NCBI GenBank assembly: GCA_013200995.1
Contig: CP053688.1
Location: 3,286,001 to 3,350,000 of the forward strand
Reading direction: 5' to 3'
DNA: 64,000 nt
Source: Arthrobacter citreus
GTDB lineage: Bacteria; Bacillota; Bacilli; Bacillales; Bacillaceae_G
Both the position numbers and the translations under genes were made by a program. The stretch's first letter is position 1. The number at the start of each line of letters is the position of its first letter. Below are positions 1 through 64,000 of the stretch, one piece after another. The notes under the pieces were generated by a model. It saw nothing but the letters and a program-made list of their open reading frames with translations, was not told where the DNA came from and did no database searches.

Positions 1-636
1 TTCCGTGCAAAATGCGGTATTACTAACATGTTTGCGTGCAATTTTATCTTGATCCAGCTAATAGTTGATGGTCGGTCACGAATAGCTTTCGATTACGTTG
101 TAGCTGATGCGCAAGTCTTGGATCATATGTGTCATACGTAGTAGAAACTCATTTCATGTCTGGCATGAAAGAAAAACCGGTTTAATAAATGAGGCTATTG
201 GCCGGATTTCGATTTGGATGGATATGATCTAGTAGCTACTGGATGGGCGAAATTCAAATTATGCGCGGCATACATAGTGGATGGATTTGAAATAGCGTTC
301 TGAACGGTACCTTTTAAGAGCTCTAAATAGACGCTATTACATCTTTCTTCAGCGATAGCGTTGTAACCGGTACCTTTTTTAAACGAGTCACAAATCCGTT
401 CAACTAGCGTTGACTATAGCAAATCTGGCTAGTATCTAATTGTTTCAATTAAGACTTGCAATTCTTGTAGGGAGTGCTTATGTTCTCTTTGAGTCATTTA
501 GTTTAATTTTTTTCACTTGGCATATGTCCTGGAATCCAGGTACTCGCGACATAAGTAATAAGAAGTATTTTAATAGATGAAAGTTTGAACTTCAGCATCA
601 TACAGGTGCTGAGAATAAAAAATAGGAGGTTTTACT
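1..636. other. Non-coding or decayed left edge
   Basis: No gene can be supported here. One plus-strand frame is open from the window edge to a TAG at 139-141 (46 codons) and could be the tail of a gene outside the window, but I do not recognise it and the next stretch is full of stops. The sequence contains a pair of near-identical direct repeats (listed separately) and a short palindrome CCTGG-AAT-CCAGG near 530-542. It looks like degraded accessory DNA. Confidence 0.4.
292..380 (+). repeat. Two near-identical 25-bp direct repeats
   Basis: Positions 292-316 and 355-379 share ATAGCGTT, then one to four variable bases, then CGGTACCTTTT. An inverted copy of AATAGCG (CGCTATT at 332-338) lies between them. 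The function is unknown; it may be the remains of a repeated element. Confidence 0.4.
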
Positions 637-741
637 ATGCACCACAATGATGATATGACTAAATTTGAGATCAATCTAAAAGGAAAGGACTCAGATTTCA
701 TGATGAAATACGAGAGAAAAAAAACCGAATCTCCCCTTTAA
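637..741 (+). CDS. Possible 34-aa small protein
   Basis: A 34-codon frame opens with ATG at 637, seven bases after a textbook AGGAGGT at 624-630, and ends with TAA at 739-741. The peptide is hydrophilic and charged, begins with MHHNDDMTKFEI and has no hydrophobic segment. It is the only plus-strand candidate in the first 15 kb. A short inverted repeat (CAGCA / TGCTG, about 593-612) lies just upstream. It is either a genuine small protein or the 5' stub of a decayed gene; the only strong argument for translation is the ribosome binding site. Confidence 0.35.
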   Translation: MHHNDDMTKFEINLKGKDSDFMMKYERKKTESPL

Positions 742-852
742 GTTCAGGTTCCCTTTCTGGTTGTTGCAGGGGATTGTTAAAAGCCGTTTTCATGTGGATC
801 ATGCAAAATGTCCCATTGGAACATCTTCATTTACCGTTTTAAAGAGAGGCTC

Positions 853-952
853 TGTTAGATTAAAATGTTGATTTTGGAGCTAACAAAGACTGTCCCATTT
901 AGACAGTCTTAGACATTCCTTAAGCAACTAACGCATCAGTTAGTTGCTTAAG
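853..952 (-). repeat. Cassette repeat, copy 1
   Basis: Follows the stop codon of the nucleotidyltransferase gene. The right arm is a perfect inverted repeat: CTTAAGCAACTAAC at 919-932, loop GCATCA, GTTAGTTGCTTAAG at 939-952. The central hairpin is AAGACTGTC (886-894) with GACAGTCTT (902-910). A weak left arm pairs TGTTAG (853-858) with CTAACA (880-885). Relative to other copies the stem sequence differs but pairing is kept. Confidence 0.75.
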
Positions 953-963
953 AAGCTTACATT

Positions 964-1659
964 TTATTGTTTAAATCCATCGAATAACTGTCCACCTAGT
1001 GGCTCATAGATTTCATTGACTAGTTCAATAAATGGCTGTTTATTTCTAGTTCTAAAATACTCATTTAAAGTGTTGAAATACCTTTCAGACAATGATTCAT
1101 CATATTCCTTAAATGCTCTTACTAAACTTTTCCCACGTCCAGTCCACCGTTTGTTAAAGCGCAGAATAAAATCAGCAACCTGTGTAGAAAGTAAATTAAG
1201 TGTCATCATAGCCTCATCATCATTTTTCGAATCAACAAAATCATCAAGTAAATCATACACAAAATAACGTGATAATCGAATAAATTCAGGCGTTAATGTT
1301 TCTGGACCTACATTTAAATAATCAATTGCAACTTGTTTTACGGAATTAATCGCTGGATGTTCCTTTAAAACAATTCCATCATTGATCATACTGGCTAAAA
1401 CAGGTCGTCCACTTTGTTTTTCTTTGGCAAAACATTCTTTGTAGGATAAATAATTATGTAAAAACGATTCAATTTTCCAATCATATCTTACATAACTTTC
1501 TCTAGTATTAGGACGGTCTTCGTAAAAAACGATGATATCCAAATCGGAACTTTCTGTCGCTAACCCCTTCGATACACTTCCAGCTAATAAAGCAAATTGA
1601 CAATCTCCGTGAAACTCTTCAATAAAACGTTTTGCTGCATCTATTGCTTCTAATTTCAT
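964..1659 (-). CDS. Nucleotidyltransferase-domain protein
   Basis: The 231-aa product carries a polymerase-beta-type nucleotidyltransferase signature near its N terminus: LLAGSVSKGLATESSDLDI, i.e. the G-S-x(n)-SDLD metal-binding pattern at about residues 23-42. The rest is helical and unrecognised. Such proteins transfer NMP groups to antibiotics, proteins or RNA, or serve as MNT-type antitoxins; this one is longer than MNT antitoxins and no HEPN partner is adjacent, so the substrate is unknown. The ATG at 1659 is chosen because GGGGGAT lies 7-8 bases upstream; a TTG at 1674 would place that site inside the gene. It is the last gene (leftmost) in the row of repeat-separated single genes. Confidence 0.8.
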   Translation of the reverse strand: MKLEAIDAAKRFIEEFHGDCQFALLAGSVSKGLATESSDLDIIVFYEDRPNTRESYVRYDWKIESFLHNYLSYKECFAKEKQSGRPVLASMINDGIVLKEHPAINSVKQVAIDYLNVGPETLTPEFIRLSRYFVYDLLDDFVDSKNDDEAMMTLNLLSTQVADFILRFNKRWTGRGKSLVRAFKEYDESLSERYFNTLNEYFRTRNKQPFIELVNEIYEPLGGQLFDGFKQ

Positions 1660-1755
1660 TTCTTTATCCCCCAAAATATCATTACTACTATCACAATCTA
1701 TTAATTATGATTTTAATAAAAATTCGTCGAATTTTATTCTTTTCCTTTTATAATT

Positions 1756-1848
1756 TTGTTCGACTAAACTGCCATTAAGTGACATAAAAAAATCGACTTA
1801 AAAGCCGATCAGGTTGTACAACTAATGCATCAGCTAGTTCAATAAGGA
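1756..1848 (-). repeat. Cassette repeat, copy 2
   Basis: Complete copy after the DUF7660-like gene. Left arm GTTCGACTAAACTGCCATT from 1759. The central stem ATCGACTT/AAGCCGAT (1792-1809) has one mismatch. The right arm AACTA-ATGCATCAGC-TAGTT lies at 1820-1839. Same orientation as all other copies. Confidence 0.75.
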
Positions 1849-1852
1849 TTTT

Positions 1853-2081
1853 TTATTCATAAAACCTACCTGATAAGAGAATTACCGCAAATTCCTTCCA
1901 ACTTGGAATCTGACAATATATCTGTATCTGTCATCCAAGCTTCCATTGCTTCTAAATAAGCCTCAAGAGTTATATTTTCCCATTCTTTGTCATTTGTATC
2001 TATGTCTGACCTTAAGGATTCAACAAACCTTATGAAATCATTTTTTGTTTTTACATTTTCACACTTTTCCCAAATATCCAT
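1853..2081 (-). pseudogene. DUF7660-like protein, frameshifted near C terminus
   Basis: The reading frame from ATG 2081 (GGAG ten bases upstream) encodes MDIWEKCENVKTKNDF and an EWENITLEAYLEAMEAWM segment, which I recognise as the DUF7660 family of small acidic bacterial proteins of unknown function. The frame ends at 1866 after an unrelated tail. Shifting one base gives WKEFAVILLSGRFYE followed by TAA at 1853-1855, which fits the usual family ending (W-K-x-F-A-x-x-L-x-x-x-x-x-Y-E). The shift probably lies near the ATATAT tract at about 1916-1921. It is a recent frameshift mutation, a phase-variable tract, or a sequencing error. Family assignment is from memory of its pattern. Confidence 0.6.
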
Positions 2082-2110
2082 TCTAATTACTCCGATCGCA
2101 TCAAATGTTG

Positions 2111-2142
2111 TATGTAACTAAAGCATCAGTTAGTTAAATAAG
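2111..2142 (-). repeat. Cassette repeat, copy 3 (right arm only)
   Basis: Only the right arm is present: TAACTAA (2115-2121), loop AGCATCAG, TTAGTTA (2130-2136), followed by AATAAGG. The stem base pair T-A replaces the C-G seen in other copies. It starts 30 bp upstream of the DUF7660-like gene, leaving no room for a left arm. Confidence 0.65.
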
Positions 2143-2151
2143 GTTTATTCT

Positions 2152-2490
2152 CTATAAAGTAAGTTCTTCAAACCTACAGCTAGAGAATCTCACTCTATTA
2201 TCGAAAAATATTGTATCTGGAGCATTAGTAGTAGAAATCGCATCCTCACCATACCATTCCCATTTATTGACAAAATTTTTAAGTATTAACTCCGCTTTTG
2301 AAATATTTATTGGACTAACTGTTTCAATATCAAAAACTATTTTATACCAGCCATCAAACTTCCAATACGCTTCTTTTGAGAATAGCTTAAAAGAAGACAT
2401 ATATTTGTCATTTAATTTTAAGTATTCATTCATTATTAATAAAGCCTCTTCTTCGTTGTTACATTCTATAAATAATGTAAGTCTGAGCAT
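2152..2490 (-). CDS. Unknown 112-aa protein
   Basis: I do not recognise this protein. It begins MLRLTLFIECNNEEEALLI and is acidic, soluble, without signal peptide or membrane segment, rich in aromatic residues (Y, F, W) in the middle. The alternating strand-helix look of the first 40 residues resembles small ferredoxin-like folds, but that is only an impression. Start ATG 2490 has GGGAGGA six bases upstream. It is a single-gene unit between two copies of the dispersed repeat. Size and context resemble small immunity or stress proteins; no function can be assigned. Confidence 0.7.
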   Translation of the reverse strand: MLRLTLFIECNNEEEALLIMNEYLKLNDKYMSSFKLFSKEAYWKFDGWYKIVFDIETVSPINISKAELILKNFVNKWEWYGEDAISTTNAPDTIFFDNRVRFSSCRFEELTL

Positions 2491-2555
2491 TTTTCCTCCC
2501 TAAAACCCTTTAGTGATAATTGGATTTAAATATAATTCTACAATACTGCACTTAA

Positions 2556-2648
2556 TCCTTGTTCAACTAAACTGCAATTTACTTTAATAAGAAAAAAGCT
2601 ACCGAAGCAGCTTAAGTTTGTTCAACTATTGCATCAGTTAGTTGAATT
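2556..2648 (-). repeat. Cassette repeat, copy 4
   Basis: Complete copy. Left arm GTTCAACTAAACTGCAATTT from 2561. Central stem AAGCT (2596-2600) with AGCTT (2609-2613). Right arm TTCAACTA (2621-2628), loop containing GCATCAG, TAGTTGAA (2639-2646). It ends four bases before the stop codon of the preceding gene. Confidence 0.8.
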
Positions 2649-2651
2649 AGA

Positions 2652-3161
2652 TTATTCACTATGTATTTCAAAGCAAAAGTAGCCAAATGCAATATCTTCC
2701 TCTCTTAAATTCATTTCTGATTTTGCAATGTCCATCATTTTGGGAAGAATTTCTTTTAAACTATTTTTAAATCTTCCGAGTGCAATTTTATATGAAGTTA
2801 CATCACTGTTTTTGCATAAAGGATATAATATTTCTCCCAATTTGAAATCATTAATTGTTCTTGGTCGAACTACCGATTCCAAGCATTCAGAAATATGCAG
2901 CCTTTGGTCTTTTTCATCAAAGGATTCTCTACATTCTATATAAAACATATATTCTTCGTATTCAATTTGCATATCTAATTGTTCATTAATATAGAATGGC
3001 GTAATTCTTATGTACTCGGTAGTAGAGTTAGAATTTATTATTTCTTCTAAAATACTTTTCAAATCTGTAATGGTCGGAAAATACCTATATTTCCCTTTAT
3101 AGTAAGTGGTATGATTATAGATAATTTCGTTAATTATACTTTTCTTTTTCCTTAGCATCAT
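2652..3161 (-). CDS. Unknown 169-aa protein
   Basis: Not recognised. The protein starts MMLRKKKSIINEIIYNH, is soluble and mixed-charge, and has an acidic middle with several aromatic residues (EYEEYMFYIECRESFDE). There is no signal peptide, membrane segment or obvious catalytic motif. Two adjacent ATGs (3161 and 3158) lie behind a GGGAAG site. Like its neighbours it is monocistronic and closed by its own copy of the repeat. It could be an immunity-type protein, by size and setting only. Confidence 0.7.
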   Translation of the reverse strand: MMLRKKKSIINEIIYNHTTYYKGKYRYFPTITDLKSILEEIINSNSTTEYIRITPFYINEQLDMQIEYEEYMFYIECRESFDEKDQRLHISECLESVVRPRTINDFKLGEILYPLCKNSDVTSYKIALGRFKNSLKEILPKMMDIAKSEMNLREEDIAFGYFCFEIHSE

Positions 3162-3205
3162 TCAACACTTCCCATTAAAATAAGTACTTATTTTTTACCA
3201 TTTCT

Positions 3206-3282
3206 AATTCAACTATCCTGCCATTTACTTGAATAAGAAAACGATCCTCGTTATAGAAGAAACGCATGCGTTAGTTGAATAG
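3206..3282 (-). repeat. Cassette repeat, copy 5
   Basis: Left arm ATTCAA (3207-3212) pairs with TTGAAT (3229-3234) around CCTGCCATTT. Central stem AACGA (3240-3244) with TCGTT (3248-3252). The right arm is partly decayed on its left side but keeps GCATGCGTTAGTTGAAT at 3264-3280. Confidence 0.75.
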
Positions 3283-3285
3283 CGG

Positions 3286-3720
3286 TCATAAGTACCAGGC
3301 ATCTTCTGTGAATTCATTCCATTCCACTTTAAAACTTTTCGCCTTAAGTTTAATACTACAAAAATTATTTGTTTTCCAGTCTGTACCAAACATTTCATAT
3401 ATGAAATGTTCATCAACAGGCTGTTGCTTTACTTCTAAAAATTCCATTTCATTCAGGTCAGTGAGACGGACTTCTTTTTCCTTATCATCATCTAAAAAGA
3501 TTATTGCTTTACTAACTTCAACTTTGTTGAAAGTAAGTCTACACTTATCTGTTGATTTTGCTACTTTATAAGGATTAAGAGGATGTTCATTAGAAATGTA
3601 AATAAACTCAAAATCAATAGTGACAATATCTTTTTCAATCTTTATTTCCTCAACGATACAATCGTGAAAATCCAAGAATTCAAAGTAATCGTTTGTTGTT
3701 TCATATTTCCATGGGTTCAC
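3286..3720 (-). CDS. Unknown 144-aa protein with FHDC motif
   Basis: Not assigned. The N terminus contains YFEFLDFHDCIVEEIKI followed by alternating beta-like stretches (IVTIDFEFIYI). A phe-his-asp start to a beta-sandwich-like region is common in small Bacillus proteins, several of them immunity-related, but I cannot name the family. The start is GTG at 3720, seven bases after AGGTGG; the first in-frame ATG is far downstream. No membrane segment or signal peptide. Single gene followed immediately by the repeat. Confidence 0.7.
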   Translation of the reverse strand: MNPWKYETTNDYFEFLDFHDCIVEEIKIEKDIVTIDFEFIYISNEHPLNPYKVAKSTDKCRLTFNKVEVSKAIIFLDDDKEKEVRLTDLNEMEFLEVKQQPVDEHFIYEMFGTDWKTNNFCSIKLKAKSFKVEWNEFTEDAWYL

Positions 3721-3740
3721 AACCAGCCCACCTTTCTTAC

Positions 3741-3768
3741 CAAACTAAAGCATTAGTTAGTGCAATAA
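3741..3768 (-). repeat. Cassette repeat, copy 6 (right arm only)
   Basis: Right arm only: ACTAA (3744-3748), loop AGCATTAG, TTAGT (3757-3761), then GCAATAAAA. It sits between the small membrane protein gene and the 144-aa protein gene. Confidence 0.6.
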
Positions 3769-3789
3769 AATTTAAATTCCCTACCTGTT

Positions 3790-3975
3790 TTAGCTTGAAA
3801 GTTTATCTACTTCTTTATTATGTTGGAACACACCCCAAAGTAATACGATTGATATGATAAAATCAGTAACTTCAAAAGAATGAAACAAAAAAAGTATGAG
3901 TTGCAATAATATCGCAGTTAATATAATTAAATAAATGTTAATTTTCTTTGGGTATATTTCAGCACTTTTTTTCAA
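3790..3975 (-). CDS. Small two-helix membrane protein
   Basis: A 61-aa product with a short basic N terminus (KKSAEIYPKK), two hydrophobic segments at about residues 13-31 and 36-50, and a charged C-terminal tail (HNKEVDKLSS). It should be a small inner-membrane protein. The start is TTG at 3975, supported by GGAGGGG seven bases upstream. Function unknown. Another single-gene unit followed by a shortened copy of the repeat. Confidence 0.6.
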   Translation of the reverse strand: MKKSAEIYPKKINIYLIILTAILLQLILFLFHSFEVTDFIISIVLLWGVFQHNKEVDKLSS

Positions 3976-4023
3976 TAATTCCCCCTCCTAATTCCAGTAT
4001 ATTTCTCTTTATTTGTTAAATTT

Positions 4024-4125
4024 CCTTCTTCAATTAATCTGCCATTTTGTTCAATAAAAAAGGATCGACAAAATCGTCGATCACGTTTCACTTTATACAA
4101 CTAATGCATTAGTTAGTTGTATAAC
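4024..4125 (-). repeat. Cassette repeat, copy 7
   Basis: Best-formed copy. Central stem GATCGAC (4063-4069) with GTCGATC (4076-4082), perfect. Right arm TATACAACTAA (4094-4104), loop TGCATTAG, TTAGTTGTATA (4113-4123), perfect 11-bp stem in which TTC/GAA of other copies is replaced by ATA/TAT with pairing kept. The left arm contains CTGCCATTTTGTT. Confidence 0.8.
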
Positions 4126-4137
4126 TCTTCACTGTTT

Positions 4138-4587
4138 TTACATATTTAAACAATGTGTAGAATTAAGAAATCTATTTTCTTTTGAAAATCCAAGGGAAGT
4201 ATAAAATTTATCAGCTTGTTCTGTATTAGTATGAAGCACTAAAACTTTATAATACTTTTTTGCTTCGTTAATTATCCTTTTTAACAACAGGCTTCCAATA
4301 CCGTTTCTCCTATACTCTTTACTAACATAAAACCTTCTAAGTCTACCGATATATTGTTTATTCGAAAAAGGGTCTTTATTTAATCCACCAACGGCAACTA
4401 ATTCACCTTTTTCATTAAAAACACCAAATAAAACCTCGCCTAAATTGTTAAAAGTATTAGTACCATTTTTATAATCATTTACTAATCTTTCTACCATACG
4501 AAAACCCTCATCTTTGCTTTCCTTCACTAAAAATGTTAAATCAACATATAACAAATTTTTTATTTGTTTTACTTCTAACTCTTCCAT
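4138..4587 (-). CDS. GNAT-family N-acetyltransferase
   Basis: The protein is a GNAT acetyltransferase that would transfer acetyl from acetyl-CoA to an amine. It shows the order of conserved parts: a beta strand VLFGVFNEKGELVAVGGL, then RRFYVSKEYRRNGIGSLLL, which is the acetyl-CoA pyrophosphate loop (R/Q-x-x-G-x-G/A), and the C-terminal VLHTN...ADKFYTSLGF. The chosen start is ATG 4587 (149 aa) because GGAGG lies five bases upstream; an open frame to 4770 runs back through the preceding repeat and is not coding. The substrate is unknown. Monocistronic. Confidence 0.85.
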   Translation of the reverse strand: MEELEVKQIKNLLYVDLTFLVKESKDEGFRMVERLVNDYKNGTNTFNNLGEVLFGVFNEKGELVAVGGLNKDPFSNKQYIGRLRRFYVSKEYRRNGIGSLLLKRIINEAKKYYKVLVLHTNTEQADKFYTSLGFSKENRFLNSTHCLNM

Positions 4588-4643
4588 ATCTTCCTCCATC
4601 ATACTTGATTTGATATTAAGTTTTTCTCGTAAACCTATTAAAA

Positions 4644-4738
4644 TCCTTCTTCCACTAAACTGCCATTTTGTTGAATAAAAAAAGCCGCATATAAGCAGCT
4701 CGTGTTCTTCAACTATTGCATGCGTTAGTTGAATAAGG
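4644..4738 (-). repeat. Cassette repeat, copy 8
   Basis: Complete. Left arm TTCCACTAAACTGCCATTTT from 4650 ending GTTGAATAA. Central stem AGCCGC/GCAGCT (4683-4700) with one mismatch. Right arm TTCAACTA (4708-4715), loop with GCATGCGT, TAGTTGAA (4726-4733), then TAAGG. Confidence 0.8.
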
Positions 4739-4780
4739 AAATTCAGTTTATTTCTATTTTTAAATTGCAACTTTGTTCAC

Positions 4781-4835
4781 CCACTCTGTACGACGCTTCG
4801 TTCTTTACACGCGGACGAGTGCAGTGAGGAGCGCG
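4781..4835. repeat. GC-rich flank repeat, left of lipoprotein gene
   Basis: CCACTCTGT at 4781-4789, then CACGCGGACGA from 4808 and GAGGAGCGCG at 4826-4835, closely resembles the sequence at 5419-5462 on the other side of the lipoprotein gene (CCACTCTGT, CACGGGCGGACGA, AAGGAGCACG). The two copies form an imperfect direct repeat bracketing that gene and are much richer in G+C than the surroundings. Confidence 0.5.
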
Positions 4836-4836
4836 T

Positions 4837-5355
4837 TTATTTCGCGGCCATGGCCTTTGCGAAATCTTCGTCGTTGTAGCGGACGTGTACGATCTTATGA
4901 TCGTCATTGACGTTAAATCGTCCAGTTACCTCAATTGTCTGGTCATCCTTGCCGCTCTTTTTGGCAACAAATGTGACGGTATAATCATACGCGCCTTTTT
5001 CGCCTTTCACCGCATTCACTTTCGCATCCTTGTATGCTAAGGTGAACCCGTTTTTGTGCGCTTCAAATGTGAAGCGAAGTGCATACGCCGAAACAAACGA
5101 TTCGAACGATGCATCCGTGAAATACTTCTTGAACTCTTTATTCGTGTAGGCTTCGATACCAGCAGGCGGATTCGGTGATTCAAGTGCCTTCTTCAAATCA
5201 GCATCTGGACCGGTCACCTGTTTTTCTAACACCGTTTTGATCATCGCAATGTTCGGATCAACCTGTTTCTTTTTCGATGTGTTACCTGATGTACAACCTG
5301 CTAAAGCTAATATGCCAACTAACAAGATACTCAGTAAAATTCGACTTTTTTTCAT
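4837..5355 (-). CDS. Secreted lipoprotein, GC-rich, unknown
   Basis: The 172-aa product starts MKKSRILLSILLVGILALAGC, a type II signal peptide with lipobox LAGC, so it should be lipid-anchored outside the membrane. The mature part (about 150 residues) alternates charged helices and strands (TFEAHKNGFTLAYKDAKVNA) and has the look of an NTF2-like or cystatin-like fold, which I cannot confirm. Start ATG 5355 follows AAGGGAGAGAG; an upstream frame to 5472 is not supported. Its codons use much more G and C than every neighbour, and similar GC-rich direct repeats flank it, which points to transfer from another genus. Confidence 0.75.
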   Translation of the reverse strand: MKKSRILLSILLVGILALAGCTSGNTSKKKQVDPNIAMIKTVLEKQVTGPDADLKKALESPNPPAGIEAYTNKEFKKYFTDASFESFVSAYALRFTFEAHKNGFTLAYKDAKVNAVKGEKGAYDYTVTFVAKKSGKDDQTIEVTGRFNVNDDHKIVHVRYNDEDFAKAMAAK

Positions 5356-5418
5356 CGCTATACTCTCTCCCTTCGCTATGCTCGCTCGCTCCGCTCTTCG
5401 TTTCATTCCTTCGTCATT

Positions 5419-5462
5419 CCACTCTGTTTTCACGGGCGGACGAAGCGAAGCAAGGAGCACGT
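5419..5462. repeat. GC-rich flank repeat, right of lipoprotein gene
   Basis: Partner of 4781-4835. It lies within a GC-rich patch (about 5360-5470) containing clustered CGCTCGCTCCGC and CGGACGAAGCGAAGC words that can pair with each other, typical of small palindromic intergenic elements. Confidence 0.5.
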
Positions 5463-5561
5463 CGAGGAGCACTTTCCAATATTTTCTAGTTACTTATAGT
5501 ATTCGTCCTTTTGCTCATTAATCCCTTCTTCGCTACACTCGGCACATAGGATTTTAGATAA

Positions 5562-5646
5562 TCCTTATTCCACTAAACTGCCATTATGTTGAATAAGATA
5601 AAGCGATCTTCTATTGAAGTATCTCAATACGTTAGTTCTATAGGCA
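5562..5646 (-). repeat. Cassette repeat, copy 9
   Basis: Left arm intact: ATTCCACTAAACTGCCATTA from 5567, ending GTTGAATAAG. Central stem GATCTTC / GAAG-T-ATC (about 5605-5623). The right arm is decayed but keeps ACGTTAGTTC at 5629-5638. It lies after the stop of the small membrane protein gene at 5708. Confidence 0.65.
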
Positions 5647-5707
5647 TGTTTTAATTCAATGTGATTAAATTTATGTTATATGAAAATGTTTTGTAAACTG
5701 GATATGA

Positions 5708-5977
5708 TTAATCACCAAAGATTGCCCAAAGTCCAAAAGAAAAAATTTCTAATAGATAGGGGAAAATGTAGGGGAAGCTGACAAATAAAATAAATAAAGA
5801 AATTGCAGTTCGTTTTTTCCCGATTACTATGAACCAAATAATGAACCCCAAATAGACAAAGGAATGGAGAAAATAGATATAAAAAAAGCGAGTGAATATT
5901 TCAATAAAAGATCCTATCCCAATTCCAGCCCAAATGCTTCCTTTACCCTTTTCCTTAACTTTTTTCATTCGGTTCAT
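5708..5977 (-). CDS. Small membrane protein (89 aa)
   Basis: Basic N terminus (MNRMKKVKEKGKG) followed by two to three hydrophobic segments at about residues 15-33, 36-52 and 57-85, ending AIFGD. An integral membrane protein of unknown function. The start is uncertain: ATG 5977 has TGGGGG about 11 bases upstream, and ATG 5968 gives an 86-aa form beginning MKKVKEKGKG. Single-gene unit followed by repeat copy 9. Confidence 0.6.
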   Translation of the reverse strand: MNRMKKVKEKGKGSIWAGIGIGSFIEIFTRFFYIYFLHSFVYLGFIIWFIVIGKKRTAISLFILFVSFPYIFPYLLEIFSFGLWAIFGD

Positions 5978-6149
5978 TCACATCATAACCCCCAACGAAA
6001 TAGTTTGAGTCTCACTTTCAAACTGATGGTATTAAACACTATATGTAGGGGTGAATTGTTTAGACTATTAGCCAACTAAAACAACTCCTCAGCAATTATG
6101 AGTTTTTTTCTAATGTTTTCTGTTACTCTCTCTTCTTTTCATGTTTATT

Positions 6150-6232
6150 AATAAACTAAAACTGTCATTTAGTCTAAAAAAAACACCAAAGTAGTCAATT
6201 GTTGAGCTAAGGCATCAGTTAGTTACATAAGA
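6150..6232 (-). repeat. Cassette repeat, copy 10 (outermost)
   Basis: The rightmost and most diverged copy. Left arm AAACTAAAACTGTCATTTAGTCT at 6153-6175. The right arm keeps GCTAAGGCATCAGTTAGTTA at 6206-6225, then CATAAG. No further copy is seen to the right in this window. Confidence 0.65.
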
Positions 6233-6245
6233 ACTTTTACATTTA

Positions 6246-6335
6246 TTAATTTAAAATAACCTCTAAACCATCTTGCAAATGATAAAAAGTATTAAATAAA
6301 AGGTAGCATATTTTATGATTTTCCCCTTTGTCCAT
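6246..6335 (-). CDS. Possible remnant gene at outer end of array
   Basis: A 29-codon frame (MDKGENHKICYLLF...) runs from ATG 6335 to TAA 6246 and stops 14 bases before repeat copy 10, the same position that every other gene holds relative to its repeat. There is no good ribosome binding site and the peptide is not recognisable. It may be the 3' end of a decayed tenth gene or chance. Confidence 0.25.
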   Translation of the reverse strand: MDKGENHKICYLLFNTFYHLQDGLEVILN

Positions 6336-6358
6336 TCGTTATTTTTATAACAAAAAGA

Positions 6359-6384
6359 ACCTCACAACGAATGTTGTAAGGTTT
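6359..6384 (-). terminator. Terminator of ger operon
   Basis: Stem ACCTCACAAC / GTTGTAAGGT around GAAT; on the minus strand it is followed by TTCTTTTTGTT. It lies 50 bp after the stop of the GerC-like gene. Confidence 0.7.
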
Positions 6385-6434
6385 TGTTCTTCATGTGCGA
6401 TTTGTTTGGTATCCAGATTACCAGATAAGGAAAT

Positions 6435-7553
6435 TTACATTCGATCAACATTTAAGATGTGAACCTTGAAATGTGGCTTGATGTTCATTTTAGGATAGTC
6501 CTTTTCCCAATTTAATTTCCGCCAAATTTTTGGGTGAAACGCCTTAATCCTTTCACCTACCCCAACCAAATCACAATTCGCTTTTTGCATGATTTGAATG
6601 GTCTCCAAAGCCTCTTTTTCTAACTGTTTACCCAATATTTTTTCGATTTTATTCACATATTTTGCATCAAGTTGGTGATATGCTTTTCCTAAATCGATTG
6701 CATTGATGTCGATATTAACATTGAGTTTAACTTTTGGTGGTCTTTTTGATTGTGGTATTACACGTAACGTTGAAGTTCCTTTTTTTAATGAAAAGCTATA
6801 ACTATGATAAGCGTTCTTTTCCTCACTAACTTTCTCTAATTTACCACTATATCGTTGTCTTCCTTTTTCTCTCCCATTTAGTAACATCGTCATACGCAAT
6901 TGTTCTTTATTGAGTTCTACATCTGTATTTTTCCCATGGCTAAATAATAGAGCACCATCTAATTCTGTACCTTGCTCTTTTTGCTTCACAACAGGAATCG
7001 CAAGGTTTGTTAATTCGTCTTCTTTTGATTGCAATAATTGCATCATCGTCACACTAGGAATGATACTATTCTTATCTAACGCCTTGTTAAAGGTAACTAA
7101 ATTCCCTGCGAACTTTCCATTCTCTTTCGGAGCTGTCTGTAAAAATGTTGCTAAGTCGCCCTTGAATAGAATAACCGGTGTGTTAATCGACGAATACGGT
7201 GCATGTAGTAAAAAATTAAGTTTCGAAATGGGATCGTTTTTCATAAACGATTCACTCATCAAGTAAATGCCCGTGCTGATCCCTAAAAAAGGAGCTTGAT
7301 CGATATACTCCCCTTGACCAATTGCTTCAACAAGACTAGGTCCTTTTAAGACAACCGTCTCAGAAACTGGTTCACCTGAACCTAGACCGGTACTTTTTAT
7401 GTTGGTGATGACATAATGTAATTCTACTTCACGATTCATTTCATTCCAATCGGCTCCTGCTATTTCGACAAATTGTAAATTTCTTAACGGTAAGCGATCC
7501 CAACAACCTGTTAAAAGCGGCAACAACAAAAGTAAAATGGCAACTTTCCTCAT
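6435..7553 (-). CDS. Germinant receptor lipoprotein, GerC family
   Basis: Ger(x)C-type subunit of a spore germinant receptor, anchored in the spore inner membrane. The N terminus MRKVAILLLLLPLLTGCWDR is a lipoprotein signal with Cys at residue 17, and the C-W-D-R start of the mature protein is typical of the family. The length of 372 aa is normal. Start ATG 7553 overlaps the stop of the GerB-like gene by four bases (ATGA), so translation is coupled. It is the last gene of the A-B-C operon. Such operons are transcribed in the forespore. Which germinant is sensed cannot be told from sequence. Confidence 0.92.
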   Translation of the reverse strand: MRKVAILLLLLPLLTGCWDRLPLRNLQFVEIAGADWNEMNREVELHYVITNIKSTGLGSGEPVSETVVLKGPSLVEAIGQGEYIDQAPFLGISTGIYLMSESFMKNDPISKLNFLLHAPYSSINTPVILFKGDLATFLQTAPKENGKFAGNLVTFNKALDKNSIIPSVTMMQLLQSKEDELTNLAIPVVKQKEQGTELDGALLFSHGKNTDVELNKEQLRMTMLLNGREKGRQRYSGKLEKVSEEKNAYHSYSFSLKKGTSTLRVIPQSKRPPKVKLNVNIDINAIDLGKAYHQLDAKYVNKIEKILGKQLEKEALETIQIMQKANCDLVGVGERIKAFHPKIWRKLNWEKDYPKMNIKPHFKVHILNVDRM

Positions 7554-8647
7554 CCTTTCGCCACCTTTTCACGTAGAATCGAACCAAACAAAACAACGGT
7601 TGGTACCACGACGATCATGATGAAAGAAATAACATTGTGAACTTCGGAATAACGAAAAATTCGTTGTCTATCAGCGCAAAAGCAAGCTATGACAATGCCA
7701 ATAACGGCAATCAACCAAACCAATAAAGAATGACGCTTGATTTCATTTTTTCGTATACTTGCAACATAACGCGCGGACATAAACAAATACAGATAGACGG
7801 TTGCTGTAGTAACAGATAACCAAATTGTGATAAAGACGATATCTAAACTTTGCACAACAGGCCATCTAAATTTACGAAGGATGAACACCATCGGTTCTGT
7901 GATGGTATCCAATTGTGTTTCGCTAAAATTATAGGTGACGATGATGGCCACCAGCGCATAAAAGAACGTGGTGATTCCGTTTGCTAAAGACATTGCAAAT
8001 AAGATCTCAATCTTTTTTTTACACTGTACAAATGGAAAAACATATAGAAGTAATTCGAATCCAGTATACGCCCAAAATGTTGGAATCGAGTCCTTTAAGA
8101 CTGCCCCAATTCCATGTGTGCCAATTGGTAATAAGTGAAGCCAGCTCCCTTTCCCCATACCACTTATGATGATAATCGCTGCACAAATAACAAACAATGT
8201 AAGGACGGATTGTGAGACGGTCGAAATACTCCTTAGCGAAGAAGATGCGGTATAAGCTGCCATCAGAAACGATAAACCGACAATTACAATCCACGGTGTT
8301 TCATACAAAACCCACCGATGAAGGATATCTGCATAAGAAATCACAACAATGATACAATTTTGTGCGCAAAAAAGGGCAAGCAAGAAGTTTAACATGACAC
8401 CAATTGGTCTTCCAACAATCTGATAGAGATACTGCTGAAATGTTAATGTTGGATAACGCTTACCAAGTTGATAAATCAGAAGGATTACTAATTGTGCGAA
8501 GATTCCTCCGACCAAAACAGACATCCATGCATCATATCCTGAATGACGAGATTCTGCATATGGTATCGACAATACGTGTGCACCAATTTGCGTTGTAATC
8601 ACAAGGCAAATCAGTTGGTTAATTGAAATCTTTTTGAGATGTATCAT
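7550..8647 (-). CDS. Germinant receptor permease, GerB family
   Basis: The 365-aa protein belongs to the spore-germination permease family (amino acid-polyamine-organocation superfamily). It has about ten hydrophobic segments, starting with ISINQLICLVITTQIGAHVL at residues 7-26, a conserved early region of GerB proteins. It forms the membrane subunit thought to bind germinant. The SD (AAGGGGT) overlaps the end of the GerA-like gene, six bases upstream; the GerC-like gene overlaps its 3' end. Confidence 0.93.
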   Translation of the reverse strand: MIHLKKISINQLICLVITTQIGAHVLSIPYAESRHSGYDAWMSVLVGGIFAQLVILLIYQLGKRYPTLTFQQYLYQIVGRPIGVMLNFLLALFCAQNCIIVVISYADILHRWVLYETPWIVIVGLSFLMAAYTASSSLRSISTVSQSVLTLFVICAAIIIISGMGKGSWLHLLPIGTHGIGAVLKDSIPTFWAYTGFELLLYVFPFVQCKKKIEILFAMSLANGITTFFYALVAIIVTYNFSETQLDTITEPMVFILRKFRWPVVQSLDIVFITIWLSVTTATVYLYLFMSARYVASIRKNEIKRHSLLVWLIAVIGIVIACFCADRQRIFRYSEVHNVISFIMIVVVPTVVLFGSILREKVAKG

Positions 8648-8653
8648 CGTCGA

Positions 8654-10084
8654 CTACCCCTTTGGATCATTTAGTCTCGTCATATCTTTTGCGACACTTT
8701 CAATTGGTCGTTTTGTCAGATGTTTGATTGGTGCTCGAAACAAGGTATCTTTTAACGCATCTCTTGTAAACCACGCATAAAAATAAGGAATCCCTATAGT
8801 GTGAATCCGAGCTAAATGTGTTAATAACAAAAAGAAACTGATCTCTAACCCGATCAATCCAAAAATAGACGACATCACTAAGAAAGGATACGTTATGATT
8901 CGCGCGACATTACTCATTTCGTATGAAGGAATAATAAAGGAAGATACACCCGTGATCGCCGTCACAACGACCATCATGTTTGAAATCAGATTCGTTTGAA
9001 CAACGACTGTCCCAATGACAATTCCACCAACCACCCCAATTGTTTGACCAATTGGACTTGGTAATCGAACGGCTGATTCACGTAAGATTTCAAGCGTAAC
9101 AAGCATGACGATCGCTTCTAAAATCGGAGGTAAAGCAACCAATTGCATTGAACTTTTAAGTGACAAGGCAATTTCAAATGGAATAATTCGTGGATCAAAT
9201 GTTACGAGCGCTACATATAATCCTGGTAATGAAATAGCAAAAATGAAACAAATAATCCGAAGGAAACGAAACGTACTTCCGACGATCCAACCAACTTGAT
9301 AGTCATCTGGTGTTTGAAAAAAGGACCAAAATGAAACCGGAAGAATTACACTTTCCGGCGACCCATCTGTTAAAACGACCATTTTTCCATCCATTAGATA
9401 CGATCGGATTCGGTCTGTCCGTTCAGAGATGAGAAATTTCGGAAATAGTGAAAATTTATCATCACTTATTAATTCCTCTATAAAACCAGGTGACTCGACA
9501 TAATCGATGTCGATACTGGCGATTTTTTTCTCCAATTCCATTAAGACAACTTCGTTCGCTAATGAATGCAAGTATAAAACAGCTACTTTTGTATTCGAAC
9601 GACGCCCAACTATGTAACTTTTTACGATCAGATCTGGTGTTTCCGCTAATTTGCGTAACATGTTTACATTTGTATCGATATTTTCATTTAGTGCTTTATG
9701 AGAACCACGTAACACACGTTCATTCATTGGAATGGTAACGGTACGTTCATTTGTTAGTTCAGTGTCTAATAGATAACAGATTGGTTCTCCATTTTTTTGA
9801 ACCACCGTTTTTCCTGCGACTAGTGCTTTTGATACGTCAGCTAACATTTCAGTTTCTTGATAATTAAGAATGTTTACCGCTTCACGAACACTCTTGTACT
9901 GGTTATGAAGTAACGGGCGGATGATGTGTTCTTGCACGACAGCTGAGTCAATCATCGTATCTAAGTAGTAAAGACGGTACCATTCTTCCCCAACTCGAAC
10001 ATCACTTGTTTTAAAATCGGAGGTATGACGTAACATCTCTCTGAATTTTTTTTCGTTTAAATCTAGAAACGATTCCGTTTTCAT
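8654..10084 (-). CDS. Germinant receptor subunit, GerA family
   Basis: First gene of the germination operon, 476 aa. The N-terminal half (to about residue 235) is soluble, as in the GerA/SpoVAF family; the C-terminal half contains five or six membrane segments, including the conserved ...LPGLYVALVTFDPRIIPFEI region and the P-S-P-I-G-Q-T-I-G-V-V-G-G stretch. ATG 10084 is used because AGGAGG lies six bases upstream; an earlier TTG would put that site within the gene. A sequence CATAACTA upstream on the minus strand (about 10096-10103) resembles a sigma-G -10 element, but I see no convincing -35. Confidence 0.93.
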   Translation of the reverse strand: MKTESFLDLNEKKFREMLRHTSDFKTSDVRVGEEWYRLYYLDTMIDSAVVQEHIIRPLLHNQYKSVREAVNILNYQETEMLADVSKALVAGKTVVQKNGEPICYLLDTELTNERTVTIPMNERVLRGSHKALNENIDTNVNMLRKLAETPDLIVKSYIVGRRSNTKVAVLYLHSLANEVVLMELEKKIASIDIDYVESPGFIEELISDDKFSLFPKFLISERTDRIRSYLMDGKMVVLTDGSPESVILPVSFWSFFQTPDDYQVGWIVGSTFRFLRIICFIFAISLPGLYVALVTFDPRIIPFEIALSLKSSMQLVALPPILEAIVMLVTLEILRESAVRLPSPIGQTIGVVGGIVIGTVVVQTNLISNMMVVVTAITGVSSFIIPSYEMSNVARIITYPFLVMSSIFGLIGLEISFFLLLTHLARIHTIGIPYFYAWFTRDALKDTLFRAPIKHLTKRPIESVAKDMTRLNDPKG

Positions 10085-10181
10085 GAAGAACCTCCTACTC
10101 AATAGTTATGTTTAGTCTTCCATTCATTTGGGTAAAAATACCATAATAAAATTAGATTATACCGTTCATCAAAAAAATGAC

Positions 10182-10217
10182 CCATCTCACGAAGACCGTG
10201 AGATAGGTTTTGTTTTT
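10182..10217. terminator. Bidirectional hairpin between ger operon and mqo remnant
   Basis: Stem ATCTCACG / CGTGAGAT around AAGAC at about 10184-10204, with A-rich DNA on the left and TTTTGTTTTT on the right, so it could stop transcription from either side. It probably was the terminator of the decayed mqo gene. Confidence 0.6.
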
Positions 10218-10248
10218 CACAAACGAACACGTAACGGTGCTGGTTCAA

Positions 10249-10645
10249 TTAACCGAAGGGCTTTTGTGTTGACGTTTGAACTACTTGCAGTAAATTTGGA
10301 TTGTCAGCTAACGATTTTCCGTACGAAGGGATCATATCCGTTAGCTTCGGTGTCCCTCTTCCATACGGTTTGGATAACATTTTTTTAAACATCAAGCATG
10401 ACATGTACAGCCGGCGATGTACTTGGTGAAGCCCCAAGGAGTGCTGCAACCGAACTATCGCTTGCTATGACGACTTCTGTCTCGAATTGAAGGGTACCTT
10501 TTCCCCCTTCTGGCGTATCTTTATTACTTGCACCCGTTGACCCCCAACAACTAATTCCCAGTCTTTACTTTTTGCCGTTGAGATGAACTCTCGTAACTCA
10601 TCCGTCCGCTTTTCGTTCGAAAGGAGAACTTTTTTCGTCAAACTC
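10249..10645 (-). pseudogene. mqo: Malate:quinone oxidoreductase fragment
   Basis: Minus-strand translation gives consecutive pieces of the C-terminal third of MQO in different frames: [21 protein letters not shown] (about 10600-10540), [18 protein letters not shown] (about 10495-10430), and KLTDMIPSYGKSLADNPNLL (about 10345-10285), followed by a stop. These match the family's LRxFYPxAKxxDWEL, ALLGASPGAS and MIPSYG blocks. At least two frameshifts and a stop separate them, and the N-terminal two thirds are absent, so this is a dead remnant. MQO oxidises malate to oxaloacetate and passes electrons to menaquinone. Confidence 0.8.
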
Positions 10646-10663
10646 TAGCTATTAATAAAAAAA

Positions 10664-10684
10664 GGTATACCCACACGGTATACC
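10664..10684. terminator. Bidirectional terminator downstream of ssrA
   Basis: Perfect stem GGTATACC-CACAC-GGTATACC with seven A on the left and seven T on the right. Confidence 0.8.
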
Positions 10685-10793
10685 TTTTTTTACTTATAAA
10701 TTGTCTATATAGATTAGGCATCATAAAGTTGCCAAACGGCAAATTTATGATACTAATGACAAAAACATAAAAAAACCACCAAACAGTATGTAT

Positions 10794-11151
10794 TGGTGGA
10801 GACGGTGGGAGTCGAACCCACGTCCAAGAATATCGGCACTTAAGCTTCTACGAGCGTAGTCACTGTATTAGAAATTCGCATACCATTCGGCCCAATGACA
10901 GGCTTCCTGATAGCTAGTCTGATTAATCTCTTCCATTCCCCTCAGACGGCGAAGTCCGGCGTAGCCCACTAATGAGTGAACCCCTCTAAGCTATGCACAT
11001 GGGCGATACATAGGAGGAGCCTTTAGTGCAATTAAGCAGCTAAAGAGAAATTGTTGTTTTTGCCAGTTATTGGCTTTTGCGTTTTAACGAGGCCGACCCC
11101 TCGACTCGCGACTTAAGCTCGAACTACCCCTGTCGAATCCGTAACGCCCCC
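10794..11151 (-). ncRNA. ssrA: tmRNA
   Basis: Transfer-messenger RNA of about 358 nt, which rescues stalled ribosomes and tags the unfinished protein for proteolysis. The 5' end GGGGGCGTTACGG pairs with the 3' end, which reads ...GTCTCCACCA with encoded CCA at 10796-10794 and a T arm GGGTTCGACTCCC. The tag frame runs from GGC at 11064 to TAA at 11032 and encodes GKNNNFSLAA, ending in the usual LAA degradation signal. SmpB, its protein partner, is encoded just upstream in the same direction, as in other bacilli. Confidence 0.97.
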
Positions 11152-11367
11152 ATATAAAATGCTCACAAAACTTATTTCAGTTCTGTTCGCTATGAGTGAC
11201 TTACGAAGCATAAAGCAAAGGCTTCATAATCTATAAAATCTGCACATCGTGCTAAATTTTTGTTGGTGATTAACTTACAAACTTATTATAGCATATCCAT
11301 CTCAAGTTGCAATTAACAATTGTTTCTAAAGAAAAACTAAAATTCCAATGCTTCAACATTTATCCAA

Positions 11368-11835
11368 TTAGATTCTTTGACGATCTCTGAATGCACGCTC
11401 TACTTCACGTTTTGCTTCTTTTTTCTTTAAATCATCACGTTTATCATATTGTTTCTTCCCTTTACCTAATCCAAGTAATAACTTAGCATAACCATTTTTC
11501 AAATAGATTTTTAAGGGTACTAAAGTATAACCAGTTTCTTTTGTATAACCGATTAACTTCACAATTTCTCTATTATGTAGTAATAATTTTCGAGTACGTA
11601 ATGGCTCGTGATTATAGCGATTACCTTGTTCATATGGACTTATATGCATATTATGAAGCCATACTTCTCCGCCTTGAACGCGAGCAAATGAATCCTTTAA
11701 ATTAGCTTTTCCAGCGCGCAACGATTTTATTTCAGTACCTTGTAATACGATACCTGTTTCATACGTTTCTTCAATAAAGTAATCATGATACGCTTTTTTA
11801 TTTTGAGCAATTACTTTCCCTTCACCTTTTGGCAT
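11368..11835 (-). CDS. smpB: SsrA-binding protein SmpB
   Basis: The 155-aa protein binds the tRNA-like part of tmRNA and delivers it to stalled ribosomes. The conserved start ([19 protein letters not shown]), the [13 protein letters not shown] block and the basic C-terminal tail ([18 protein letters not shown]), which enters the mRNA channel, are all present. ATG 11835 is preferred (AGAGGTG upstream) over a GTG nine bases earlier. It lies between rnr and ssrA, the order known from Bacillus subtilis. Confidence 0.97.
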
Positions 11836-11895
11836 AATTAACACCTCTCTATCTTTACTTATTTTACCATAATTTGAACTAAAATAGTCAATAAA

Positions 11896-11918
11896 GCAGT
11901 GGACAAGATGTCCACTGC
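11896..11918 (-). terminator. Hairpin after rnr
   Basis: Stem GCAGTGGACA / TGTCCACTGC with loop AGA, ten base pairs, just past the rnr stop codon. The following minus-strand sequence (TTTATTGACTATTTT) is only moderately T-rich. Confidence 0.6.
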
Positions 11919-11928
11919 CGTTGGGTTT

Positions 11929-14385
11929 TTATCGTTTTTTATTACCTTTTGCTACTTTTTCATAAAAGGGTTTGTTCTTTTTGCTCTTACTTTTACTTTT
12001 CGTTGGATTAAAACGATCGTCACGTTTATTTCTCGTCGATTTTCCGTTACGACCACTATCTTTATCGTCACCTCGAGTTGAGCTATCTCCTCTAGGTGAA
12101 CTATCTCCTCGTCTTCCACGAGAACGACCACTGCTAGAGCTATCTCCATTTCGATCTGATGAACCTCTTCCGCGTCCGCCTCGTCCTCTGCCGCCACCAG
12201 AGCCACCACCAAGATTAACTGGTCCTCTACCGCCGCTTCTACGAGGTTTATTCGATTTCATGCCAACAATCTCAAAATCGATTGCTCGTTCTTCTTTATT
12301 AACATTCACTACGCGAACAGCTACTTCATCACCGATTCTGAATACTTTCCCTGTTCTTTCACCAATCATCGCGTACGAACGCTCGTCATAGTTATAGTAG
12401 TCATCGGATAAATCAGCAACTCGAACTAATCCTTCGATCGTATTTGGAAGCTCAATAAACATACCGAAATTTGTTACAGAGCTAATAATCCCTTCATACT
12501 CTTCGCCAACTTTATCAAGCATGTATTCTGCTTTTTTCAAGTCATCCGTTTCTCTTTCTGCTTCAACTGAACGACGTTCCATATTAGAAGTATGCTCAGC
12601 GATTGCAGGTAGTTTATCATCCCATTCACGCTTTGTCTCACTATCCATTTTTCCTTCGATTAAATATTTGCGAATTAATCGATGGACAATTAAGTCCGGA
12701 TAACGACGAATCGGCGATGTGAAATGAGTATAATACTCCGCTGCTAAACCAAAGTGGCCAAGATTGTCAGCCTCATACTTAGCTTGTTTCATTGAGCGAA
12801 GCATAACTGTTGAGATAACAGTTTCCTCCGGTTGCCCATGAACCATATCAAGAACTTGTTGCAACGCTCTCGGGTGAATTTCGTTACCAGCTCCTTTTAC
12901 TGTATAACCAAATGATGCGATAAATTCAAAGAATCGTTGAAGTTTCTCTTCTTTCGGGTCCTCATGCACTCGATACATAAACGGTACATTTAGCCAGTGA
13001 AAATGCTCAGCAATTGTTTCATTTGCTACAAGCATAAATTCTTCAATCAGTTTCTCTGCAGTTGAGCGCTCGCGTATTACGACTTCAGTTGGATGACCTT
13101 CTTCATCAACAAGCACTTTTGCTTCTTTAAAATCAAAATCAATTGCGCCGCGTGTCATACGTCTACTACGCAATATTTTTGCTAGCTTAGCCATTTCTTC
13201 AAACATCGGCACTAACGGTTCGTAGCGATCACGTAAATCAGTATCTTGTTCATCTAATATTTTATTAACATCGCTATATGTCATTCGTTCAGTTGTTTTA
13301 ATAATACTTTCAAAAATTTCGTGTTTAACAACTTCACCTTTTTGATCGATTTCCATCTCACATGAAAGGGTAAATCGATTTACTTTAGGATTTAATGAAC
13401 AAATTCCATTAGACAAACGATGTGGAATCATTGGAATAACTCGGTCAACTAAGTAAATACTTGTTCCTCGGTCATATGCTTCTTGATCAATTGGAGAACT
13501 ATCAGTCACATAATATGAAACGTCTGCAATATGTACACCTAGTTTATAATGACCATTTTCAAGCGCTGTAACGGTAACGGCATCGTCTAAATCCTTCGCA
13601 TCCGCTCCATCAATCGTTACAATCTGTTCATCGCGAAGATCACGACGAGTACCAATTGCAGACTCATCAATCTCATCAGGGACAGCATTTGCTTGATCCA
13701 TTACTTCTTTAGGGAATTCTTGTGGCAAATCGAATTTATGAATTACTGATAATATATCAACACCAGGATCATTTTTATGTCCTAGAATTTGAACGACAAT
13801 ACCCTCTGCGTTTTTCCCATTCTCAGGAAACTGAGTAAGTTCTACAACAACCTTGTGGCCCTCCACAGCCCCTTGAGAATTACTTCTTGTAATAAAAATA
13901 TCGCTTCCAAATCGCTTATCATCAGGAATTACGAAACCGAAACTTTTCTGTGCTTGGTAAGTACCAACCATTTTTGTTTGGCCACGTTCTATAATTTTTA
14001 CAATTGTTCCTTCTCTACGCGCATCACTTTTCTCTTTTGTAATACGAGCGAGAACGATATCTCCATGCAGGGCACCATTTAAGTCTGATGGTGGAATAAA
14101 TACATCTTCTGCTCCAGTTTCTTCTGGAATGACGAAAGCAAAGCCTTTAGCATGGCCTGTCAATTTACCTCGTACTAAATTTGATTGGTCAGGTAAGCTA
14201 TATTTATTATTTCGAGAACGTACAATATAACCCTCATCCTCTAAAATGACGAGCGTTTTTACTACTTCTCGGAAGTCATTTGCTTCTGTTAACCCCATAG
14301 CCTCTTCTATACCTTGTATATTTAAAGGCTTATAGTCAGCGCTTTTCATTAGTTCCAATAATTTTTCTTTCCATTGCTGATTCAT
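11929..14385 (-). CDS. rnr: Ribonuclease R
   Basis: An 818-aa 3'-5' exoribonuclease that degrades structured RNA and works with tmRNA/SmpB on stalled messages. Order: N-terminal winged helix (1-70), cold-shock domains (about 75-225), catalytic RNB domain (about 255-590, with the Asp-rich [14 protein letters not shown]), S1 domain (about 640-720), then a basic tail. The last 100 residues are unusually rich in Arg-Gly and Ser repeats ([15 protein letters not shown]), followed by a lysine-rich end. Start ATG 14385 has GGAGGG eight bases upstream. Confidence 0.97.
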
Positions 14386-14447
14386 ACTTTTCCCTCCTTT
14401 TTCGTTTAAAGGGTATTTAGTTTAAGTTTGTCCAGAAAGATATCATT

Positions 14448-15188
14448 CTACCATTCCAATTCATTTAAAAATGCTAGTACATCTTCATGTAACAAGTCTT
14501 TCTCTTGTCCAAGCGTTATAACATGGGTAGAGTTTTCATACCATTTTAATTTTTTCTGATCAGATTGTACTTCATTGTAAATTATGTTTGCACTGTCTGT
14601 ATTAATCATTTCGTCTACAGTAGATTGTACGACAAATGTAGGTGCATAAACCGTATCAACATTTTCGCGAACTTCTTTAATTAAACCTTGAAGTGCTCTT
14701 AATGTATTCATCGGAGTTTTTTTAAACTCTTCCATTTCTACTTCAATTTGTTCAGGGGATTTCCCTTCACGTTTTTTAAACTCTCTTGTATATGCTAAAA
14801 CACCTTCATACATAATTTCTTCGCTTTTTATGTACATTGGTGAACACATCGTAACAATCCCATTCAACGGAACCGTATAACCTAGTTTTAATGCAAAAAC
14901 TCCACCTAATGATAATCCTACTGCCGCTATCTTTTGATGGCCTTTATCCTTTAAAAATTGGTAAGCATCCATTACATCCTTCCACCAGTCTTCAGGACCT
15001 GTATGAACAAGCTCATCTGGTGGTACACCATGACCTTTATAATGTGGTGCATGACAAGTATATCCTTGTTTTTCTAAAAAACGTCCAAGCATACGTACAT
15101 CTGCTGAATGTCCTGTAAATCCATGTAATAATAAAACTGCTCGATCTCCACCTTCAAATGTAAATGGCTTCGGCATTGTTACTCTCAT
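14448..15188 (-). CDS. Carboxylesterase, Est30/YvaK type
   Basis: A 246-aa alpha/beta hydrolase cleaving short-chain esters. The nucleophile Ser93 lies in GLSLGG, the acid is probably Asp in QSTVDEM and the base His in NSTHVITL; the oxyanion loop is LLLHGFTG. Length and position between secG and rnr match yvaK of Bacillus subtilis and Est30 of Geobacillus. ATG 15188 follows GGAGTG by seven bases. It is 62 bp upstream of rnr and may be co-transcribed with it. Confidence 0.92.
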
Positions 15189-15440
15189 ATATACTCACTC
15201 CAAAACTTTTCTATCCATTTTTCTTTCATTACTTCATATTTTACCTTTAATCGTTCAATTCAATATTAAATAATCAATAATAAGAATTAACTAATTTTAC
15301 GTAAAGAAATTGTCATTTTATTTTACCTTTCAATTCAATTATTTACCAATAAACAGTTTTTTTAAATAACTTGTTATGATTTAATAAAAGGTGTGGTAAT
15401 AATAATGTTGGTAATTTAAACAACTCAAGGAGGATACGTT

Positions 15441-15932
15441 ATGTTTAATAATGTTGAAGAATTTATTACTGAATGGAAACTAGAAGAAGGAAACACAATC
15501 AAATTACTTAATGCTATGACAGATGAATCTCTTGATCAAGCAATTGGTGATGATTTTAGTTCTTTAGGAGAATTAGCTTGGCATATTACAACAGCAATTA
15601 AAGCAATCATATCACAATCAGGTTTACAATTCGAAGCATCTACGAATAAAGAAGATATGCCTGGAACAGCGAAAGAATTAGCAGAAAAATACGCTGAAGT
15701 AAGTAAAGCTATGATTGAAGCAGCACAAAATGAATGGAAAGAAAATGATCTAAAACAAATTATTAACGCATTTGGATTCCTTGAAATGCCGATTCACGCA
15801 TTACTACGTATGGCAATTCAACACCAAACTCATCACCGTGGCCAAATGACTGTATTAATGAGACAAGCTGGATTAGCTGTTCCAGGAATGTATGGTCCAA
15901 GTAAAGAAGAATGGGCTGCAATGAGAGGTTAA
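15441..15932 (+). CDS. DinB-family putative metal-dependent protein
   Basis: A 163-aa four-helix-bundle protein of the DinB/YfiT superfamily. Three histidines that usually bind a divalent metal are visible: His48 in LAWHITT and two in the QHQTHHRGQ block near residue 130. Family members include thiol transferases (bacillithiol-dependent) and proteins of unknown function. The start is clear: AAGGAGG eight bases before ATG. It is one of the few rightward genes, monocistronic, with its own terminator, and is an insertion into the otherwise conserved secG-rnr cluster. Confidence 0.85.
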   Translation: MFNNVEEFITEWKLEEGNTIKLLNAMTDESLDQAIGDDFSSLGELAWHITTAIKAIISQSGLQFEASTNKEDMPGTAKELAEKYAEVSKAMIEAAQNEWKENDLKQIINAFGFLEMPIHALLRMAIQHQTHHRGQMTVLMRQAGLAVPGMYGPSKEEWAAMRG

Positions 15933-15949
15933 TTTTTTGGGAAAATCGA

Positions 15950-15977
15950 GACAACCTATTTAACGGTTGTCTTTTTT
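15950..15977 (+). terminator. Terminator of the DinB-family gene
   Basis: Stem GACAACC / GGTTGTC (15950-15956 and 15965-15971) followed by TTTTTT. Confidence 0.85.
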
Positions 15978-16067
15978 CGTGCTTTTAATTGATATGTGGA
16001 TAAGTAGCTGCTTCCCCTTGAAATTATGAGGAATTATTAAAAGAAATACGAACAAATTATGTCTTTT

Positions 16068-16160
16068 GTTGATAAAGTTGTGAACTTTATTGATATATAC
16101 ACTTTTTTTGTTGATAAACAACCGAAATTTGTTGATATAACTCTAATTTTTATTGATAAA
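16068..16160 (+). repeat. Five TTGATA motifs at exact 21-bp period
   Basis: TTGATA begins at 16069, 16090, 16111, 16132 and 16153, each exactly 21 bases after the last. Each copy is preceded by G or A and T-rich DNA and followed by AA or TA (GTTGATAAA, ATTGATATA, GTTGATAAA, GTTGATATA, ATTGATAAA). The 12-13 bases between are not conserved. It lies in the gap between the convergent DinB-family and PepSY genes. A related four-copy array in the opposite orientation is at 58868-58936. Function unknown; 21 bp equals two helical turns. Confidence 0.75.
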
Positions 16161-16219
16161 CCGTTTAGCCTTATATAGTGGCGCCTGTTTTGCCTAAAAA
16201 TTTATAGAAAAACACAAAA

Positions 16220-16252
16220 AGCCCGCTAGGAACCCAAACTTCCTCGCGAGCT
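16220..16252 (-). terminator. Terminator of the PepSY lipoprotein gene
   Basis: Stem AGCCCGCTAGGAA / TTCCTCGCGAGCT with two mismatches, followed on the minus strand by TTTTTGTGTTTTTC. Confidence 0.75.
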
Positions 16253-16281
16253 ATCATCAATTTTGGGACAACTTCCTACTC

Positions 16282-16803
16282 CTAGTCATTAAGAAAAATA
16301 TCTTCTTGCTTAAGAGAAGTAATTTTTCCTGTTTTTGCATCAATATCCATAGAATGATTAATATGGTCCTTCATTACTTCAACACTGTAATGGTATTCAT
16401 TATCGTCCTTTTCCTTTTCAATCTCAGTAATCGTACCATTGTTTACTTGGTCTAATGCAATATCTTTTGCCTGTGAAAGTGTAATAACAAATTCATTTTT
16501 ATATAATAGATTTAGCGCTTGATCGTCTAAAAGGTCTCGGTCTTTTTCTTCTTTTTTAATTTTTGCATTTTTTGCATTTACAATTAGCGTTTTTTTATGA
16601 TTTTTCTCAAATACTTCAACTTCATATGTAGATTTATTTTCTTTATCAATACTTGTTACTACTTTAGTTGGATCTTTTTCAATTTTGGATACTACTTCTT
16701 CTTTTGAAAGATTAGGGCGATTAGGATTATGACTACTACAACCACTTGCAAATAATCCAACTGCTAATACTAAAATCGTTGTTTTACTGTATATTTTCTT
16801 CAT
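16282..16803 (-). CDS. PepSY-domain lipoprotein
   Basis: A 173-aa lipoprotein: signal MKKIYSKTTILVLAVGLFA followed by lipobox ASGC and a short NPNRPN linker. The remainder holds two PepSY-like repeats: one around residues 35-80 (KEEVVSKIEK...YEVEVFEKNHKKTLIVNAKNAKI) and one around 105-165 (ITLSQAKDIALDQVNNGTITEIE...YSVEV..DIDAKTGKI), the family's helix-strand-strand pattern. PepSY domains are often inhibitors or modulators of secreted proteases. ATG 16803 follows AGGTG by six bases; a GTG at 16812 would remove that site. Monocistronic. Confidence 0.85.
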   Translation of the reverse strand: MKKIYSKTTILVLAVGLFASGCSSHNPNRPNLSKEEVVSKIEKDPTKVVTSIDKENKSTYEVEVFEKNHKKTLIVNAKNAKIKKEEKDRDLLDDQALNLLYKNEFVITLSQAKDIALDQVNNGTITEIEKEKDDNEYHYSVEVMKDHINHSMDIDAKTGKITSLKQEDIFLND

Positions 16804-16910
16804 TCTTTTCACCTATTTTTTCTACGTATTTGTTGTTAAGTATTTACTAACTATAAGCTTCGTATTACAAAAACAAATCCCATTTAGACTAACTTCAGTA
16901 TAATAAAAAA

Positions 16911-16929
16911 GGCACCCCTACAGGTGTCC
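16911..16929 (-). terminator. Second hairpin after secG
   Basis: Stem GGCACC / GGTGTCC, followed on the minus strand by CCTTTTTTATTATA. It stands 30 bp beyond another terminator and may act as back-up. Confidence 0.5.
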
Positions 16930-16958
16930 GATTTATTACAATTTTAGTAAAAATAAAA

Positions 16959-16980
16959 AAGCCACCCCTCTAGGCAGCTT
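16959..16980 (-). terminator. Terminator of secG
   Basis: On the minus strand AAGCTGCC / GGTGGCTT around TAGAGG, followed by TTTTATTTTT. Six bases after the secG stop. Confidence 0.75.
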
Positions 16981-16985
16981 GTTTA

Positions 16986-17219
16986 TTACAGTTTAAAATA
17001 TGTTACAGCAATTGTTAGAATGAAGAATAAAACTGCTACAACAACTGTTATTCGTTGTAAAACTAACTCAAAACCACGAGCCTTTTGCTTGCCAAACAGT
17101 TGCTCAGCACCACCAGATATCGCACCTGATAAGCCGTTACTTTTACTAGATTGAAGCAGAACAAGAACAATCATAAGTACTGAAACAATAATTAATAGTA
17201 CAGATAAAAACGTATGCAT
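16986..17219 (-). CDS. secG: Preprotein translocase subunit SecG
   Basis: The 77-aa small subunit of the SecYEG channel. Two membrane segments (about residues 3-22 and 53-75) flank the conserved loop [27 protein letters not shown] 17219 has GAGGTG upstream. Its position at the head of the yvaK-rnr-smpB-ssrA cluster is conserved in bacilli, although two extra genes now separate it from the esterase. Confidence 0.95.
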
Positions 17220-17303
17220 TTCTTCACCTCCACAGTAAAATACTGTTACTTCCTATTCTACTATGAAGAATACTATACTTCAATATGTGAGTACAATACT
17301 TAT

Positions 17304-18233
17304 TTATTGATTTATTATAGTTTCATCTATCCAAGTTTTCACATCATGATGAACTTCATCTTTATTGATTTCATGAAGCATCTCATGGCGACCTTCTTCA
17401 TATAATTTTAATTTTACATTTGTACATCCATTATCTTTATAAAGCTGATAGACCTTCTTTACACCAACGCCATTTTGACCAACTGGATCTTTATCTCCTG
17501 AAAAAATATAGATTGGAAGAGAAGTCGGTGTCTTCTTTATTTCTGCTTTACGATGTATCGTTCCAATGCCTCTTAACAGTTCACGGTAAAAGCTGGAAGA
17601 ACAGATAAAACCACAAAACGGATCTTTTAAATATCGTTCAATCTCGGCTTCATCTCTAGTTAACCAATCATATCTCGTTTTTGGAAATTTAAAATGATTA
17701 TTGAAGTTCCCAAAAGTTAAAAAATCTAATACTTTACTCCTCTTGCTAGCACCAATTAAAAATGCTTCAGCACTCGAAACAAAGACCCCTAATTTTCTTA
17801 ACATGCCTGGATCGCATCCAGTTCCAGAAATAATTAGGCCATCATATAAGTTTCCTTTTAATTGAACAACTCTTCTACTTAAATAAGAGCCCATACTATG
17901 TCCAAATAATATCAATGGAATATCCTTTAGTTCTTTTCTAATCATCTTACTAATAAAAATGATATCCTTAGCTACTTCTTCCCAACCGATTTCTTCACCA
18001 AAAAAACCAAGATCATCTTCAATTACAGCAGTTTTCCCATGACCCCTCTGATCATGAATAAAGACTGCAAATTGATTATGAACTAAATATTCAATAAATT
18101 TCTCGTAAGCTCCACCATGCTCTGCCATTCCATGTACAATTTGAATTACAGCAATTGGTTCAGCAGGAATATACTTTCGCAAATAGATTTTAGTTCGATC
18201 CTTCGCCGAAATTAATCCTTCCCAATTATTCAT
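17304..18233 (-). CDS. Alpha/beta hydrolase, lysophospholipase-like
   Basis: A 309-aa member of the Hydrolase_4 group (monoacylglycerol lipase/lysophospholipase type). The oxyanion loop VHGMAEH, the HDQRGHG motif, the nucleophile Ser113 in GHSMGS, an acid Asp in FSGDKDPVG and His in GRHEMLHE are all present. There is no signal peptide, so it should be cytosolic or membrane-associated. It starts eight bases inside the preceding membrane protein gene, indicating a two-gene operon. The substrate is probably a lysophospholipid or monoglyceride. Confidence 0.88.
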   Translation of the reverse strand: MNNWEGLISAKDRTKIYLRKYIPAEPIAVIQIVHGMAEHGGAYEKFIEYLVHNQFAVFIHDQRGHGKTAVIEDDLGFFGEEIGWEEVAKDIIFISKMIRKELKDIPLILFGHSMGSYLSRRVVQLKGNLYDGLIISGTGCDPGMLRKLGVFVSSAEAFLIGASKRSKVLDFLTFGNFNNHFKFPKTRYDWLTRDEAEIERYLKDPFCGFICSSSFYRELLRGIGTIHRKAEIKKTPTSLPIYIFSGDKDPVGQNGVGVKKVYQLYKDNGCTNVKLKLYEEGRHEMLHEINKDEVHHDVKTWIDETIINQ

Positions 18234-18447
18234 TTTTATGCCCCTTCATCTCATATGTTGTAAAAGATACTAAAAAGAAAAAACAAATGAAATAGATTAT
18301 TTCTATTCGTATGTTAATAAATGAAAATTCATCACCTAATAGTCTCCAAAAAACAATTGCTATTGAAAGAATAACAATAATAAATGGAAGTAAATATGTT
18401 TTAATAGTATACCAAATAAAATCTTTTAAGTATGCGAAAAAGTTCAT
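18226..18447 (-). CDS. Small membrane protein upstream of hydrolase
   Basis: A 73-aa protein with two hydrophobic segments (about residues 16-35 and 48-64) and a charged tail (YEMKGHKNE). ATG 18447 follows GGAGG by eight bases. Its end overlaps the hydrolase start by eight bases, so the two are translationally coupled and the membrane protein may serve or anchor the hydrolase. I do not recognise a family. Confidence 0.7.
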   Translation of the reverse strand: MNFFAYLKDFIWYTIKTYLLPFIIVILSIAIVFWRLLGDEFSFINIRIEIIYFICFFFLVSFTTYEMKGHKNE

Positions 18448-18658
18448 AATTATCCTCCCAACTATTCGTCACCCATATCCCTAATTCAATATTAATTCAA
18501 TTTTTATTTTTCTTGAGGTAATTTTCTAACAAATTTTCATCCATTTAATGAATTTTTTATGTCAAAGTTGAGTAATATTTTTGAAGATTTTTTACGAAAC
18601 AAGTTTGGCATTAATTTTAAAAAATCGATAAATAAACACAATGAATGGGGGATTCGAA

Positions 18659-19222
18659 ATGAAAAAAGGCATACAAATGTTTTTAAGCATTGGCTTTTCT
18701 ATTGTCATGTTAGTGTTATTTGTCATTTTTATCATGAGAGATGATCATTATCGATACCCAATTGCGTTAGGTGGCATCGCTTGTGCGCTCGTTCCACTCA
18801 TATTAGATAAGATTTTTAAAGTCCGATTTGCACTACCGTTTATTCTCTCTTATTTTGCTTTTTTAATAGGCTCATTATGTCTTGGTTCAATGCTCAGATT
18901 TTATCATTTAGGATGGTGGGATACGTTTTTACATTTTCTAAGTGGAACACTAGTCGCGTTTTTAGCAATTGAATTAATGGGAAAATTGACAACAAAACAG
19001 TCTCAGAGTGAAATGTCTGCTGGATTTATTTTTTTATTTGTATTTACTTTTGGCGTATTTTGCGGAGCCATGTGGGAAATTTGGGAATTCAGTAGCGATC
19101 AATTCCTTGGAACTAATACTCAAGGTGGAGGTAATTTTGACACAATGACAGATATAATTGCAGACTCAGTCGGCGCACTCATTATTGCATTTTGGAATGC
19201 TAGTAGATCGAGGAAAAAATAA
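18659..19222 (+). CDS. DUF2238/YjdF-type membrane protein
   Basis: A 187-aa membrane protein with about six hydrophobic segments. The motif HLGWWDTFLHFLSG around residues 80-93 and the later FGVFCGAMWEIWEF are typical of the YjdF/DUF2238 family, whose function is not established. ATG 18659 is preferred because GGGGGA lies eight bases upstream; an ATG at 18641 would make that site coding. Monocistronic on the plus strand. Confidence 0.8.
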   Translation: MKKGIQMFLSIGFSIVMLVLFVIFIMRDDHYRYPIALGGIACALVPLILDKIFKVRFALPFILSYFAFLIGSLCLGSMLRFYHLGWWDTFLHFLSGTLVAFLAIELMGKLTTKQSQSEMSAGFIFLFVFTFGVFCGAMWEIWEFSSDQFLGTNTQGGGNFDTMTDIIADSVGALIIAFWNASRSRKK

Positions 19223-19253
19223 GGTCATTTGGCTAAAATAAATCAAAATATAA

Positions 19254-19293
19254 ATGACCTACGCGGAAAGGTAAAATTCCTTGTGGGTCACTT
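19254..19293 (+). terminator. Terminator of the YjdF-like gene
   Basis: Stem TGACC-TAC-GCGGAA with TTCC-TT-GTGGGTCA, followed by CTTTTTTATTT. Confidence 0.65.
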
Positions 19294-19362
19294 TTTTATT
19301 TCATTTTGCGTAAATCCCATTGTTAACCCTCCTCTATTATGTAAAAAATATATTAAACTCGT

Positions 19363-19485
19363 ATGCATTTGGTATCGATACATACGAGATTTATAAACAA
19401 GTTTGCTAAAGAGTTATATGATTACTATGCAGATCAGGAGCATCATGAGAAAACCGCACAGATTTCAAAAACTCTAATAAAATAG
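19363..19485 (+). CDS. Doubtful 40-aa frame, possible gene remnant
   Basis: A frame from ATG 19363 to TAG 19485 encodes a hydrophilic 40-residue peptide (MHLVSIHTRFINKFAKELYD...). There is no ribosome binding site, and the start lies within a small inverted repeat (CTCGTATG / CATACGAG). The amino acid composition looks protein-like, so it may be the tail of a decayed gene. Confidence 0.2.
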   Translation: MHLVSIHTRFINKFAKELYDYYADQEHHEKTAQISKTLIK

Positions 19486-19534
19486 TAAACTAACAAAAAA
19501 AGAGAAGGTTTTATCCCCTTCTCTTAACTTTTAC

Positions 19535-21655
19535 TTATTCTTCATCTTCCCGCACATTATATGCCAAATTAAACAATTCAATCTGGCTATTATATTTTTC
19601 TTTTCCAATACCTTCTACATAGTGATAAACACCATTTTCATCTTGCTCACGTGCTTTTGCAGTATCGAAAAGCATCATAAGTAGAATGTTCATTATTCGC
19701 TTTTTTATATGGTCAGCAAATATCGGGAAAAAGATTTCAACACGTTTTTCCATATTACGAGTCATTAAATCCGCAGATGATAAAAAGATTTTCTGTTCTC
19801 CATTATGGTAGAAATAATAGATTCGACTATGTTCTAAAAATCGCCCGACAATACTAATGACACGAATATTTTCGCTTACACCCTTTAATTGTGGTCGTAA
19901 GCAACAAGTTCCTCGAACAATTAAATCAATCTTTACCCCAGCCTTTGACGCCTCATATAGCTTCATAATAATTTGCTTATCGGTTAAAGAATTCATTTTA
20001 GCAATTATTCGCCCATTGCCATACTGCCTATGAAATGCAATTTCCTCATCAATCATTCGAATAAAGTCGTGACGAATACTATAAGGAGCGACTGATAAAT
20101 GCCTAAAGTCGGGTTTTTCCATGAATCCACTTAGAAAGTTAAAAAAATTTGTTGCATCTACCCCAATTTGACGATTAACAGTCATTAGTCCCATATCTGT
20201 ATAAATTTTTGCAGTTGCATCGTTATAGTTACCGGTACCTAAATGGACAAATCGTTCAATTCTTCCATTCTTTTTACGAACAACAAGCGTGATTTTACTA
20301 TGGGTTTTTAAATGAGTCATTCCATAAATAACATGGCAGCCTTCTTTTTCTAATTCCTTTGCCCAGTGCACATTGTTTTCTTCATCAAATCGAGCTTTTA
20401 ACTCAACAAGAACAGTAACTTGCTTACCATTTTCCGCTGCACGTTTTAATGCCTCGATAATTGGGGAATCACCACTTACTCGATACAAAGTTTGTTTTAT
20501 CGCTAGGACGCTTGGATCATTTGCGGCATCTAATACAAAATCTAATACCGGTTCAAATGATTCGTATGGATGATGTAGCAATATATCTTGTTCCATTATT
20601 TTTTCAAATATATCCTCATCGGATTCAAGATCTTGTGGAGGCTGTGGGATTAATGTTTCGTAAACCAAATGCTCTTTATATTTTTCTAATTCCTTATAAA
20701 AACTAAATAAAAATGTTAAATCTAACGGTCCATCTAGTTCATATACATCTTTTCCATGTACGTCTAGTTCTTCCAATAAATAGTTTAAAATGTAATCGCT
20801 CGCCCCAGATTGTCCTATTTCTAGTCGAACTGCCGAACCCCATTTTCGCTTTTTTAATTCTTTTTCTATTTCAAGAAGTAAGTCTCTAGCCCCTTCTTCA
20901 TGAATTGTCATATCAGCATTTCTAGTAATTCGAAACTGCGCTACTTCTCGTACGATAAATCCTCGGAACAAAAGGTGGATATATGCAGTGATTGCATCTT
21001 CCAATAATATATAACAATGCTTTTCATCAAGTGTCGGTATTGATATAAATCTTTTTAATAATGAAGGTACTTGTACAATCGCAAATTTATTACGCTTTTC
21101 TTCTTCCTCTGCCAAGTCTTCTAAATAAACTGCCAAATTTAAACTTTTATTTAATAGCATTGGAAATGGTCTATACGCATCGATTGCCATAGGTGTAAGA
21201 ACAGGAAGTACTTGTTCTTCAAAATATTGTTCTAAATATTTTTTTTGTCGATCACTAAGTTCATGATATTTTACTAAATGAACGTTCTCTTGTTTTAATT
21301 TTGGTATTAATGTTTCTCGGAAAGTTTTATATTGCAAATTCACTAGTTCATGACCAACTGTTGATATTTGTGAAAGCTGATGTTTTGGTGTTAAACCAGC
21401 CTTATTTTCTGGTTTATTAAACCCTGCTTTCACTTGATCCTTTAATCCAGCAACACGCACCATAAAAAACTCATCCAAATTCGAACTAAATATTGCCAAA
21501 AATTTCAAACGTTCAAGCAAAGGATTATGTACGTCCAAAGCTTCTTCTAAAACACGCTCATTAAAACCAAGCCAGCTTAATTCCCGATTATTATAATATT
21601 GTGGATCTGCTAACTCGATCTTCTTTTCCTTTACCTCTTTAGTCGCTATCATCAT
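19535..21655 (-). CDS. ppk1: Polyphosphate kinase
   Basis: A 706-aa PPK1 that reversibly polymerises the gamma-phosphate of ATP into polyphosphate. N-terminal block NRELSWLGFNERVLEEA, then the conserved FNSNLDEFFMVRVAGL-like block (IFSSNLDEFFMVR, residues about 58-70), and the two phospholipase-D-like catalytic domains; the autophosphorylated His lies in THLKTHSKI (about residue 453). ATG 21655 follows AAAGGGTG. It sits directly upstream of, and in line with, the exopolyphosphatase gene, but about 300 bp apart, so both have separate control. Confidence 0.96.
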   Translation of the reverse strand: MMIATKEVKEKKIELADPQYYNNRELSWLGFNERVLEEALDVHNPLLERLKFLAIFSSNLDEFFMVRVAGLKDQVKAGFNKPENKAGLTPKHQLSQISTVGHELVNLQYKTFRETLIPKLKQENVHLVKYHELSDRQKKYLEQYFEEQVLPVLTPMAIDAYRPFPMLLNKSLNLAVYLEDLAEEEEKRNKFAIVQVPSLLKRFISIPTLDEKHCYILLEDAITAYIHLLFRGFIVREVAQFRITRNADMTIHEEGARDLLLEIEKELKKRKWGSAVRLEIGQSGASDYILNYLLEELDVHGKDVYELDGPLDLTFLFSFYKELEKYKEHLVYETLIPQPPQDLESDEDIFEKIMEQDILLHHPYESFEPVLDFVLDAANDPSVLAIKQTLYRVSGDSPIIEALKRAAENGKQVTVLVELKARFDEENNVHWAKELEKEGCHVIYGMTHLKTHSKITLVVRKKNGRIERFVHLGTGNYNDATAKIYTDMGLMTVNRQIGVDATNFFNFLSGFMEKPDFRHLSVAPYSIRHDFIRMIDEEIAFHRQYGNGRIIAKMNSLTDKQIIMKLYEASKAGVKIDLIVRGTCCLRPQLKGVSENIRVISIVGRFLEHSRIYYFYHNGEQKIFLSSADLMTRNMEKRVEIFFPIFADHIKKRIMNILLMMLFDTAKAREQDENGVYHYVEGIGKEKYNSQIELFNLAYNVREDEE

Positions 21656-21955
21656 TTACACCCTTTTTTGATCATATTCTAGTTATAATTACTCTATTTT
21701 TAATTTATTTTTTCTACAAATTAATCCTACAATACTAAAATTTATGCAATATTAATAGAATGTTAAGTTATTGTAAATATATGAAAGAAATGTTATTTTT
21801 TACCATTCTTCTTATAAAGAAAACTAACCGATTGTCGAGCCTTTAGGTTAAGGCAGAGGATTAGTTGCACTTATACATCTACCTAAAATTGCTGATATTT
21901 CTTCACCGTTGCCAATTTATACTTTCTTAATGTATAACAAAAAAGCACAATCCGA
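21656..21955. other. Gap between ppk and ppx
   Basis: AT-rich, no gene. It contains the element at 21816-21862 that resembles one at 53093-53140, and the ppx terminator stem (AGCACAA at 21944-21950 with TTGTGCT at 21966-21972), whose right arm lies inside the ppx coding end. Confidence 0.5.
21816..21862 (+). repeat. Dispersed element, copy A
   Basis: AAAGAAAACTAACCGATTGT then CGAGCCTTTAGGTTAA. It shares GAAAACT, GATTG-N-CGAGCCTTTA and TTAA with 53093-53127. Copy B can form CTCG/CGAG around the GATTG. Probably a small dispersed intergenic element. Confidence 0.4.
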
Positions 21956-23488
21956 TTACTCAGATTTGTGCTCTTCGAAAAAAATTCGTATTGTCTTATT
22001 TAATAATTTTTCTAATTGTTTTTTACTTTTTTCGGCTTCTATTTCTTCAGCAGTCGAATCACCTAAACATTTAAGTAGCAAAATACGATCCTCGCCATTT
22101 ACTTTAAGTTCAATATTCTTCACAGCTTCTCTCTTTGATGCGTTTAAACTATTAGCAAATTTTAAAAGAATCCCTAAAAATCGTAAATTCTTAAGTTCGT
22201 CTGATATAAACCAATCAAGAAACGGTTTACTATATTGCTTAAAGCTATTTTTATTTTTATAAGAAGCTATCAATGCTATTTTTATACGCTCTTTATGACT
22301 CAATCCTTCAATTGTACGATTAGCTAATAAATAGAACGTATGCTGACTACTTGATTCTTCTTCAATGTATTGCCCAATATTATAAACTCGTGCCGCTAGA
22401 TTTAAATCTAATAAATCTTTAGGGCTTAGCGTGTATAGGTTAGCTTTACTAATTTGTTCTACTAATTGATTTACTAAAATCTTTATATGATTTACGTGAT
22501 TACTATTTATATCATAATCTTGTTCTAAATCGCTAAAACTTTTATCCAGTACGCAAGGAAGCAATTTTCTTCCATTTAAAAGAAACTCTTCTATAAAGAT
22601 CCCGTCTCTTAAACCTTTATTACTTAGAATAAAGTTCTTAGCATTTACGATTGAATAAAGCTCTTTAAAAACTTCAATTGCTGGAAGAATAATATCAACA
22701 CGATCTTTTGATAAACCTTCAATTCTTAGAAAATCATCAAATGACAATGTTGAGAGGTGATTTTTAATATAGTTAATTTCTTCAAAATTCAACTCATATT
22801 GATGTATACCTGAGATTGGATAATCAACTAAACTTTGATGAATTTGCACTACATTACGTGCACTTCCTCCAATAGCAACAATTGGAACCTTCTTACCTCT
22901 GAGCCACTCTAATGATTCAAATTGCTTTTGTAAGTATTGTGTAAGTTCTTTCATTTCCTCAATAGTTGGAATATCATTGGATACAAAATCCTGTTTCAAT
23001 GATAATGCACCAAATGGAAAACTATGATAATGAATCAGATCTCGATTCTTAAAATAAGTTACCTCAGTGCTACCTCCACCAATATCAATTGTAACTCCCT
23101 CATGTATTGGAGTAGAATTTACAACAGCAAGAAATCCATAAAATGCTTCTTCATACCCCGACAAAACTTGTAGTGTAAAATCAGTTTCATCTGCAACTAG
23201 TTTTATTATCTCATCTCGATTAATAGCCTGTCTAATCGTTGCAGTCGCAACACATTTAATCTGATTAATTTTATGATGACGAGTAATCTCTTGAAACATT
23301 AGAAGTGTTTTAAGTAGAATATTGACGCCTTCATTGTTCAAGATTTCTTTATCATTTAAATATTTACGTAATCGAGCTACCGTTTTAATATTCTCGACTT
23401 CTTTTATACGACCGCTTTTACTTTGTTCATAAATAACAAGTCTCATTGTATTCGAGCCTATATCAATGATCGCGTATTTCTCTTTCAA
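21956..23488 (-). CDS. ppx: Exopolyphosphatase, Ppx/GppA family
   Basis: The 510-aa protein has the actin-like ATPase fold of exopolyphosphatases and pppGpp phosphohydrolases: IIDIGSNTMRLVIYE at the N terminus, TIDIGGGSTEVTYF near residue 145 and AIGGSARNV near residue 210, followed by an HD-like helical C-terminal domain. It removes terminal phosphate from polyphosphate. The start is TTG at 23488 after AAAGGATG; no ATG fits the family's N terminus. Pairing with ppk suggests polyphosphate turnover rather than stringent-response control. Confidence 0.93.
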   Translation of the reverse strand: MKEKYAIIDIGSNTMRLVIYEQSKSGRIKEVENIKTVARLRKYLNDKEILNNEGVNILLKTLLMFQEITRHHKINQIKCVATATIRQAINRDEIIKLVADETDFTLQVLSGYEEAFYGFLAVVNSTPIHEGVTIDIGGGSTEVTYFKNRDLIHYHSFPFGALSLKQDFVSNDIPTIEEMKELTQYLQKQFESLEWLRGKKVPIVAIGGSARNVVQIHQSLVDYPISGIHQYELNFEEINYIKNHLSTLSFDDFLRIEGLSKDRVDIILPAIEVFKELYSIVNAKNFILSNKGLRDGIFIEEFLLNGRKLLPCVLDKSFSDLEQDYDINSNHVNHIKILVNQLVEQISKANLYTLSPKDLLDLNLAARVYNIGQYIEEESSSQHTFYLLANRTIEGLSHKERIKIALIASYKNKNSFKQYSKPFLDWFISDELKNLRFLGILLKFANSLNASKREAVKNIELKVNGEDRILLLKCLGDSTAEEIEAEKSKKQLEKLLNKTIRIFFEEHKSE

Positions 23489-23641
23489 TATATTATCATC
23501 CTTTATTTAAAAATTTAGTTAACTTTCTATTTCCTTCATTATATCAATAGATAGGGACTAAACTCACTTCCCTAAGTCAAATCATACTTTAGACCCAATT
23601 ATTCTTACATTCAATTTACATAAAAATAACAAAAAATAAAT

Positions 23642-23673
23642 AAACCCTGACTATTTTAAAATAATCAGGGTTT
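23642..23673. terminator. Terminator of the MFS gene
   Basis: AAACCCTGACTATT / AATAATCAGGGTTT around TTAA with a single mismatch, ending 14 bp before the MFS stop codon. Short A/T runs on both sides. Confidence 0.75.
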
Positions 23674-23686
23674 AAATGAACTTACT

Positions 23687-24937
23687 TTATAATTTTGCTT
23701 CGATTACGGCATTTTTCACGATTTTGAACATCGGTACCATAATGATAATTCCAATAACAAACAATAATGCTGAAACTTGATAAATAGAAACTAATGAAAA
23801 ATGTTCCTTTAGTACTCCTGCTAAGCTCATAGTAATGACCATAGCCCCCATAAATAAAGGTGTTAGTATACCGTTCACTCTACCTACAAACTTTTCATCA
23901 GTATTTTTTAAAATAATTGTATTAATACCGATATGCAGTGCAGGCATAAACAACCCGATAAAAAATTCGGATAATAGCGTTAGCCAAAATACTTCAGACC
24001 AACCTATAACAAAGATCCCAATTGCATTAACTGCCATACCAATTAATAATAAAACATGCGGTGCTACCTTATTAGAAATTACCATAATTAGGCCACCACC
24101 AATAATCATTGCGGCACCATTTGCAGCGAATAACCATTGCAAATATCCCTTATCTAGTCCTAGTCGTTCCGTTACTAAAAAAATTGCTAGTGGATGAATA
24201 AGACCTATTCCTAATCCTGCTGCTGTAAATACTCCTCCTAAATAGACTAGTATTTTTCTAGACCAAACGTATTGGAATCCTAGCTTCATCTCTTCTACTA
24301 ATGATGAAGTATGCTCTGATTTTTCTTCTTCTTGGTCTTTCGGTAACCTTGTTAACACTAAAGCTGACATAAGAAAAACTATACCTACAATCGCCATCGA
24401 AACATGCATCCCAGCTTGCTGAAAGACAAAAGTACCTAGAACTGGTCCTAAAATCATAAAAACTGCCATCATTGTTTGAAAGATGGACATACCAGCTTGC
24501 ATTTGCTCACCTGGTACATGAACTTTAAATAATTTCATATTAGAAGGCTGAGAAAACTGAGACAATATCGCTGAAACTAATGTAGCAAAAAATATAAACT
24601 TCCAGCTTCCATATAATAGGGCAATCAGTATAACAAAAATAGATGCAGCACTTAAAAGATCACACCACACCATAGTACGCTTTGGTTTCCAACGATCGGC
24701 GAAGGTTCCACCGATAAAAGAAAAAATAAAAATCGGCGCAAATTCAGCAACTGAAATAAGTGATACAGCTGTTGCATCGCCTTTTGTCTTTTCCACAACA
24801 AATAATAAGATTGCAAAATTGCGAATCCAAATACCTACTTGAATAAACAAACCTGCTGCAAGAATTGTCTGGATGAAAGGATTTTTTAGCAAAGAAGCCA
24901 TTGAAGGATTTGAAGCTGTTGAAGTAGTTGTATTCAT
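23687..24937 (-). CDS. MFS transporter, macrolide-efflux-like
   Basis: A 416-aa major-facilitator permease with about 12 membrane segments. The first loop carries GGTFADRWKPKRTM (residues about 65-78), the MFS motif A variant common in the MefA-like/enterobactin-exporter group. A charged central loop (LPKDQEEEKSEHTSS) separates the two halves. ATG 24937 is preferred (GAGGGG seven bases upstream) over a frame to 24970. Substrate unknown; drug or siderophore efflux is likely from the subgroup. Monocistronic. Confidence 0.85.
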   Translation of the reverse strand: MNTTTSTASNPSMASLLKNPFIQTILAAGLFIQVGIWIRNFAILLFVVEKTKGDATAVSLISVAEFAPIFIFSFIGGTFADRWKPKRTMVWCDLLSAASIFVILIALLYGSWKFIFFATLVSAILSQFSQPSNMKLFKVHVPGEQMQAGMSIFQTMMAVFMILGPVLGTFVFQQAGMHVSMAIVGIVFLMSALVLTRLPKDQEEEKSEHTSSLVEEMKLGFQYVWSRKILVYLGGVFTAAGLGIGLIHPLAIFLVTERLGLDKGYLQWLFAANGAAMIIGGGLIMVISNKVAPHVLLLIGMAVNAIGIFVIGWSEVFWLTLLSEFFIGLFMPALHIGINTIILKNTDEKFVGRVNGILTPLFMGAMVITMSLAGVLKEHFSLVSIYQVSALLFVIGIIIMVPMFKIVKNAVIEAKL

Positions 24938-25124
24938 TTGTTCCCCTCTCTTATTTTTAATACACTCCAATTTTCAATAAAAATTTATGACGAATGAACT
25001 ACTATTTATAAGAACATATATTCTTATTTTAACATTAGGATTCTTTAATAATCAATCTTTTATTTTGATATACTCACTTTTTTTGATCAAAAGGACAGAT
25101 ACGAAAAAAATCGAAATAAAAAAA

Positions 25125-25147
25125 AGAGAAGGTGACGAACCTTCTCT
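25125..25147. terminator. Terminator of the glycolytic operon
   Basis: Perfect stem AGAGAAGGT-GACGA-ACCTTCTCT, 55 bp after the eno stop; A-run left and TTTTT right, so usable in both directions. Confidence 0.85.
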
Positions 25148-25202
25148 TTTTACGTGTCTATAATGGATTATTTTTTTGTTAATGCACTTAGTTTTGGTTA
25201 AA

Positions 25203-26543
<1,341 letters not shown>

Positions 26544-26563
26544 TTATATATATAACTGTTCAC

Positions 26564-28096
26564 TTATTTAATAAGTGATTTACCAGTCATTTCTTTTGGT
26601 TGTTCTACTTTTAATAAAGCAAGAACTGTTGGAGCTAAATCACCTAAAATACCATCTTCACGTAACGTAATACCTTCTTCAGTTACAATAACTGGTACAG
26701 GGTTAGTCGTGTGAGCTGTCATAGGTTCACCCTCAGGTGTAATTTCCTCATCAGCATTTCCATGATCAGCTGTAATGATTGCTTTTCCGCCTTTTGCAAG
26801 AATTGCATCAACTACTTCTCCTAAACATTCATCAACTGCCTCAATTGCTTTAATTGTCGGCTCAAGTTTACCTGAATGTCCAACCATATCTGGATTTGCA
26901 AAGTTTAAAATAATTACGTCATGCTTATCTGCGGCAATTTCTTTTAATAGCGCATCTCTTACTTCATAAGCACTCATTTCGGGTTGTAAATCGTATGTTG
27001 CTACTTTTGGCGAGTTGATCAAAATACGTTCCTCACCTGGGAATTGCGCTTCACGGCCACCACTAAAGAAGAATGTAACATGCGGGTATTTTTCCGTTTC
27101 AGCAATACGTAATTGATTTAAGTTATTTTGAGCAAGCACTTCACCTAAAGTGTTATCAAGGTTAGTTGGTTTAAATGCCACATAGCCTTGTACTGTTTCG
27201 CTAAAATGTGTTAAACAAACGAAATGAACATTTTTCGGGAACTTACTTCCACGATCAAAGTCACGGAAATCATCATTTGTAAATACATTTGAAATTTGAA
27301 TTGCACGGTCAGGTCGGAAGTTGTAGAAGATAATTGAATCTTCATCACCTATCGTCGCAACTGGAGTGCCATCTTCTTTAACCATAACTGAAGGCAATAC
27401 GAATTCATCGTGGATTCCGTTTGCATATGAATCTTCAATTAATTCGTAAGGGCTTGTATAAGTTGGGCCTTCTCCATATACCATTGCACAATAGCATTTT
27501 TCAACACGATCCCAACGCTTGTCACGGTCCATCGAATAATAACGACCAGAGATTGTTGCGAATTCACCTACACCATATTCTTTAAACTTAGCTTCTGTTT
27601 GATCAATATATTTTTTAGCTGTAGTTGGGCCAACATCTCGTCCATCTAGGAAAGCGTGTAAATATACTTTCTTCATGCCTTCTTCAGCAGCTAACTTTAA
27701 TAAAGCAAACATGTGATTAATATGGCTGTGAATACCGCCATCAGACAGTAATCCAAAAATATGTAATGCTTTGTCTTTTTCTTTTGCACTTTTAATTGCG
27801 TCGATGAATGTATCATTTTTTTCAAATTCACCTTCACGAATTGCTTTATTTACACGCGTTAAGCTTTGATAAACAATTCGTCCAGCTCCGATATTTAAAT
27901 GACCAACCTCAGAGTTACCCATTTGTCCTTGTGGTAAACCTACTGCTTCACCGCTAGCAGTTAATTGTGCATGAGGATATTTATTCCAATATCTATCATA
28001 ATTTGGTTTCTTCGCTTGTGCAACAGCATTTCCAAATGTTTCGTCGCGTAAACCAAATCCGTCTAGGATAATTAACGCTACTGGTTGCTTACTCAT
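26564..28096 (-). CDS. gpmI: Phosphoglycerate mutase, cofactor-independent
   Basis: A 510-aa manganese-dependent mutase interconverting 3- and 2-phosphoglycerate. The catalytic serine lies in GNSEVGHLN (about residue 62); N-terminal ILDGFG and C-terminal TADHGNAD give further metal ligands of the alkaline-phosphatase superfamily. The start codon overlaps the tpiA stop by one base (TAATG), so translation is coupled. The Mn2+ and pH dependence of this enzyme type is linked to sporulation in bacilli. Confidence 0.98.
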
Positions 28097-28851
28097 TACT
28101 TAACAGCCTCCAATAATGCAAGGAAAGAAGCTGGTTCTAAGCTTGCTCCACCTACTAACGCACCGTCAATATCAGGTTGAGCCATATACTCTTTAATATT
28201 TTCAGGTTTTACGCTACCGCCATATTGAACGCGTACAGATTCTGCAACAACTTCATCATAAAGACTTGCTACAACATCACGTACAAATTTACATGAATCT
28301 TGCGCATCTTTTTCTGTAGCAGATTTACCTGTTCCAATCGCCCAAATCGGTTCATAAGCAATAACTAAACTCTTCACTTGCTCATCTGTAAGACCTGCAA
28401 GATCAGCTGTTAATTGAGTGCGAATAACTTCCTCAAATTTACCGCCTTCACGCTCTTCAAGTGTTTCACCACAGCAAAGGATTGGTGTAAGACCATGTTC
28501 GAAAGCTTTTTTTGTTTTACTATTAATAAACTCATCTGTTTCGCCATAATATTCACGACGTTCAGAGTGTCCGATAATAGCATAAGTTACTCCTAGATCT
28601 TTAAGTGCTACTGGGCTAATTTCTCCAGTATAAGCACCACTATCTTTATCACTTACATTTTGAGAACCAATTTTTAATTCCGTTCCTTTTGTACCATACA
28701 ACATTGGTGCAATAAATAAAGCAGGAGCACAAACTGCTGAATCTACTCTATCAGATGATGGAATGCTATTTTTTACTTCTTCAACAAATGTCATCGCTTC
28801 GCTAAGCGTTTTATTCATTTTCCAGTTACCTGCAATTATAGGTTTACGCAT
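28096..28851 (-). CDS. tpiA: Triosephosphate isomerase
   Basis: A 251-aa TIM barrel interconverting dihydroxyacetone phosphate and glyceraldehyde 3-phosphate. Catalytic Lys in GNWKMNKT (about 12), His in IIGHSERR (about 95) and Glu in [14 protein letters not shown] (about 167). ATG 28851 follows GGAAGGTG; a GTG at 28860 is less likely. It lies 79 bp after pgk. Confidence 0.98.
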
Positions 28852-28930
28852 AAGAAACACCTTCCTAACAATTGGTAAGACATAAAATCTTACTCTATTT
28901 CAATTACTAAAAATTGTAAAGCTATTAGAA

Positions 28931-30112
28931 TTATTTATCGTTTAATACTGCTACTCCTGGAAGTTCTTTACCTTCCATAAATTCTAAAGAAGCACCACCA
29001 CCAGTAGATATGTGGCTCATTTTATCTGCTAAACCGAATTTTTCAGCAGCTGCAGCTGAGTCTCCTCCACCGATAATTGAGTAAGCATCTGAATCTGCTA
29101 AAGCTTGTGCTACTCCTATAGTACCTTGTGCAAATTTATCGATTTCAAATACGCCCATTGGCCCATTCCAAATAACTAATTTAGAACTTTTAATTACATC
29201 TGCATAAAGAGCAGTTGTTTTTGGTCCAATATCAAGAGCTTCCCAATCTGCAGGAATGCCATCAATATCAACTTCTTGCGTATTAGCATCTTCACCAAAT
29301 TTGTCAGCAATAATTGCATCGATTGGCATGTAGAATTTAACGCCTTTTGCTTCTGCTTTTTGCATAAACTCATTCGCTAAATCAATTTTATCCTCTTCTA
29401 AAAGAGACTTACCAATTTCATAGCCTTTTGCTTTTAAGAATGTATAAGCTAATCCGCCACCAATGATTAAGTTATCAACTTTTTCTAATAAGTTTTCAAT
29501 TACACCAATTTTATCTCGAACTTTCGCTCCACCGATAATAGCTGTAAATGGACGTTCTGGGTTAGAAAGTGCTTTACCTAAAACATTAATTTCTTTTTCC
29601 ATTAAGAAACCTGCTACAGCTGGGATATATTTTGCAATACCAGCAGTTGTTGCATGCGCACGGTGAGCAGCACCAAATGCATCATTTACATATACATCCG
29701 CTAAAGCAGCAAATTCTTTTGCTAAAGCATCGTCATTTTTCTCTTCACCTGGGTAGAAACGAACGTTTTCTAATAATAAAACATCGCCTTCGTTCATTTT
29801 GCCAATTTCTTCTTGAACTTTAGGGCCGTATGCTTCATCAGTTTTAATTACGTTTTTACCTAATTTTTCACTTAAACGTTGAGCAACAGCATTTAAACGT
29901 AAATCTTCATTTACTTGTCCTTTTGGACGACCTAAATGAGATGCTAAAATAACTTTTGCTCCGTTTTCTATTAAATACTGAATAGTAGGAAGTGCAGCAC
30001 GAATACGTGTATCATCTGTTACTTCACCATTTGCCATTGGTACATTAAAATCCACACGGCAAAATACGCGTTTTCCCTTTACATCAATGTCATGTAATGA
30101 CTTTTTGTTCAT
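28931..30112 (-). CDS. pgk: Phosphoglycerate kinase
   Basis: A 393-aa enzyme making ATP and 3-phosphoglycerate from 1,3-bisphosphoglycerate. N-terminal [10 protein letters not shown], substrate-binding SHLGRPKG (about 60), and the nucleotide-binding GGGDSAAA near residue 350 are present; the length is normal. It is separated from gapA by 242 bp containing a terminator-like stem, so part of the transcripts likely end after gapA. Confidence 0.98.
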
Positions 30113-30311
30113 AATAGGTGCCTCCAGTACTGTTTTTATTCATCCAAATTCAATTCCACTTATCGATCCGTCTCATTTTGAAGTCGCATCTATTCTGTGA
30201 TATTGTCACCGCAATTTTAACAGATTATGTATATCAATTGGAATTTATTTCTAGAGTATTTTTTTATAATGTGTTGGATTCGTGACAAAAGAGGATTTTT
30301 ATCAAATAAAA

Positions 30312-30331
30312 GAGGGGAGGAAATTCCCCTC
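30312..30331 (-). terminator. Terminator-like stem after gapA
   Basis: GAGGGGA-GGAAAT-TCCCCTC; on the minus strand it is followed by TTTTATTTGATAAA. It lies inside the operon and could allow cggR-gapA messages to be more abundant than pgk-eno. Confidence 0.65.
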
Positions 30332-30354
30332 ACCCTCGTATTAATTTATTAAAA

Positions 30355-31395
<1,041 letters not shown>

Positions 31396-31410
31396 TTATT
31401 TTATTTTATT

Positions 31411-32439
31411 TTAAAGGGAACATCCTTTAATTAACTCTTTTGCTGCTCCTTCGTCTGTGACGAGGATGTTTACATGGCCCTTCTTTAAGAAAGATGCCAT
31501 TGCTTTTGCTTTTGAAGAACCACCTGCTACAGCAAGCACATAAGGTATTTTCTCCAATTCGTTCAGTTGTAATCCAATTGTTCTTACTCTGTAAACAACT
31601 TCACCATTTTCATTAAAGTAATATCCAAATGCCTCTCCTACAGCCTCAGATTCAGTTAGAATTTCTAATTGTTCTGATGACGACTGCCTTCGTTTAGCCA
31701 TTGTAAATGCGTCACCAATACCGTGTACTACAATTGAAGAAGATCGAATTAAATTCAGAACCTCTTTTACTCTTGGTTCTTCCATCATTGTTAAATAAGC
31801 TTCTTCACTAAGTTCATCTGGCAGGTGAAGTAATCGATAATTACCTTTAGCCATTTCAGCCATTTTTGCACAAATCGTATTCGCTTGATTTCTTACTTCT
31901 TCTCCTAAACCGCCTCGTGCTGGAACAAATAAGGGATTTAAGTCTTTAGAGTCATCTTTCATCATTTCAGCTACAGCAGCTAAAGTAGAACCACCAGTAA
32001 CAGCAACAATATTATTTGTCTCTATTCTTTGGTTTATACAGCTAACAGCTGCTCGACCCATCTCCTTTTTTACCCAGTCCAGTTCGTCACTATCGCCAGA
32101 AACTACAATTACTTCTTTAAGATTAAATGTATCTTTAAGCAAGTCTTCAATATTTTTTAAACCGAATAGTTCACGCATTGGTTCTTCTAGGTCTAGAAGT
32201 AAGCTTAGTCCTTCATCCGTTAATGTCATACCTGAAGATGCGACATTAATCAGTCTTTGCTCTTTTAATAGGGCAACTTCTGATCTAAGTACTCTTTCTG
32301 TTAATCCTACGCTTGCAGACAAGTTTCTTCGACCGATCGGCTGCATAATTCTTATATACTGTAGGATTTGAAATCTTTTTTGGATAACCGGTATTAGATC
32401 AGGTAATAATTTTTGTTGTAGCTTTAAAATGTGGTTCAT
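31411..32439 (-). CDS. cggR: Central glycolytic genes regulator
   Basis: A 342-aa SorC/DeoR-type repressor. The N terminus holds a helix-turn-helix (RNLSASVGLTERVLRSEVALL, split by one residue in this writing, about residues 36-56) and the rest a sugar-phosphate-binding domain with the TGGST loop. CggR represses its own operon and is released by fructose 1,6-bisphosphate. The ATG at 32439 follows GAGGAG by six bases; the longer GTG form to 32457 would include that site. An operator matching the known consensus lies 34 bp upstream. Confidence 0.95.
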   Translation of the reverse strand: MNHILKLQQKLLPDLIPVIQKRFQILQYIRIMQPIGRRNLSASVGLTERVLRSEVALLKEQRLINVASSGMTLTDEGLSLLLDLEEPMRELFGLKNIEDLLKDTFNLKEVIVVSGDSDELDWVKKEMGRAAVSCINQRIETNNIVAVTGGSTLAAVAEMMKDDSKDLNPLFVPARGGLGEEVRNQANTICAKMAEMAKGNYRLLHLPDELSEEAYLTMMEEPRVKEVLNLIRSSSIVVHGIGDAFTMAKRRQSSSEQLEILTESEAVGEAFGYYFNENGEVVYRVRTIGLQLNELEKIPYVLAVAGGSSKAKAMASFLKKGHVNILVTDEGAAKELIKGCSL

Positions 32440-32472
32440 TTTCATCTCCTCTTTCACAGAGTATTCACTTGG

Positions 32473-32508
32473 GTCCTTTTATGTCCCTATATGACATATT
32501 ATGTCCCG
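32473..32508 (-). promoter_or_regulatory. CggR operator
   Basis: Read on the minus strand: CGGGAC, six bases, TGTC, four bases, AGGGAC, six bases, GGAC. This reproduces the Bacillus subtilis arrangement CGGGAC-N6-TGTC-N4-CGGGAC-N6-TGTC with exact spacing; the first half is perfect and the second has one change in each box. CATAAT inside it could be the -10 element, but no good -35 is seen. Confidence 0.88.
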
Positions 32509-32580
32509 CTTGTTTTAAAAAAATTACAGCGTTTTTCAACGTTGTTTTTTTTGAACAAGATTTACTCCAGAAGTGAAATA

Positions 32581-32609
32581 ACCCTGCTACATTTACATTG
32601 TAACAGGGT
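32581..32609. terminator. Hairpin after the rpoN-glutaredoxin unit
   Basis: ACCCTG-C-TACA / TGTA-A-CAGGGT, 24 bp past the glutaredoxin-like stop codon; on the minus strand followed by TATTTCACTT, a poor T-tract. Confidence 0.5.
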
Positions 32610-32632
32610 CAATCATTTCTTTCAACTGATAA

Positions 32633-32872
32633 CTACCCATTTATTGCATTTAATATGTCAATCTTATGAATTTTGCCGTATGCAATTGTTTCCCCGTCCA
32701 TTTGAATAACTGGAATCATCAACTGATATTCCTCTAATAATGCATCATCAGAATAAATATCAATTTCATTTACTTCTATTTTATATTCCGATTGGGCTAA
32801 TCGAATTGATTCTTTTGCTTCTTCACATAATCCACAATTCTCTTTTGTATATAAAGTTAACTTAATTGACAT
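32633..32872 (-). CDS. Glutaredoxin-like thiol-disulfide protein
   Basis: A 79-aa thioredoxin-fold protein with the active-site motif CGLC at residues 13-16 (LTLYTKENCGLCEEAKE) and the cis-proline in IPVIQMDG near residue 53. It fits the glutaredoxin/DUF836 group. It probably reduces or isomerises disulfides, but no partner is evident. ATG 32872 follows AAAGGAG. It lies 12 bp after rpoN and is probably co-transcribed with it. Confidence 0.85.
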   Translation of the reverse strand: MSIKLTLYTKENCGLCEEAKESIRLAQSEYKIEVNEIDIYSDDALLEEYQLMIPVIQMDGETIAYGKIHKIDILNAING

Positions 32873-32884
32873 CTAATTCTCCTT

Positions 32885-34186
32885 TTAACTAAAGCGCTTT
32901 CGTTTTGACGAACCAGGAATTCTAAGTATATCCCTATATTTAGCTACAGTTCTTCTAGAAATCTCCACTCCATGCCTTTGTGCTAATAATTCAACAAGTT
33001 TTTGATCTGATAATGGTTTCTCTTTATTTTCTTCATCTACTAATTGCTTTATAAATACTTGCACACTCGTTGATGCAAGTTCTTCTCCATCAACACTTAC
33101 ACCTTGATGGAAAAATTTCTTCATTTCAAATAAACCATATGGCGTTTGTACATATTTGTTTTTACAAGTACGACTGATCGTTGATTCATGTAGTGAAAGT
33201 TCTTCAGCAATCTCTTTTAATGTCAGTGTTTTTAAATTAGCAGGACCTTTTTCAAAAAAAGCAATTTGCTTTCTAAGTATACAATTCATTACAGCTAACA
33301 TCGTTGATTTTCTTTCTTCTATGCTTTTCATTAACCAGTTAACTTGTGTGTTTTTATCTTTTAAATAAGTTGAAACTTCCTTCTCATGTTGACCATTTAA
33401 AATGGAGGAATATTCACTAAGTACTTTTAAACGTGGCATTATTTTATCATTAATAAGTACAACGAATTCTCCACCTATCTTTTCGACCGATAAATCAGGG
33501 GCTACATAATTTACTTGGTCTTGGAAATAATTTAAACCTGGTCTAGGTTGCAACGTCAAAATTAAATCAATTTCCTTTTGTAATTCAGGCAAACTAATTT
33601 TAAGTTTTTTTGCAATATCTTTCCAATTTTTATTAACAAATTGGTCAAAATACAGATCAATGACCTGGTTTGCAATTGTTGTTTCTGCTTCAAGTCCATT
33701 TAACTGTATAAGTAAACATTCCTTAACAGATCTTGCTCCAACTCCTGCTGGTTCAAACCGCTGAAGCATTTCAATGCAGATTTGTAACTGAACGAAAGAG
33801 ATATTAAGTTCTTGAATAAGTTCTTCATCTGACTCCATCAAGAATCCATTTTTATCTAAGTTATAAATTAAATATTTAATAATTCTATATTCGTCATTCT
33901 CAATTTTCAACTCATTTAACTGACTAATAAGTTCCTCTTGTAATGTCTCTGTTCTTCGAGTATATAACTCCATTCCTTGTCCGCTGGAAGTAGTTTGTTG
34001 TTTGATTTTTGAAGAAGAGTATTCGGTATAAGGAGTTTCGACTTCAATTAAGGGATTTTCTAACGATTGTTCAAATAAAAAATCCGTAAGCTCTTGGGCA
34101 TTAAATTGAAGCATTGTAATGGCTTGTCGTAGTTCCTGAGTCATTGCAAGTTTCAATGATTGTTTTTGCATTAAATTCATTTCCAT
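32885..34186 (-). CDS. rpoN: RNA polymerase sigma-54 factor
   Basis: A 433-aa sigma-54 (SigL in Bacillus subtilis). Region I is glutamine/leucine-rich at the N terminus (KLAMTQELRQAITMLQFNAQEL); the core-binding part is central; near the C terminus stands the RpoN box ISRRTVAKYRD, which reads the -24 element. It needs an AAA+ activator with a GAFTGA-type loop; one is encoded divergently next to it, and two perfect -24/-12 promoters lie within 10 kb. ATG 34186 has GGGAG nine bases upstream. Confidence 0.96.
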   Translation of the reverse strand: MEMNLMQKQSLKLAMTQELRQAITMLQFNAQELTDFLFEQSLENPLIEVETPYTEYSSSKIKQQTTSSGQGMELYTRRTETLQEELISQLNELKIENDEYRIIKYLIYNLDKNGFLMESDEELIQELNISFVQLQICIEMLQRFEPAGVGARSVKECLLIQLNGLEAETTIANQVIDLYFDQFVNKNWKDIAKKLKISLPELQKEIDLILTLQPRPGLNYFQDQVNYVAPDLSVEKIGGEFVVLINDKIMPRLKVLSEYSSILNGQHEKEVSTYLKDKNTQVNWLMKSIEERKSTMLAVMNCILRKQIAFFEKGPANLKTLTLKEIAEELSLHESTISRTCKNKYVQTPYGLFEMKKFFHQGVSVDGEELASTSVQVFIKQLVDEENKEKPLSDQKLVELLAQRHGVEISRRTVAKYRDILRIPGSSKRKRFS

Positions 34187-34333
34187 ACTACTTCACTCCC
34201 TTATTACTATTTTACTCTATATTTAACTTTTTCATAGTCCTTGACGAATTGTTCCATTAATTTAAAAATAGTGAAAACGTTTACTTTTTCCTGTATAGTA
34301 AAAGTATACAACTCTTTATGATGGGGGGCCATT

Positions 34334-37027
34334 ATGAATAGAAAAAATCAAATTTACGAAGTTTTTCTACAAAGTATGGAACAAGGTTTTACTGCTATCG
34401 AGATCTCACAAAAATTAAATTTAGACAGAGCCAACGTTAGCAGTGATTTAAATAAATTAGTTAAAGAAGGTTCATTGGTTAAAACGAATTCTAGACCTGT
34501 AATTTTTAAACTTCAGTCTCATACTTTACAACAATCTAATCACTTTCAAAACAATCCGGCAAATTTAGAATATAAGTATGAATATTTTTATGAAGAAAAC
34601 ATTAGTTTAAGACCTGCGATTGAAAAAGCAAGGTCGGCAATTCTTTATCCACCATATGGTATGCACACATTAATACTTGGTGAGACAGGCGTTGGTAAAT
34701 CTGCTTTTGCAGCTAGAATGCATGACTTCGCAATTCGGTCAAATGTTTTGGGAAAGGATTCCCCCTTTATTATATTTAACTGTGCAGACTATGCGAATAA
34801 TCCTCAACTATTATTAGGACAGCTTTTCGGTGTAAGAAAAGGTGCATATACAGGTGCAACTGAACAAAAGGGTTTACTTGAAAAAGCGAATAATGGAATT
34901 TTATTTTTAGATGAGGTACATCGTCTTACTCCTGAAGGTCAAGAAATGTTATTTACATTTATTGATTACAAGTTGTATAGACGACTAGGAGAGACTGAAA
35001 ATGAACGAACATCAAATGTTCTAATCATTTCAGCTACAACTGAAGACCCTAGTTCAACTTTATTATCTACATTTACACGTCGAATTCCTATGGTCATTAC
35101 ATTACCAGCTTTAAGCGATCGAACTTATGAAGAAAGATTTACACTCATTAAACGGTTTTTCTCTGAAGAAAGTCTTCGTCTTGGAAAAGAAATAGTTGTA
35201 AGCGCGAATACGATTCGTTCTTTCCTATTCTATCCGTGTCAAAATAATATCGGTCAATTGAAAGCCGATATTCAGCTAGCCTGTGCCAAAGCCTATGCAG
35301 ATTTTATCACTCATAAGCATGACAAAGTCCGAATTCATAGCACAGATTTAAACTGGTATGTGAAAGAAGGCTTATTCATTGAAAAAAAGGTAAAGCATTC
35401 AATCACACTGCTAAATGAGTATTTCGAATTTTCACCAACAAAAGGTATAATCAGTAATCCGCAAATGGATCATTCTGCGGATACAATTTATGACCGAATT
35501 GATACGAAGTACGAAGAGCTTAAACAACGTGGCGTTAATCAGGACGAGTTATCTTTACTAATGGAAAACGATATTGAAAGCTACTTTACGCATTACATTA
35601 CCTCCATTAATCGAAAACTATCTAGTAAAGAAAATGTCCAAAAAATAATAAAGCCTGAAATCGTCACATTAAGTGAAAAAGTACTAAAGCTCGCAGAAGA
35701 AAAATTAAATAAAAGATTTAACGAAAAAATACTTGTTGCTCTTAGCTTGCATATACAAACGCTATTACAACGTATTCAGTCAAACAAAAAAATACATCAT
35801 CCAAATATAACTCAAATTCGAGATCAATATAAAAACGAGTTTTCCGTTTCAATCGAATGTGTAAAAATGATTGAAGATTTTTCAAATATCTCAATCCCTT
35901 TTGACGAGGTAGCATTTATAACAATGTTTTTCGTGTATGGAAACGAAGATTTTAAAGTGTTAAGTTCGAATGTTAAAGTAATTGTTTTAGCTCATGGGAA
36001 CGGCATCGCTAGAGAGATGGCCAACGTAACAAATGAATTGCTAGAAAACGAGGAAGTTATCGGAATTGATATGCCTTTAAGTGAACCACCACAAGATTTC
36101 TTAATTCGTGTAAAAGATTATATCAAATCATTAGGTAAATTAAATGGCATTTTACTTTGTATCGATATGGGTTCATTAGCTTATATTGGTGACATAATTG
36201 AAGCTGAATTTTCAATTCCTGTACGAGTGATTCAAATGGTAAGTACCGCCCATGTAATAGAAGCATCTAGGAAAGCGACATTAGGCTATAATTTGGATGA
36301 GTTGTACCAAGATGTACGAAACTTAACTACTTTCTTCATCAATTCACATGCAAATAAAACGAAACAACCAGAATTTAATCGTTCAGTAATTTTAACTGCA
36401 TGTCTGACTGGTCAAGGAAGTGCAATAGCCATTAAAAATATACTAGCGAATAACTTGGTCTATGATAAAGAGATGCTAGAAATCGTTCCAATTAGTCTTT
36501 TAAACAAAGAAGAATTACAAAAAATGTTAAATGATATTTCTAAAGAACGAAGTATCGTTTGTATTGTTTCAAATTTTGATATAAGCGTTCCATTCAACAC
36601 ATTCCATTTACAAGATGTATTAAACATGAAGGCTACAAAGAAAATACAGGAATTAATAACATATGAAGAGACGTACTTAAAAATGGCTGAAACATTACAA
36701 GAAACGATTTCTTTAAAGGATGCTAAAAAGGTAATCAGTGTGATTAGACGCGCCCTAAATGATATTCAAGTCCAAACAGATAAGTTTTTCAAAAATGAGG
36801 ATTTGATGGGTATTGTTATTCATATGAGCTGCATGATTGATCGAATTCAAAACTCACAGCCTTTAATTCCATTCAAAGATAAAGAAGATAAAATAAACAG
36901 TGACTATCTGCTATATTTAAAAATAAAAAAAATACTGCAACAAATTGAGGAATCTTGTGATATTGTCATACCTGATGATGAAATATGTTATTTAATGGAA
37001 TTTTACTCTAGAAATGACATAGAGTAA
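34334..37027 (+). CDS. Sigma-54 activator with PTS domains, LevR/CelR type
   Basis: An 897-aa transcription activator. N-terminal winged helix (about 1-60); AAA+ domain with Walker A GETGVGKS (116-123), sigma-54-contact loop GAYTGA (170-175) and Walker B ILFLDEVH (189-196); PRD1 (about 445-540, His473); EIIA-Man domain with His554 in LAHGNG; an EIIB-like segment with Cys in TACLTGQGSA (about 690); and PRD2 (about 800-897, His830). Phosphorylation of these histidines by PTS proteins sets activity. It stands next to rpoN and near two sigma-54-driven PTS operons, which are its likely targets. SD GGGGGG upstream of ATG 34334. Confidence 0.94.
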   Translation: MNRKNQIYEVFLQSMEQGFTAIEISQKLNLDRANVSSDLNKLVKEGSLVKTNSRPVIFKLQSHTLQQSNHFQNNPANLEYKYEYFYEENISLRPAIEKARSAILYPPYGMHTLILGETGVGKSAFAARMHDFAIRSNVLGKDSPFIIFNCADYANNPQLLLGQLFGVRKGAYTGATEQKGLLEKANNGILFLDEVHRLTPEGQEMLFTFIDYKLYRRLGETENERTSNVLIISATTEDPSSTLLSTFTRRIPMVITLPALSDRTYEERFTLIKRFFSEESLRLGKEIVVSANTIRSFLFYPCQNNIGQLKADIQLACAKAYADFITHKHDKVRIHSTDLNWYVKEGLFIEKKVKHSITLLNEYFEFSPTKGIISNPQMDHSADTIYDRIDTKYEELKQRGVNQDELSLLMENDIESYFTHYITSINRKLSSKENVQKIIKPEIVTLSEKVLKLAEEKLNKRFNEKILVALSLHIQTLLQRIQSNKKIHHPNITQIRDQYKNEFSVSIECVKMIEDFSNISIPFDEVAFITMFFVYGNEDFKVLSSNVKVIVLAHGNGIAREMANVTNELLENEEVIGIDMPLSEPPQDFLIRVKDYIKSLGKLNGILLCIDMGSLAYIGDIIEAEFSIPVRVIQMVSTAHVIEASRKATLGYNLDELYQDVRNLTTFFINSHANKTKQPEFNRSVILTACLTGQGSAIAIKNILANNLVYDKEMLEIVPISLLNKEELQKMLNDISKERSIVCIVSNFDISVPFNTFHLQDVLNMKATKKIQELITYEETYLKMAETLQETISLKDAKKVISVIRRALNDIQVQTDKFFKNEDLMGIVIHMSCMIDRIQNSQPLIPFKDKEDKINSDYLLYLKIKKILQQIEESCDIVIPDDEICYLMEFYSRNDIE

Positions 37028-37067
37028 GCGGGTCAGAAAAAAGAAAACAATTTATTAAAGTAAACTA

Positions 37068-37106
37068 GAAAAGCCAGTTTCTTCATTTAGAAGAAACTGG
37101 CTTTTC
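37068..37106. terminator. Shared terminator of convergent genes
   Basis: Perfect 17-bp stem GAAAAGCCAGTTTCTTC / GAAGAAACTGGCTTTTC with loop ATTTA, between the activator gene and the ChbG-like gene. Confidence 0.9.
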
Positions 37107-37117
37107 TACATTCTATA

Positions 37118-37834
37118 TTAATATTTTACTAACTCTACTCCCTCTGGAAGATTTGAGTTCGTTAAAATATCAAGTTCAGTTAATCGTTCAAAACAATATG
37201 AAGTACCATTTTTCAAATGATTATCAACTAATGCAGGATGCACCATAATCTCTACTGACTCTACACCTTTATTTATTCTTTCTTTTATTGTCTCGATATA
37301 ATTTGCTGGAATTTCACTACCATAAAAGTCTGTTAATAATTGATCAGTAAATGGTTTAATTCCGACTATTTGACTTTCAGGAGAAACACGGACTGGAAGA
37401 TCATACTTTTGAGATAGTTTCGCAATAACTGGGTGGAGGATAGGAATCATGTGTACATGGTGATGGCTATCGAAATGCGTAGGCTTCAAACCATAAGAAA
37501 GGAACTTTTGAATTTGCGCATCCCATTCCTTTTCTACCTCGTCTACATTAACAACTGGATTACCATACCAATAACTGTTCTTAAGAAAAACACCATTTTG
37601 GTCTACAATTGTTTGTAAATTACTTAATAACGGTTTGCCCGCTGTTAAGACAAGATGTACACCAAGTCCCATCGTAGGATGCAATTTTGCTAATTCAATC
37701 CCATGCTCCACAGCATACATATTCATCATCATCGTTGCTGAGTTCACGATTCCATTCAAATGTGCTTCAATAATGCCATAATTTACACCTTTTGAATATC
37801 CGTAGTCATCTGCATTTACAATAAGCTTAGTCAT
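37118..37834 (-). CDS. chbG: ChbG/YdjC-type sugar deacetylase
   Basis: A 238-aa carbohydrate deacetylase. The family fingerprint is clear: IVNADDYGYS at residues 5-14 (metal-binding Asp-Asp), HPTMGLGVHLVLT (about 52-64) and HFDSHHHVHMIP (about 121-132) with the histidine cluster. Characterised members remove one acetyl group from chitobiose or chitobiose 6-phosphate so that the phosphoglycosidase can cut it. Position after a GH4 enzyme and a lac-type PTS fits such a route. A terminator-like stem at 37869 separates it from the GH4 gene, so its level may be lower. Confidence 0.9.
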   Translation of the reverse strand: MTKLIVNADDYGYSKGVNYGIIEAHLNGIVNSATMMMNMYAVEHGIELAKLHPTMGLGVHLVLTAGKPLLSNLQTIVDQNGVFLKNSYWYGNPVVNVDEVEKEWDAQIQKFLSYGLKPTHFDSHHHVHMIPILHPVIAKLSQKYDLPVRVSPESQIVGIKPFTDQLLTDFYGSEIPANYIETIKERINKGVESVEIMVHPALVDNHLKNGTSYCFERLTELDILTNSNLPEGVELVKY

Positions 37835-37868
37835 CTTTCATTCCCCTTTTCTCGAGTGTCATCAAAAA

Positions 37869-37900
37869 GGGATGTACTCTTTTTACTCGAGCTACATCCC
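37869..37900 (-). terminator. Hairpin between GH4 and chbG genes
   Basis: GGGATGTA (37869-37876) with TACATCCC (37893-37900); on the minus strand followed by CTTTTTGATG. Probably a partial terminator inside the operon. Confidence 0.7.
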
Positions 37901-37921
37901 TCCCTTTAATCGATTAAAACG

Positions 37922-39259
37922 TTAATTCGCTGCTACTTTTTCGTTTTTGAAAAATTGAGGTAAATGCTCTTTGTGCGCTTCTAACATTTCATCTAGAATT
38001 TGTTTTGCTAAACTATCAGATCCAACTAGTGGATTAATACACATTGCAAGTAAAGCAGTTTTATAATCGCCAGTTACACCAGCTTCTGCAGCAACTCGCT
38101 CAAATGATTTAATTTGTTGAACTAAACCACGTACAGCAACTGGTAAGTCACCCATTGAAAGTGGTTTAGGGCCATCCTTTGTAATGACTGCACTTACTTC
38201 AACTGCACAGTCGTCTGGAATAGAAGCAATCGCCCCATTATTCATTGTGTTAACAGGTTGAATATCACCTTTATTGTTATATAGAGATGATATTAATCGA
38301 CATGCAGCATCACTGTAATATGCTCCCCCACGCTTTTCTAATTGTGGTGGCTTAATACTTAAATTAGGATCTTTATATAATTCAAATAATGATTCTTCTA
38401 ATTTTTTTACAACCTCAGCGCGGGTACCATCTTTTTTCGCAGCCTCTAGTTCTTCCTCTAGCATTACTTTAGATTGATAGTAGTAACGATGATATGGACA
38501 AGGAATAGCTCCAAGTGCTTCAATGAAATCTGGATTCCAATCCATTGCCTTAATATTTTGCATCGTCATACTTTCAGTAGGTCTTGCAAACTCACTTACA
38601 ACACGACTTGTAACATCTTCACCATCTAGCAATACTTTCGTTCCGTAAACCATATGATTTAATCCCATAAAATCTATATGGACACGCTCAGGACTTACAC
38701 CTAGACCTTTTGCTATATTCATATGAATATGAATTGGTACATTACATAAACCTACCACTTTACGGAAGTTTGTATATCTTAAAATCGCTTCAGTTAAAAT
38801 GCCCGTAGGATTCGTAAAGTTCACTAACCAAGCATTCGGACAAAGTTCTTCGATATCTTTTACAATATCTAAAATAACCGGAATTGTACGAAGTGCTTTA
38901 AACAGACCACCTGGACCATTTGTTTCTTGACCAATAACTCCATATTTTAATGGAATTCGCTCATCTTTCATACGAGCTTCAAGTAATCCTACACGGAACT
39001 GAGTAGTAACAAAATCAGCGTCCTTTAGAGCAGCGCGACGATCAAGTGTTAAATGAATTTCCATAGGAACTCCCGCTTTTTCTACCATTCTCTTTGCTAG
39101 ACTTCCTACGATTTCAAGTTTTTCTCTACCTTCTTCAATATCTACTAACCATAGCTCCCTAACAGGTAACTCATCATAACGTTTAATAAATCCTTCAATC
39201 AATTCTGGAGTATAACTTGAACCGCCACCAATTGTTGCTATTTTAATACCGTTTCTCAT
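37922..39259 (-). CDS. 6-phospho-beta-glucosidase, GH4
   Basis: A 445-aa family-4 glycosidase that needs NAD+ and a divalent metal and works by redox-assisted elimination. The N-terminal Rossmann motif is IATIGGGSSYTPELI; Asn in NFTNPTG (about 147-153) and Cys/His in GLCNVPIHIH (about 170-179) bind metal and substrate; a conserved GLNHM follows. It hydrolyses 6-phospho-beta-glucosides (cellobiose-6P type; possibly chitobiose-6P given the neighbour). ATG 39259 follows GGGAGTG by six bases. Confidence 0.93.
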   Translation of the reverse strand: MRNGIKIATIGGGSSYTPELIEGFIKRYDELPVRELWLVDIEEGREKLEIVGSLAKRMVEKAGVPMEIHLTLDRRAALKDADFVTTQFRVGLLEARMKDERIPLKYGVIGQETNGPGGLFKALRTIPVILDIVKDIEELCPNAWLVNFTNPTGILTEAILRYTNFRKVVGLCNVPIHIHMNIAKGLGVSPERVHIDFMGLNHMVYGTKVLLDGEDVTSRVVSEFARPTESMTMQNIKAMDWNPDFIEALGAIPCPYHRYYYQSKVMLEEELEAAKKDGTRAEVVKKLEESLFELYKDPNLSIKPPQLEKRGGAYYSDAACRLISSLYNNKGDIQPVNTMNNGAIASIPDDCAVEVSAVITKDGPKPLSMGDLPVAVRGLVQQIKSFERVAAEAGVTGDYKTALLAMCINPLVGSDSLAKQILDEMLEAHKEHLPQFFKNEKVAAN

Positions 39260-39284
39260 CTTCTTCACTCCCTCTATTTAATAG

Positions 39285-39322
39285 AGAAAAGTAGTTCGTT
39301 CATTCTAAAAAACTACTTTTCT
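39285..39322. terminator. Hairpin between PTS IIA and GH4 genes
   Basis: AGAAAAGTAGTT / AACTACTTTTCT with a 13-base loop. The arms are weakly T/A-rich. It may be an attenuator or an mRNA-processing site inside the operon. Confidence 0.55.
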
Positions 39323-39330
39323 ACTTACTC

Positions 39331-39651
39331 TTATTTGTTTAATTTTTCATGTAAGAAAAGAATTTCCATTACTAAATCTCTCATTGTTAGTGCATTCATT
39401 AAATGATCTTGGGCATGAATTAATAAAATACTCAACTGAACATTCTCTCCACGTGCTTCACTTTGAATTAATGAAGTTTGTGTATGGTGAGCATGATTTA
39501 ATTCTACTTTTGCCTCTTCAATCTTACTGTTTGCTTCTTCTAAATTACCCGCTCGAGCAGCTTGCATCGCTTCCATCAATGAGCTTTTTGCGTTTCCTGC
39601 GTGTAAGATTAATTGAACTGCTGTTTGCTCGATCGTCATTAAAGTACTCAT
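39331..39651 (-). CDS. PTS lactose/cellobiose IIA component (operon 1)
   Basis: A 106-aa three-helix IIA protein of the lactose/cellobiose/chitobiose family that passes phosphate from HPr to IIB. The phosphorylated His is in ILLIHAQDHLMN near residue 80; LILHAGNAKSSLMEAM at the N-terminal helix is typical. It is closely similar to the IIA of the second operon (41779). It lies 22 bp after the IIC gene. Confidence 0.93.
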   Translation of the reverse strand: MSTLMTIEQTAVQLILHAGNAKSSLMEAMQAARAGNLEEANSKIEEAKVELNHAHHTQTSLIQSEARGENVQLSILLIHAQDHLMNALTMRDLVMEILFLHEKLNK

Positions 39652-39673
39652 TTCGTATCCTCCTCAAACTGTG

Positions 39674-41029
39674 TTACATAGCAGCACTTTGATTATTTGC
39701 TGCTTCTCTCATTTTTTTAGCTTCCATTCGTCCTTGAAGTGCAACAAACGGTAAATAGATGACCACTGAAACAATTAAGTTAAATGCGGCTAAAGCTGCA
39801 CCTGTCCAATGTCCACCTGTAATTAACCAACCACCTAGAATTGGTGGAGTTACCCAAGGAATACTTGTCGTTACAGGATGTACCCACTCAAAAGAAATCG
39901 CTAAATATGATATAACTGTTAAAATAATTGGTGTACCTATAAATGGAATTAACCACATTGGATTTAATACGATTGGCAATCCGAAAAGAACTGGTTCATT
40001 AATTTGGAATAAACCTGGTGCTCCTCCTAATGCAATCATTTGTTTATTACGTTTTCTATTAATTAAGATCATTGAAATGATTAACCCTATCGTAGCACCT
40101 GATCCACCTAAGAAAACAAATGCATCAAAGAATTGACCAGCCATTACATTGTATTCACTCCACTTAGTAACACCTTTTGCTGCTAAATCAATATTTTCAT
40201 TCCCTAAAGCTGTAAATAATGGTGTTGTAATTCCACCTAAAATATTTGGTCCATGTAGGCCAAGCATCCAGAAGAAATGAATAAAGAATGCGATACCAAT
40301 TGCAAATGGTAATGAGTCAGCAGCATTTGTTAATGGCTTAACAAGCACTGAGCTTAACCAATCATTAAAATATACTCCATCAGATAAATATAATCTGAAT
40401 AACAAACCAACAATTGCGATTACCAAAATTGTTAGCATACCTGGTAACAGTTTCGCAAATGCTTTAGAAACTGCTGGTGGCACACCATCAGGTAATTTAA
40501 TTACTAATTTTTTCACTTTAGATAAGCGGACAAAAATTTCTGTTGCGATAATCGCGACGATTATTCCAGTAAATAGTGCAGTTGAATTAGTATATGTTGA
40601 GTTTACTAATCCCCAAACACTACCTGTAGCTGTTTTTCCATTTTCTAATGTAACTGTCACAGCATTTAAAGTTTGTGGCACTAGCACAAAATATGATGCT
40701 AATGCTACAAGCATTGCTTCGAATCCCTCATCACCATATGAGCGAGCCAATTTATATGCAATCCCTACAACTGCAAAAACTGTCATAAATGCGAATGTTC
40801 CCCACCAAATGTCTCCACCTAGTGTCTTCCAATTTAGTCCAAAGAGTGCTTCCATCATCTTGTCGTAGCCTTTTATCGCTCCGCCTAGATTATTAAATAA
40901 AACTGCAAACGAACCTACCATTGTAATGGCAATCATACCGATTAACGCATCACGTATTGCTAACAAATGACGTTGGTTACCGAACTTTGCTGCAGCTGGC
41001 ATTATATATCTTTCTACAAAATTTATCAT
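39674..41029 (-). CDS. PTS lactose/cellobiose IIC component (operon 1)
   Basis: A 451-aa sugar channel with about ten membrane segments. Conserved parts include PAAAKFGNQRHLLAIRDALI at residues about 11-30, the re-entrant LGLHGPNILGG and the GLPIVLNPMWLIPF region. ATG 41029 (AAGGAGC upstream) gives the same N terminus and the same length as its paralogue at 42122, so the longer frame to 41068 is rejected. It carries the sugar inward while IIB phosphorylates it. Confidence 0.94.
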   Translation of the reverse strand: MINFVERYIMPAAAKFGNQRHLLAIRDALIGMIAITMVGSFAVLFNNLGGAIKGYDKMMEALFGLNWKTLGGDIWWGTFAFMTVFAVVGIAYKLARSYGDEGFEAMLVALASYFVLVPQTLNAVTVTLENGKTATGSVWGLVNSTYTNSTALFTGIIVAIIATEIFVRLSKVKKLVIKLPDGVPPAVSKAFAKLLPGMLTILVIAIVGLLFRLYLSDGVYFNDWLSSVLVKPLTNAADSLPFAIGIAFFIHFFWMLGLHGPNILGGITTPLFTALGNENIDLAAKGVTKWSEYNVMAGQFFDAFVFLGGSGATIGLIISMILINRKRNKQMIALGGAPGLFQINEPVLFGLPIVLNPMWLIPFIGTPIILTVISYLAISFEWVHPVTTSIPWVTPPILGGWLITGGHWTGAALAAFNLIVSVVIYLPFVALQGRMEAKKMREAANNQSAAM

Positions 41030-41074
41030 TTTTTCAATGCTCCTTTTTGTTAATAATTCATGCAACAATCAATG

Positions 41075-41377
41075 CTATTTTTTTAAGCTAAGAGCTAATT
41101 CTAAAACAGCTTCACCGTTCATCAGTCCATAATGTACTGGATTGATCACATCAACTGGGATTCCTTTTGGCTCTGCAACTTTTTTCATCTCTGAAGCTAA
41201 ATATCGTACTTGTGGCCCTAATAAAAGAACATCAGCTTTATCTAAATTTTCTTTTGCAGCATCACCTGATACTGCCCAAATTTTCGCCTCAATTCCTTTT
41301 GCTTTTGCTGCATCCTCCATTTTAGTTACTAGTAAACTAGTAGACATTCCTGCTGAACAAGCTAATAAAATATTCAT
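41075..41377 (-). CDS. PTS lactose/cellobiose IIB component (operon 1)
   Basis: A 100-aa IIB protein with the phosphocysteine Cys7 in [16 protein letters not shown]. First gene of operon 1. ATG 41377 follows GGAGG by eight bases; the open frame to 41431 runs through the cre-like site and leader and is not coding. It is nearly identical in sequence to the IIB at 43521. Confidence 0.94.
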
Positions 41378-41403
41378 TATAATTCCTCCAGTATCAGTTA
41401 ATG

Positions 41404-41416
41404 TGTAGCGCTTACA
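41404..41416 (-). promoter_or_regulatory. cre-like element, operon 1 leader
   Basis: TGTAGCGCTTACA, one base shorter than the palindromic cre core. The same 13 bases occur in the leader of operon 2. It lies about 40 bases downstream of the expected transcription start, where CcpA could block elongation. Confidence 0.6.
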
Positions 41417-41465
41417 ATTTTTATTAAGCAACTACCAATTTTTTTATTTTGTACACTCTTTATAT

Positions 41466-41481
41466 AGCAAATGGCGTGCCA
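41466..41481 (-). promoter_or_regulatory. Sigma-54 promoter of PTS operon 1
   Basis: On the minus strand TGGCAC-GCCAT-TTGCT, an exact match to the -24/-12 consensus TGGCAC-N5-TTGCW, 89 bases before the IIB start codon. Confidence 0.92.
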
Positions 41482-41593
41482 ACTTTTTATCATTGCTTTA
41501 AAAATATTTATTTTCATCTTAAAGTCCTTGTCCTACAAGGATTTAAAATATTAAGTTTTTTCTAAACCTTTCAAGCCTGCAGCTTAATTTTCT

Positions 41594-41690
41594 TAGTGTG
41601 TTGTATAAAATTGATAATTTTTCTAAAAACTAATTAGTGTGTTGATTTCACGCTAGTGTGTCACAAAATAGACACACAAATAGTTTAGTG
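41594..41690 (-). promoter_or_regulatory. Probable activator site (UAS), operon 1
   Basis: TAGTGTGTTG at 41594-41603 and 41635-41644, and TAGTGTGTCA at 41654-41663 with an inverted partner GACACACA at 41671-41678. They lie 115-200 bp upstream of the -24 element, the usual distance for a sigma-54 activator. The same word is found upstream of operon 2. Confidence 0.65.
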
Positions 41691-41740
41691 TTTTAAAACT
41701 CTATTGAATCCTTCTTAAATTATATACTTTTATAGAACAA

Positions 41741-41773
41741 AAAAGTGGTGTAGAGCTTGTCTACACCACTTTT
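41741..41773. terminator. Terminator of PTS operon 2
   Basis: Perfect 14-bp stem AAAAGTGGTGTAGA / TCTACACCACTTTT around GCTTG, just after the IIA stop codon. Confidence 0.88.
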
Positions 41774-41778
41774 GTTCA

Positions 41779-42096
41779 TTATGAAATTTTCTCATGCAAG
41801 TATATAATCTCTTCCACTAAGTCCCTTGTTGTAAGAGTGTTCATTAAATGATCTTGTGCATGCACTAAAAGAATATTAATTTGATAGTGTTGCCCGCCCG
41901 CTTCACTTTGTATAAGTGAAGTTTGGGAATGATGAGCTAGCCTAAGTTCTGCATGCGCTTCGCTTACTTTCTTACGAGCTTCCTCAAACTCCCCCTCTCG
42001 AGCTTTATACATCGCTTCCATTAATAAACTTTTAGCATTACCTGAATGTAGTATAAGCTGAAATGCAATTTGTTCATTGTTTGTGTCGGTAGGCAT
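41779..42096 (-). CDS. PTS lactose/cellobiose IIA component (operon 2)
   Basis: A 105-aa IIA protein, paralogue of 39331-39651, with the same FQLILHSGNAKSLLMEAM helix and active His in ILLVHAQDHLMN. ATG 42096 lies ten bases after GGAG; a GTG at 42102 only four bases from that site is possible but less likely. Last gene of operon 2, which lacks the glycosidase and deacetylase genes found in operon 1. Confidence 0.92.
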   Translation of the reverse strand: MPTDTNNEQIAFQLILHSGNAKSLLMEAMYKAREGEFEEARKKVSEAHAELRLAHHSQTSLIQSEAGGQHYQINILLVHAQDHLMNTLTTRDLVEEIIYLHEKIS

Positions 42097-42121
42097 CTGC
42101 ACTCTTCTCCTTTACATTCTA

Positions 42122-43477
42122 TTAAACATTTAATGAGTTACTGCTCGAAGTTTCTGTTGATCTTTTAGCTTCCATTCTTTCTGCAACTACTACGAATGGT
42201 AAGTAAATAATAACAGAGATTACTGCGTTAACTAATGATAAAACTGCTCCGCTCCAATGACCACCCGTTGCTAAATATCCTCCAATAACCGGTGGAGTTA
42301 CCCATGGAATAGTTGAAACAACTGGGAATACGATATGCGATTGAACAGCTAAATAAGAAATAATTGTTAATACAATTGGAGTAAGGATAAATGGTACTAA
42401 CCATACTGGATTTAATACAATTGGTAAACCGAAAATGATTGGTTCATTAATATTAAATAATCCAGGAGGTGTACCTAAAGCAATCATCTGTTTATGACGT
42501 CTACGGTTAACGATAAACATCGCTATAATTAAACCAATTGTTGTTCCTGACCCACCCATATACACGAATGCATCTAAGAATGGACCTGCTAAAATTGAGT
42601 ACTTATCTAAATCAGTAACTCCTTTTGCGTATAAGTCAATATTATGATTTCCTAAACTTGTTAATAATGGTGTCGTAATACCACCTAAAATATTTGGACC
42701 ATGTAGTCCTAGTGCCCAGAAGAAATGAACAAAGAATGCAATAGCAACTGCAAATCCTAATGAATCAGCTGCATCAGTTAATGGTTTTACAAGAACTGAG
42801 TTTAACCAATCATTAAAGAATACTCCGTCCGAAATATATAATCTAAATAATAAACCAACTAAAGCTACAATGAAGATTGTTAGCATACCTGGTAATAGTT
42901 TTGCAAACGCTTTCGATACTGCCGGTGGAACACCATCAGGTAATTTAATAACTAATTGCTTTACTCTAGCTAATCGTACAAAAATTTCAGTTGCAACAAT
43001 CGCTACGATAATACCTGTAAATAAAGCTGTTGAGTTTAATGAATTCCAGCTAATGAATCCCCAAGTACCACCTGTAGCTGTTTTGCCTCCATCTAACGTA
43101 ACAGATACTGCAGCTAATGATTGTGGAACAAGTACAAAATAACATGCTAGTGCAACAAGCATAGCTTCAAAACCTTCATCGCCATAAGAACGTGCTAATT
43201 TATAGGCAATCCCTACAACTGCAAACACGGTCATAAATGCAAAAGTTCCCCACCAAATATCGCCGCCTAATGTTTTCCAGTTAGCACCGAAGACAGTTTC
43301 CATCATGTGGTCGTAGCCGTGGATTGCTCCACCTAAGTTATTAATTAAAGTCGCAAATGCTCCAATCATCGTAATTGCAATCATACCAATTAACGCATCA
43401 CGGATAGCTAGCAAATGACGTTGATTTCCAAACTTCGCTGCTGCAGGCATTATATACTTTTCAGCAAAACGCATCAT
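42122..43477 (-). CDS. PTS lactose/cellobiose IIC component (operon 2)
   Basis: A 451-aa IIC channel, closely similar to that of operon 1 along its whole length (same PAAAKFGNQRHLLAIRDALI start and LGLHGPNILGGITTPL block). The clearest differences are in the segment around residues 115-140 and at the C terminus, which may reflect a different sugar preference. ATG 43477 begins MMRFAEKYIMP. Confidence 0.94.
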   Translation of the reverse strand: MMRFAEKYIMPAAAKFGNQRHLLAIRDALIGMIAITMIGAFATLINNLGGAIHGYDHMMETVFGANWKTLGGDIWWGTFAFMTVFAVVGIAYKLARSYGDEGFEAMLVALACYFVLVPQSLAAVSVTLDGGKTATGGTWGFISWNSLNSTALFTGIIVAIVATEIFVRLARVKQLVIKLPDGVPPAVSKAFAKLLPGMLTIFIVALVGLLFRLYISDGVFFNDWLNSVLVKPLTDAADSLGFAVAIAFFVHFFWALGLHGPNILGGITTPLLTSLGNHNIDLYAKGVTDLDKYSILAGPFLDAFVYMGGSGTTIGLIIAMFIVNRRRHKQMIALGTPPGLFNINEPIIFGLPIVLNPVWLVPFILTPIVLTIISYLAVQSHIVFPVVSTIPWVTPPVIGGYLATGGHWSGAVLSLVNAVISVIIYLPFVVVAERMEAKRSTETSSSNSLNV

Positions 43478-43520
43478 TCTGATACACCTTCTTTTCTCTC
43501 TAAATTTTTAATACCCCGTT

Positions 43521-43823
43521 TTATTTTTTCAAATTTAAAGCCATTTCTAACACAGCTTCACCATTCATCAATCCATAATGTACCGGATTAATAGTATCTA
43601 CTGGAATCCCCTTAGGTTCAGCCAGCTTCTTCATCTCTGAGGCAAGATAACGAACCTGTGGTCCAAGTAGTAATACATCCGCTTTAGCTAAATTTTCTTT
43701 CGCTTCATCACCAGCAACGGCCCATATGTTGGCCTGAATACCTTTTGCCTTTGCTGCTTGTTCCATCTTTGTGACCAGTAGACTAGTTGACATACCTGCT
43801 GAACATACTAATAGAATATTCAT
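43521..43823 (-). CDS. PTS lactose/cellobiose IIB component (operon 2)
   Basis: A 100-aa IIB with phosphocysteine Cys7 ([16 protein letters not shown]). First gene of operon 2; ATG 43823 follows GGAGGTGG. Compared with the IIB of operon 1 only scattered residues differ, showing a duplication of the whole IIB-IIC-IIA block rather than separate acquisition. Confidence 0.95.
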
Positions 43824-43854
43824 TCTCCACCTCCTGCAAAATTTACCCGACCAT

Positions 43855-43867
43855 TGTAGCGCTTACA
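43855..43867 (-). promoter_or_regulatory. cre-like element, operon 2 leader
   Basis: TGTAGCGCTTACA, identical to the site in the operon 1 leader and likewise between the sigma-54 promoter and the IIB gene. Confidence 0.6.
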
Positions 43868-43932
43868 TTTTTACAAATAATGACAAAAGAATTACGCGAT
43901 ACAAGGACAAGTTTTATAATCAATTTAAGTAT

Positions 43933-43948
43933 TGCAAAATCTGTGCCA
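43933..43948 (-). promoter_or_regulatory. Sigma-54 promoter of PTS operon 2
   Basis: On the minus strand TGGCAC-AGATT-TTGCA, exact consensus, 110 bases before the IIB start codon. Confidence 0.92.
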
Positions 43949-43986
43949 ATTTTCTAAAAAATCTATTTATTTCAAAACCCAATAAA

Positions 43987-44010
43987 AAAACCTTGAGAAA
44001 TCAAGGTTTT
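43987..44010. terminator. Terminator between DUF6509-like gene and operon 2
   Basis: AAAACCTTGA-GAAA-TCAAGGTTTT, flanked by A and T runs, insulating operon 2 from the upstream gene. Confidence 0.8.
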
Positions 44011-44050
44011 TAAAACTAATCATTTTTATTAAATTTTAGTGTTTCATTTG

Positions 44051-44157
44051 TGTGTAGCCATAAATCGTACTGTGTTAGCTAAAAGATAGTAGTGTGTTGG
44101 CGAATTAATGCGAAACACCCTTATCAAACCGAAAGTGTGTTATACAACAACACATTA
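44051..44157 (-). promoter_or_regulatory. Probable activator site (UAS), operon 2
   Basis: GTGTGTAG at about 44050-44057, CTGTGTTAG at 44070-44078, TAGTGTGTTG at 44090-44099 and AGTGTGTT (44134-44141) with inverted AACAACACA (44147-44155). They lie 105-205 bp upstream of the -24 element, as in operon 1. Confidence 0.65.
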
Positions 44158-44160
44158 AAA

Positions 44161-44454
44161 TTATTCTTCAACTGTCAAATGAGCTTTACAAAATTCGAAT
44201 ACTTCTTTTTCTTCATCTTCTTCTAAATCAAAATCTAAATAACTATTTGATTCAGCCTCGAACAAATCGTATTTAATTAATCTAGACTGGGCACCATTTA
44301 CTCCAAAAAGTACTTTTATGTATATCCCTTTTTCATTATATAATTCATCATCCTCTGGTACATCGATATAAAGAATAAACTCATATCGATCCCCTTCAAT
44401 AATGCCAAATGGATCTTTTATTTCTTCTACAGTGTATTCTGCAATAGTTAACAC
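44161..44454 (-). CDS. DUF6509-like small acidic protein
   Basis: A 97-aa soluble acidic protein. The sequence YTVEEIKDPFGIIEGDRYEF followed by VPEDDELYNEKGIYIKVL matches the pattern I know as DUF6509, a family of unknown function in bacilli. The start is GTG 44454, nine bases after AAGGG; the open frame to 44571 runs through the upstream terminator hairpin and cannot be coding. Monocistronic. Confidence 0.75.
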   Translation of the reverse strand: MLTIAEYTVEEIKDPFGIIEGDRYEFILYIDVPEDDELYNEKGIYIKVLFGVNGAQSRLIKYDLFEAESNSYLDFDLEEDEEKEVFEFCKAHLTVEE

Positions 44455-44509
44455 AAAAACATTCCCTTCAATATTAATATGTACTATTATACACAAAGAA
44501 ATGAACAAA

Positions 44510-44626
44510 AAGAAAGACGCCTGCCGCAGCAGACGTCTTGATGCGTTTGAGGCGAGAGACCGGGCGGCCACATCCGCGCGTTTAGCTTGCGCATATCTCT
44601 CGTCTTACTCAAATTAGCTCATCGCA
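44510..44626 (-). ncRNA. Candidate structured small RNA
   Basis: A GC-rich island in AT-rich DNA, transcribed leftward if real. Closing stem TTTGAG/CTCAAA (44546-44551, 44608-44613) is extended by CGAGAGA/TCTCTCG (44553-44559, 44596-44602), enclosing a GC-rich region able to form GCGC-type substems; a terminator hairpin AAGACG-CTGC / GCAG-CGTCTT (44514-44539) followed on the minus strand by TTCTTTTTG ends it. TATATT at 44638-44633 is placed right for a -10 element; no -35 is evident. I cannot match it to a known RNA family. It might also be a leader of the following gene. Confidence 0.5.
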
Positions 44627-44762
44627 ATAAGTAATATAACATATATTTTTGAAAAATGGTAGAGGAAAAAAATTCAAGCTATTAAGAACCTCATGCCAAA
44701 TCATTTAGAATCACGCGACACTATTATCCTTAGTATTGTTTTGGCGTTAAACATCCTCAATT

Positions 44763-44918
44763 TTATATACAGAATTTAATGATTTTCAGGTCGATACAGT
44801 ATTTTTTCTTTTTAACTGTTGAATACAGTTTATATGTTTCCTTGAATTTTAGTTCAATTTCCATTTCTTCTTTATTGAATTTTGCTAGTTCCTCGAAAAA
44901 CCATGAATTTATATCCAT
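44763..44918 (-). CDS. Small protein, 51 aa
   Basis: A frame from ATG 44918 to TAA 44763, with AAGGAGG eight bases upstream. The product MDINSWFFEELAKFNKEEM... is charged, lysine-rich and soluble, and ends with a hydrophobic-cysteine tail (IKFCI). The strong ribosome binding site and protein-like composition support a real small gene. I do not recognise it. It lies between the candidate RNA and the tRNA gene. Confidence 0.5.
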   Translation of the reverse strand: MDINSWFFEELAKFNKEEMEIELKFKETYKLYSTVKKKKYCIDLKIIKFCI

Positions 44919-45053
44919 TTTGAAAGCCTCCTTTTTCTTACTTTAAATATATGACAGTAAGGTAAGGGAACCCATTCTTCATTGGATGGAGTTTTATTAC
45001 ATCTTTAGTTGTAGGTTAGAAGAAGGAGGATTATCAGTAGAAAAAAATAAAAA

Positions 45054-45097
45054 CCGATTGATATAACTTCTGTTTTTAAACAGATTATATCAATCGG
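45054..45097. terminator. Terminator after tRNA-Arg
   Basis: CCGATTGATATAA (45054-45066) with TTATATCAATCGG (45085-45097) plus inner TCTG/CAGA; T-rich on both sides (minus strand TTTTTATTTTTT). Confidence 0.85.
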
Positions 45098-45112
45098 CTT
45101 TTTACTTTTTAG

Positions 45113-45185
45113 CGCGCTCGACAGGATTCGAACCTGCGACACACGGTACCGGAAACCGATGCTCTATCCACTGAGCTACGAACGC
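45113..45185 (-). tRNA. tRNA-Arg (CCG)
   Basis: A 73-nt cloverleaf on the minus strand: acceptor GCGTTCG with CGAGCGC, D arm GCTC/GAGC, anticodon loop TTCCGGT giving anticodon CCG (reads CGG), T loop TTCGAAT. CCA is not encoded. The outermost anticodon-stem pair is mismatched (T-T). A copy of its 5' part recurs at 45379-45403. Confidence 0.93.
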
Positions 45186-45225
45186 ATATTTTATAAGGGT
45201 AGATAAGTATATTATATTGGTCGCC

Positions 45226-45264
45226 CCAATCTCAGAAAGTTAACGCAAGTAGCGGCTCGATTGG
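45226..45264 (-). repeat. Hairpin with conserved 27-nt loop, copy 1
   Basis: Stem CCAATC (45226-45231) with GATTGG (45259-45264) encloses a 27-base loop beginning TCAGAA and ending GCAAGTAGCGGCTC. Copy 2, 74 bp away, has a different stem but nearly the same loop. Confidence 0.7.
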
Positions 45265-45299
45265 TTGTTCAGCAGAAATAAGTTCACACTAGTTCCACC

Positions 45300-45338
45300 C
45301 TTGCCTCAGAATGTAATCGCAAGTAGTGGCTCGGCAAG
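45300..45338 (-). repeat. Hairpin with conserved 27-nt loop, copy 2
   Basis: Stem CTTGCC (45300-45305) with GGCAAG (45333-45338) encloses a 27-base loop beginning TCAGAA and ending GCAAGTAGTGGCTC, differing from copy 1 at about four or five positions, while the stem has changed at several pairs with complementarity kept. Confidence 0.7.
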
Positions 45339-45378
45339 TGCGCTTGAAGTAGATTCATGGATGCTTATTCATACGTGC

Positions 45379-45405
45379 TTTATCCACTGAGCTACGAACG
45401 CATAA
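45379..45405 (-). pseudogene. 5' fragment of tRNA-Arg
   Basis: TATCCACTGAGCTACGAACG and the following CATA repeat the 5' third of the tRNA-Arg gene (45166-45187); similarity continues into the leader (TTATAAAGGTA..., ATATTTTGTATTGG versus TTATAAGGGTAG..., ATTATATTGG). No anticodon arm or 3' half follows, so this is a remnant of a tandem tRNA duplication. Confidence 0.75.
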
Positions 45406-45532
45406 TTCCTTATAAAGGTACATGATATATTTTGTATTGGTTAGTCCTAGGTCAATTATATCTTTAGAAAGTTCTGACTGCAATGTTTTAGGTCTGTTTT
45501 TGGGTATGAAAATATTCTAAGAGTATGAAAAA

Positions 45533-45563
45533 GAAGAAGATGCGCTTTGGGTGCATCCTCTTC
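45533..45563 (-). terminator. Terminator of the GH1 gene
   Basis: GAAGAAGATGC / GCATCCTCTTC with one mismatch, 14 bp past the stop codon; the minus-strand continuation is TTCTTTTTCAT. Confidence 0.7.
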
Positions 45564-45576
45564 TTTAATTACCATT

Positions 45577-47388
<1,812 letters not shown>

Positions 47389-47982
47389 ATGAATTTAATC
47401 CCTACAGTTATTGAACAAACAAGTCGTGGTGAGCGTGCGTATGATATTTACTCTCGTCTTTTAAAAGACCGCATCATCATGTTAGGTAGTGCAATCGATG
47501 ATAACGTAGCTAACTCGATCGTGTCACAACTTTTATTTTTAGCAGCAGAAGATCCAGATAAGGATATTTCATTATACATTAATAGCCCAGGAGGAAGTAT
47601 TACTGCTGGTATGGCTATTTATGATACGATGAATTTCATTAAGCCTCAAGTATCTACAATTTGTATTGGTATGGCTGCTTCAATGGGTGCTTTCTTATTA
47701 TCTGCTGGGGAAAAAGGTAAGAGATATGCTCTTCCGAATGCAGAAGTTATGATTCACCAACCATTAGGTGGTGCTCAAGGTCAAGCTACTGAAATCGAAA
47801 TTGCAGCTAAACGTATCTTGTTCTTACGCGATAAATTAAACAAAATTCTTGCTGATCGCACTGGTCAACCATTAGATACGATTGAGCGTGATACTGAGCG
47901 TGATAACTTTATGACTGCAGACCGTGCTTTAGAATACGGATTAATTGATAAAGTAATTTCTAATACTGCAGCTATTAAATAA
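47389..47982 (+). CDS. clpP: ATP-dependent Clp protease proteolytic subunit
   Basis: A 197-aa serine protease forming the double-heptamer chamber used with ClpC, ClpX and ClpE. Catalytic Ser98 in [11 protein letters not shown], His in VMIHQPLGG (about 123) and Asp in [17 protein letters not shown] (about 172). ATG 47389 follows AAGGAGGAG; an open frame from 47320 overlaps the promoter. Monocistronic and stress-controlled through CtsR. Confidence 0.98.
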
Positions 47983-47991
47983 TAATTAAAA

Positions 47992-48024
47992 AACTAGTCG
48001 TGATTTTCCGGCTAGTTTTTTTTG
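47992..48024 (+). terminator. Terminator of clpP
   Basis: AACTAG-T-C / G-G-CTAGTT followed by TTTTTTTTG, ten bases after the stop. Confidence 0.85.
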
Positions 48025-48067
48025 TATAAAAAAATTGGACATCCACCTATGTGAATGCCCAACAACA

Positions 48068-48325
48068 TTAAATTTCTTCTCCAATAAAGTCCATTACTGC
48101 TTCCATTGCTTCAACTTCATCGTCACCAGTAACAGTAATTACTATTTCTTCTCCATGTGGTACAGCAAGACTCATAACGCCCATAATACTTTTTACGTTC
48201 ACTTGTTTACCTTTATATGCTAGTAATACTTCTGAACGAAATCTTGTAGCGACTTGAACAAATTGTGCCGCTGGACGAGCCTGTATTCCAGTTTCTAATA
48301 GTACTCTCCCTTTTTTCTCAATCAT
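48068..48325 (-). CDS. crh: HPr-like carbon catabolite protein Crh
   Basis: An 85-aa HPr homologue with Gln15 in place of the PTS-phosphorylated His (GIQARPAA) and the regulatory Ser46 kept (VKSIMGVMSL). That combination identifies Crh, which cannot carry PTS phosphate but, when phosphorylated on Ser46 by HPr kinase (hprK is in this window), acts as a CcpA co-repressor. Last gene of the whiA cluster, 20 bp after whiA. Confidence 0.96.
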   Translation of the reverse strand: MIEKKGRVLLETGIQARPAAQFVQVATRFRSEVLLAYKGKQVNVKSIMGVMSLAVPHGEEIVITVTGDDEVEAMEAVMDFIGEEI

Positions 48326-48345
48326 TTTTTTACCTCTTAACTTAT

Positions 48346-49296
48346 TTATTTTATTTTTATTGGTTCCCCTGCTCTTAGCTTATCTGCAATTTCATCAATT
48401 TTACGTAAACGATGATTAATTCCGGATTTGCTAATTGCACCGCTAGAAACCATTTCTCCTAATTCTTTTAATGTTACATCCTCATACGCTACTCTAAGCT
48501 CAGCAATTTCACGGAGCTTTGGCGGTAATATATCTAATCCGACGGAGCTTTGGATATAACGAATATTTTCAATTTGTCTGAAGGCTGCGCTAATTGTTTT
48601 ATTTAAGTTCGCAGTTTCACAATTTACTAGACGATTAACACTGTTTCTCATATCTCTTACAATACGGATATCTTCAAACCTTAATAAGGCTGAATGAGCA
48701 CCAGCAATGTTTAAAAACTCAGTGATTTTTTCTGCTTCCTTTAAATAAGTGATATAGCCTTTTCGTCTCTCTAATGTCTTCGCATTTAACCCGAATTCAT
48801 TCATTAGACTGCAAATTTCTTCTGTATGCTCTTTATAAAGCGAAAAAATTTCTAAGTGATATGAAGATGTTTCTGGATTATTCACTGAACCACCAGCTAG
48901 AAAAGCACCTCTTAAGTAGGAGCGTTTGCAACACTTCTTTTCAATTAGTTCTTTTGCTATTTCATTCGTAAAAGTAAACCCTTCTCCTGTTATATAAAGA
49001 TCATTTAAAATATGCTTAGCTTCTTCTTTTATTCGAACAATATAGACATTGTTCTTTTTAAGACGCATTTTTTTACGAACGAGTAATTCAACGTCCACAT
49101 CATAAACACGTTTAATTAATACATATATTCTTCTAGCAATAGCTGCATTTTCAGTAACTACATCTACAATAAATTGGCGATTTGCAAATGATAATGAACC
49201 GTTCATACGAATTAAAGAAGACAGTTCCGATTTTGAACAACAATCTTTAATTTCTATTGTTGTTAACTCTTTTTTCGTTTCTGATGCAAAGGACAT
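48346..49296 (-). CDS. whiA: DNA-binding protein WhiA
   Basis: A 316-aa protein with an N-terminal LAGLIDADG-like fold ([25 protein letters not shown] block near residue 130) and a C-terminal helix-turn-helix ([21 protein letters not shown], one residue over a shorter core). In bacilli it affects cell division and chromosome segregation. ATG 49296 follows GGAGGGGG; a GTG at 49305 is less likely. It follows yvcK by about 40 bp. Confidence 0.95.
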
Positions 49297-49334
49297 TTGA
49301 ATCACCCCCTCCTTCGAACACTATATATTTTTCA

Positions 49335-50303
49335 TTATTCTTTTATTTTAGTCGGGATAAGGTCACATAAAATTTCTGCTAACTTTACAGTATCATGTCT
49401 GATTACATTATCATCATATTTAACGATTGACTTATGAACGACTTCTAGTTTTAAAGCATTTAGCTCATTCAAATCCGGTTTTACTTGTTGAGCATGTTCT
49501 TCTTTATAAAGTTCTAAAATGTTCTTTGGCATTGTACCTTCATTTACGATAATCGTATCGATAAAGCTTGAGTCTAAGTGTTCATACAAAGCTTTTACGT
49601 GATCACTAGCCGTATAATGCAATGTCTCACCAGCTTGAGTCATAACATTACATACATATACTTTTTTAGCTTTTGAGGCTACAACTGCCTTCCCAATTTT
49701 AGTAACTAATAGATTTGGTAGAATACTCGTGTATAAGCTACCTGGTCCAATTACAATTAAATCTGCTCGTTCTATTTCATCAATTGCTTCTTTTAAAGGT
49801 TCAACATTACTTGGAGCTAAAAATACTCTCTTAATTTTTTTACCTGAATACGGGATTTTAGATTCACCCGAAACAATTGTGCCATCTTCTAGTTCCGCTT
49901 TTAATACAACACTTTGGTTAGCAGCTGGAATAACTTTCCCTCTTACATTTAATACTCTTCTCATTTCAATGATTGCACGATAAAAATCGCCTGTAATGGC
50001 AGTCATTGCACTTAACATTAAATTCCCAAGTGAGTGTCCAGAAAGGTCTCCAGATGTAGCAAATCGATGTTGGAATAATTCTTCCAACATCGGTTCCACA
50101 TCAGATAATGCGGCCAATACATTTCTTACATCACCAGGGGGTGGAATTTTTAATTCATCACGTAATCGTCCAGAACTTCCACCGTCATCTGCGACAGTTA
50201 CAATTGCGGTAATATCAACGGGATGTTTTTTCAACCCACGAACTAAAACAGATAAACCCGTTCCGCCTCCAATTATTACTATTTTCGAACGTTGGCTAAC
50301 CAT
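49335..50303 (-). CDS. yvcK: Gluconeogenesis factor YvcK/GlmR
   Basis: A 322-aa protein of the CofD-like fold. The N-terminal IVIIGGGTGLSVLVRGLK and VTVADDGGSSGRLR motifs bind UDP-GlcNAc-type nucleotide sugars. It stimulates GlmS and supports cell-wall precursor synthesis on gluconeogenic carbon sources. Its start codon overlaps the rapZ stop by one base (TAATG). Confidence 0.96.
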   Translation of the reverse strand: MVSQRSKIVIIGGGTGLSVLVRGLKKHPVDITAIVTVADDGGSSGRLRDELKIPPPGDVRNVLAALSDVEPMLEELFQHRFATSGDLSGHSLGNLMLSAMTAITGDFYRAIIEMRRVLNVRGKVIPAANQSVVLKAELEDGTIVSGESKIPYSGKKIKRVFLAPSNVEPLKEAIDEIERADLIVIGPGSLYTSILPNLLVTKIGKAVVASKAKKVYVCNVMTQAGETLHYTASDHVKALYEHLDSSFIDTIIVNEGTMPKNILELYKEEHAQQVKPDLNELNALKLEVVHKSIVKYDDNVIRHDTVKLAEILCDLIPTKIKE

Positions 50304-51187
50304 TACTTATGGCTCCTTTTTTCAACATCTCGATGGCTAATATTCGTATCATATTGGTCCTTATAGTAGTTAGCTAAATACTCCGCTAGAGTAACAGAGC
50401 GATGCTGTCCACCTGTACATCCAATCGCAATTATTAACTGACGTTTACCTTCTCTTTTGTATTGAGGTAACATAAAACTAATTAAATCAATTAATTTCAG
50501 CATGAACTCAGTTGTCTCATTAAATTTAAGTACATAAGAGGAGACCTCTTCATCTAAACCTGTTAGTGGACGCATTGATTCAATATAAAATGGGTTTGGT
50601 AAAAAGCGTACATCAAATACTAAATCCGCATCAATCGGTATGCCATACTTAAAACCGAATGACTGAATATTTACTGAAAAACCTTCTTGCTCATTTTCTC
50701 TAAACTGTTTTATTATTTTTTCTCTTAGTATTTTAGGTTTTAAATCTGAAGTATCATAAATTAATTGTGCACGTCCTTTTACATCCGCTAAAAGTGTGCG
50801 CTCCATCTCAATTCCTTTTAACGGAGAACCAGTTGGAGAAAGTGGATGTGAACGACGCGTTTCTTTATAGCGAGTAACAAGAGCAGCATTCGTTGCATCT
50901 AAAAATAATATTTGAGGGATGATCGAAGGAGTAGACATTAATTGATCTAACGAATTCCCTAATTGATCAAAGAATTCTCTTCCTCGTAAATCCATTACTA
51001 GAGCAACTTTATCCGTTGTATTATGATCTGGGTCCTTTAATAGCTCTACAAATTTTGGAAGTAAAGCCGGAGGAAGATTGTCAACACAGAAATAACCGAT
51101 ATCTTCTAACGCTTGAACAACAACAGTCTTTCCAGCACCTGACATTCCAGTTATTATAACCATTTTCACATGTGATTTTGCAGGCAT
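50303..51187 (-). CDS. rapZ: Nucleotide-binding protein RapZ/YvcJ
   Basis: A 294-aa protein with Walker A GMSGAGKT at residues 14-21 and the conserved C-terminal [18 protein letters not shown]. In Gram-negatives it controls GlmS through small RNAs; in bacilli (YvcJ) it hydrolyses GTP and affects competence. Translational overlap with yvcK keeps the rapZ-yvcK-whiA order found throughout Firmicutes. Confidence 0.95.
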
Positions 51188-51215
51188 TTAATTCAACCCT
51201 TTCTATGAATTTAGG

Positions 51216-51674
51216 TTAACTAGGATTTAATCGATATCTTAATAATTCAAAATCTGGCGTATATACAAAGGTACCATGCAAGATTTCTGTACCTTGAAGT
51301 AAATAATCAATAATGTGATAATCACCTTCAGCCATAGGAAGTTTCTTCACTTCATCTATTGCATGCCAGCGAAGAATGCCTTCTTCACATTCATCTTGAT
51401 TTTGACCATCATACTCGGTAGCTAAAAATGAGAACATCATCCACTCATTCACTACCTTAGCATCTTCTTCTATAATAATTGTAAAAACACCTTTTAATTT
51501 TGGGTTTTTTAAGTAAACACCTGTTTCTTCACGATATTCTCGTACAACTGCTTCTCTAATATTTTCACCTGGCTCCATCTTGCCGCCGGGTGCAACCCAC
51601 CAGTTTCTTCTAGGTTTTTGTAGCAAGAGGATATTATTTTCATTTAACAAAACACAATGTGTAACTCTTTGCAT
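51216..51674 (-). CDS. yvcI: Nudix hydrolase YvcI
   Basis: A 152-aa pyrophosphohydrolase. The Nudix box is GKMEPGENIREAVVREYREE followed by TGV at residues about 33-55, with all metal-binding glutamates present. It begins MQRVTHCVLLNENNILLLQK. The substrate is uncertain (8-oxo-dGTP-like or RNA caps). It lies 28 bp before rapZ, as in Bacillus subtilis. Confidence 0.92.
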   Translation of the reverse strand: MQRVTHCVLLNENNILLLQKPRRNWWVAPGGKMEPGENIREAVVREYREETGVYLKNPKLKGVFTIIIEEDAKVVNEWMMFSFLATEYDGQNQDECEEGILRWHAIDEVKKLPMAEGDYHIIDYLLQGTEILHGTFVYTPDFELLRYRLNPS

Positions 51675-52038
51675 TTTTTATACCTCACTTACAATTTCGA
51701 CTTGCAGTTGGTTGAAACTGCCCAATCTATATTATACCGTTAAACCTGTCTAACAACAACTTGTTAGGAGCAGGAATTAGGGGAGGAAAAGCTCTAGGAT
51801 TTGGAAATAATTTCAAGAATTGGCCGTACTGTTGGGGAACTAAATTTACACAAAAAAAGGGAACATGGACAAGCGCATATCCATGTTCCTATATATATTA
51901 GGGGGCTCTCTGGTTAATAAATATATTACAGTATCTATATTTCAGTAGAGTTACACCCTAATTACATGTAAGTTTCAGAATATTACAATTGTATACACAA
52001 TTCAATTAAATTGGAATCAATCGTATTTTAATGGTAGA
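51675..52038. other. Gap between trxB and yvcI
   Basis: No gene. It holds the trxB terminator and, close to yvcI, a probable promoter region; nothing else stands out. Confidence 0.5.
51860..51889 (-). terminator. Terminator downstream of trxB
   Basis: Perfect stem GGAACATGGA / TCCATGTTCC; on the minus strand followed by CTTTTTTTGTG. It is 150 bp past the trxB stop. Confidence 0.8.
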
Positions 52039-52989
<951 letters not shown>

Positions 52990-53092
52990 TTAATCACTCC
53001 TTGTACTTTTATGGCTAATTGCCCTAGTTCATTTAACTACCACTATCCTAATACGCGACAACATAAAACAACAAATCATATGCTCATAATAT

Positions 53093-53140
53093 AGAAAACT
53101 CGTTGATTGGCGAGCCTTTATACTTAATCTCTTGTGAAAT
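53093..53140 (+). repeat. Dispersed element, copy B
   Basis: AGAAAACTCGTTGATTGG then CGAGCCTTTATACTTAA, similar to 21816-21857. CTCG/CGAG can pair around the TTGATTGG. Confidence 0.4.
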
Positions 53141-53146
53141 AAAGAA

Positions 53147-53182
53147 AGCTTGCTTAACACCATCTGGTATTAAAACAAGCTT
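53147..53182 (-). terminator. Hairpin at end of the TPR gene
   Basis: AAGCTTG (53148-53154) with CAAGCTT (53176-53182) in a long loop; the right arm overlaps the last codons. The minus-strand T-run is short, so it is a weak terminator candidate. Confidence 0.45.
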
Positions 53183-54669
53183 CGAATGGCGCTGATGCCT
53201 TTATTTAATAAATAAGTAGAGATATTATAGTTTGCTGCAATTTTCTTTTGTGATACACGTTTTACTTCATTTTCAACAAGATAATGTGTAGCAGCTAATA
53301 AAACTTCTTCATTTACAGGTAACACTTTATATTTTAAAGTAAGCTCACAAATCGAGAAAAACCATAACTGGAGATGATTACGAAGAATGATATATTCTTC
53401 TTCCCAAGTTGCTTGAACTTTTTTCGCTCCATTAATCGCAATATTTAATGATGGATGAGGCTCCAAATAGCACATATTATTCAGAAGAACTTGTTCTAAT
53501 TGCTCATCGATTCCAATATTTTCTAATGGTTCTATATCTTGAAGGATTGAACTAAACTTTTGTTCGTAATAATACTCCTTCATGAAATAGATTAATCCCC
53601 ATCTTTCACTATTGGAATTAGAGTATTTTGCTTGATACTCAGTTTCCGCCATTAACTGCTCGATTTCGTTCGATGAATGCTTTTTTTCAGCCCATGGTGC
53701 TAATTCTTCATGCTCTTCAAACTCATTTGACATTTCTTGATTCCAAATGCGCTCGGCAATCGCAATTCGTCCTGAACGGTAAGCTGCGTCACAGAACATA
53801 TAATAAAATTGAATTTCACGATCAGGTCTTTCCATATAAAGTAAGTTAAATAATTTATATGCTTCTTCATACTTTTTGAATTGATAAAAAAGTACTCCAA
53901 GCTTATGACGGTGCTCTTCAGAGATTGGAACGATATTTGATAAGCCTTCAAGATAAACATGAGCAGCTTCTTGTTCATTTAAGATCCTTTTTAGCATAGT
54001 TAAATGAATTAACGCTGATAAATTGCCTGGATTTTGTTCTAAAACATACTCCAATACTCTTTCAGCTTCATCGTGATGCCCTAAATGAAGCTCTACTAAA
54101 GCCAAATTATTGTATGCTGGCCAAAATTCTTGATATTTATCAACAATGCTCAGTAAAGTGGATTTAGCTGATTTCCAATCATGATTTGCTAAATAGCTAG
54201 TAACTCTCTCTTGAAGTACTAGTAAATCATCATTAATACTTAAATCATCATCTTCTTCACTATGAATAATATCTAAATAATCTTCTAACTCTTCTAATTG
54301 TTCTTCATCTGTTCCAATTTCTAAATACTTTTGAGCATAAAGATTTGCTTTTTGAAATAACCCTAACTCAAAAAATGCAAATGCTAATAAATAGTATACA
54401 TCCTCATTAGTTGGATATTTATCTAAAATATATTCTAAAATAGTAATCGTAGTTTGATATTGATGTAATGATAAAAGCTTCCTAGAAATATCAACAAGAA
54501 CAGTTTGATTTTCTTCATTTTCAGCAGCTTTTTTCAAGTAATAAATCGCTTGCTCAGTATCGTTACTATTATAAGCTTTCATACCTTTTTCGTAGAAATA
54601 ATCTTTCGGTAACGAGAACGAAACGACATTATGAAATTGATTTGTTTGATTCCCCAAATTTTCTGACAT
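53170..54669 (-). CDS. Tetratricopeptide-repeat protein YvcD-like
   Basis: A 499-aa soluble protein built of TPR helices: AIYYLKKAAENEENQTVLVD, VYYLLAFAFFELGLFQKANL and AYNNLALVELHLGHHDEAER are clear 34-residue-type repeats in the first 260 residues. The C-terminal part is helical and ends in a region that looks like a helix-turn-helix (KKIAANYNISTYLLNKGISA). It occupies the place of yvcD upstream of trxB. ATG 54669 follows GGAGG; the frame to 54771 lacks support. Partner unknown. Confidence 0.85.
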   Translation of the reverse strand: MSENLGNQTNQFHNVVSFSLPKDYFYEKGMKAYNSNDTEQAIYYLKKAAENEENQTVLVDISRKLLSLHQYQTTITILEYILDKYPTNEDVYYLLAFAFFELGLFQKANLYAQKYLEIGTDEEQLEELEDYLDIIHSEEDDDLSINDDLLVLQERVTSYLANHDWKSAKSTLLSIVDKYQEFWPAYNNLALVELHLGHHDEAERVLEYVLEQNPGNLSALIHLTMLKRILNEQEAAHVYLEGLSNIVPISEEHRHKLGVLFYQFKKYEEAYKLFNLLYMERPDREIQFYYMFCDAAYRSGRIAIAERIWNQEMSNEFEEHEELAPWAEKKHSSNEIEQLMAETEYQAKYSNSNSERWGLIYFMKEYYYEQKFSSILQDIEPLENIGIDEQLEQVLLNNMCYLEPHPSLNIAINGAKKVQATWEEEYIILRNHLQLWFFSICELTLKYKVLPVNEEVLLAATHYLVENEVKRVSQKKIAANYNISTYLLNKGISAIRSLF

Positions 54670-54836
54670 TCGATCCTCCAGTTTTTCCAGCTTATCACAG
54701 TATATCACACAAAAAGAGGAAATAGTCGCCGTCCAAATTATAAGAATTTTAAACGAACGTACAATTTCCACATTATCTAAATAAAGTTGTCAAAGTATTA
54801 TTCTAACCGAAAAAAAAAATAATGGAAACCACTTTT

Positions 54837-55334
54837 TTAAAGAGTTTCAGATTGTGACAAAGAAATAACCACCATTGGATTACCTCCAACAAAAGCCCCA
54901 GCTGGAACATCCTTATTTACTAGTGTTGCAGCTGAAATTTTTGCGCCATCACCAATTATGACACCGGGCAAGATCGTCGTATTTGCACCAACTAACACAT
55001 TATTTCCAATAATGACTTCCCCTAATCGGTATTCATTAATTAAATATTCATGCGCTAAAATTGTCGTATTATAGCCTATTATCGAATTTCTCCCTACAGA
55101 AATTAACTCAGGGAACATTAAATCCGGGGTCACTTTAAATGCAAAGGCTGTAAAATCTCCAACCTTCATTCCTATTAGATTCCTATACATCCAGTTTTTC
55201 AATCTAAAGAATGGGACGTATCGGGCTATTTCAATTACAACAACATTTCGAAATGTTTTCCAAAACGAAACGGTCTTGTACAATTGCCAAAGTGAATTCT
55301 CACCCTCAATTGGATAGCGTTTCGTTTTTCTCAA
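54837..55334 (-). CDS. yvoF: Hexapeptide-repeat acyltransferase YvoF
   Basis: A 165-aa acetyltransferase of the left-handed beta-helix type, with hexapeptide repeats at about residues 80-150 ([50 protein letters not shown]). It overlaps ppaX by four bases and closes the hprK operon, as in Bacillus subtilis. The substrate is unknown; cell-envelope sugars or nucleotide sugars are usual for the group. Confidence 0.9.
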
Positions 55335-55978
55335 TGCTCGTCAATTCCCAGAATCGATAAGATTTCACTCATCTTCTCAAGCATAAAATCAGGTTTATAC
55401 GTTGCTAAAAATTCTTTCCCCTTTAATGACCATGCAACACCTGCTGTTTTCGTTCCAGCATTTTTACCACCTTCAATATCATGGTAATTATCGCCTACCA
55501 TTAAACTCTCTTCCGGGATCGAATTAAGTTTTTTTAGGGCTAATTGAATTGGCTCTGGATGCGGCTTTGCATTTTGAACATCATCAATTGTAACTACTAT
55601 GTCAAAAAATTGCTTTAACCGACCGTAGCTTAAGCCCATCTCAACTACATTTCTCGCTTTTGTAGTTACAATTCCAATTTTGTAGCCTAATCTGTATAAA
55701 GTCTCAATCGTTTCATAAACTGTTTCATACTCTTCAACAAATTCATCATGCATTTCCATATTAAAACGGCGGTATTCAGAAATTAACTCATCAACTCTTC
55801 CTTCATCTACCGTAGAAAAAGACTCAGTCAATGTAGGACCCATAAATGGAATAACGTGTTCACGTTTATATTGGTCAGGATAAAATTTATTTAAAGTATG
55901 CAAAAATGAAGCAATAATTAATTCATTTGTATTGATTAAAGTACCGTCTAAATCAAATAATATCGTATTTATTTTCAT
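55331..55978 (-). CDS. ppaX: Pyrophosphatase PpaX
   Basis: A 215-aa HAD-family hydrolase. Motif [14 protein letters not shown] (residues about 7-19), motif II IVTTKA (about 103-108), motif III Lys in PHPEPIQ region and motif [18 protein letters not shown]. PpaX removes the pyrophosphate made when HPr kinase/phosphorylase dephosphorylates Ser46-HPr; sitting in the hprK operon agrees. Confidence 0.95.
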
Positions 55979-55991
55979 AGATATTTCCTTT

Positions 55992-56945
55992 CTATTTCAC
56001 ATCAACGTTTAAACTTGATTCAGTTTTACTTCCTACTTTGCCTACTACTCTTGCAACTATACATGTAACAATTAGAGCGACTAAGAAACGGATTAAGAAT
56101 AAATATAAAACTGGAATACCTAAAGGAATAAAGATAAGCGTATCTTCTACCACAGCATGACAAGCTACTAAAAATAAGAAAACGAGATATAAATCACGTT
56201 TCGAAACACCATCTTCTTTTACAGCTTGAATCATAACACCCGCTCCAAAAGCTAATCCAAAAAACAATCCCGCAGCTAAAGTAACTCCAGCTTTTGCTTC
56301 TACACCAATAAGTTTAGTAAAAGGCGATAATGCTTTGGTTATATAATTCATCCATCCAAAATCTTTTGCTATTTGAATCACTAGCATTAATGGAATAACT
56401 ATTTTAACAAGGTTTAAAACACCCATTAATGACGAAACGAATGCAGTATAAACTATTTCCCATCCTGATTGATTAGCCGCTTCTGCAACTTCAATACCTT
56501 TATGAACAATTTCTGTTCCACCAGACCAAAGAAAATGGATACAAATAGCAGATAATATTGCAAATCCTATCCTTACTAAAACAACAAATGATGCTCTAAC
56601 CCCTACAGCAGTTGCTACAGTCGTTTCAACAAATAGATTATGAGAAAAACTTAACATGACGGCAAGGATCAAGGCTTCCTTAACAGTTAAATCCATAGGT
56701 AGCATAGCCCCAAGTGCAGCATATAAGTTTAAAACATTACCTAACACTAATACTAATGCTGCATCTCCCTTTAAACCAATAAAACTCATTAAAGGTTCAA
56801 GCAAATTAACAAACCAGTCCATTAGTGCTGTTTCTTTAATAATCGTTAAAATGAAAGAAATAGGGAAAATGATTTTCCCTATTTTCCAAGATGTTTGTAA
56901 GCCTACTAGTAAGCCTCTCTTTAAAGTTTCCACAGTGTTCACCAC
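55992..56945 (-). CDS. yvoD: Nucleoside-recognition-domain membrane protein YvoD
   Basis: A 317-aa membrane protein with about eight hydrophobic segments and gate/nucleoside-recognition-type blocks ([21 protein letters not shown]). Function unknown. The start is uncertain: GTG 56945 is only a base or so from GGAG, while GTG 56933 stands about 11 bases from it. It lies 15 bp after lgt and 13 bp before ppaX, inside the hprK operon. Confidence 0.88.
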
Positions 56946-56960
56946 TCCTGCTTTACAAAC

Positions 56961-57773
56961 TTAAACATCTAAATATCGTTCATTTGATAACCCTTTAGCT
57001 CTGCGATAAACAAGAATGATAATTGAAACGATAATTATGACTACTGATATAAACTGAGCCATTCTAATATTATGTGTTAACATTAAGCTGTCTGTTCTTA
57101 AACCTTCAATAAAGAAACGTCCAACTGAGTACCAAATTAAATAAGTTAAAAACATTTCACCACGTCTTAAATTCACTCTTCTTAAAATAAGTAAGAAGAT
57201 AATACCTAGTAAGCTCCACATTGATTCATATAAAAATGTTGGATGATAATATGTTCCATCAATATACATTTGATTAATGATCCATGTAGGTAAATGAAGA
57301 CTTTCTAAAAACGATCTAGTTACTGGTCCACCATGAGCCTCTTGGTTCATAAAATTTCCCCAGCGTCCTAACATTTGCCCTACTAAAATACTTGGTGCTG
57401 CAATATCTGCAAGCTTCCAAAATGAAATTCCTCTTTTCTTTGCAAAGAAATAACTAGCAATAAATGCACCAATTAAACCACCATGAATTGCTAATCCACC
57501 ATGCCAAATTGCTGGAATCTCACTAACATGCTTAGAATAATAGTCTAACTCAAAGAGTACATAGTAAATTCTAGCCCCTATAATTGCTGAAGGTAGAGCT
57601 ACTAAAATTAAATCTAAGAATGTATCATCAGGTATACCGCGTCGTTTACTTTCACGAATTGCCAACCATAACCCTAAAACAACACCTAGTCCAATCAATA
57701 CCCCATACCACTTTATTGAAAGTGGACCTAAATGTAAAAAAACTTTATCTAATGGCTGAATATTTGATTCCAT
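56961..57773 (-). CDS. lgt: Prolipoprotein diacylglyceryl transferase
   Basis: A 270-aa membrane enzyme adding diacylglycerol to the lipobox cysteine of preprolipoproteins; several such substrates are encoded in this window. Seven hydrophobic segments; the signature [16 protein letters not shown] at about residues 136-151 holds the essential Arg and Asn. ATG 57773 follows GGGG by eight bases. Second gene of the hprK operon. Confidence 0.97.
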
Positions 57774-57794
57774 TCCAATTTCCCCACTTTATCT

Positions 57795-58736
57795 TTAAAT
57801 TAAATCACTTACGTTATTACCACCTTGAATTACCTTTTCCAAACGGTCCGCAAATTGCTGCGCCGCATTTACACCCATATTTTTCAAACGGAAATTCATG
57901 GCTGCTACTTCAATAATAACTGCTAAATTTCGTCCTGGACGAACCGGCAATGTAATTTTCGAAATACTTGTATCTAATATTTTTAGTTTTTCATCATCAA
58001 GACCAACTCGATCATAGACTTTTTGTGAATCCCATGTCTCTAAGTCGATGTTTAGCGTAATACGTTTGTAATTTCTTACAGATCCTGCTCCAAAAAGAGT
58101 CATTACATTGATAATTCCTAATCCGCGAATTTCCAATAAATGCTCAATCAATTCAGGCGAAGAACCGATAAGCGTATCTTCATCAGTTTGACGAATCTCA
58201 ACTGAATCATCCGCTACTAATCGATGGCCACGCTTTACTAGTTCAAGAGCAGTCTCACTTTTACCAACTCCACTTTTACCAGTAATTAATACCCCTACCC
58301 CATAAATATCAACTAGTACCCCATGCAACGCAGTAGTTGGAGCAAGTTTTGCCTCTAAATAGCTCGTTAGTCTACTATACATCTTAGTTGTTTTACTATT
58401 TGATAGTAATATAGGTACTCCAGTTTCTTCACCTGCTTCAATTAGTTCATCTGGAATCTCTAAACCTCGTGTAACAATTATACAAGGAGTATCGTCAGCA
58501 CAAAGCTTTCTTAATCGATCATGCTTCTCTTCATCAGTTAAACTATGATAAAAAGTTAATTCCGTTTTTCCTAATATTTGCACTCTATCTGATGGATAGT
58601 AAGTAAAAAAACCAGCAACCTCTATTCCAGGGCGAGATAAATCAGTAGTGTTAATCGATTTATTCAAACCCGCACTTCCACTAATAACTTCTAATTTAAA
58701 ATACTCAACTAAATTCTTTGTACGTAATTTAGCCAT
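57795..58736 (-). CDS. hprK: HPr kinase/phosphorylase
   Basis: A 313-aa bifunctional enzyme that phosphorylates and dephosphorylates Ser46 of HPr and Crh, the switch for carbon catabolite repression. Walker A is [14 protein letters not shown] (about residues 151-164); the catalytic H-R-L-V-A-D-D motif follows, and the signature [10 protein letters not shown] is near residue 204. ATG 58736 follows AGGAGG. First gene of the hprK-lgt-yvoD-ppaX-yvoF operon; it ties together the PTS genes, crh and CcpA control in this window. Confidence 0.97.
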
Positions 58737-58867
58737 ACAAGCCTCCTAAGGATTAATAATTATGTACTATCTTACATATTGTAACATTTTTAAACTTTGT
58801 GGGAAAATGTCGATAAGCTAATAACAGCACGCAAACAATTAAAAATTATTAATATAAAAGTGAAACT

Positions 58868-58936
58868 GATCAACGGGATTTAGCAATTTATCAATCAATT
58901 TAGCTTTATATCAACGAAAAACAGTCATATATCAAC
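58868..58936 (-). repeat. Four phased TTGATA motifs (reverse orientation)
   Basis: GATCAA, TATCAA, TATCAA and TATCAA begin at 58868, 58889, 58909 and 58930, spaced 21, 20 and 21 bases; on the minus strand these read TTGATA (TTGATC for the outermost) as in the array at 16069-16158. Three of the four are followed on the plus strand by C, as GTTGATA is in the other array. Spacer sequences are unrelated. Confidence 0.65.
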
Positions 58937-59036
58937 GTAGCTCACAATTTTATACACATTGTGTTCGTCTTTTACCGCAAATAGAACTTAGTGTATTTGT
59001 TCATATTTTCGACATATTTAAGAAATGCAAAAAAGA

Positions 59037-59071
59037 GACTCTCAAAAGTAATTGAACTTAAGAGACTCCCT
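59037..59071. terminator. Terminator after yvlD
   Basis: GAGACTCT with AGAGACTC (one A-A mismatch) in a T/A-flanked hairpin; A-run left, CCCTTTTTTAG right. Confidence 0.55.
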
Positions 59072-59074
59072 TTT

Positions 59075-59449
59075 TTAGCGTTGACTATTCTTATTTTTGT
59101 TTTTTGAGCCAAATACAAAGTATTGAATTAACATACTGAATGTACTAATTAAAATTGATGCAATAATAGCTGTTCCAAAACCATTTACCCTAAGTGCATC
59201 ACCTAGTAAATAATCAGTAATCTCTAGCGTAAAAGCATTAATTATAAATAGGAATAAGCCCATTGTAAAAATGGTCACTGGTAATGTTATTAAAATTAAG
59301 ACCGGACGAATGATTGTATTTAAGATTGATAATACTAACGCAGCAATTATAGCTGTTGCAATATTCTTCACATAAAAATCTGGTTGTAGAAATCCAGCCA
59401 CTACAATAAAAACTAAGCTATTAATAGCTAGTGAAAATAACCATCTCAT
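59075..59449 (-). CDS. yvlD: Phage-holin-family membrane protein YvlD
   Basis: A 124-aa protein with four hydrophobic segments and the motif SILNTIIRPVLILITLPVT characteristic of the DUF/phage-holin 4 superfamily III group to which YvlD belongs. Its start follows the PspC gene stop with no gap, so they form an operon. In Bacillus subtilis the yvlABCD genes respond to envelope stress through sigma-W. Confidence 0.9.
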   Translation of the reverse strand: MRWLFSLAINSLVFIVVAGFLQPDFYVKNIATAIIAALVLSILNTIIRPVLILITLPVTIFTMGLFLFIINAFTLEITDYLLGDALRVNGFGTAIIASILISTFSMLIQYFVFGSKNKNKNSQR

Positions 59450-59644
59450 TTAATTCACGTCACCTTCTTTTGGAACAACAAATATCCAAATCAAATATAC
59501 AAATAGAAGTGCTCCAAATCCTATAAAAAATAATATAACAAAAAGTAACCTTATTAATGTACTATCTAGATTAAAATACTTTCCTAATCCGCCACATACT
59601 CCTGCAAGCATAGAATCTTTTGAAGATCGATATAGTTTTTTCAC
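59450..59644 (-). CDS. yvlC: PspC-domain protein YvlC
   Basis: A 64-aa PspC-type membrane protein. Starting at GTG 59644 (GAGGAG eight bases upstream) gives MKKLYRSSKDSMLAGVCGGL, the standard beginning of PspC proteins; a longer frame to 59689 is not supported. One membrane segment (about residues 31-55). It probably senses or supports the envelope together with YvlD, encoded immediately downstream. Confidence 0.88.
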   Translation of the reverse strand: MKKLYRSSKDSMLAGVCGGLGKYFNLDSTLIRLLFVILFFIGFGALLFVYLIWIFVVPKEGDVN

Positions 59645-59792
59645 GGGAAATCTCCTCTCTATCGATAAGTCCTCATTTTTTATATTCACAAATTTTTCTA
59701 TTTTATTATTTATTCTATGTTAAAACATTAAAGAAATGTGGACTACTTTTCAAGTAAAAGCAACTACTTAAAAAACCTAACTAAAAACAAAT

Positions 59793-59825
59793 ACAAAGAA
59801 ACAGGAGTTTCCTCCCATTCTTTGT
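59793..59825 (-). terminator. Terminator of uvrA
   Basis: ACAAAGAA with TTCTTTGT plus inner GGAG/CTCC; on the minus strand followed by ATTTGTTTTTA. Confidence 0.75.
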
Positions 59826-59851
59826 ATCACGTTTTTACTTTAATTTTGTCT

Positions 59852-62719
59852 TCAGGATTCCATCAAAGCCATTCGTTTTTCCATTCTAGCTTTGTCACGT
59901 TCTAATACAACTTTTAAATACTTACCTGTATGAGATGCTTCAACCTTACATAATTGTTCAGGTGTACCAGTTGCTACAATCGTTCCACCTTTGTCTCCGC
60001 CTTCTGGACCTAAATCAATAAGATGGTCTGCCGCTTTTATAACATCTAAATTATGTTCGATTACAAGCACAGTATCTCCATTATCTACTAGTCTTTGTAA
60101 AACAACTAATAATCGAGCGATATCATCAACATGAAGTCCAGTAGTAGGTTCATCTAATATATATAAAGTCTTTCCGTTTGTACGTTTATGAAGCTCAGAA
60201 GCTAGTTTTACACGCTGAGCTTCCCCACCTGATAAAGTCGTAGCAGGTTGACCTAATGTAATATATCCTAAACCTACATCAAATAACGTTTGAAGTTTAC
60301 GTTTAATCTTTGGAATATTTTCAAAGAATGAAACCGCATCCTCAACAGTCATATTTAAAACTTCTGAGATTGATTTATCTTTATATTTAACTTCTAAAGT
60401 TTCTCTATTATATCGTTTACCATGACAAACTTCGCACGGTACATATACATCAGGTAAGAAATGCATTTCTATTTTAATAATCCCATCGCCACGACAAGCT
60501 TCACATCTACCGCCTTTAACGTTAAAGCTAAAGCGACCTTTTTTATAACCACGTACCTTCGACTCATTCGTAGCTGCGTACACATCACGTATATCATCAA
60601 ATACGCCAGTATAAGTAGCAGGATTTGAACGTGGAGTACGACCAATTGGTGATTGATCAATATCAATAACCTTTTCTAATTGCTCAATCCCTTTAATCTC
60701 TTTATGCTCACCTGGACGCACTTTTGTACCATTTAACTTTTGAGCTAATGATTTATATAAAATTTCATTAATTAATGTACTTTTTCCTGAACCTGACACT
60801 CCTGTTACAGCAACGAATGTACCTAATGGGAAGGAAGTCGATACATTTTTTAAATTGTTTTCTTTTGCTCCAACAATCTTTATTTGACGTCCGTCACCTT
60901 TTCTACGTTCTAGCGGAACTGGAATAAACTTCTCACCGGATAAATACTTTCCAGTTAACGAGTTTTTATCATGCATTACTTCACTTGGAGTACCTTGTGA
61001 AATGACCTGCCCACCGTGAATACCAGCTCCTGGTCCGATATCAATTAAATAATCTGCTGCTAACATTGTATCTTCATCATGTTCAACAACTATTAATGTA
61101 TTTCCGATATCTCTCATATTTAATAATGTTGAGATTAATCGATCATTATCACGTTGGTGTAGTCCGATTGACGGTTCATCTAAAATATATAATACGCCTG
61201 TTAATCTCGATCCAATTTGAGTCGCCAAACGAATTCGTTGAGCTTCTCCACCTGATAAAGTACCTGCCGCTCGGTTCAGTGTTAAATAATCTAAACCTAC
61301 ATTAACTAAAAAGCCGATACGCTCACTAATTTCTCGAAGAATTAGATTTGCTATTTGTTCCTGCTTTGGAGTCAATTCAAGTGTCCTAAAGAAGTCGAAC
61401 CCTTCCTTAACTGACATTCGAGTTACTTCGCCAACATGTAAACCACCGATAAATACTGCAAGAGCTTCTTGTCTTAAACGATGTCCTTTACAAGTTGGAC
61501 AATTTTGTTGGGCCATGTATTTTTCCATTTGCTCACGAATAAAATCTGAAGAAGTTTCCTTATAACGTCTTTCAACATTTGAAATAACACCTTCAAATTG
61601 AATCATCGCTTCACGCACATGACCTTGTTCATTATCATATTTAAAATAAATTTGTTCTCCATTACTACCATAAAGAATTTTATCTTGTTGATCTTTTGGA
61701 ATGTCTTTAAATGGAATATCCATATTAATTCCATAATGATTACATACACTTTCAAGCAACTGAGGATAATACATTGAGCTAATTGATTCCCATGGGGCAA
61801 TCGCATTCTCTCTAAGCGTCAATTCCTCATTTGGGATTACTAAACTTAAATCAACTTCTAATTTGGTCCCTAATCCATCACATGAATGACAAGCACCAAA
61901 TGGGCTGTTAAACGAGAACATTCGCGGTTCTAACTCTCCAATCGAGAAACCGCAAATAGGACATGCATGGTGTTCGCTAAAAAGTAGCTCTTCTTCACCA
62001 ATAACATCTATAATTACTCGACCTTCACCTAGTTTCAATGCCGTTTCAAGAGAATCAGCTAAACGCGTAGCTACTCCATCTTTTACAACTATACGGTCAA
62101 TTACAACTTCAATAGAGTGCTTCTTATTTTTCTCTAATTCTATTTCATCAGATACATCGTATAGCTCACCATCAACTCGAACACGAACAAAACCTTGCTT
62201 TTTAATATCTTCAAACACTTTTACATGTGTACCTTTACGACCAGATATCACAGGAGCAAGTACTTGGATTTTCGTACGTTCAGGATATTCCATTACACGG
62301 TCTACCATTTGTTCCACTGTTTGAGAAGTAATTTCGATGCCATGATTCGGACAAATTGGCGTACCAATTCGAGCATATAAAAGACGCAAATAATCGTAAA
62401 TCTCTGTTACCGTACCAACTGTCGAACGTGGATTTCGGCTTGTAGTTTTCTGATCAATCGAAATCGCTGGTGATAATCCTTCAATTGAATCAACATCCGG
62501 CTTATCCATTTGTCCTAAAAATTGACGAGCATAGGCAGATAGTGATTCCACATATCTGCGTTGACCTTCAGCATAAATCGTATCAAATGCTAGAGAGGAC
62601 TTACCTGATCCAGATAAACCAGTCACAACAACTAATTGATTACGAGGGATCGTTACATCGATATTTTTTAAGTTATGCGCTCTGGCTCCTTTAATAATAA
62701 TTTCATTCATACTTTTCAA
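59852..62719 (-). CDS. uvrA: Excinuclease ABC subunit A
   Basis: The damage-recognition ATPase of nucleotide excision repair, about 955 aa. Two ABC modules with Walker [10 protein letters not shown] (about 37) and GVSGSGKST (about 642), two LSGGEAQR signatures, and zinc-binding pairs CPIC...CHSC (about 255-285) and CEAC...CEVC (about 740-770). The start is either TTG 62719, six bases after AGAGGTG, or ATG 62710 without a clear site; I use the TTG. It directly follows uvrB, as in most bacilli. Confidence 0.96.
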
Positions 62720-62724
62720 GTTCT

Positions 62725-64000
62725 TCACCTCTCAGACTTCAATTCTAATATTAAGTCACGAAGTTCTGTTGCTCGTTCAAAGTCAAGCGCCTTCGCTGCG
62801 TCTTTCATTTCCATTTCAATTGATTGGATAAATAAGTGACGCTCTTTTTTGTTCATTTTCTTATATTTAGCACTAATGCCATTTTCGTAAACTTCTTCTT
62901 CCTCAGCAACTGCAGTAGCACGAATCACATCGCGTACTTGTTTTATGATTGTTTTAGGCGTAATGCCATGCTTTTTATTATATTCATCTTGAATTATACG
63001 GCGTCGCTTTGTTTCATTAATAGCTATATTCATCGAGTTCGTCATTTTATCAGCATACATAATTACGTGACCATTTGAATTCCTTGCTGCTCGACCAATT
63101 GTTTGGATTAACGATCGTTCTGAACGTAAGAACCCTTCTTTATCGGCATCTAATATAACGACTAAAGAAACTTCTGGAATATCTATCCCTTCACGTAAAA
63201 GGTTAATTCCAATCAATACATCATATTTACCTAAACGTAGATCACGAATAATTTCAATTCGTTCAAGCGTTTTAATTTCCGAATGTAAGTAGTTAACTTT
63301 AATTCCGATTTCTTTTAAATAATCTGTTAAGTCTTCAGACATTTTCTTCGTAAGAGTAGTAATTAGTACTCTCTCATTTTTAGCAATACGATTTCGAACT
63401 TCATCAATAAGATCATCAATTTGCCCCTCAATCGGACGAACATCAATCGTTGGATCTAATAGACCTGTCGGACGAATAATTTGTTCTACTTTTTCTGGAC
63501 ACAACTCTAGCTCGTATGGTCCAGGCGTAGCTGTGACATATATTGTTTGCTGAACTTTTTCTTCAAACTCCGCAAATTTTAAAGGTCGATTATCCAAAGC
63601 TGATGGCAAACGGAATCCATGATCTACTAGTACTTGCTTTCTCGCTTGGTCACCGTTAAACATTCCTCGAATTTGCGGAACAGTAACATGTGACTCATCG
63701 ATAACCATTAAGAAATCTTCCGGAAAATAATCTAATAATGTATAAGGAGTTGAACCCGGTGGCCTAAGCGTCAGATGACGGGAATAGTTTTCGATACCTG
63801 AACAAAATCCCATCTCATTCATCATCTCAAGATCATATCTAGTACGTTGCTCCAGTCTTTGAGCTTCAAGTAATTTACCGTTTTCTCTCATAACCTTTAA
63901 ACGTTCTTCTAGCTCAAGTTCAATATTTTTAATGGCAACTTTCATTTTTTCTTCACGTGTAACGAAGTGGGATGCAGGGAAAATTGCAACGTGGTCACGA
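62725..64000 (-). CDS. uvrB: Excinuclease ABC subunit B (5' end outside window)
   Basis: The C-terminal two thirds of UvrB. The frame remains open to the window edge ([20 protein letters not shown] precedes the first internal ATG at 63945), so the gene starts beyond 64000. Visible parts are the helicase blocks [49 protein letters not shown] and QTIGRAARN, and the C-terminal UVR domain ([16 protein letters not shown]) that binds UvrC. The stop is six bases from the uvrA TTG start, so the two are co-transcribed. Confidence 0.97.

What the first reader, a model, noticed from the sequence alone, without database searches (positions are those of the whole stretch)
853..6335. Array of single-gene cassettes, each closed by the same structured repeat
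Ten consecutive leftward units each consist of one small gene followed within 4-70 bp of its stop codon by one copy of the same repeat, always in the same orientation: copies at 853, 1756, 2111, 2556, 3206, 3741, 4024, 4644, 5562 and 6150. Genes are unrelated (nucleotidyltransferase, DUF7660-like, GNAT, lipoprotein, membrane proteins, unknowns) and one differs sharply in base composition. I see no copy in the remaining 57 kb. One repeat per gene, 3' position and shared polarity are what a gene-cassette array looks like, and are not expected for a randomly inserted palindromic element. A cassette system of this kind in Bacillaceae would be new to me; a Bacillus dispersed repeat of the bcr type acting as terminator is the main alternative.
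Basis: partly seen in the sequence, partly recalled or inferred. Interest (0 to 1): 0.87.

Follow-up and report, generated by a model that had tools for sequence, protein, structure and literature searches.

The report
Integron-like cassette arrays in Bacillaceae
Soil bacteria related to Bacillus carry long rows of single-gene cassettes separated by short recombination sites, with a dedicated site-specific recombinase in many relatives, so they appear to have their own integron-like system for swapping genes, from which at least one antibiotic-resistance gene of staphylococci seems to have come.

Summary
The ten copies are where stated, all on one strand, with no full copy elsewhere in the window. 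They belong to genome-wide, mostly strand-consistent arrays; all 12 other genomes of the genus (Gottfriedia, Bacillaceae) searched have 25 or more matches. The 'repeat' is usually two ~32-nt sites (12-nt inverted arms, ~8-nt spacer) around a short module, often terminator-like. Homologous genes in different contexts lose homology inside the site, on average at one base. One window cassette (854 bp) is 100% identical to a copy ~300 kb away with unrelated flanks. A Xer-like tyrosine recombinase lies in arrays of many Bacillales, usually antisense to the cassettes; 47 of 79 loci have an attI-like site within 250 bp upstream of it. It is not IntI, and the sites fail two attC tests: the central module rarely travels with a gene, and stems do not covary. 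So it works like an integron but is not one by its parts. dfrK (trimethoprim resistance) of livestock staphylococci lies between two such sites, and two close homologues in the window's order sit inside arrays. Recombination itself is inferred, not assayed.

The parts
917..953 (-). single ~35-nt site, CTTAAGCAACTAACTGATGCGTTAGTTGCTTAAGG; 3' edge of the array
   Evidence: full-copy profile 23.7 bits
964..1674 (-). cassette 9: nucleotidyltransferase-domain protein, 236 aa
   Evidence: PF01909
1755..1847 (-). composite: site A - terminator-like hairpin (1791-1810) - site B'
   Evidence: (66.5 bits)
1866..2081 (-). cassette 8: DUF7660 protein, 71 aa
   Evidence: PF24693
2107..2143 (-). single site
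   Evidence: 21.4 bits
2152..2490 (-). cassette 7: unknown protein, 112 aa
   Evidence: no Pfam
2556..2651 (-). composite: site A - terminator-like hairpin (2596-2613) - site B'
   Evidence: (69.6 bits)
2652..3161 (-). cassette 6: unknown protein, 169 aa
3202..3281 (-). composite: site A - short centre - site B'
   Evidence: 50.9 bits
3286..3720 (-). cassette 5: unknown protein, 144 aa
3728..3769 (-). single site
   Evidence: 14.2 bits
3790..3975 (-). cassette 4: small membrane-like protein, 61 aa
4023..4125 (-). composite: site A - terminator-like hairpin (4063-4082) - site B'
   Evidence: (64.9 bits)
4138..4602 (-). cassette 3: GNAT acetyltransferase
   Evidence: PF00583, PF13508
4644..4739 (-). 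composite: site A - terminator-like hairpin (4682-4701) - site B' (best-scoring copy)
   Evidence: (83.4 bits)
4717..5570 (-). 854-bp unit 100% identical to C1:2989323-2990176 (L018:9324-10177); flanks unrelated; ends GAATAAGG... and ...AACTAACGCATGCA, i.e. inside the two flanking sites
4837..5472 (-). cassette 2: lipoprotein-like gene, 45.9% GC
5562..5644 (-). composite: degenerate site A - short centre - site B'
   Evidence: 33.5 bits
5708..5977 (-). cassette 1: membrane-like protein, 89 aa
6155..6232 (-). composite at the 5' edge of the array, after the gerC-type gene 6435-7553
   Evidence: 30.7 bits

Best explanation
The window holds a nine-cassette stretch, without its own recombinase, of an integron-like gene-cassette system of Bacillales. 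Each cassette is one gene with a ~32-nt site at each end: arms TTATTCAACTAA / TTAGTTGAATAA around a ~8-nt spacer. A Xer-like tyrosine recombinase is encoded in other arrays, in the own genome on replicon C2. It usually lies antisense to the cassettes, beside an attI-like site that shares only the right part of the repeat. I infer that it cuts and rejoins DNA at these sites, so that genes and terminator modules are gained, lost and reordered. Shown by sequence comparison: arrays, polarity, junctions inside the site, attI-like site, co-occurrence. Inferred: that this enzyme does it, and that exchange runs through the spacer/TTAGTT region of like sites.
For: Own genome: a half-site pattern matched 23 + and 27 - places against 0 for the pattern read backwards, in one-strand clusters. 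Over 71 array loci with full copies, neighbours within 3 kb share a strand in 262 of 276 cases. Of 253 intervals of 250-1800 nt between strong sites, the longest ORF runs with the sites in 210, against in 28, and no ORF >=50 aa in 15. Junctions: all 37 pairs with homologous gene 3' ends lose homology inside or at the end of the site; mean identity falls to background one base after ATGC. In a larger set 270 of 282 pairs are one-sided with the same break, and so do 25 one-sided pairs from other genera. At 5' ends 25 pairs, two not at real sites, break in or next to the upstream site. Recombinase antisense with an attI-like half site. In 79 named loci, 634 of 661 sites are antisense to the gene; 47 loci have a site within 250 bp upstream, all 50 such sites antisense, 44 of them 29-73 bp from the aligned start; the reversed control has 0 hits. 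A TTATTGNC block lies near the start in 64 of 71 loci tested, against 26 of 272 control windows. The gene (E<=1e-45) occurs in 21 of 30 relatives with >=10 repeats and in 21 of the other 118, p 9e-8 (lists, counted by hand; p).
Against: No recombination assay. The window's own array has no recombinase gene. Nine of 30 repeat-rich relatives (G006, G010 and G015 among them) lack the gene at E<=1e-45, several copies are broken, and some of the 42 positive relatives have only distant matches (33-44%). Two other tyrosine recombinase genes, at C2:124990 and C1:592720, also lie in or near arrays of the own genome and were not excluded. With the nearly palindromic single-site profile only 156 of 201 neighbours share a strand. 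A weak covariation of arms within a cassette did not hold on a larger set, so a folded single-strand site has no support. Central modules rarely move with a gene (1 of 9; 3 of 22), which a single-crossover integron model does not predict. In one clade (G046, G083, G116) the sites lie 3' of the gene and read in its direction. Pairs are not independent: 16 of the 37 come from two cassette families. Single pairs can agree up to ~12 nt beyond ATGC because the right arm is conserved.
Confidence: 0.88

Rival explanations
1. A true (IntI-type) chromosomal integron: folded attC sites, one crossover at the R' box, cassettes carrying their own attC.
For: Arrays, one gene per cassette, an attI-like site beside a usually divergent tyrosine recombinase, and a GTTRRRY-like right arm (motif recalled).
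Against: The recombinase scores 93.1 bits on the integron-integrase model against a cut-off of 265, and 200-214 on the best Xer models. The nearest solved fold is XerA, with IntI4 lower, on a model of moderate confidence. The centre does not travel with the upstream gene. No consensus structure or covariation.
Confidence: 0.06
2. Dispersed palindromic terminator repeat (bcr- or REP-like) that inserts after genes; gene exchange by ordinary homologous recombination between repeats.
For: Copies lie 3' of genes, four of seven window composites hold a terminator-like hairpin, and repeats could serve as short homologies. Single copies outside dense arrays occur.
Against: Shared polarity in long arrays (262 of 276 neighbours), breakpoints that average to one position rather than across the 30-nt homology, and a recombinase with a conserved site close to its start.
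Confidence: 0.05
3. Sites are acted on by the host XerC/XerD (like p-dif modules) or by another tyrosine recombinase, and the array-borne recombinase is a passenger.
For: Nine of 30 repeat-rich relatives lack the gene. G000 also has XerC- and XerD-type genes, and two other tyrosine recombinase genes in or near arrays.
Against: Co-occurrence, usual orientation and a conserved attI-like block; arms do not resemble the recalled B. subtilis dif site.
Confidence: 0.08

Closest known systems
Integrons (IntI / attI / attC; chromosomal superintegrons, CALIN)
   Same: Arrays of single-gene cassettes in one orientation; recombinase gene usually antisense to the cassettes; adjacent attI-like site; a resistance gene among the likely cargo; group II introns inserted in sites (the integron parallel is recalled).
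   Different: Xer-like recombinase, not IntI; ~32-nt sequence-conserved sites; genes and central modules exchange separately; no covariation. IntegronFinder 2.0 (PMC9024848, passages) reports one complete integron in Firmicutes (Limnochorda pilosa) and a few CALIN.
Xer/dif recombination and p-dif modules of Acinetobacter plasmids (recalled, no call)
   Same: Short sites with inverted arms around a 6-8-bp spacer; Xer-type enzyme; genes flanked by sites.
   Different: Array-borne enzyme with its own attI-like site; sites mostly in one orientation; dozens of cassettes in a region.
Bacillus cereus group bcr repeats (recalled; papers seen only as search listings)
   Same: Structured repeats in Bacillaceae.
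   Different: I saw no report of one gene per copy, exchange junctions or a recombinase; no bcr sequence was compared here.
OTH-22-1 motif (PMC8632094, passages)
   Same: Described there as a probable new form of attC-like structured DNA with RYYYAAC at its 5' end.
   Different: Reported from several phyla; not compared here with the present sites.

Membership tests
Integron | IntI-type integrase with the IntI-specific additional domain (named as defining in PMC9668308, passages) | tested here: not met
   TIGR02249 93.1 bits against cut-off 265; best Xer models 200-214 bits. K175-H241 is 66 residues, close to XerD and shorter than IntI by recalled numbering.
Integron | attI site next to the integrase gene, joined to the first cassette | tested here: met
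   Half site within 250 bp upstream in 47 of 79 loci, all antisense; conserved block in 64 of 71 loci tested. By sequence only.
Integron | attC: structure kept by covariation, single crossover at R', centre travels with the upstream gene | tested here: not met
   No consensus pairs, no covariation; gene 3' ends lose homology before the centre in all 37 pairs; 1 of 9 pairs with the same upstream gene shares the centre.
Integron | Array of mostly single-gene cassettes in one orientation | tested here: met
   210 same strand, 28 opposite, 15 without ORF, of 253 intervals.
Integron | Enzyme excises and inserts cassettes | not testable with these tools
   Needs an assay.
Dispersed terminator repeat (bcr/REP type) | Copies scattered singly, in both orientations, not bound to one gene each | tested here: not met
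   262 of 276 neighbouring full copies share a strand; one gene per interval. Some single copies exist.
Xer/dif | Host XerC + XerD acting on a chromosomal dif site | tested here: inconclusive
   XerC- and XerD-type genes are separate loci in G000; whether they act on these sites is unknown.

The most novel reading that the evidence does not exclude
A second, independently evolved integron: a Xer-derived recombinase with its own attI and ~32-nt cassette sites builds arrays across Bacillaceae and Planococcaceae. It shuffles genes and transcription terminators as separate modules, and has supplied resistance genes such as dfrK to staphylococci.
Probability: 0.7. Interest if true: 0.93.

Novelty: new variant of a known kind. 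Interest (0 to 1): 0.88.

Why it matters
Integrons are only very occasionally found in Firmicutes (IntegronFinder 2.0, PMC9024848, passages). Here a different enzyme and site appear to do the same kind of job across Bacillales. A pattern scan of one genome per species gave 421 stretches that encode a relative of the recombinase; the 79 loci kept carry mostly Bacillaceae and Planococcaceae names. It would be a large pool of accessory genes in Gram-positive bacteria, a new recombinase/site pair, and a testable case of convergent evolution of cassette capture. It also gives a concrete origin hypothesis for dfrK: in plasmid pKKS627 the gene lies between two same-orientation sites (31.3 and 36.9 bits), and two 85%-identical homologues in genomes of the window's order lie between such sites (L291, L293).

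Tried and rejected
Folding: RNAalifold on 37 full copies gave no pair, so the covariance model R1 is sequence-only. Covariation between the two arms of one cassette looked significant on a first set (6 of 2000 shuffles at one position) but vanished on 267 cassettes; withdrawn. A first HSP-end histogram was uninformative because the sites themselves align. A loose site pattern (1583 candidates) blurred the junction profile and was replaced by 490 scored sites. A cassette that carries its terminator was rejected because central modules are shared in only 1 of 9 (same upstream gene) and 3 of 22 (same downstream gene) pairs; of 27 downstream pairs I dropped five overlapping hits of one place, seen among the eight pairs printed. 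Windows identical over their whole length were removed before pairing. Other tyrosine recombinases were set aside, not excluded: the 292-aa family was the one I found in arrays of several genomes with an attI-like site; those at C2:124990 and C1:592720 also lie in or near arrays and were not tested further. Sister comparison: the intergenic sequence of G012 is too diverged to show a clean empty site; G009 has a site near its broken gerC copy. Promoter-like sites are not enriched in the array (19 against 24.5 in shuffles). Defence genes are not prominent: three PADLOC families, matched by 3, 2 and 1 of 100 cassette proteins. 2607 proteins reach E<=1e-40 in the protein database, but only the best 120 were listed and the rest may include other Xer proteins. 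The site profile was trained on seeds from the same loci, and the motif was chosen by eye. Literature: searches listed no paper on such a system; preprints and most subscription papers are not held.
Full report
OBSERVATION. The ten repeat copies are present at the stated places, all on the - strand, and no full copy lies in the rest of the window. On the gene strand the full copy reads CTTATTCAACTAACTGATGC-N-TTAGTTGAACAA, then a variable centre, often a hairpin with a T run, then TTATTCAACAAAATGGCAG-T-TTAGTTGAATAAGG (alignment of 37 full copies). The left part (A) and the right part (B') are two direct copies of one ~32-nt site with 12-nt inverted arms around a ~8-nt spacer. Three of the ten window copies are single sites. 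A terminator scan marks four of the seven composites; it finds 8 terminator-like sites in 850-6400, against 1.7 in shuffles. A site profile gave 1392 hits of >=10 bits over 1.45 Mb of array DNA and 2 in the reversed sequence. Spacing of sites is bimodal: ~55-65 nt (centre between) and 250-1500 nt (gene between).

GENOME AND GENUS. The window is C1:3286001-3350000 of a 5.47-Mb genome. Half-site hits cluster on one strand at C1:597-623k (-), 759-796k (+), 2.99 Mb (+), 3.10 Mb (-), 3.29 Mb (-, the window), 5.20 Mb (+) and C2:129-183k (-), with some single hits elsewhere. Genome G001 has 64 merged copies in 40 kb; of those sites there whose strand is clear, 42 of 43 are on +. Over 71 loci, 262 of 276 neighbouring full copies share a strand; with the nearly palindromic single-site profile it is 156 of 201. 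Genus members bear the names Gottfriedia acidiceleris and G. solisilvae; the species of the window is not known to me.

UNITS. In 253 intervals of 250-1800 nt between strong sites the longest ORF runs with the sites in 210, against in 28, and is missing in 15. Cassette proteins are diverse: 100 of 210 were scanned, with 61 Pfam families, most in one member; the commonest are SUKH, GNAT, NUDIX and alpha/beta hydrolase.

JUNCTIONS. Pairs of sites preceded by homologous gene ends stay alike through AACTAACNNATGC; mean identity drops to background at the next base (37 pairs, 16 of them from two cassette families; 270 of 282 pairs one-sided on a larger, non-independent set; 25 pairs from other genera, selected as one-sided, where the site reads AACTAACGGGTGC). 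Single pairs can agree up to ~12 nt further because the right arm is conserved. Pairs followed by homologous genes keep homology from about GAATAAGG on; the class of the upstream spacer is also conserved, while the centre before it is not. The window's lipoprotein cassette (4717-5570) is 854 bp of perfect identity with C1:2989323-2990176, ~300 kb away, with both ends inside sites and unrelated flanks. Centres are shared by 1 of 9 pairs with the same upstream gene and 3 of 22 with the same downstream gene; random pairs 2.6%. I read this as exchange between like sites, with the spacer as the shared region, so genes and centres shuffle as separate modules. The spacer reading is inference.

SISTER LOCUS. 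G012 has the same genes on both sides of the window array, 737 bp apart and without a site; G007 and G011 have the right-hand genes without a site in 20 kb; G009 has sites. The array is therefore present or absent as a block between species.

RECOMBINASE. A 292-aa tyrosine recombinase lies in the C2 array of the own genome and, at 93% identity, in an array of G004. In both it is antisense to the cassettes and has a right-half site just upstream of its start. Sixteen family members align with R151, K175, H241, H267 and Y276 invariant and R244 nearly so (one member differs); reading these as the catalytic residues is recalled. It is Xer-like: XerA model 213.8 bits (cut-off 220), XerD 203.5, XerC 200.6, integron integrase 93.1 (cut-off 265). 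The nearest solved sequences are Xer proteins, and a moderate-confidence model (pLDDT 78, pTM 0.55) is closest to XerA. In 79 named loci, the best of 421 matches, 77 have sites; 634 of 661 lie antisense to the gene; 47 loci have a site within 250 bp upstream of it, 44 of the 50 such sites 29-73 bp from the aligned start. A TTATTGNC block lies near the start in 64 of 71 loci tested, against 26 of 272 control windows. The gene is found in 21 of 30 repeat-rich relatives and 21 of 118 others (lists; p). In one clade the array lies 3' of the gene and in line with it.

dfrK. A site from another genus matched plasmids at the 3' end of dfrK (8 Staphylococcus and 2 Mammaliicoccus records of 24 records matched). 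In pKKS627 dfrK lies between two same-strand sites, ~45 bp before the start and at the stop; a mazG gene follows with further, weaker site matches. Of ten homologues looked at, L291 and L293 (85%) lie between sites in arrays, L294 (82%) and L296 (75%) have weaker matches, and six show none at the threshold, L292 (85%) among them; the reversed control had none. The review PMC6157413 (passages) describes dfrK on these plasmids; the passages I saw say nothing of a source outside staphylococci. This is description only.

KNOWN SYSTEMS. It works like an integron: capture platform, attI-like site, arrays, likely resistance cargo. It is not filed as one, because the IntI and attC criteria were tested and not met. 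IntegronFinder 2.0 (PMC9024848, passages) found one complete integron in Firmicutes. Searches in the held library showed no report of this system; that is not proof of absence.

LIMITS. No assay. Junction pairs are not independent. The own array lacks a recombinase, several copies elsewhere are broken, and nine of 30 repeat-rich relatives lack the gene. Other tyrosine recombinases near arrays were not excluded.

Noticed in passing
L288:938-972 and 1501-1536 (NC_014156.1, pKKS627): dfrK of livestock S. aureus lies between two same-orientation copies of the Bacillaceae-type site; a mazG gene behind it also has weaker site matches, so the pair looks like captured cassettes.
   Followed up: partly
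L015:812-1048(-), L019:12390-12626(-), L070:1969-2205(-), L067:11915-12151(+): Group II introns (Rfam group-II-D1D4-6) begin directly after an A site, like the recalled group IIC-attC introns of integrons.
   Followed up: partly
L022-L026 (G000 chromosome): Short groups or single copies of the site lie outside the dense arrays; whether they are remnants or entry points is open.
   Followed up: no
G046, G083, G116 (L184, L186, L187): A clade of the recombinase has the array 3' of the gene and in the same direction.
   Followed up: no
G000:C2:124990-125523 and C1:592720-593238: Two further tyrosine recombinase genes of the own genome lie in or near arrays.
   Followed up: no
window:44516-44625: Rfam BsrF sRNA match (108 bits) on the - strand.
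   Followed up: no
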